Shown in pieces: positions 1-24,613 of a stretch of 24,613 nt of DNA. This stretch comes from a virus: IMG/VR virus record IMGVR_UViG_3300025769_000803, positions 1 through 24,613 of that record. One strand, written 5' to 3'. The stretch's first letter is position 1. Each line of letters starts with the position of its first letter. Below the pieces are notes generated by a model. It ran no database searches. It saw nothing but the letters and a program-made list of their open reading frames with translations, and was not told the DNA's origin. Position numbers and translations under genes: made by a program.

Positions 1-158
1 GGCGCTCCTGAGTCAGATAAACTAGGATCGTGATTATGACCAGATGCACCAGTGAAAGCAGTTTGAACAGCATTAAACTCAGCGTTAATGTCATCAGCAT
101 CAATAGCTTCACCATTAGCTATCTGACCTGTAGTATCTTGTCTTGTATATCCTGCCAT
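1..158 (-). CDS. Tail fibre or virion-surface protein, N-terminal part only
   Basis: Starts at ATG 158-156 and runs off the left edge, leaving 52 codons. The start has a good ribosome site (AAGGAC in the mRNA) that overlaps the end of the P22 gp10-like gene. The protein begins MAGYTRQDTTGQIANGEAID and continues with an IDADDINAEFNAVQTAF helix followed by GHNHD. This pattern (TRxDTT, then an acidic N-A-E-F-x-A-x-Q helix and a GHxHD turn) is what I recall from the N-termini of many marine phage fibre and particle proteins, where it probably docks the fibre on the tail. It follows the adaptor and gp10-like genes, which fits a further tail component. The receptor-binding part lies outside the window, so its specificity cannot be judged. 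Confidence 0.7.
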   Translation of the reverse strand, partial: MAGYTRQDTTGQIANGEAIDADDINAEFNAVQTAFTGASGHNHDPSLSDSGA

Positions 159-170
159 TTTAGTTTGTCC

Positions 171-1712
171 TTACTGTCTTTCGTTAGTTCTAAATTCTAA
201 CACTGCAGTGTCTAATTTGAATGTTGGGTTAGTAGAGTCATCTTCATACCTAATGGAAACCGTCTTACCACTACCTAGTGCAAATGTTTCATACACCCTA
301 TCAGCAAAACTTCCATAAGTAGATGTATTGTAAATAGAAGTCGGAGCGCCATATAAAGATACTGCACCCGCCGCACTTACAAGAGTGCTTGTAGGGGGGT
401 CAATCGTAGTACCTTTTCCTTGACCAGCAAAATCGTATGATAAGTTTATATCTAAACTAAATGTAGCTGTTGGTTCTACATAGGTGGTAACTCTGTAAAA
501 AGTCTTTCTTATTTGAGGATCTTGAATAGGCATATAAGGAGACTCATAAACACACCTTATGTTTTCAGAGTCAAAATTAGATCCAAACTCCATTTTATAA
601 ACGTAGCCTGAGTCATTACCAAACACAATAGTTTCAGAGTTTCCAGTAATTAAACTGTCAGATACGTTTACCTTCATCCCCTTTAATGTAGCCCAAGCTA
701 TAGAGTCTGCACCTTGAGCGGAAAACTTTGTTGCGAGTAATCCGGGTGATAAATCTGAGGGAGTAGATGCGTTATAACCAAATATTCTATACTGGGCTTT
801 TTCCCTTATAACTAAAGAGGAAAAACTATTGGCAAGCTTTAGAAAATACTCTGTATCTTTTTTAATAGGAGAAGATGCAACAGCTAAACCAAAATCACCA
901 ATTCTATCAGTAGCAGATAATAATCTAATACCATCAGAGGATAGGTACATAATATCTCCACCAACCTCTTGAATAGTCTCTTTTGCAGTACAACCAATAT
1001 CTAGTGTTATAGGGGATAAATTAAAATCTGAAATACTGTTACCGACGAGCTTATGTATAGACCTTTTAGTAAAAATTATAAGTTGATCCCTAAATACTTT
1101 TAATCCTTCTATTTCAGATCCTAGAGAGAGGTTACCAGCACCATTAGCTGCAGAAAAGTCCGTCTCATCAAAGGGTGCGCTGAATACAAGGTTAGCACCA
1201 CTAGCAAAGAAAAAGTGATTTTTAAAGAACTCTACATCTGATGATGCAGCTATGTCTGGAGAGTTAGAGGCTGACAAAAAAGTAAAGGTGTCATCAGTGT
1301 CATTATAAATAGCTGGAAAGTTAACTCCATCCACTAATATAGTTTTCTTTTTACCACTTAACACAACATCAACAAAACGAACTCTTTGGCCTAAAGAAGC
1401 AGCGGTTCCTCTTAAAGTCCACCCACTTCCTTGACTTTCGTAGTATTTAGTAACACCACCATCAGCCCTAGCCGCTAAAACAAAGTTAAGACCTAATACC
1501 TTAGTAAGTAAAACATCACCTGACCCCGGTAAAACTGTAGTATCAAACTTAGCAAAACCTTTTATTTTAGAATACCCGCCACTTGTAGATGGTTCAAAGT
1601 TCTCTAAAACAGTGGCTGATCCTACAGCATTTACACCCTGTTGAAGAGGGCTTAGGTTTGAAATAAGACCCCCTTTAAATTCTATAGGAAATGTTTGATA
1701 CTGTATAGCCAT
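171..1712 (-). CDS. P22 gp10-like tail stabilisation / hub protein
   Basis: A 513-residue protein starting MAIQYQTFPIEFKGGL. The sequence is almost all short beta strands with repeated blade-like units, for example YLSSDGIRLLSATD and VFGNDSGYVYKMEF. It has the early pattern of ENFEPSTSGGYSKIKG-type tail proteins (naming a set of samples or contacts, then G-Y-x-K-x-x-G). That pattern and the length, slightly longer than P22 gp10, suggest the packaged-DNA stabilisation protein family, a beta-propeller-rich hub that plugs the portal-adaptor channel after DNA packaging. Its ATG overlaps the stop of the adaptor gene as TAATG, so the two are probably translationally coupled. The adaptor-then-hub order matches P22 gp4-gp10. 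An alternative is a T7 gp12-like tail nozzle; the two share a fold type, and I cannot separate them by eye. Confidence 0.65.
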   Translation of the reverse strand: MAIQYQTFPIEFKGGLISNLSPLQQGVNAVGSATVLENFEPSTSGGYSKIKGFAKFDTTVLPGSGDVLLTKVLGLNFVLAARADGGVTKYYESQGSGWTLRGTAASLGQRVRFVDVVLSGKKKTILVDGVNFPAIYNDTDDTFTFLSASNSPDIAASSDVEFFKNHFFFASGANLVFSAPFDETDFSAANGAGNLSLGSEIEGLKVFRDQLIIFTKRSIHKLVGNSISDFNLSPITLDIGCTAKETIQEVGGDIMYLSSDGIRLLSATDRIGDFGLAVASSPIKKDTEYFLKLANSFSSLVIREKAQYRIFGYNASTPSDLSPGLLATKFSAQGADSIAWATLKGMKVNVSDSLITGNSETIVFGNDSGYVYKMEFGSNFDSENIRCVYESPYMPIQDPQIRKTFYRVTTYVEPTATFSLDINLSYDFAGQGKGTTIDPPTSTLVSAAGAVSLYGAPTSIYNTSTYGSFADRVYETFALGSGKTVSIRYEDDSTNPTFKLDTAVLEFRTNERQ

Positions 1713-2395
1713 TAGTAATGTACTCTAGTGTCTCTTACATAGTTCGTTCTATTTATAAAGGTACTTCTTAGATGTTTAATACCCATAAGAAACTTTTGCT
1801 GTAAGGCATTAGCTGCTTGCATATCACCCTTAAACATAAACAAGTAGTACATAGCACCGTCTACAATAACGTGTCTAAAGTACTCTGGTAAAGAGGGTAC
1901 ATCAGTAGAGTTAACTAAATCGACAGGTAGTCTGTAATACTCATAAAAGATAGTGTAAGCTTTGTCTGGAGCAGGCACTAATCCATACTCTCTACTAGGT
2001 GTTTGAAACACATAACGTGGCATACCTTTTAACTCAGAGTTATACTCGTAATCTGCGTATTTGTCAAGATATTCTTCGTATGAAATCAATTTTAATTTAA
2101 CTGTTTCATTACCTAGTGTAGCACTTCTAGCTATTCTAAAGCTATCCCAATCAATAGTCTTAGCATCCCCGGGAGTGGAATACCTAACAATGTTAGCTGT
2201 AAGTGTCTCTTCTTCCTCAGAGTGATTAAAAGGCCACTCATATTCGTGCTGATTTATAAAGTTAATTGAGGAGTTAACAGAGTCCTTAATAGCAGAATAG
2301 TAACCAGTAACTGTATCAAAGTTAGCTGTTGTAAGTTCTACCTCATTAGACCTTCTGTTTATGTCGTTAACTATACCTAAAAAGTCGTATGCCAT
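1712..2395 (-). CDS. Head-tail adaptor (P22 gp4 / T7 gp11-like)
   Basis: A 227-residue protein starting MAYDFLGIVNDINRRSNEVE. Its N-terminal third is helical and includes a stretch about V-N-S-S-I-N-F-I-N-Q-H-E-Y-E-W-P-F, which is typical of portal-binding adaptor proteins. The middle is a beta-rich insert (PRYVFQTPSREYGLVPAPD), and the C-terminal half returns to helices with FRHVIVDGAMYYLFMFKGD. This helix-beta-helix layout and the aromatic Y-Y-L-F-M-F helix resemble the dodecameric adaptor ring (T7 tail tubular protein A, P22 gp4) that sits under the portal. It is immediately followed by the gp10-like gene, as expected. The assignment rests on the pattern of the sequence and gene order, not on a catalytic signature. 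Confidence 0.6.
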   Translation of the reverse strand: MAYDFLGIVNDINRRSNEVELTTANFDTVTGYYSAIKDSVNSSINFINQHEYEWPFNHSEEEETLTANIVRYSTPGDAKTIDWDSFRIARSATLGNETVKLKLISYEEYLDKYADYEYNSELKGMPRYVFQTPSREYGLVPAPDKAYTIFYEYYRLPVDLVNSTDVPSLPEYFRHVIVDGAMYYLFMFKGDMQAANALQQKFLMGIKHLRSTFINRTNYVRDTRVHY

Positions 2396-2396
2396 A

Positions 2397-2714
2397 TTAC
2401 TGTTCCCGCATTCTTATTTTAATAGATCTCTCTACAGTATTAGCTAAGTTGTTAGTTATACGACAGGTAAACTTGTAGTCAATATTGTTTAGTCCACCAG
2501 CAATATATATTGTCGCAACTGTGTCAGTATTAGTCGTAGACGTAATAGTTATATTATTGAGAGTTTGCCCAGCCGTGACCTCTTGCATAACACGGTTCTC
2601 ATCTCTAAGAAACCATTGAACACTTGATATTGTCTTATCACCTAGAAAACGTGACCAATCAACACTATAGTCAAGTGTTTCATCTGGGTCTTTGTTAGGC
2701 CACCTAAACGCCAT
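2397..2714 (-). CDS. Fibre-tail adaptor-like small beta protein
   Basis: A 105-residue protein starting MAFRWPNKDPDETLDYSVDW. The first 25 residues carry the RWPxKDPxExxDYxxDWxxFL signature that I recall from small phage proteins annotated as fibre-tail adaptors in GTA-like and marine phage tails. After it come six or seven short beta strands, including TVATIYIAGG and YKFTCRITN, consistent with one immunoglobulin-like domain. It lies one base upstream of the head-tail adaptor gene and just downstream of the large fibre genes, so a linking role between fibres and tail is reasonable. A good AAAGGA ribosome site precedes its ATG. No catalytic residues are visible. Confidence 0.5.
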   Translation of the reverse strand: MAFRWPNKDPDETLDYSVDWSRFLGDKTISSVQWFLRDENRVMQEVTAGQTLNNITITSTTNTDTVATIYIAGGLNNIDYKFTCRITNNLANTVERSIKIRMREQ

Positions 2715-2725
2715 TTTATGATCCT

Positions 2726-2836
2726 TTACTTAGTAATGTAGATAAACCTGTCAAAAGGTGTATCATCTTTTTCTACGAATACTGTTCTAAGTTCTTCTAC
2801 TATAACAACAGTTCTTTCATCAGATGTACTTGGCAT
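2726..2836 (-). CDS. 36-residue conserved-looking phage protein
   Basis: A tiny reading frame (MPSTSDERTVVIVEELRTVF... ending FDRFIYITK) fills the gap between the repeat-rich fibre gene and the fibre-tail adaptor. Its ATG overlaps the TAA of the fibre gene as TAATG, and its TAA falls 11 bases before the next ATG. That is the same tight packing seen for the real genes here. The composition is strikingly acidic and beta-branched (ERTVVIVEELRTVFVE). I recall similar short proteins with ERTVxV repeats next to fibre-tail adaptors in marine phages, but have no database support. The function is unknown. A single amphipathic beta hairpin that packs on a neighbouring tail protein is one possibility. 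Confidence 0.6.
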   Translation of the reverse strand: MPSTSDERTVVIVEELRTVFVEKDDTPFDRFIYITK

Positions 2837-5523
2837 TAAGCAGCCCTCGAAATATAAACAGTTCTTGCTCTATCATAAGCATTCTTAAACTCTTCAAAGT
2901 TAAACCCATCTGTAGATAGTGTTATAGAACCTCTACCCACAGTAACTAACGGTAAGGTACTTAGTTGTACAGATGCGTTTATTACACCCTTTACTTCATC
3001 AGAAGCATTGAAAGCAGAGCTTGCAGAAGGCAAAGTTACACTAACGTTTATAGTTAGCGTACCTACTTGACAAGGACTTTCAAGCCTTCTTAGTACAGCT
3101 TCCTGTGATTCTACTCCACCAAACTGAACGGCTGTGCCAGCTTCTACACCCGTTACATCTACTACTAGGTTAGTTCCAACCTGACTAGATATACTTGTAA
3201 CTAATGTTACAGAGTTAACTTCAACGGAAGAGTCATTGATAGTAGATAAGTCACCTGTCTGGCCTTCAGAGCCTACACCTTGAAGTAGGTCTGTAGAGTT
3301 ACCAGATAAGTTTCCAACTTGTGTGGAAGTGCTTACATCATCTAAAGTTGATCCACCACCAGCAACAATTTGACCTACAGATACTTGAGAAGATACCGAC
3401 AGTGAGGGTGGTATAATTTCATCAATGTCAACTACTAAGTCAGAGACTTGTGATGTAGAAGTGACTGTCGTTAAAGTAGTAGATAGGTTAACTGATAGGT
3501 TATTAAAGGTTACACTTGAAGATACACCAGTTAAAACATCTGTTGTAAGAGAAACTAAATCTGTTACAGAGGCTTGAGAGTTTGTAGTATCAAGTATTAC
3601 AGAAGAAGATACTGACTTACCAACATCGTTTACTGAAGATGTAAAGTCTGCAGAAGGTAGTGTCTTATTGCTTGAGTGTACCTGAGTGACAGATGTTAAG
3701 GCTGCTACGCTAGATGTTGAGTCAAGAGTTTTACTGCTGCTAACTAAAGTCTCTTCTAAAGCCTGTACTTGAGCAGAAAATGAAACCCCTGTAGGAAATG
3801 CTGTAACATTTGAACTAAAGATAGCAGTTACACTATTAGCTGCTACACTAGTACTGACTAAATGATTTGATAAGTAAGGGCTTTCAAATACTGGTATGTC
3901 TGAAGTGGCGGCGGTAGAGCCATTTGAAGCGCTATTAGAAAAGTTAGACTGAGCATCAGCCCAATCTGAAGCAGGATTAACGTGCGCCCCCGGTATAGAA
4001 GAGCTAGGGTTTGATACTGATGTTCTTTGACTCCAAACCTTAGCACGTAGTGTATTACTGGGAACAGAAAGATTTACATTATGTAATAGACCGTCAAAGT
4101 ATCTTGTACTTGAACTAAACCCGGGGCTAGTACCAAGTGTGAAATCAAAAGAAGAAGAACTGTACCCTAGCCAAAATTTGTAAGAGCTGCTTGAGTAACT
4201 TCCATAGCTTACACTCATTAAAGAGTTCTCACTGTGAAGTAGTTGACCAGTTACAGCATTATGGACTTGTGCATACAGTGTCTGACCACTATTGTATACA
4301 GTAATCCTATACCAAACCTCCTTACTAAAGCTGTAATTTAAAGTAAAGTTTCTATATGTTTTTCTAAGTAATGAGGATATAAGCGTTAAGCCTACCTCTA
4401 TGGAACTTCCTTGTCTATATATGTGTAAGTCATTGTTATAACCACTGTTATTATAAGCAGGGTTTCTAGACTCAAACAAATACTGAATCTCTGTATCACT
4501 TGCAGAACTATCTACTTTAAATTCTAGACTAACTTTGACACTATCACCTGAGTATCTTGTTCCCCCTACAGAGGTGTAAATAACTCCATAAGTAGATAAG
4601 GATGAACCAGAGCGCGCTCTACCAGAGTAATATAGATTAGGCGTTAGAAAGTCACCTAAATTAACCGTTGCATTAACAGGTATGCCTACAAACGGTAAAT
4701 CGTTAACATCAACAGAAGATGACACTCCTGATAATGATACCTCGTCACTAACAAATACAACTAAAGTATTTACAGTAGCAGAGCTAGAAACGTTTACTAA
4801 GCTCTCATTTGAAGATGCAACTAAAGATAAGTCTGTTGCTGATAAGCTTGAGCTTAAAGAGGAAAGCGTTTCTGAGGATTCTGCATTAGTTTCAACAGAA
4901 GAAACACTTACTGTAGAGGAAACAGACGTTAGTTCACCTATCTCATCAGTTGTACCTACAAGAGAGCCTACTTGAGAAGTAGAAGTAACCTGATTAATCT
5001 CTACACTAGAAGATACAACAAGAGAGGGGCTAGTAACGTTACCAGTTACTGATACAGCTACAAGATGCTCTGATGGGCCTATCTGTGGAGTTCTTACTTG
5101 ACCTGTAGCAGATACAGATGTAACGGATTTGTTAGAACTTGTAGACGCACTAGGATCGTTTACTGACCCAGTTGAAGATACTGATGCAAGAGATTTGTTA
5201 GAACTTGTAGACCTTGTAATAGTGCCTACTTGACTTGCAGTAGATACAGAGTCTAATGTAGTTGAAACCCCAACTACTTGACTTAGTGTACCTAGTTGAC
5301 CTGTAGTAGAGGTAGTAGAAAGAGATACGTCTACTGTAGTTGAAAGAGACCCTTGTGTAACCTGAGAGGAAACATTTGAGATAGATTTAGTGGAACTATT
5401 AACGCCTACTACATCGTTATGTATTACTTGGCTCGCTACACCAGACAAACTAATAGACGATGAGACTACTACAATCCCATCGTCTGATAGTGGTGCTGAT
5501 GCGAGAGGACTAAAGCCTAGCAT
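2836..5523 (-). CDS. Repeat-rich giant fibre protein with central lectin-like domain
   Basis: An 895-residue protein with an unusually Ser/Thr/Val-rich sequence. It starts with MLGFSPLASAPLSDDG, an N-terminal tag I associate with marine phage fibre or virion proteins. Residues about 20-280 and 515-860 are built from degenerate units of about 22 residues with a core like L-x-x-V-S-S-x-x-Q-V-G-x-L. At about 284-490 a different, Tyr/Ser-rich segment interrupts the repeats; SLEFKV...FESRN, WYRITVY and RYFDGLLHNV look like a concanavalin/LamG-type jelly roll. The C-terminus (GFNFEEFKNAYDRARTVYISRAA) is non-repetitive, helical and basic. A likely reading is a fibrous beta-repeat stalk carrying a carbohydrate-binding knob. 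It sits between the other fibres and the tail-adaptor genes. No catalytic motif or signal peptide is visible. Confidence 0.6.
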   Translation of the reverse strand: MLGFSPLASAPLSDDGIVVVSSSISLSGVASQVIHNDVVGVNSSTKSISNVSSQVTQGSLSTTVDVSLSTTSTTGQLGTLSQVVGVSTTLDSVSTASQVGTITRSTSSNKSLASVSSTGSVNDPSASTSSNKSVTSVSATGQVRTPQIGPSEHLVAVSVTGNVTSPSLVVSSSVEINQVTSTSQVGSLVGTTDEIGELTSVSSTVSVSSVETNAESSETLSSLSSSLSATDLSLVASSNESLVNVSSSATVNTLVVFVSDEVSLSGVSSSVDVNDLPFVGIPVNATVNLGDFLTPNLYYSGRARSGSSLSTYGVIYTSVGGTRYSGDSVKVSLEFKVDSSASDTEIQYLFESRNPAYNNSGYNNDLHIYRQGSSIEVGLTLISSLLRKTYRNFTLNYSFSKEVWYRITVYNSGQTLYAQVHNAVTGQLLHSENSLMSVSYGSYSSSSYKFWLGYSSSSFDFTLGTSPGFSSSTRYFDGLLHNVNLSVPSNTLRAKVWSQRTSVSNPSSSIPGAHVNPASDWADAQSNFSNSASNGSTAATSDIPVFESPYLSNHLVSTSVAANSVTAIFSSNVTAFPTGVSFSAQVQALEETLVSSSKTLDSTSSVAALTSVTQVHSSNKTLPSADFTSSVNDVGKSVSSSVILDTTNSQASVTDLVSLTTDVLTGVSSSVTFNNLSVNLSTTLTTVTSTSQVSDLVVDIDEIIPPSLSVSSQVSVGQIVAGGGSTLDDVSTSTQVGNLSGNSTDLLQGVGSEGQTGDLSTINDSSVEVNSVTLVTSISSQVGTNLVVDVTGVEAGTAVQFGGVESQEAVLRRLESPCQVGTLTINVSVTLPSASSAFNASDEVKGVINASVQLSTLPLVTVGRGSITLSTDGFNFEEFKNAYDRARTVYISRAA
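5126..5212 (-). repeat. Near-identical 66-bp tandem unit within the repeat fibre gene
   Basis: A 21-base sequence is repeated exactly at 5126-5146 and 5192-5212. The offset is 66 bases, which is 22 codons, so the reading frame is kept. Both copies encode T-S-S-N-K-S. This is the most recent-looking pair among the otherwise diverged 22-residue repeats. It shows that the protein grows by in-frame unit duplication. Confidence 0.8.
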
Positions 5524-5526
5524 TGG

Positions 5527-8034
5527 TTAGCCTTCTAGTGGCGCTGATGGTGGCGTGAAGTTTGCGGTGTAGCGAGACTTGCCTATGGTAACTCTAAAAT
5601 CTTGGATGTAGCCTTGTATAGAGGCTGCGCCGCTGCCATTCGAATAAGCATATCCAATTACAAACGGATTACTTAAAGAAAAATCTATAGCACTAGAATG
5701 TGATGCAATAGATGAGCCATCGACATAAATCTTAGTGACACCTGATGATCTGGATACTGCAATATGATGCCAAGCATTTGTTAAAGATGACGTTGTACCG
5801 CTAAAAACGCTACCAAAGCCAGTTCCAGAAGAATTACCTACAGTAATAGAAGTTGAGGTTATTCTAACGCTAAAACCACCGGAACCGTTAGAAAGTCTAT
5901 TTCCCATAAGTTCCAAGCCAGATTGGTAATACAACCAACACTCTGCCGTAAAGTCTTGTGTGCCTAGTAGTACGGGTTCTTGAGAAATAATATAATCAGT
6001 AGTTCCATCAAACTTCATAGTTTTAGTATTAGCCCAGTTGCCTGTTCTAACCTCATCAGTTGAACCAGTAGTATTACCAACCAGCTTTAGGTTAGAGCCT
6101 TGCGATTTATCTATAATCGAAGCATCTGTACCTTTGATGTGTAGCTCTGCGCCAGTTGAAGACAAAGGAGCAGTAGGAACTGTAGTTCCATCTAAAGCCG
6201 ATCCGTGTGTCACTCTAATGTCAGATAAATAACCTTGCATAAGGTAGCTTGCACTACCGTTATTTTTACCAATTATAAAATTACCCGAACTACCAGCGAC
6301 ATAATTAGTGCTATCAGAGTAAGTGCTTCCGTCTTGCTCACCGTTTACAAAAAGTTTTAATGATCCACTGTCTCTATGTACCGTTATAAAAAACCATTGC
6401 CCTAAACTAATATCTTTTGTTCCAGTTATTCGGTTAGAGCCTCCTTCAGCTACAACAATTTTATTTGACCCATTTTTGGAAATACTAAGATAATCTCCAT
6501 TAGCTCCGTATTGCCTAAAGTCAATTAAATAATCCTGATTATTAATGGCTTCTGTGTAGTACCAAAGTTGAACTGTAAAATCATTTGTACCAAACGCCCC
6601 AACATTGGTGCTATGGGGTATTTCTAAAGTATCCCCATTACCATCAAAATACACAGACCCACCGTGATCAGTTGCTGAGTATTCTTCGTAGTCGTAGGGT
6701 GAAAATGGTTTTGTTGAAACATCGCCGTTTACTGTGATAGAGTGATCGTTAGTTGATCCATCCGCAATGTAGGGTAGGTGGCAAGCAAGTAGTTGTGTAT
6801 TAGTTACGGCAGTAAGGCGTTCAGTTGGGCCACCTGATGCTGGTGTAATAGCGGTTCCTTTGACAAACCTAACATCGGATATATAACCAGTAAAATGTCT
6901 ATTTACAGTGCTATTTGAAGAAGCCCCAATGCGTTGGTTACTGCTTCCAGTTGTAGACGCAGTTATTGAAGACGTATAGTTCTGAACACCATCAACGTAA
7001 GTTGTGACTGTTGTTCCACTGTTCGAAATGACCCAAGCCAAATGGTGCCACGAACCATCATTGATTGTACTGACCCCTGTGCCGCCTGTGTTGTTAATCC
7101 AGCTTCCTTGAGAATAAATTGTTTGGTAGCCGTTATATAATCCAACTTCCATTCCGTTGAAGGGGGAAGGTGGGTTAAAATTACTGAATATTGCAACGTG
7201 GCCTGTTCCTGTCGTATTTACCCACGCTTCGATTGTTGTGTTTGATGTTTCGGGGAGAAGGTCAGTTGCTGTGGCAGATAGCTGTAAATAATCTGACCCA
7301 TCAAAGTAAGTGCTATAACCTCCGCTGCGATAAGGGCTAAACGTACCAGCGGAAGTATCGCCAGTTACTGTAATGCTATAGTTATTAGAAGAGCTATCGG
7401 TAATATTATTATTGTCAGACGTACCCGTAGCAGTGGCTAACAAAGTTGTGTGGTTACTATCCGCTACAATCGTAATAAACGACAAGCTAAACTCATTAGC
7501 GCTTGTAGCCTGATTAATGCCATCTGATGCAGTAAACGTGATAGTAAAAGTAGCATCTTGGCTGGCGTGAGGCGTCACTGTGAATACGTTTGAATTGCTA
7601 CCAGTGCCTTTTGTTACAGTAGACCCGTTTAACGATCCGCTAGTAACGCTGTAGTCGTAAGTCAGAGGTACTTCCTCTGGATCAGCCGCTGTAACCGTAA
7701 TCACCGTAGCCGTACCATCGGTAGCCAAAGTAAATGGCGTAGTATTGCTAGAGGCGTCTTGGACAGAGGTAATGTTAGGGTTTGTATTCACCAAGCTAAC
7801 AGAGTACCAGCCAGAGCCATTATTGATATAAAAACGATTAGTGGCAGTCACATAAGCCATATCGCCAGCGCTGTTGCCAGACAACGGTAATAGATCAGCC
7901 GTGGCATAGACTACAGCCCCAGCCGCAACGGTATCAAACGCTACGCCGCCAGAGCCAGTAGACTTCAGAAACTGACCGCTAGTGCCATCGTCTAAGACGT
8001 TTGCAAGGGTGCTGAGATTTGATGCGTTGCTCAT
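5527..8034 (-). CDS. Tail fibre with three tandem LamG (ConA-like lectin) domains
   Basis: An 835-residue protein. Residues 1-80 form a module related to the start of the next fibre upstream: MSNxxNL, TSGQxL, GSG, then GDMAYV...YINNGSGWYSV. An Ig/cadherin-like domain follows at about 85-190 (VPLTYDYSVTSG, FTFTASDG type strands). Three Laminin-G-like jelly rolls then occupy roughly 196-400, 412-625 and 628-835. Each begins with a YFDG or KFDG strand and contains W-x-x-x-x-V or W-H-H-I/L-A. Each has a Y/F-V-D/N-G hairpin and closes with GYISDVRFVKGTA, GYLSDIRVTHGSA or GYIQDFRVTIGKS. This family commonly binds glycans, so the protein is probably a receptor-binding fibre. No enzyme active site is seen. 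It is followed four bases later by the repeat-rich fibre gene. Confidence 0.75.
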   Translation of the reverse strand: MSNASNLSTLANVLDDGTSGQFLKSTGSGGVAFDTVAAGAVVYATADLLPLSGNSAGDMAYVTATNRFYINNGSGWYSVSLVNTNPNITSVQDASSNTTPFTLATDGTATVITVTAADPEEVPLTYDYSVTSGSLNGSTVTKGTGSNSNVFTVTPHASQDATFTITFTASDGINQATSANEFSLSFITIVADSNHTTLLATATGTSDNNNITDSSSNNYSITVTGDTSAGTFSPYRSGGYSTYFDGSDYLQLSATATDLLPETSNTTIEAWVNTTGTGHVAIFSNFNPPSPFNGMEVGLYNGYQTIYSQGSWINNTGGTGVSTINDGSWHHLAWVISNSGTTVTTYVDGVQNYTSSITASTTGSSNQRIGASSNSTVNRHFTGYISDVRFVKGTAITPASGGPTERLTAVTNTQLLACHLPYIADGSTNDHSITVNGDVSTKPFSPYDYEEYSATDHGGSVYFDGNGDTLEIPHSTNVGAFGTNDFTVQLWYYTEAINNQDYLIDFRQYGANGDYLSISKNGSNKIVVAEGGSNRITGTKDISLGQWFFITVHRDSGSLKLFVNGEQDGSTYSDSTNYVAGSSGNFIIGKNNGSASYLMQGYLSDIRVTHGSALDGTTVPTAPLSSTGAELHIKGTDASIIDKSQGSNLKLVGNTTGSTDEVRTGNWANTKTMKFDGTTDYIISQEPVLLGTQDFTAECWLYYQSGLELMGNRLSNGSGGFSVRITSTSITVGNSSGTGFGSVFSGTTSSLTNAWHHIAVSRSSGVTKIYVDGSSIASHSSAIDFSLSNPFVIGYAYSNGSGAASIQGYIQDFRVTIGKSRYTANFTPPSAPLEG

Positions 8035-8044
8035 AGATTAGTCC

Positions 8045-9163
8045 TTAATGACCTGTAAAACCTGTTGGAACAGAGCTATTAAATGTGCCAGAACCAGTAA
8101 TAATATCGGCTGTGATGCTTGCTCCACTGCTAGAATCGCAAGCTACAGCAAGTTTAAAGGCCGTTGTATTGGCATCACCGCACAAAAAACTAGAAGATGT
8201 TGTTGCTGGGTCTTCGTACCAGCTTCCATTGGTTCCAATCCAAACTTCTCGTGTTGCAGTATCGTATGCAAGCATATAATAATTGCCACTTCCTGTCACG
8301 CTAGACAGGTTAGTAGTCACATTCCCTTTAAATTTATTGCCAGTATCTCCATTAATGATAACGGTGCCTGAACTGTTATACCCGTGGCTTGAAGAGTATG
8401 TTGATGGAACAACACCTATCATTATATCACTTGCATTTGAGGTTAGCTCTACTTCAAAATATTTTTTACCAGTGTCGAGTGTGTCGGAATACCCCATACC
8501 ACTATAAACTGTAGCGCTGGTGAAGGTCGCACTAATTGTGTTTGTTCCCGCTGTTGTAAATGGTGAAACGTTTGGAGTGGTTATATCTGTACTAATTACC
8601 AAACTAACATTTGTCGTAGCAGTAGAAACTTGCGCTCCATCACTAGCTTTTGTTCTAAATATAAAAGAACCAGCGTGGCTGCTATTAGTCGAGGGCGTTA
8701 ATGTAAAAACTCCGTTGCTTTCACTGACATTTGTAATTTGATCTGGCAATGAACTCGCCGTGTAAACTGTTGATCCGCTAATTCCATCCCAATCATAAGT
8801 TACGGGAAAACCATTTTCGTCCACAGCAACGGCTGTAATAGTCGATGTTGAACCACTTGAAAGTGCCAAAGTAGAAGCAGGCGTTGTCGTAAACTGTGGG
8901 CCTACATTTCCACCGTGTTGTATGCGCTCCCAAGCAGATCCTGCTCGAATGTACAGAACGTTTTTATCTTCATCAAATGCCAAATCACCCTCTGAAGGAG
9001 AGGATACAGCATCTATTGCAGCTTTGTTTGTATAAGTCGTTACGCCGCCACCAGAAGCATCAGCAAAAGTCGCAACTCCGCTGCCTTGCGAAGTCAGAAC
9101 TTGCCCAGAGGTAGCATTGGTTATGGCTGTAGCTATGTTGCCTAGATTGCGGTTGTTGCTCAT
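8045..9163 (-). CDS. Tail fibre with Ig-like and SPRY-like domains
   Basis: A 372-residue protein. Residues 1-85 match the beginning of the triple-LamG fibre in pattern: MSNNRNLGNIATAI, TSGQVL, GSG, then EGDLAF...LYIRAGSAWERI. Residues about 88-190 look like an Ig/cadherin domain, with PVTYDWDG and FRTKASDG strands. Residues about 205-372 read as a SPRY/B30.2-like jelly roll: GKKYFEVEL, IMIGVVP, MLAYDTATREVWIGTNGSWY, FKLAVACDSS, and a terminal SVPTGFTGH. SPRY-type domains in phage fibres are protein- or glycan-binding modules. The ATG overlaps the preceding stop as ATGA. Confidence in a fibre role is good. The SPRY call is from strand pattern only. Confidence 0.65.
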   Translation of the reverse strand: MSNNRNLGNIATAITNATSGQVLTSQGSGVATFADASGGGVTTYTNKAAIDAVSSPSEGDLAFDEDKNVLYIRAGSAWERIQHGGNVGPQFTTTPASTLALSSGSTSTITAVAVDENGFPVTYDWDGISGSTVYTASSLPDQITNVSESNGVFTLTPSTNSSHAGSFIFRTKASDGAQVSTATTNVSLVISTDITTPNVSPFTTAGTNTISATFTSATVYSGMGYSDTLDTGKKYFEVELTSNASDIMIGVVPSTYSSSHGYNSSGTVIINGDTGNKFKGNVTTNLSSVTGSGNYYMLAYDTATREVWIGTNGSWYEDPATTSSSFLCGDANTTAFKLAVACDSSSGASITADIITGSGTFNSSVPTGFTGH

Positions 9164-9519
9164 TCAATTAAACTCCAAGCCTGATTAACCTCATCCCACT
9201 CGTAATCATTGCCATCTGAGGGGTATGCTACTGGCGGTTGCCACTGACAGGTTTCTTCATCTAGCGTCCAAGAAACAAACGGGCGAGGCGCTAAGAAAGC
9301 ATTTCGAGCAGCATCATAAGAATACCCAACGCCAGCAAAGTTCTTTCTAAAGTTGCTATTGTAGCTTGTTTGCTTCCAAGAGCCGCCGAATAGTTGCTCA
9401 CAAAAGCTAACGCCTAAAGCCTCTTGCTCAACACCGTTCTCATCAAGCAAAACATCGTTTGCGACTACGATTACTCGTTGAACAATTCTCTGATCATTTA
9501 TCTCTGCAAAATGTGCCAT
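9160..9519 (-). CDS. Small conserved marine-phage fibre-associated protein
   Basis: A 119-residue protein starting MAHFAEINDQRIVQRVIVVA. It has the motifs FCEQLFGGSWKQTSYN, FRKNFAGVGYSYD, FVSWTLDEETCQW and YEWDEVNQAW. I recall this set from a protein that is very common in cyanophages and other marine phages, always among tail or fibre genes. Its molecular function has not been established to my knowledge. The repeated W and Y turns suggest a compact beta domain. The start overlaps the stop of the glycine-rich gene as TGATG, and its own stop overlaps the next start as ATGA, so it lies inside a coupled fibre operon. A role as fibre chaperone or capping subunit is a guess. Confidence 0.65.
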   Translation of the reverse strand: MAHFAEINDQRIVQRVIVVANDVLLDENGVEQEALGVSFCEQLFGGSWKQTSYNSNFRKNFAGVGYSYDAARNAFLAPRPFVSWTLDEETCQWQPPVAYPSDGNDYEWDEVNQAWSLIE

Positions 9520-10529
9520 CAGAAAGTAATGCTCCCTGATCCAGTAAATTTGTAAATATTATAATCACCGTTTTGTGAGGTAACACATCCCGAAACAGTA
9601 TCTCCAATAGTGTAATCAGATGAAGCAGTACCGTTTAAATTAGAAGCAATTGAGGTTGTTCGTAGTATAACAACACCCGAGCCTCCGTTACCTCCATTTC
9701 TGGCTGACGCAGCGCCACCGCCACCACCAGTGTATTGAGTGCCAGATTGAGGATCTTCCACATTATTTCCATAAGTTCCATCGCCGCCACCGCCTTGACC
9801 GCCAGAACCTCTAGTATCAGCGCCTCGACCGCCGCCTCCACCTGCATAATAGGTAGAAGTACCAGTAATACTGCTAGTTAATCCATCACCACCAGTACCA
9901 CCTATTTTTGTGTTAGAGGGGGGTGCAGTACCCGCTTGACCAGCGCCACCGCCGCCTCCACCTGCATATCCACCAGAGCCACCATTACCTTGGGAACCAT
10001 CATTACCCTGACCAGATGTACCAGATCCAGCCGTCCAATTTAAATGTGCAGCACCACCACCAGATCCACCATCTAAACCAACAGAGCCACCTCCACCACT
10101 ATTTGTACCAGCCCCACCACCGCCGCCAACAGCGGTAGTAAAAGATGAACCGCCACCAGTTATGGATGAATTACCCCCATTTCCTCCTTGCCCTCTGCCC
10201 GAAGGCCCAGAGCTTGTAGTTCCCCCAGAACCGCCAGAACCTACAGTAATTGTGTAAGTAGACCCTAAAGATAAATTTTGGTTAGTGTAAGAAACAAATC
10301 CACCCGCACCACCGCCTCCAGCGCCTCGACCATTACTGTCACCAACATAGCTATTTCGCCCACCACCGCCGCCGCCAGCTACAATTAGAAGGTCTGCTGT
10401 TACAACTATAGAAGGCCAGTTATCGGCCCTTTTTTCATCAGCAATGTTATTAGTGGAAAAAATTCCAGAAGCAGATGCTCCGCTTACTGAAGACTTTTTG
10501 CCAATAACTGATGAATTATAACGCTGCAC
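9519..10529 (-). CDS. Glycine-rich tail-fibre adhesin
   Basis: A 336-residue protein counted from a GTG at 10529-10527 (first residues M-Q-R-Y-N-S-S-V-I-G-K-K). I prefer this start because GAGGAG lies 8 bases ahead of it and it overlaps the upstream TAG as TAGTG. The longer reading from an ATG at 10553 has no ribosome site. Residues about 50-290 contain at least ten runs of four or more glycines separated by short Ser/Thr/Asn segments. This is the pattern of polyglycine-II helix adhesins such as the S16 gp38 tip. It opens with DLLIVAGGGGGGR and closes with SGVVILR, both typical of such phage fibres, then a small beta tail ending FTGSGSITF. Probable role: receptor recognition at a fibre tip, with variable loops between glycine helices. 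Confidence 0.75.
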   Translation of the reverse strand: MQRYNSSVIGKKSSVSGASASGIFSTNNIADEKRADNWPSIVVTADLLIVAGGGGGGRNSYVGDSNGRGAGGGGAGGFVSYTNQNLSLGSTYTITVGSGGSGGTTSSGPSGRGQGGNGGNSSITGGGSSFTTAVGGGGGAGTNSGGGGSVGLDGGSGGGAAHLNWTAGSGTSGQGNDGSQGNGGSGGYAGGGGGGAGQAGTAPPSNTKIGGTGGDGLTSSITGTSTYYAGGGGGRGADTRGSGGQGGGGDGTYGNNVEDPQSGTQYTGGGGGAASARNGGNGGSGVVILRTTSIASNLNGTASSDYTIGDTVSGCVTSQNGDYNIYKFTGSGSITF

Positions 10530-10894
10530 TAGCTGATCTCCTCGTAGGAACATACAGCATTTACATCGGCAGCAGTCGAAGGTGTAATTTGTAACGCATC
10601 GCCTTCTTCTAAATAAATTGCTTTAGATAAAACATCTAAAGATGCATCCGCTGGAATTACTAAAGTAGACGCTATAAAATAAGAGTTAGACGAACGTAAA
10701 ATAGAAACACTTACCTCTACGTTACTTGTTCCGTCTACGTTAGAAATTAAGAGAGCGTTCACTTTAAATACTTTGTTGGAACTAGCAGAATTAGCAACAA
10801 TAGAAGTTGCAGTGTTATCCGTAAGATCCGAGGATTTTAAAACCGCCGTTTTACCAGTAATGGTAGCGACATTAACTATGTTAGGTGCTGTCAT
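10529..10894 (-). CDS. Small beta-sandwich virion protein (first of two related copies)
   Basis: A 121-residue protein starting MTAPNIVNVATITGKTAVLK. It has a near-perfect ribosome site (GGAGGT, 6 bases before the ATG) placed inside the end of the upstream fibre gene. It reads as a single eight-strand beta sandwich: FKVNALLISNVDG, VEVSVSILRSS, FIASTLVIPADASLDVLSK, then YLEEGDALQITPS. The order of strands and the closing L-x-x-G-D-x-I/L-x-V/I-T-P-S motif are shared with the 119-residue protein at 23292-23651. That suggests two diverged paralogues. The family is familiar from marine phage structural regions, probably as a head-fibre, decoration or fibre-base protein. The exact role is unknown. 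It is translationally coupled to the adhesin that follows. Confidence 0.55.
   Translation of the reverse strand: MTAPNIVNVATITGKTAVLKSSDLTDNTATSIVANSASSNKVFKVNALLISNVDGTSNVEVSVSILRSSNSYFIASTLVIPADASLDVLSKAIYLEEGDALQITPSTAADVNAVCSYEEIS
10538..10543 (-). promoter_or_regulatory. Ribosome binding site fixing the GTG start of the glycine-rich adhesin
   Basis: GAGGAG on the minus strand lies inside the last codons of the preceding gene (…TAC GAG GAG ATC AGC TAG). It is exactly 8 bases before the GTG at 10529. No comparable sequence precedes the ATG at 10553, which decides for the shorter protein. Confidence 0.65.
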
Positions 10895-10897
10895 ATT

Positions 10898-12322
10898 TTA
10901 ACCTCCAAATACGATAGCCATAGCAATCGCCTTTCCTGTGCTAATTCCGCTTGAGGGTGCGGCAGCAAACTCTAACGCTGTAGCTCCGCTATTCATTTGT
11001 AAGATTTGACCCGCTGTGCCTAAGCTTGAGGGCGTGTCAGTGAAATCTAAAATACTGTCATTTGCCAATGAACCGTGTTCAACCACCTCAACCACATCGC
11101 CAGAAGCAAAAGCTGAAAAGCCTGTGATCGAAGTGCCGTTGCTTGCTGTGAAATCTACGCCGCCGCCTCTAAGCTTAACGCCGTTCTTGAAGACCGCTAC
11201 TTTATCAGGAGTGTAGTCTACTGTAACCGAAGTTGCCCCTGTCGTGACCGTAGGAAACGTACTGGCATACGGGCTGGCAAACGGTGCGCCATATTCGACA
11301 ACTTCCACAACATCGCCTACAGCCGTTGCGCTAATAGTGATCTGCGTATCAGTAGCCGTAACTTCGCTGTCTTGCAGCTTAACGCCGTTGAGAAACACTG
11401 CAATGTTAGCCGCTTTCCAAGAGCCAGTGAAAACAGTTGTACCTGCAGAAGAAACTACAGTTTTCGTAGTAGTGATGGGTACTAAAGAGCCGCCAGAAGA
11501 ACTGCCAGAGCTACCACTAGCCGTAACAACGCCAGAACCATCTATAGATAAACCTGTACCGATCTTAATACCGCCAAGCGTAGAGCTAGAGGCAGTAGGC
11601 AAAGTGTAGTTGTTAGCGCTGGTAGCCACCCCATCTAGCTTTGTCTTGTCGGCTGATGACATAAGGCCATCGGCTGATGTCGTGGCGTTGGAGTAGGTTG
11701 TACCACCCATAGATACAGCGCCACCCATACCGCTGTGATTAGCGCAGTAGTAGTATAATGCTGGGGCGTCTTGCTCTAGCTTGACCTCAATAATAGCACC
11801 CGCACTACCCGCCGTACCTATACTCGTAATGCCTGTAGTGAACTGAGTTCCGCTGTTGTGAGTGCCATCTGAGGTGGTACTAAAGCGTAGAGGGTGACTA
11901 GCATTTGTGCTATCAGAAACATCAAAGCGGTAGGTAACAGACGGTACTAAAGTAATCGTTTGATTAGCAGTACCATCAATCAGGTAATTACCACCCGAAA
12001 CAGTAACCGTAATATCAGCATAAAGCAGATCAAGATCATCTGCAGAAGCACTGATAAAGACCTTGGCGCTACCAGATAAACTAAGTAACTGACCAGTGCT
12101 AGAGCTAGTTAAAGTCCTAGAAGTTAAGCTAGGGCCACTACTATCGTATACTGCAGTTCCTACTTCCCAAGCACTGCCATCTTCAATCACATAACGTAGA
12201 GTATGTCCATTTAAAGAAGTAGGTACTACTTGAAACCCAGACTCTGCAGAGCCTAAGCTTATAGTAGTACCTTGACCAGTAGTAGATGTACTGACTTTTA
12301 CACGATCAGCAAACTTTGCCAT
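10898..12322 (-). CDS. Tail fibre with amicyanin-like domain and tandem beta repeats
   Basis: A 474-residue modular protein. Residues 1-95 form a fibre base (MAKFADRVKVSTSTTGQGTT, then a strand-rich segment ending AKVFISASADD). Residues about 100-205 read as a cupredoxin fold. H143 lies in an SHPLRF strand, and C193, H196 and M199 in YYYCANHSGMGG reproduce the amicyanin C-x2-H-x2-M copper loop. A short coiled or collagen-like linker follows (SADGLMSSADKTKLDGV). Two related units at about 295-346 and 367-418 each contain VAVF-NGVKL and GDVVEVVE. The C-terminal DTPSSLGTAGQILQMNSGA resembles the N-terminal TSGQ-L-GSG module of the two following fibres. The role is probably structural. Whether it binds copper is unknown. 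Confidence 0.65.
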   Translation of the reverse strand: MAKFADRVKVSTSTTGQGTTISLGSAESGFQVVPTSLNGHTLRYVIEDGSAWEVGTAVYDSSGPSLTSRTLTSSSTGQLLSLSGSAKVFISASADDLDLLYADITVTVSGGNYLIDGTANQTITLVPSVTYRFDVSDSTNASHPLRFSTTSDGTHNSGTQFTTGITSIGTAGSAGAIIEVKLEQDAPALYYYCANHSGMGGAVSMGGTTYSNATTSADGLMSSADKTKLDGVATSANNYTLPTASSSTLGGIKIGTGLSIDGSGVVTASGSSGSSSGGSLVPITTTKTVVSSAGTTVFTGSWKAANIAVFLNGVKLQDSEVTATDTQITISATAVGDVVEVVEYGAPFASPYASTFPTVTTGATSVTVDYTPDKVAVFKNGVKLRGGGVDFTASNGTSITGFSAFASGDVVEVVEHGSLANDSILDFTDTPSSLGTAGQILQMNSGATALEFAAAPSSGISTGKAIAMAIVFGG

Positions 12323-12338
12323 AAGTAGCCCTAACTAT

Positions 12339-12776
12339 TTAGGTAAGACGAATAACAGCGTTTGTAGCATCGGCTGTTGGGAACTGTACAGTAAGTGTAC
12401 CAGAGGTTGCACTAACCGTGCCACCAAAGTCAAATACTGCAATAGCTTTGTTTGACTGAGAAGAGTTGTAAATAATACAACCATCTGCAGAAACTGTTAC
12501 GTTGCTGAAAGCTTCATCAGCAAAGTCAACAAAAGCTGTAGTTCCAGTAAGTGTAATAGAAGGATTATCTAAAATTCCCCCGCCAGCACTATAACCAGTA
12601 CCAGAAGCTTCATCAGAGTTACCTGTAACGTCAGAGTAGTTAGTAGTTGCAGCACCATATGTGCCTGTAGGAGTAGCTTTAATTAAAGCTAACTTTAAAG
12701 TATCCGTATCAAGATCGTGAACACCTCCAAGCAATTCTTCCTTGAAAGTGCTGCACATTGCCGTAGTGATTGCCAT
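12339..12776 (-). CDS. Small capsid-proximal structural protein
   Basis: A 145-residue protein starting MAITTAMCSTFKEELLGGVH. It has a D-L-D-T-D-T-L-K-L-A-L-I strand and a Gly/Ser-rich loop with SDEASGTGYSAGG. A TAFVDFADEAFSNVTVSADGC strand pair follows, and the ending is VQFPTADATNAVIRL. I recall this pattern (MAxTTAMC-x-S/T-F-K-E-L, LKLALY/I, and a final F-P-T-ADA-A-x-I) from proteins next to the coat gene in many marine and enteric podoviruses, where it is thought to be a virion or decoration protein. It is the first gene after the coat terminator. A purine-rich ribosome site (AAAAAGGA) precedes the ATG. No enzymatic motif is visible. Confidence 0.6.
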   Translation of the reverse strand: MAITTAMCSTFKEELLGGVHDLDTDTLKLALIKATPTGTYGAATTNYSDVTGNSDEASGTGYSAGGGILDNPSITLTGTTAFVDFADEAFSNVTVSADGCIIYNSSQSNKAIAVFDFGGTVSATSGTLTVQFPTADATNAVIRLT

Positions 12777-12804
12777 AAGAGGTATCCTTTTTCAATGCAA
12801 GACT

Positions 12805-12841
12805 GAGAAAAAGAGTAGGCCACAGTTAAGCAGCCTACTCT
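12805..12841 (-). terminator. Rho-independent terminator after the coat gene
   Basis: On the minus strand a perfect 9-bp stem (AGAGTAGGC with GCCTACTCT, arms at 12833-12841 and 12812-12820) encloses a 12-base loop. It is followed directly by TTTTTCTC. It starts 9 bases after the coat stop codon. The stem and U-tract are both textbook, and no other stem of this quality was seen in the window. Confidence 0.85.
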
Positions 12842-12849
12842 CTAACTAT

Positions 12850-13920
12850 TTAAGCAGCGTTGTATACTGCAGTTACCAGAGCCTCTGGACGTAGAATTTT
12901 ACGCCCGTAAAGATGCATACCGCGAACAATATCAGCGAATGAATCTGGGTCACGATAAGTCTCAACTTTGTTGAGTTGCTGTGCAGTTGCAACAGCGGAG
13001 TCGTGTCCAGCTACAATAACGCCATAGTTATCGTCCTGTGCAGTAGTACCTGTGGTTCCGGGGCCAGTTCCCTTCGCAGGAAGGTTGTTTGACTGGTAAA
13101 TACGGAAACCGTGAAGGTTGTTAAGTACCAGACCGTTTTGCAGTCCTGCACCACCGAAGTCAGCGTTCAATACGCGAGAATCTTCGTCTTTCAACATTTC
13201 CATAAATACCGGGTCAACACAGAGCCAACGACCACGAGTATCAACATTAGCCTGATCCAAAACGCGACCCATACGGGCTACAACTTGGAGAGGTGTTGCT
13301 GTGGTAGCTGATGCTGCAGTTGCACCACCAAAGCGAGGAGCCAACGGAATTGAGTCACCAGTTGTAGCTGCAGAAGCTGTAGTAGTGATGTTTCCGAAGT
13401 CTGACATATCCAAATGATTGGCTTTCAGAAATTCTCCGTCAAGTTGGTTTGCCGTTTGATGCGAAGCAGTACCACTTACAGTAGTAATTTTTGCACCTGC
13501 AGCTGAATAACCAGACATATATGACAATACGTCAGCATCCATAGCGTCAGCCATTTTATATGCTGCACGATCAGATGACAAGCGCATAAAGTCGTGATGT
13601 GCTTGTTGCTCTTCGATATCGTCAAGCTTGAAGGCAAAATAGTTGGCTTTGTCGATAGTCAACTGAAAGTCATTGTCAACGAGGTCTTGTGCCGAAACGG
13701 TTGTACCACGTAGCAAAGCATTCACAGTGATATCAGGCTCCTTAAGAATACGCACTGTATCCCCTTGGTTCGCAATCTCACCAAAATATTCTGAGTTAGT
13801 AATTGCATTTACAGTAGCAGCCTTGCGGAACGCAATCTGTGCCTGTTTTGAGTAGATAACGCTGGAGAATACTCCATTGTTCAAGTTGGTATAGCCAGAA
13901 GCTTTTCCAAATGCAGCCAT
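12850..13920 (-). CDS. Major capsid (coat) protein, HK97/P22 fold
   Basis: A 356-residue protein starting MAAFGKASGYTNLNNGVFSS. Features typical of phage coat proteins are FRKAATVNAITNSEYFGEI followed by QGDTVRILKEPDITV (the N-arm and E-loop region). A DKANYFAFKLDDIEEQQ spine helix comes next, and then LDQANVDTRGRWLCVDPVFM with later R-IYQSNNLP (A-domain). This N-arm / D-T-V-R-I / long-helix / R-W-L-x-x-x-P layout is common in coat proteins of marine podoviruses. It has its own promoter, a strong ribosome site (AAGGAG at 13933-13928, 7 bases from the ATG) and its own terminator, as expected for the most abundant virion protein. It follows the scaffold gene. Confidence in the role is high. Confidence 0.88.
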   Translation of the reverse strand: MAAFGKASGYTNLNNGVFSSVIYSKQAQIAFRKAATVNAITNSEYFGEIANQGDTVRILKEPDITVNALLRGTTVSAQDLVDNDFQLTIDKANYFAFKLDDIEEQQAHHDFMRLSSDRAAYKMADAMDADVLSYMSGYSAAGAKITTVSGTASHQTANQLDGEFLKANHLDMSDFGNITTTASAATTGDSIPLAPRFGGATAASATTATPLQVVARMGRVLDQANVDTRGRWLCVDPVFMEMLKDEDSRVLNADFGGAGLQNGLVLNNLHGFRIYQSNNLPAKGTGPGTTGTTAQDDNYGVIVAGHDSAVATAQQLNKVETYRDPDSFADIVRGMHLYGRKILRPEALVTAVYNAA

Positions 13921-14140
13921 AATTAATCTCCTTATAGATATGACCGTTGAGTTTTACAGATCCATATCCACAACAGAGGCCAAATCTTATTTAGGTAGCT
14001 TATTATTAAGGTATGCCTACCGTATCTAATAAGGGCTAAACGTGTCTGGGTAGTCTTTTAGTGGCTAGAGTCTTAGTTTAAATACACATTTTAAGTGCAC
14101 ACTATACAAGTTATACTAAACTTGCAGCTATTGTCAATAC
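13921..14140 (-). other. Untranslated leader and promoter region of the coat gene
   Basis: The 220 bases between the scaffold stop and the coat ATG are the longest non-coding stretch in the window. They hold the promoter and inverted repeat described separately, the AAGGAG ribosome site, and a roughly 180-base leader. The only small local stem I see in the leader is GGTA-GGCA-TACC. No reading frame with a ribosome site is present on either strand. A leader this long could stabilise the coat mRNA, but nothing in it identifies a known element. Confidence 0.6.
14110..14137 (-). promoter_or_regulatory. Sigma70-like promoter for the coat gene
   Basis: On the minus strand, TTGACA (14137-14132, a perfect -35) is followed after 16 bases by TATAAC (14115-14110, five of six matches to the -10 consensus). 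It lies immediately after the scaffold stop codon and points to the coat gene. A second TATAGT sits 3 bases further on, but it is too far from the -35. The expected transcription start is near 14103, giving a leader of about 180 bases. Confidence 0.7.
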
Positions 14141-14152
14141 TTATTTTGACAA
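14131..14152. promoter_or_regulatory. Inverted repeat over the coat-promoter -35 (operator-like)
   Basis: TTGTCAA (14131-14137) and TTGACAA (14146-14152) form a perfect 7-bp inverted repeat with an 8-base spacer, about one and a half helical turns centre to centre. One arm contains the whole -35 hexamer of the coat promoter. The other lies inside the last codons of the scaffold gene, whose stop codon is in the spacer. It could be a repressor or activator site, or a weak RNA stem after the scaffold gene. No U-tract follows, so a terminator is unlikely. Confidence 0.45.
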
Positions 14153-15088
14153 ATCATAAATAAATTTACCCGATTTCTGAGCTTCGTGTATTTCTTCGTG
14201 ATGTTTTTCAAACTCTTTGTCACTCATTTTAGCAACATTTGATTCACGCCAAAAGTTTTTACTCTCATCATCGTTTACAGTTGTTCTACCTTTAGTCTTA
14301 ACAGAAGAGGCAGCAGCCTTATCTGAACTATTAGTAGACTTAGCCTTAATACCTTTGTGTGACTTATAGAGATCAATAGCTACAGCTACAGATTTAGCAT
14401 CCTCTGAGTTTTCATATAGAGCATCTTGTACAACTTTAGGTTGTTTCTCTGCCCAGTTGTGAAAATCATCTGACGCACGAATCTCTTCAAAGTCAGGGTG
14501 TAAAGACATAAGCTCTGCTTCAGCTTTTTCTTTCTTAGCTTGAACACGTAACTCTTCTATTTCTTTGAGGCGCGTGTCCAAGGAAGAAGCTTTTTCAGCA
14601 GCTTTATTTTCTGCAATAGCTTCGACAATACCCGCAACATCAGGGTACTTAGCTGTCCAAGCCTCAATCTCTTCCTTAGATTTGGGAAGAACCAGTTCAT
14701 TCTTAGAAGCTTTTTCAAGTTGTCCTTGTAGCTTTTCAAACTTTTCATTCCAATCTTTTTCCTTACTCTGTAAAAGCTTACGTATATCACCGTATCGCTT
14801 TTTAAAAGATTTCTCTTCAGCGCTTAGTCCATCTGTTCCTGCATCATCCGTTTCGGACTCTTTGGATTCCACTGACCGTGCTTCTTTTTGTTCCGTATTA
14901 CTCTCATCTGAAACTTGGGTGTCCTCAACGCTTTCGCTATCGGGTTCCTGATTATCTTTTGCTTCTTCATCACCCTGTTCACCTTTTAACAGTGCATCTA
15001 GTTCACGTTGCTCTTTTTCAAGAAGTTCTTTGTTACGCTCGTGTGCATAACTGTCAGCTTTAATAATAGTTTGTTCTGTCATAGACAT
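14141..15088 (-). CDS. Capsid scaffolding protein
   Basis: A 315-residue highly charged protein. Residues about 10-100 are very acidic with many Glu/Asp/Ser (GEQGDEEAKDN, SESVEDTQVSDESN). Residues about 105-200 are rich in Glu, Lys and Leu and predicted to be a long coiled coil (RKLLQSKEKDWNEKFEKLQG, KAAEKASSLDTRLKEIEELR). The C-terminus is basic with Ser/Lys-rich linkers (KGIKAKSTNSSDKAAASSVK) and a final helix (MSDKEFEKHHEEIHEAQKSG). Acidic-coiled-basic order and the position between portal and coat are the usual signs of a scaffold. Its role would be to template procapsid assembly by binding coat protein through the basic end. The start (MSMTEQ) is supported by AAGGAA 7 bases upstream; a second ATG two codons on is possible. 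Confidence 0.75.
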   Translation of the reverse strand: MSMTEQTIIKADSYAHERNKELLEKEQRELDALLKGEQGDEEAKDNQEPDSESVEDTQVSDESNTEQKEARSVESKESETDDAGTDGLSAEEKSFKKRYGDIRKLLQSKEKDWNEKFEKLQGQLEKASKNELVLPKSKEEIEAWTAKYPDVAGIVEAIAENKAAEKASSLDTRLKEIEELRVQAKKEKAEAELMSLHPDFEEIRASDDFHNWAEKQPKVVQDALYENSEDAKSVAVAIDLYKSHKGIKAKSTNSSDKAAASSVKTKGRTTVNDDESKNFWRESNVAKMSDKEFEKHHEEIHEAQKSGKFIYDLSK

Positions 15089-15111
15089 ATTGTAGTTCCT
15101 TTATGTTGGGG

Positions 15112-15127
15112 CCAGCATTACTGCCGG
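15112..15127 (-). other. Small RNA hairpin with GUAA loop before the scaffold gene
   Basis: In the 51-base gap between the 926-residue gene and the scaffold gene, the minus-strand transcript reads CCGGCA-GTAA-TGCTGG. That is a 6-bp stem with one G-U pair and a GNRA-type tetraloop. No U-tract follows, so it is not a normal terminator. It ends 10 bases upstream of the ribosome site. It may act as an RNA-processing or mRNA-stabilising stem, or it may be a chance structure. Confidence 0.4.
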
Positions 15128-15139
15128 GTAGCCTTATAG

Positions 15140-17920
15140 TTATTTAGATTTCCTCATTAAGCCGCCTTTTGCTCGACCGCCTACTCCAGCACCTTTCATA
15201 CCAGACTTTTCTCTTTCTTTAGCTGCAGCTTTAGAAGCAGCTTGTACATCAGATGTCTTATAAGTTTTCATCGTTTTTGTACTACCATCACTCTGTTTAA
15301 CTTTTGCTGTACCAGAGGGAGTATTTTTAAATGGGTCATCATCACGACGATTTCTTCCTGTAGATCTTGGCCCCATTGTACTTTCTTTTACAACAGGTTT
15401 TCGTCTACCCCCAGAAATAGATGCTTGTAATCCAAGTTTATTACCCTCTATATCAGTAGCCTGTATTCCGGGTTGACCATCAAATCCAAGTAAATCTCCT
15501 AAGAATGTGTCAGCAAACCCAACTTGTTTATCCCCAGACGTATCTTGTAGACCCTCAGTTAAACTTCTTTGACCACCAAAGATTCCAGACCCTGACTCTT
15601 CTGTATCAACTGTTTTATCAAAGATTTGACCTAATTTAGCCCTATCCTCTGGTGTTAAAGGTGATCCATCAAGGTTTGTTCCAGATTTTAATCTTCTAAC
15701 AATCTCAGCGTTAACATCTGCAGCTTTCATTTCTCTACCAATACGCATCGCAGTTCCAGCAAGAGGTATTGCATAACCTACTGCCTTCTCTAATATACCA
15801 GCGTCAGCGGTTCCATCACCTAACTTTTCAAGCTCATCCGTACTAAGACTTGTTAAATCAAACTTATTTTGTTCACCTTGATCAGGCGGGAATATAGGAT
15901 CATCACTATCATCAACTCTTGGTGCTTCAAGAGCTTGCTCAGTTCTAGCACCAACCTCAGTATACCCTGCAGGAATAGGTGACATAGGTTGACCATCAAC
16001 ATAACGAATAGTAATAGTTAAACCTGCTTCGTTTTCAAAGGTCTTCCATTCCTGCGATGGGCCACCAGAACCCATAAAGGAAGCAGGGAACTTTGCCTCT
16101 AAAGCCTCTCTGTCTAGAAAACCACCCTCGTTCATCTGTACAGGTTCTTCTTCTACTTGTAGTTCAGATACGTCAAACGGTAAAGGATTTTCTTCTGGCA
16201 CAGGTTGACCACCAATACGTCCATTAGCTTCCATATCCTCAAAACCAGCCTTAGCTTGATTACGTAGATCTTCAAAGAACTTAACACCGTAGTACCGTAC
16301 TACATCAGCGGGTACGACATACTCACCCTCACTAAGCCTTGCATCAATGTCATCACGTACCTCTTCTGGAAGAGATCCCGGTGGCACTTCATTACCTGAT
16401 ACGGGGTCTACCTCTTCTACAGAGCCGCCCAGCGCAAAGGCCATTTGTGTTTGTTCTTCCATAGCCATTCCACCTTTATTAAATGCATAGTCTTCGATAT
16501 TACCTTTTTTAACATTCTTACCTAACACTAAGTTACCAACCTGTATAACTTCTTCCGCTGCTTCTAAGGGTAATCCTGTTGCTCTGTCATAAAAGAAACC
16601 CGCTCTAACAGGGTTGTAACCAATTTGAACCCATTCTGAACCTTCTTTAAGAGAGTCTTCAAACACACTTTCAGCGTACTGGTACACCTCTTCTGGACTT
16701 AGTTGTTGATACTTCCCTTGCATAACAGCGTGTGGCCCCTTTCCAGCACCAGCCGCTATACGTAAAGACTTCTTTTGTAAACCTTCTGGTTGAAGCATAT
16801 CCACATCTTTTAGAAAAACAGCTTTACCATACGCAGTAGGACTAAAACCTTCTGCTACATCTTCTGTAGTTCTAACAGCAGCTACCCACTTGTCGTGATC
16901 AGTATAACCATTTATATCTAACCTAGAGGTTACAATCTCATCTTGTCTGAATTGTCTATTAACACTTAGTATACCAGTTTTCTTTTTACTTAAAGTGGTA
17001 GTTTTTTCACCAAGAGCGCCAACAACATCAATGTTATCTATAAGCTCTGGCATTGTAGTAATAGGTTTAATAGGGTTTATTTCATTTACTGCAGCCCTGT
17101 ACTTTGCAAGTAATTCTCTACTTGCCTCTGCACCATTAGCCTTTAGAGAATCTTGATACTCTTTAGCAATAGCCATAAGAGTTTCATCTCTACCCTTTAG
17201 CTGTTTTCTTCGTTCATCACTTGTTGTATTTTTAGGATCTTTTTTCCAAGCTGCAAGATCCTCATCTGTAATATTTGCGGCATCTTTTGTAGGTAAACTT
17301 TCATCTACAACCATAGTTCTAGGCTTTGATGGTACATCTCCTGTGCCTTTATATATAGTACCGTCTGGCATTTGTATATCTAGACTACTAGGATCTGCTT
17401 TAGGGCCAATTCTATAAGGAAGTTTAATATCTAGGGTAGCAAGGTTTTTCCTTAAATTAGCATTGCTTACATTACCCTTTGCCCATTCATCAATCATATT
17501 TTCCATTTTAAGAGTAAGGTCATAGTCATACTCTACATCAAAGGGAGATACTTCTTTTTTAGAAACAGGTGGTATGTTAGTAGTACCCTCTATAGCAGTG
17601 TCAGTCTGTTTAGCTAAGTCTGCACCCTTACGGATCATACTCTTTGCTACAGGCCCAAGAGCAGGTAAACTACCTAAAGCCTCAACACCCGCAAGCATAC
17701 CAATCTTTAAATAGTCAGGCTCTTCTTTTTGTAACTCTTTCTGTACTTCTACTACTGAGTCTACTGGTGTAGCTAAACTTACGGCTGTATCAGCAGCGGT
17801 GACTGACATAGGTTCCTCTGTCCTATCACCAAACACCTTGGAGAAGTTGTCTGCAGAAGGAGCAACCTCTGCTTTTTCCTCTGGAGTCATATCAGATAAA
17901 CGTTTACGATAGTCAACCAT
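15140..17920 (-). CDS. Large multidomain internal or structural protein with polyvalent-protein-like domain
   Basis: A 926-residue protein. Residues 1-65 are charged (TPEEKAEVAPSADNFSKVFG). Residues about 70-100 form a hydrophobic, Gly-containing segment that could be an amphipathic or membrane-active helix (KIGMLAGVEALGSLPALGPV). Residues about 328-472 resemble the C-terminal domain of large polyvalent phage/plasmid proteins: TSRLDINGYTDHDKWV, LSPEEVYQYAESV, YNPVRAGFFYDRATGLP, EEVIQVGNLVLGKNVK. Residues about 517-565 hold IDARLSEGEYVVPADVVRYY, a motif I recall from many marine phage structural proteins. The tail is basic, Gly- and Lys-rich, ending KGGLMRKSK. It overlaps the previous gene by 8 bases and has a strong AAGGAG site. 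Its place between portal and scaffold suggests an internal virion or ejected protein. Catalytic residues were not identified. Confidence 0.5.
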   Translation of the reverse strand: MVDYRKRLSDMTPEEKAEVAPSADNFSKVFGDRTEEPMSVTAADTAVSLATPVDSVVEVQKELQKEEPDYLKIGMLAGVEALGSLPALGPVAKSMIRKGADLAKQTDTAIEGTTNIPPVSKKEVSPFDVEYDYDLTLKMENMIDEWAKGNVSNANLRKNLATLDIKLPYRIGPKADPSSLDIQMPDGTIYKGTGDVPSKPRTMVVDESLPTKDAANITDEDLAAWKKDPKNTTSDERRKQLKGRDETLMAIAKEYQDSLKANGAEASRELLAKYRAAVNEINPIKPITTMPELIDNIDVVGALGEKTTTLSKKKTGILSVNRQFRQDEIVTSRLDINGYTDHDKWVAAVRTTEDVAEGFSPTAYGKAVFLKDVDMLQPEGLQKKSLRIAAGAGKGPHAVMQGKYQQLSPEEVYQYAESVFEDSLKEGSEWVQIGYNPVRAGFFYDRATGLPLEAAEEVIQVGNLVLGKNVKKGNIEDYAFNKGGMAMEEQTQMAFALGGSVEEVDPVSGNEVPPGSLPEEVRDDIDARLSEGEYVVPADVVRYYGVKFFEDLRNQAKAGFEDMEANGRIGGQPVPEENPLPFDVSELQVEEEPVQMNEGGFLDREALEAKFPASFMGSGGPSQEWKTFENEAGLTITIRYVDGQPMSPIPAGYTEVGARTEQALEAPRVDDSDDPIFPPDQGEQNKFDLTSLSTDELEKLGDGTADAGILEKAVGYAIPLAGTAMRIGREMKAADVNAEIVRRLKSGTNLDGSPLTPEDRAKLGQIFDKTVDTEESGSGIFGGQRSLTEGLQDTSGDKQVGFADTFLGDLLGFDGQPGIQATDIEGNKLGLQASISGGRRKPVVKESTMGPRSTGRNRRDDDPFKNTPSGTAKVKQSDGSTKTMKTYKTSDVQAASKAAAKEREKSGMKGAGVGGRAKGGLMRKSK

Positions 17921-18101
17921 TCACTATCTCCTTGAGTAGCTTTAAACGCCTTAGAGTACTAATAGCACCCTGCGCTGAATAGACCTCTTGTACAGAACCA
18001 GCTTGTTCCATAGTCCTGTGCTGTGTACCTATAAGGTTATCAATAAGCTCATTAAACTCATCCATAGCTTGCTTATTGTTAGCGAACTGTTTAAGCGACA
18101 T
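17913..18101 (-). CDS. Small portal-adjacent protein
   Basis: A 62-residue protein, MSLKQFANNKQAMDEFNELI..., ending RRLKLLKEIVNG. I start it at the ATG 18101-18099, which overlaps the last 11 bases of the portal gene. The longer open frame upstream (to 18167) is inside the portal's proline/glutamine tail, reads as unlikely protein and lacks a ribosome site. The sequence is helical throughout, with a middle segment (TQHRTMEQAGSVQEVYSAQGA) followed by a Leu/Arg/Lys helix, giving a short coiled-coil appearance. Proteins of this size and pattern (Q-x-A-x-x-x-F-N-E-L-I, and a final L-K-x-L-x-x-I) often sit directly after portals in marine podoviruses. Their role is unknown; a portal-associated assembly factor is a guess. 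Confidence 0.6.
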   Translation of the reverse strand: MSLKQFANNKQAMDEFNELIDNLIGTQHRTMEQAGSVQEVYSAQGAISTLRRLKLLKEIVNG

Positions 18102-20220
18102 TACCAGTAAACCCTTGTTCCCCCGGTGCGGGTGCTGTACCAATACCCATCTGTGAAGCACCACCACCTGACGTATCAGCTACCCCCTGTGGCCCTTGTC
18201 CTTGAGGAGCCTGACCTTGGGGTGCTGGAACGCCTTCTGGCCCTGTAGGGGGCTGTTGTGGGGCTTGGAAGCTCTTTAAGATCTCAGCCTGTATAGCTGC
18301 ATCTTGCATAGAGTTTGTAACCTTATCAGGATCAAGATCCATAGACTTAGCAATCTCACGTATAATATAGTCCATCTTAGCAAACGGTGCTAGTGTTGGG
18401 TTCTGTGCTACCTGTAAGAACTGCATCAGACGCTGTGAACGTACCTCATTAGCCATCAAACTCTCTGTACCAGATGCACGTACCTCTAGATCACCACGAA
18501 TATCTGAGTCAAAGTCAAACTGCATATTAAATGCAAAGAAAGCTTTTCCTAGTGGACGTATAAGGTAATCATCCACGTTTTTAACAACATTTCGTATGCT
18601 GCCATTAGCTGCAGACATAAGCATAGAGATGCCAGAAGCAGTTCGCCCCACTCCGCTAACACCAGTCTGACCGTGTGCAAAGCTTGGGAAACCTGTACTT
18701 TCATCTGCTAAAACCCTAGCCTTATCAAATAGTTGCATATTTTCTTGGGCTACATTGGGAAACTTGGTGCCAAAAATTCCTTGACCCGGGGCACCCCCCT
18801 GTCTCCGAAACACTTTCCCGGGATACACACTTAAGTCCTGCCCCGGCACTAAATTCGTTTCGTCAACTTCTATGATTAGATTACCAGATAATGCAGCATT
18901 GTCAATAGCCATACGCATAAACCCATTCATAAGAGTTTGCGTATCATCCATATTTTCCGCAATACCTACCCCAAAGAATGAGTAAGGGTTATGTTCGTAT
19001 GGTGTTGCATAATAAGGTATAGTTGATGGCTTAAAAGGATTAAGAACAAAGCGTAGAACTTCACCATTACAAACCCAGATATTACAGTTAAGCTCTTCTA
19101 AGTTCTTGTACTCACTAGGAATAGATACACCATTCTCTTCAAGTAAACCTGTGTCTACATAACCCCAGAACTCAAGTACTTCCCAGCGCTCTGTAGAAGC
19201 CTCAGTGTCACTGTCTTCCATAGTTTGTTCCCAGTACTTCATATCGTAGTCTGGGCCTCTATCTACGGCAAGCTCTACAGCGTCACTCATAAAGTAAGGA
19301 CGATGTTTTAAACTACGTAATTCAGTACGAGACATCTTATGACGCTCTACAACGTACTCTGCATCATCCATAGATGTAGCTTCTGGGTCAGGGTAAAAGT
19401 TCCACACACTAACGTGACTTGTAGATGGTACAGTCTTTACTAGTGGGTCATACTCACCCTCTTCGTTCCAATTAGGATACTCTTTATCTACAGCAAACGG
19501 GCCTTTCATAACACCAGTTCCTAGAAGAGCCATCTCAAAAGCCATACTACGCAAATGTTTATTAGCACCTGACTCTACAAGCTGATCGTGTATCTTCTTT
19601 TCCATCTTTTTAGCAGCAACCATAGCGGGGTGAAAGGTCACTGTAGTAGAGGTGGTTCCCTCTCCCTCTACAACTTTTTCACTTACGGGTGCAAGCTTAT
19701 CAGTCAATGGGCCAAGACGTTTCTGTAAGTCTACAATAGTTTCACCCGGAAGTAGTTCTGTGTCGGGGCCAATAAGGTAAGGCTTTGGAGCGTCATCCCT
19801 AGTAACCGCTGTTAAAGCCTCTCCAGCCTGCGCTGCGTTAGGATCTATGTTTATGTGGACTGATTCAGCTACACCATCTGGTAAAACAGAGGGGTCTATA
19901 GTTAGTGGAAACTTATTGTTACCAAATAGTACATCTACAATCTGACCATAAGCTGCAAGGGTTTTTGTTTTAGTAACCTTTACGAATACACGAGACTTTT
20001 CTGTATCAGTAAACTGAACATCTGTTCCATAAATACCACGATAATTTCTGTAAGCACGTAGCCAACGATCTTCATCACCACTACGAGCATCCTCTGCACG
20101 TTTAAATCTCTCATTTACAAAAGATACAACACTTGATACAGATTCAAAGATGCTATCCTCTGCATCCTCTGCCGCTGTAACTTCGTCTGTTTCAAACATA
20201 AGTTCGTCTTGTTCTGCCAT
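18091..20220 (-). CDS. Portal protein, long P22-like type
   Basis: A 709-residue protein. The acidic N-terminus (residues 1-35) is followed by FVNERFKRAEDARSGDEDRW and the aromatic AYRNYRGIYG, a typical beginning of large portals. The middle contains MAFEMALLGTGVMKGPFAV, SVWNFYPDPEATSMDDAEYV and PYEHNPYSFFGVGIAENMDD (about residues 225-415). These are the wing and stem regions seen in P22-type and marine podovirus portals, with the M-D-D-T-Q-T-L-M-N-G-F-M helix as the likely inner tunnel. The C-terminal 60 residues are a Pro/Gln/Gly-rich tail (PQGQAPQGQGPQG). Twelve copies form the DNA entry vertex. The start is 2 bases after the large terminase stop, so packaging motor and portal are co-expressed. 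The length matches P22 gp1 (725). Confidence 0.85.
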   Translation of the reverse strand: MAEQDELMFETDEVTAAEDAEDSIFESVSSVVSFVNERFKRAEDARSGDEDRWLRAYRNYRGIYGTDVQFTDTEKSRVFVKVTKTKTLAAYGQIVDVLFGNNKFPLTIDPSVLPDGVAESVHINIDPNAAQAGEALTAVTRDDAPKPYLIGPDTELLPGETIVDLQKRLGPLTDKLAPVSEKVVEGEGTTSTTVTFHPAMVAAKKMEKKIHDQLVESGANKHLRSMAFEMALLGTGVMKGPFAVDKEYPNWNEEGEYDPLVKTVPSTSHVSVWNFYPDPEATSMDDAEYVVERHKMSRTELRSLKHRPYFMSDAVELAVDRGPDYDMKYWEQTMEDSDTEASTERWEVLEFWGYVDTGLLEENGVSIPSEYKNLEELNCNIWVCNGEVLRFVLNPFKPSTIPYYATPYEHNPYSFFGVGIAENMDDTQTLMNGFMRMAIDNAALSGNLIIEVDETNLVPGQDLSVYPGKVFRRQGGAPGQGIFGTKFPNVAQENMQLFDKARVLADESTGFPSFAHGQTGVSGVGRTASGISMLMSAANGSIRNVVKNVDDYLIRPLGKAFFAFNMQFDFDSDIRGDLEVRASGTESLMANEVRSQRLMQFLQVAQNPTLAPFAKMDYIIREIAKSMDLDPDKVTNSMQDAAIQAEILKSFQAPQQPPTGPEGVPAPQGQAPQGQGPQGVADTSGGGASQMGIGTAPAPGEQGFTGNVA

Positions 20221-20222
20221 AT

Positions 20223-21827
20223 TTAATATCCAAAGCTAGGGTCAGAGGCTTGAAACCCTGATCGTTGAGTTGCAGGGTTGTAATCCCAAATAGAACTTCT
20301 AGGTCTTGTCATTATACCATACCTTAGAGCGTCATACAAGTGATCTTCAGCATTTGTATCAACATCCTCTGGGTTTCTCTTGTCTAGAGGTATTGACGGT
20401 AGTTGAGCTATAGTGTTAGTGCAAGTAGAAAAGAAAACCATACGAGGTTCCTCTGTATGTTCATCTACCTGTAAACGTCTATGCATCTCGTTCTTACCTG
20501 CTACACGAGACCCTCTAGATCTATCAGAAGGACGCCATCGGCAACCCTTCATATTCATTTGTTCAGCCAGTGACGGGCCAGTATCACCACGCTTGTGCCA
20601 TAGAGAACTATCCAGAACACCATATCTAATTGTGCCATCTTCTGCCTCTGCTTCTAGTACCATATCTGCTAGATCAGTAGCTGTAACCTTAGAACAATAT
20701 AACTCTCTGTAGACAACAAGCTGTTCACTGGGTGATACAGCAATCCAGACAACGCCTGTGTAACTTCCGTAACCGTAGTCGCAAGCTCTAAACTTAGTCC
20801 AATTTGAGGGAATTTTAAAAGGCTCAACGATGTGTATGGCTCTGTTCCACTCAGGAAAGGCTGCACCTTCGTTAACATCCCAGTTTCCTTCTAGTAATTG
20901 CTTACGTTGATGCTCTGGTAGCGACAAAAGCATTGCCTCATAGTCACCACTCTCAGCTAGGTAAGGGTTATCAAATAGACTAGCAGGTATAAACCTACGT
21001 TTAAACAAAGACTGTCCAGCCTTGGAGTGACCCGCTGGATACTTAATCTCTTCACCAGTTTCAATATTAGTTGCCCAGAAAGGTTTATTGTAAGGTGCTG
21101 GGTCAATAAACATCTTCTTAACCCAAGAGTGACCGCTACCACCGGGGTTAGTAGTCGCTCTCATATACAGACCCAGTTCCATCGAACTTGCAGATCTCAA
21201 GCGACTCCTCATATAATCCCAAGCGAAAGGTGAAGGCCATTGAGTAAGTTCGTCGAACCCAATCCAGTTAAACGCCTGACCCTGATACCTTGTAACGTCC
21301 ATATCCTTATCCAGATATGACATCCAGAGTCTGCCACCTCTAGGCGAGATCCATTGAGACTTACGTTCAGACCATTTAATGCCGGGAATAGCACGAGGAT
21401 ATAACTCCTGAGATTTTTGTATAAGTTCCCTTAGTTCTTCTGTAGTATGTCGTACTAGCAATCCACTAAAGTTAGGATCGTTTAAACCGTGTAGTGGATC
21501 AGCAAGCATTGCGTAAGACTTGCCACCACCAGCACTACCACCATACAAAACTTCACGCTCAGAGGCGCTTAGAAACTCTGTCTGAGGGCCGGGGTTTGGC
21601 TTGAACACTACCGACTGTGCTGCCTCGACATCAAACTCAGGAGCCTTAGCCTCTGCAGCAACAGTTTCTAGGGGAGTGGTGACTGTCTCTGTCTTGCTAT
21701 TCTTCTTCTGAGTACGCCCCGACCCTACCTTTTTCAAGCTTCTTGATTTCCGCAAGGGTTTCTTGGAGCCTTTTGGCAAGTCTGCGTTTAATAATAGCTG
21801 CTTTTTTACGTCTTCTGTCAATCTCAA
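20223..21827 (-). CDS. terL: Terminase large subunit
   Basis: A 534-residue packaging ATPase-nuclease. Walker A GGSAGGGKS at residues 96-104, Walker B IGFDE at 189-193 and the ATPase coupling motif TTNPGG at 225-230 are all present. The C-terminal RNase H-fold nuclease has D350 (RACDYG), D406 (GVLDSS) and D495/D499 (DHLYDALRYG) as likely metal ligands. It cuts concatemeric phage DNA and drives it through the portal. The first codon is TTG (21827), with a second TTG two codons on and an AAAGGCGG site ahead. The first about 70 residues are basic and low in conservation, so a later start cannot be excluded. It overlaps the preceding gene by 131 bases in another frame. Confidence in function is very high, in the exact start low. 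Confidence 0.93.
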   Translation of the reverse strand: MRLTEDVKKQLLLNADLPKGSKKPLRKSRSLKKVGSGRTQKKNSKTETVTTPLETVAAEAKAPEFDVEAAQSVVFKPNPGPQTEFLSASEREVLYGGSAGGGKSYAMLADPLHGLNDPNFSGLLVRHTTEELRELIQKSQELYPRAIPGIKWSERKSQWISPRGGRLWMSYLDKDMDVTRYQGQAFNWIGFDELTQWPSPFAWDYMRSRLRSASSMELGLYMRATTNPGGSGHSWVKKMFIDPAPYNKPFWATNIETGEEIKYPAGHSKAGQSLFKRRFIPASLFDNPYLAESGDYEAMLLSLPEHQRKQLLEGNWDVNEGAAFPEWNRAIHIVEPFKIPSNWTKFRACDYGYGSYTGVVWIAVSPSEQLVVYRELYCSKVTATDLADMVLEAEAEDGTIRYGVLDSSLWHKRGDTGPSLAEQMNMKGCRWRPSDRSRGSRVAGKNEMHRRLQVDEHTEEPRMVFFSTCTNTIAQLPSIPLDKRNPEDVDTNAEDHLYDALRYGIMTRPRSSIWDYNPATQRSGFQASDPSFGY

Positions 21828-22113
21828 CCCGCCTTTTTAAACCCATATGAGATATACACCTATCTGTATGCTTTGTCAACCAAATAGCGACTTCTCTGTA
21901 ACTATACTGATTTAGGTGTCTCTTTGCTAACTCTAGGGCTTCTAATTCGTGGGGTATGGGTAATAATAACTTATCATTGTCGGGGTCTATTTCATAACCA
22001 AAAGGTATTGTTTGAGATACCCTAGCTACAGTGTGCCACTCTTTTTCTTTACCTTTCTTAGGCTTAGGCAACTCCCAGAAACCCAAGTCTCTTTTGTAGT
22101 CAATTTGTGGCAA
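21697..22113 (-). CDS. HTH-like DNA-binding protein between the terminase genes
   Basis: A 138-residue protein with a TTG start. Residues 1-40 are basic (DLGFWELPKPKKGKEKEWHT). Residues about 38-95 (IPFGYEIDPDNDKLLLPIPH, then KRHLNQYSYREVAIWLTKHT and ISHMGLKRRVEIDRRR) resemble the recombinase-like helix-turn-helix of a family I recall next to terminases in marine T4- and T7-like phages. The last 40 residues are a highly basic coiled helix. A role in packaging-site recognition with the small terminase is likely. It lies in the same frame as the small terminase, separated only by TAG-ACC, and its own start has no good ribosome site (the nearest AAGGA is about 15 bases ahead). Its final 131 bases overlap the large terminase. 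Expression by readthrough or coupling is possible. Confidence 0.65.
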   Translation of the reverse strand: MPQIDYKRDLGFWELPKPKKGKEKEWHTVARVSQTIPFGYEIDPDNDKLLLPIPHELEALELAKRHLNQYSYREVAIWLTKHTDRCISHMGLKRRVEIDRRRKKAAIIKRRLAKRLQETLAEIKKLEKGRVGAYSEEE

Positions 22114-22116
22114 GGT

Positions 22117-22488
22117 CTACTCGTTCTTTCCTTCTTTGGGGGGTAAGTAAAATATACCGCCTCCTCCCGAAGTAACATCAACCTTGTCTACCTTGCCTAG
22201 CCCAGCGCGATCAAGCAAGTCCTTCGCTGCAGCCATCTTGTCACGAATACCTAACTCAGTAGGATCGTATAATGCTTGTGTCATTGCCATAGCTGCCTTT
22301 GGTGCAGTACGAGCAAACCAAGTACGTGTCTTTTCACCTATCTCATCTTTTAGAGACTCTACGATAACAGAAGTAGAGCTATTCTCGCCATAGCCAGCTA
22401 ACTTCTTTGCTTGTACAACATCACCATTAGCCTCATCAAAGAGAACCTCTAGAAACTTCTGTTGTTTTTCTGTTAGTGATCTTGCCAT
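22117..22488 (-). CDS. terS: Terminase small subunit
   Basis: A 123-residue protein, MARSLTEKQQKFLEVLFDEA... The N-terminus carries L-T-x-K-Q-x-x-F-L-E and a GDVVQAKKLAGYGENSS segment, the helix-turn-helix of small terminases that recognises the packaging site. It continues with a helical oligomerisation part (AAMAMTQALYDPTELGIRDK, AAAKDLLDRAGLGKVDK) ending in a Gly-rich tail and IFYLPPKEGKNE. The A-A-K-x-L-L-D-R-A-G-L-x-K ending is typical of the family in T4-like and T7-like marine phages. Its ATG overlaps the preceding stop as TAATG with an AAGGA site 8 bases ahead. Its stop is TAG, followed in the same frame by the HTH-like gene. Confidence 0.85.
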   Translation of the reverse strand: MARSLTEKQQKFLEVLFDEANGDVVQAKKLAGYGENSSTSVIVESLKDEIGEKTRTWFARTAPKAAMAMTQALYDPTELGIRDKMAAAKDLLDRAGLGKVDKVDVTSGGGGIFYLPPKEGKNE

Positions 22489-22949
22489 TATAGAGTCCTT
22501 AAGTAAACTAAACCAACAAAGCTACCCGTAATAACTAGGAACAACACAAAACCTGCTCCCCATTCTATTAACTTACGCTGCATCTCTATTCGTTTGTGAT
22601 CGTGTTCTTTCTTTTGCTTTCTTATATCAGCCTCAATACGTAGAAGTTCTTCCCAATGAGAAGGCCCATACATTACACAGATGTAATCTTTTAACTCCTT
22701 ACGCATAGACTCAGCTTTTTTCTTAGCTGCGAATATCTCCATAGCCTCTGCTTGAACGCCACCACCAAGGGTTTTATACCAAGGTGGTTTAGCGTTCTGT
22801 CTCTCAGCAAAATCTAAGTCACTTATAGCACCAGCCCACTGTGTTAGCTGACTACCCATATCTTGTAGGTCTTTACCAACTGCAATACCCTTCTTAAGAG
22901 TATTAAATGCTGTTGTTGCCAAACCTATAGCGGTTACTGGATCTATCAC
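22488..22949 (-). CDS. Membrane protein with C-terminal anchor, next to small terminase
   Basis: A 153-residue protein if started at GTG 22949 (M-I-D-P-V-T-A-I-G-L-A-T-T-A-F). I prefer this because AGAGGGGG lies 8 bases upstream. A longer frame from GTG 23012 has no ribosome site and would add 21 residues that overlap the tiny secreted-protein gene. Residues 1-30 are a hydrophobic-amphipathic helix. The middle has SDLDFAERQNAKPPWYKTLG and then charged helices (AAKKKAESMRKELKDY, EADIRKQKKEHDHKRIEMQR) that look like a coiled coil. Residues about 131-148 are a single membrane helix (FVLFLVITGSFVGLVYL) close to the C-terminus. Such proteins are frequent directly before small terminase in marine phages. 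T7 encodes its holin at that place. A lysis or membrane role is plausible but unproven. Confidence 0.6.
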   Translation of the reverse strand: MIDPVTAIGLATTAFNTLKKGIAVGKDLQDMGSQLTQWAGAISDLDFAERQNAKPPWYKTLGGGVQAEAMEIFAAKKKAESMRKELKDYICVMYGPSHWEELLRIEADIRKQKKEHDHKRIEMQRKLIEWGAGFVLFLVITGSFVGLVYLRTL

Positions 22950-23064
22950 TGTAGGAACCCCCTCTTCTAAGTCCACTACCTGTTTGTCTATCTGTATCAC
23001 CAGATGATACACTAGCTATAACAGTTAAACTTAGAATAAGGGGTAACTCCTTACTTAATCTCAC
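22903..23064 (-). CDS. Tiny predicted secreted protein overlapping the DUF1127 stop
   Basis: A 53-residue frame from GTG 23064-23062, which overlaps the DUF1127 stop as GTGA. It begins M-R-L-S-K-E-L-P-L-I-L-S-L-T-V-I-A-S-V-S-S-G: a short basic start, a hydrophobic core of about 13 residues and a small-residue cleavage-like site near residues 20-22. That is a plausible signal peptide. The mature part is polar and rich in Ser, Arg, Gly and Asn (TGSGLRRGGSYSDRSSNRYR). It has no lipobox cysteine, so it is not a classic outer-membrane spanin. Its last 47 bases overlap the start of the membrane-anchored gene in another frame. There is no strong ribosome site, so it would rely on coupling. The signal-like sequence in a frame that fits the GTGA overlap is the main support. 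Confidence 0.5.
   Translation of the reverse strand: MRLSKELPLILSLTVIASVSSGDTDRQTGSGLRRGGSYSDRSSNRYRFGNNSI
22958..22965 (-). promoter_or_regulatory. Ribosome binding site fixing the GTG start at 22949
   Basis: AGAGGGGG on the minus strand ends 8 bases before the GTG at 22949-22947. It is the only credible ribosome site for the membrane-anchored protein, because the upstream GTG codons at 23012 and 23000 have none. Confidence 0.5.
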
Positions 23065-23210
23065 TGTTCTTTGCCGTATACACGATTGTATATCTCTCCT
23101 CTTGATATACCCATATCGTGTAGTTCTTTGTCACGCATATTCTGTAAAACCCAGTAGTCTGCTCGACGCTGTTGGCTTTCTTGAATACGTGTTAGTAAGT
23201 TCTTAAACAT
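23061..23210 (-). CDS. DUF1127 family small protein
   Basis: A 49-residue protein, MFKNLLTRIQESQQRRADYW, VLQNMRDKELHDMGISRGEI, YNRVYGKEQ. The second half carries the DUF1127 signature L-x-x-M/L-x-D-x-E-L-x-D-x-G-I-S-R-G-E-I. In bacteria this domain occurs in small RNA-binding or transcription-linked proteins, particularly of Alphaproteobacteria (for example CcaF1-type proteins, which affect RNA turnover). A clean AAGGAG lies 8 bases ahead of the ATG. The site is enclosed in a perfect hairpin, so translation may be regulated. It is followed with a GTGA overlap by the tiny secreted protein. Its presence in a phage late region suggests that it acts on host RNA metabolism during infection, which is inference. 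Too short to be found by ordinary gene length limits, but well supported by motif. Confidence 0.85.
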   Translation of the reverse strand: MFKNLLTRIQESQQRRADYWVLQNMRDKELHDMGISRGEIYNRVYGKEQ

Positions 23211-23213
23211 TGC

Positions 23214-23244
23214 ACTATCTCCTTATGTTGTGTGCGGAGATAGT
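23214..23244 (-). promoter_or_regulatory. RBS-occluding hairpin in front of the DUF1127 gene
   Basis: In the transcript, ACTATCTCC (23244-23236) can pair perfectly over 9 bp with GGAGATAGT (23222-23214), leaving a 13-base loop. The downstream arm contains GGAG of the AAGGAG ribosome site (23224-23219). The folded form would therefore hide it, and the ATG follows 3 bases after the stem. This arrangement is typical of translational control. The rest of the 81-base gap shows the palindrome TAGCGCTA at 23258-23265 and no convincing promoter. Confidence 0.6.
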
Positions 23245-23291
23245 TATACATAATTGTTAGCGCTATAGTAGATATAAAATGTGCATACCCG

Positions 23292-23651
23292 TTACCCTAT
23301 AGGCACAAAGGTTTCTGTTACTGTAATGATTGTATCTATATGTCCAGATCCACTAGGAGTAACCCTAATTTCATCACCTGCTTGTAATACCAAATCTATT
23401 TCATTAAACGTTACATAATCACCAGCATTAATAGACTTACCCTTTAGAAAATGAGATGTGTAAGTATCAGCCAATACATACCACTCTACTTCAACAGTAT
23501 TAGTAGAGCCACCACCATTAACTATATGGATAAAGGTAATCTCAGCTACACAATTAGCAGGACAAGTGTAGACAGTCTCTGCACTTGTACCTGTATTATG
23601 CCCATAAACAGACTTAATACGTGCTGGTTTACCTTGATTTACAAAAGACAT
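23292..23651 (-). CDS. Small beta-sandwich virion protein (second of two related copies)
   Basis: A 119-residue protein starting MSFVNQGKPARIKSVYGHNT. The strands AETVYTCPANCVAEITFIHI, VEVEWYVLAD, SHFLKGKSINAGDYVTFNEI, LVLQAGDEIRVTPSGSG and ITVTETFVPIG follow each other as in a single beta sandwich. The order and the closing L-x-A-G-D-E-I-R-V-T-P-S motif match the 121-residue protein at 10529-10894, so the two are probably distant paralogues. C30 and C34 in TCPANC could form a disulfide or a metal site. Similar small proteins in marine phages are found among structural genes. This one is upstream of the terminases, away from the fibres, and might be a head-fibre or decoration protein. The ATG overlaps the previous stop as TAATG. 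Confidence 0.5.
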   Translation of the reverse strand: MSFVNQGKPARIKSVYGHNTGTSAETVYTCPANCVAEITFIHIVNGGGSTNTVEVEWYVLADTYTSHFLKGKSINAGDYVTFNEIDLVLQAGDEIRVTPSGSGHIDTIITVTETFVPIG

Positions 23652-23938
23652 TAGCTGGTCTTAACTTTTCTTGTACCTGCTTGAGAAGGCTTATTAGATG
23701 CACCACAGGCTAAACCACCGTGAGCATAACCCATCTTTTTCTTTTTAGCCATACCACCATACATATAGCCCATCTTAGCTGCTACTTCTGGTGCTTTCTT
23801 TTTAAGTGCTGCCATACCAGCATTCATTGGTTTCTTTCCCATATCTCCACCTTTTGCCATCCCTACTTTATGATAACCTGTACCCCCACAATGAGAGCAT
23901 CCCTTACCTTTACACTTTGGACACATTTTCTTTGCCAT
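23651..23938 (-). CDS. Small basic zinc-finger protein with Gly/Met/Lys tail
   Basis: A 95-residue protein, MAKKMCPKCKGKGCSHCGGT... Cysteines 6, 9, 14 and 17 form two CxxC pairs with the C-x-x-C-x-G-x-G and C-G-G-T-G turns of a DnaJ-type zinc finger. The rest is a low-complexity basic tail with repeated K-V-G-M-A-K-G-G, M-G-Y-M-Y-G-G and M-A-K-K-K-K-M-G-Y segments. It has no predicted membrane helix. I recall this kind of protein near terminase genes of marine phages, with no established function. Nucleic-acid binding is likely from the charge and zinc finger. It is coupled by TAATG to the 72-residue gene before it and to the beta-sandwich gene after it. An AGGA site precedes the start. Confidence 0.65.
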   Translation of the reverse strand: MAKKMCPKCKGKGCSHCGGTGYHKVGMAKGGDMGKKPMNAGMAALKKKAPEVAAKMGYMYGGMAKKKKMGYAHGGLACGASNKPSQAGTRKVKTS

Positions 23939-24156
23939 TAGGCATTCCTATTTCTTCCTGATGCGGTCACTGACCACTTAACTTTCTTAGGCCCAGTCTT
24001 CTTAGCTGCCTCTTTCTTACTAATTCTACTAGCTACTGCTTTAGGTCTACAGGCAGGGTAACCACGCTTTTCCCCAGAGGAACGACCACAAGGTTTACCA
24101 GTCTTAATATCAGTCCACTCTTCACCGAACCACTGCCCTAATCCACCCTTAGCCAT
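23938..24156 (-). CDS. Small basic protein, DUF6321-like
   Basis: A 72-residue protein beginning MAKGGLGQWFGEEWTDIKTG, followed by KPCGRSSGEKRGYPACRPKA and a Lys/Arg-rich tail. The G-L-x-x-W-F-x-E-x-W-x-D and P-C-G-R...K-x-x-Y-P-x-C-R-P motifs are those of a small family present in giant viruses, phages and marine metagenomes. I recall it as DUF6321, but have not verified the accession. The two cysteines (positions 23 and 36) are invariant-looking and may bind metal or each other. The tail is suited to nucleic-acid binding. It follows the 56-residue gene by one base. The function is unknown. Confidence 0.65.
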   Translation of the reverse strand: MAKGGLGQWFGEEWTDIKTGKPCGRSSGEKRGYPACRPKAVASRISKKEAAKKTGPKKVKWSVTASGRNRNA

Positions 24157-24157
24157 A

Positions 24158-24328
24158 TCAAGCTACCTTATTAGATTTACTGCCAGAGTACTTACCACCC
24201 CTACGCTTATACTCTTTAGTAAGCCAAGCTGATGCATATGCGCTGGGCCAGACCTTGAATTTCTTTTTAGCCTCTGCTTTTACTTTAGCATACAGTTTCT
24301 TATTTGTTGGTGTAGGTGATTTACTCAT
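24158..24328 (-). CDS. Small basic protein, DUF5872-like
   Basis: A 56-residue protein, MSKSPTPTNKKLYAKVKAEA, then KKKFKVWPSAYASAWLTKEY and KRRGGKYSGSKSNKVA. The signature K-x-K-F-x-V-W-P-S-A-Y-A-S-x-W-L-x-K-E-Y-K-x-R-G-G-K-Y marks a small family spread through giant viruses and aquatic phages. I recall it as DUF5872, accession not verified. It is highly basic. Its ATG is one base after the upstream stop, and its TGA lies one base before the next ATG, so it is clearly part of the same operon. No catalytic role is known to me. Together with the next two genes it forms a group of three small cationic proteins, perhaps DNA-binding or packaged proteins. Confidence 0.75.
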   Translation of the reverse strand: MSKSPTPTNKKLYAKVKAEAKKKFKVWPSAYASAWLTKEYKRRGGKYSGSKSNKVA

Positions 24329-24329
24329 A

Positions 24330-24581
24330 TTATGCCACTATAAAATTTACTATTTGTCCATCGGGTTTACGAAGTTTATTAGGATCAGGATTATAAGCAT
24401 ACATCTGATTTACTAACTTAAGATCCTCTACAGGTGTGTCAGGAGTAATCTTGTTAGGTTGCTCTGGCTTAAACTCTTCATTATTCCTACTAGACCTGTC
24501 CTTGTCAGCCTTCTCAAAGACTATGTTATCGTGAGTCTGAAAAGGCATACTAGGTAAAGGAAAGTGAGATATAAGAGTCAT
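24330..24581 (-). CDS. Hypothetical 83-residue protein
   Basis: A short hydrophilic protein starting MTLISHFPLPSMPFQTHDNI. It is rich in Asp, Asn, Pro and Lys, with IVFEKADKDRSSRNNEEFKP and a C-terminal segment VNQMYAYNPDPNKLRKPDGQ ending in IVNFIVA. I do not recognise the family. The start overlaps the stop of the upstream partial gene as ATGA, and AAGGAG lies 11 bases ahead inside that gene, so it is a credible gene of the operon. No membrane helix or signal peptide is evident. Confidence 0.55.
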   Translation of the reverse strand: MTLISHFPLPSMPFQTHDNIVFEKADKDRSSRNNEEFKPEQPNKITPDTPVEDLKLVNQMYAYNPDPNKLRKPDGQIVNFIVA

Positions 24582-24613
24582 TCTACTGTAGGCTCCTTAG
24601 TACCAAACACTCT
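24578..24613 (-). CDS. C-terminal end of a gene cut by the window edge
   Basis: Eleven codons (R-V-F-G-T-K-E-P-T-V-E) followed by TGA, which overlaps the next ATG as ATGA. The frame is open to the right edge, and the overlap pattern is that of the other genes. The protein cannot be identified. Confidence 0.4.
   Translation of the reverse strand, partial: RVFGTKEPTVE

Follow-up and report, generated by a model that had tools for sequence, protein, structure and literature searches.

A cupredoxin-like domain with a complete predicted type 1 copper ligand set as an exchangeable cassette in a phage tail fibre

The fibre gene and the anatomy of its product

A phage tail fibre that contains a histidine, a cysteine, a second histidine and a methionine spaced as in a blue-copper protein raises the question of whether a virion protein holds a metal, which metal this would be, and what it would do there. 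The fibre gene lies in a virus record of 24613 bases, which we call the window. Translation of the minus-strand open reading frame confirmed all four residues that an earlier note on this DNA had read from it (H143, C193, H196 and M199; Table 1). C193 is the sole cysteine of the 474-aa protein, and the histidines are at positions 40, 143, 155, 196 and 416. From the evidence presented below, a cupredoxin-like domain with all four ligands of a type 1 copper site is probably present in the fibre as an exchangeable cassette, and we predict it to be a copper-binding, metal-stabilised module.

The gene order of the window (terminase, portal, major head protein, a 145-aa protein, fibre and tail proteins) is that of Roseobacter phage CRP-603, where the position of the fibre gene is held by gp58, a ‘putative tail fiber protein’. 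The window terminase shares 84% identity with the CRP-603 enzyme and, over 91% of the query, 73% with that of Puniceispirillum phage HMO-2011. Near the tail genes we also noted two minus-strand open reading frames, one serine-rich, repetitive and of 895 aa (2836-5523) and the other glycine-rich and of 344 aa (9519-10553). A 95-aa frame on the same strand (23651-23938) starts with MAKKMCPKCKGKGCSHCGGTG, which we take to be a CxxCxGxG zinc-finger-like motif, and has AKGG/AKKK stretches further on.

By blastp over the fetched open reading frames, the N-terminal module of the fibre was found also in fibres without the cupredoxin-like domain, and it is taken here as the end that would anchor the protein to the virion. 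The cupredoxin-like domain is followed by a match to the phage head fibre family PF11133, two similar beta repeats and a tail segment recognised in the translation. The structure prediction for the full-length fibre (pLDDT 51.5) gives little information on how these domains are placed.

Table 1. Coordinates of the fibre gene and its parts in the window, and of the module that replaces the domain in an orthologous fibre (L013)
Feature	Position	Strand	Basis
Fibre protein gene, 474 aa	10898..12322	minus	Open reading frame and translation; PHROG tail-fibre families; gene-order position
N-terminal module, residues 1-98	12029..12322	minus	blastp over fetched open reading frames
Cupredoxin-like domain (predicted), residues 100-209	11696..12025	minus	AlphaFold2 model, fold matches, profile matches
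H143 codon, predicted first ligand	11894..11896	minus	Translation; conservation
C193 codon, predicted thiolate ligand	11744..11746	minus	Translation; conservation
H196 codon, predicted second His ligand	11735..11737	minus	Translation; conservation
M199 codon, predicted axial ligand	11726..11728	minus	Translation; conservation; in no search seed
PF11133 phage head fibre match, residues 212-259	11546..11689	minus	35.9 bits, cut-off 24.6
Two similar beta repeats (NGVKL...GDVVEVVE), residues about 287-417	11072..11464	minus	Translation; secondary structure of poor full-length model; boundaries set by eye
51-aa replacement module	L013 5286-5438		

Predicted fold and kinship to known cupredoxins

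An AlphaFold2 model of residues 100-209, built with a 40-row alignment, has a pLDDT of 91.4 and nine strands. In the numbering of the model, H49 stands just ahead of strand 51-54, C99 is the end of strand 95-99 and M105 comes ahead of strand 106-111, and this order of ligands and strands is the one seen in cupredoxins. When the model was compared with solved structures by Foldseek, no match reached E <= 0.001. The ranks from 1 to 11 were all occupied by copper proteins or a CuA domain. At the top stood a copper nitrite reductase from Hyphomicrobium (E 0.005), rusticyanin and 5u7n, a CuA domain into which an amicyanin loop has been engineered; antibody chains were interspersed from rank 13, and amicyanin (4p5r) appeared at rank 36 (E 0.07). 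VIA-align matched rusticyanin (2cal, Z 8.5 over 98 residues) and nitrite reductase (2dv6, Z 8.0), followed by auracyanin A (Z 7.3), laccases, cytochrome oxidase chains and a purple cupredoxin (5fc9, Z 6.7); because Z below 8 may reflect only a common arrangement, and Z of about 8 is reached also without clear matches, the fold match alone is no proof. The predicted model and the fold matches point with moderate strength to a Greek-key beta sandwich of about 100 aa, and residues 100-209 very probably adopt a cupredoxin fold.

These results bear on the proposal of the earlier note that the copper ligand set is amicyanin-like, for which it suggested superposing a structure prediction on amicyanin. 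The cupredoxin-like fold (with a confident model), the ligand set and the C-x2-H-x2-M spacing stand, the last equal in loop length to amicyanin and the usual one among relatives of the domain. A special kinship to amicyanin is not upheld, given that rusticyanin, the nitrite reductase domain and auracyanin rank above it by fold and cyanobacterial plastocyanin is the best match by sequence. Rusticyanin and the N-terminal domain of the three-domain nitrite reductase, although the best fold matches, are secreted or enzyme-bound and have longer ligand loops than the phage domain, and the rusticyanin chain is itself longer (about 151-155 residues).

Against the PF00127 (Copper-bind) model the window domain scores 12.8 bits, below the cut-off of 21.2, and on its sequence we would class the window copy as cupredoxin-like and not as a member of PF00127. 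Eight of 40 members matched this family at E <= 1 (best E 0.014), unrelated Pfam families had lower E-values in some of the same 40 (purple acid phosphatase 0.00027, carbohydrate-binding 0.00056, gp45 clamp 0.0022), and in a Pfam search with 10 divergent members none hit PF00127 at E <= 1. A PDB search with the single window sequence returned nothing useful. With a first, narrower profile the best PDB matches were antibody heavy chains over the YYCA..H stretch (E 0.011), and with a wider profile cyanobacterial plastocyanins were best (E 0.08) and antibodies next (0.1); in the plastocyanin alignment H, C and H are aligned and Met lies outside.

A search of 13 genomes that carry a domain copy gave above-cut-off PF00127 matches in nine, and 13 of the 14 PF00127 loci, namely those whose loop was found by a motif pattern, were used for the comparison. 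With hhalign, the phage profile A3 scored 53.0 (probability 96) against four PF00127-passing Bacteroidetes domains, which come from long open reading frames (825-1179 aa) in three genomes, and 30.0 (probability 52) against nine classical cupredoxins including plastocyanins from Prochlorococcus genomes, while 40 column shuffles gave maxima of 16.8 and 16.4, respectively. H, C, H and M are in register in both alignments, in the classical case under a relaxed setting and with Met preceded by a gap of two columns; under default settings the local alignment to the classical cupredoxins covers the first His only. The domain thus appears remotely akin to plastocyanin-type domains. It shares with the plastocyanin/azurin family the kinds and order of the ligands, their register and the beta sandwich, but it is part of a long virion protein and has Pro after the first His in 79 of 84 copies, where that family usually has Asn. 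Cyanophages also encode a blue-copper protein of their own, the plastocyanin petE, but PMC2984593 presents it as a photosynthesis gene rather than a component of the virion.

Conservation of the four predicted ligands

Relatives of the domain were collected in two harvests. The first gave 199 viral-contig stretches encoding fibre relatives, of which the best 80 were kept, and the second gave at least 591 domain-profile relatives among 600 candidates listed, of which again the best 80 were kept. Some of the search seeds were patterns with a YYC..H loop or an HP motif, and since the searches were motif-seeded in this way the conservation of H143, C193 and H196 is inflated; M199 was in none of the seeds. 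In the first count, which includes the best 80 per search, C193 and H196 are present in all 197 copies covering the site and H143 and M199 in 194; the exceptions, all of a single D/L type, come from three contigs that are nearly identical. After the addition of phage records and a second round (best 80 per search), 222 of 230 copies have the His-Cys-His-Met set (HCHM), three have DCHL, one KGTL and one EGTL, and three are uncovered at the site, so that the conservation proposed by the earlier note as a check was borne out. The set is nearly always intact; the covered losses affect either all four ligands (two copies) or two of them (three copies), and none of the 227 site-covering copies has lost exactly one. 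KGTL and EGTL occur in S-CAM22 and P-SSM7, in baseplate proteins that are related to each other, and the loss of all four ligands in these phages is probably one event.

To judge the columns against each other, 110 representatives at 80% identity were taken, with degenerate copies counted, and 102 columns were ranked. C193, H196 and M199 (107/108 each) and H143 (107/110) are the four most conserved, and the next is G200 (103/108). The same four are the only invariant columns of an 84-copy alignment, a set that is partly circular because it consists of the window and 83 of the 110 representatives, and three of the 27 omitted are the degenerate ones. Non-isolate copies that lack a given seed, although each may have been recovered via the other, have HCHM in 71 of 72 cases without the LYYYC[AT]N seed (one cut off) and in 49 of 53 without the HP motif (three DCHL and one cut off).

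A tblastn with the whole domain, in which no motif pattern served as seed, led to 25 phage records that form an unseeded set. HCHM is present in 28 of their 32 copies, and the remaining four are all second copies within large structural proteins. Among these second copies, the alignment ends ahead of the ligand loop in Syn1 and P-SSM4, and no cysteine is seen at the loop, when read by eye, in P-SSM4, P-SSM7 and S-CAM22. Over the 27 unseeded isolate representatives, degenerate ones included, F133 leads (26/27), C193, H196 and M199 hold ranks 2-4 (24/25) and H143 is at rank 10 of 93 columns (24/27). The succession His...Cys...His...Met that marks a cupredoxin is found in order and conserved.

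Distribution, cassette exchange and the nature of the site

By tblastn the window domain matched 69 phage records, whose names refer to Synechococcus, Prochlorococcus, cyanophage, Pelagibacter, Methylophilales or marine phages, with two others from seawater or plankton samples; no Roseobacter or Puniceispirillum phage was among these 69. The P-SSM2 copy as query matched 50 records with names of the same kind. Another copy matched 116, just 44 of them over 80% of its length, and many S-RIM2 records within the 116 matched only its first 48 residues. A copy of the gp9-connector type matched 335 records, one of which is an Actinomycetia phage and the others by name Synechococcus, cyanophage, Prochlorococcus, marine and Pelagibacter phages and one uncultured. 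PHROG families matched by the domain are of the tail-fibre, baseplate-wedge, gp9-connector and virion-structural kinds, plus one of unknown function. The domain is found in fibres, baseplate wedges and connectors, and its carriers are almost only marine phages. Thirty genome contigs also have a copy, part of which are perhaps viral. In Bacteroidetes genomes (L082, L097 and L098) we noted open frames, no shorter than 3864-4103 aa, that have one intact copy each, and these frames look cellular.

In two close orthologues of the window fibre (L013 and L014) a 51-aa module takes the place of the domain between flanks that are 70% and 89% identical to the window fibre (blastp), and the same module occurs in L018-L020. 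The cupredoxin-like domain, which lies between the N-terminal module and the distal shaft, is an exchangeable cassette, and as it is replaced in close orthologues it is dispensable for building such a fibre. Stabilisation of the fibre, one of the roles suggested by the earlier note, is possible, but the domain is not required for fibre building. Alignment of 53 distinct relatives of the 51-aa module gave nine invariant columns, four of which are His (positions 19, 24, 26 and 35), with His 24 and His 26 forming HxH; this search was seeded, and His is kept at each of the four positions also in those sequences (39 to 47, depending on the position) that lack the exact seed there. The module is possibly another metal module, and it is suggestive that two putative metal modules trade places in one fibre.

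We regard a real metal site in the domain as likely, and copper as the probable metal in it because the Cys-His-His-Met set is characteristic of type 1 copper. That set speaks against the best-surviving alternative, a cupredoxin fold that holds zinc, iron, nickel or a mixture and purely stiffens the fibre, which is unlikely but finds some precedent: T4 gp37 is stated, and the fibre of Alteromonas phage R22Y predicted, to hold iron via HxH motifs, for which a Trojan-horse role is proposed (PMC11705849), and the swapped-in cassette has its four invariant histidines. The window fibre would resemble these iron fibres in having a metal site in a fibre, but it has no HxH and uses other ligands. Retention of the four residues for folding or trimer contacts, with no metal in life, is improbable. 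It would accommodate the DCHL copies of the three contigs, yet over the 110 representatives the four residues are kept above every other column, they are kept across proteins of differing architecture, and the two whole-domain-aligned copies without a site have lost all four.

The copper reading leaves the role of the metal to be considered. The host cytoplasm is copper-poor, and the copper would most likely be acquired by the assembled virion outside it. The bound metal would then lock the ligand loops, and a structural or adhesive role would suit a fibre better than electron transfer. We therefore propose, tentatively, that the domain, stabilised by its metal, serves adhesion or stability at the cell surface and does not act as an electron carrier. 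A redox-active copper domain, involved in host-surface sensing, electron exchange or oxidant detoxification, seems distinctly improbable, since no partner redox centre was noticed in the fibre and the domain is also found on Pelagibacter and Methylophilales phages, even if type 1 sites elsewhere carry electrons and many carrier phages infect cyanobacteria. Least probable, and rejected, is an immunoglobulin V-set domain (PF07686) with YYC as its cysteine motif: immunoglobulin-like domains are known on phage structural proteins, a P-HM2 homologue is so annotated and antibody chains recur in the searches above, but an immunoglobulin disulfide requires two cysteines where 219 of 230 copies have one (six have two and five none), such a domain would have no reason to keep H143, H196 and M199, and plastocyanins lead with the wider profile and copper proteins by fold.

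If copper is bound by the cupredoxin-like domain, the marine virions of cyanophages, pelagiphages and others would repeatedly use a blue-copper domain in their construction, in tail fibres, baseplate wedges and gp9-like connectors. In that case copper would also join the trace metals that phage fibres are proposed to carry and to use in reaching their hosts. Given that the predicted metal ligands rank among the best-conserved positions in the relatives of the domain, copper may be present in parts of many ocean virus particles. A far more speculative extension, which we consider rather unlikely, is that one and the same site in orthologous fibres is filled by a type 1 copper domain in some phages and by a four-histidine HxH module in others, that phages swap the two to suit host metal-uptake surfaces or metal supply, and that ocean phage particles form a pool of protein-bound copper, with the metal used in attachment. 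A literature search, with preprints outside its coverage, returned no recognisable description of a cupredoxin-like virion domain, in line with the earlier note, which took such domains of marine phages to be uncharacterised. The isolates that bear the domain are a set for a direct test of the copper proposal, and the domain offers a lead for the PHROG families that match it, including phrog_27200, which is without known function.

Two observations concern individual carriers. In L211, L213 and L214, gp7-like baseplate proteins have one intact and one site-less copy each, and the adjoining gp9-like connector ends in a further intact copy. The P-HM2 homologue PHM2_106 (L209) bears the public annotation ‘contains PF07686 domain’; our finding questions this immunoglobulin label, which may have arisen because the YYC motif was misread.
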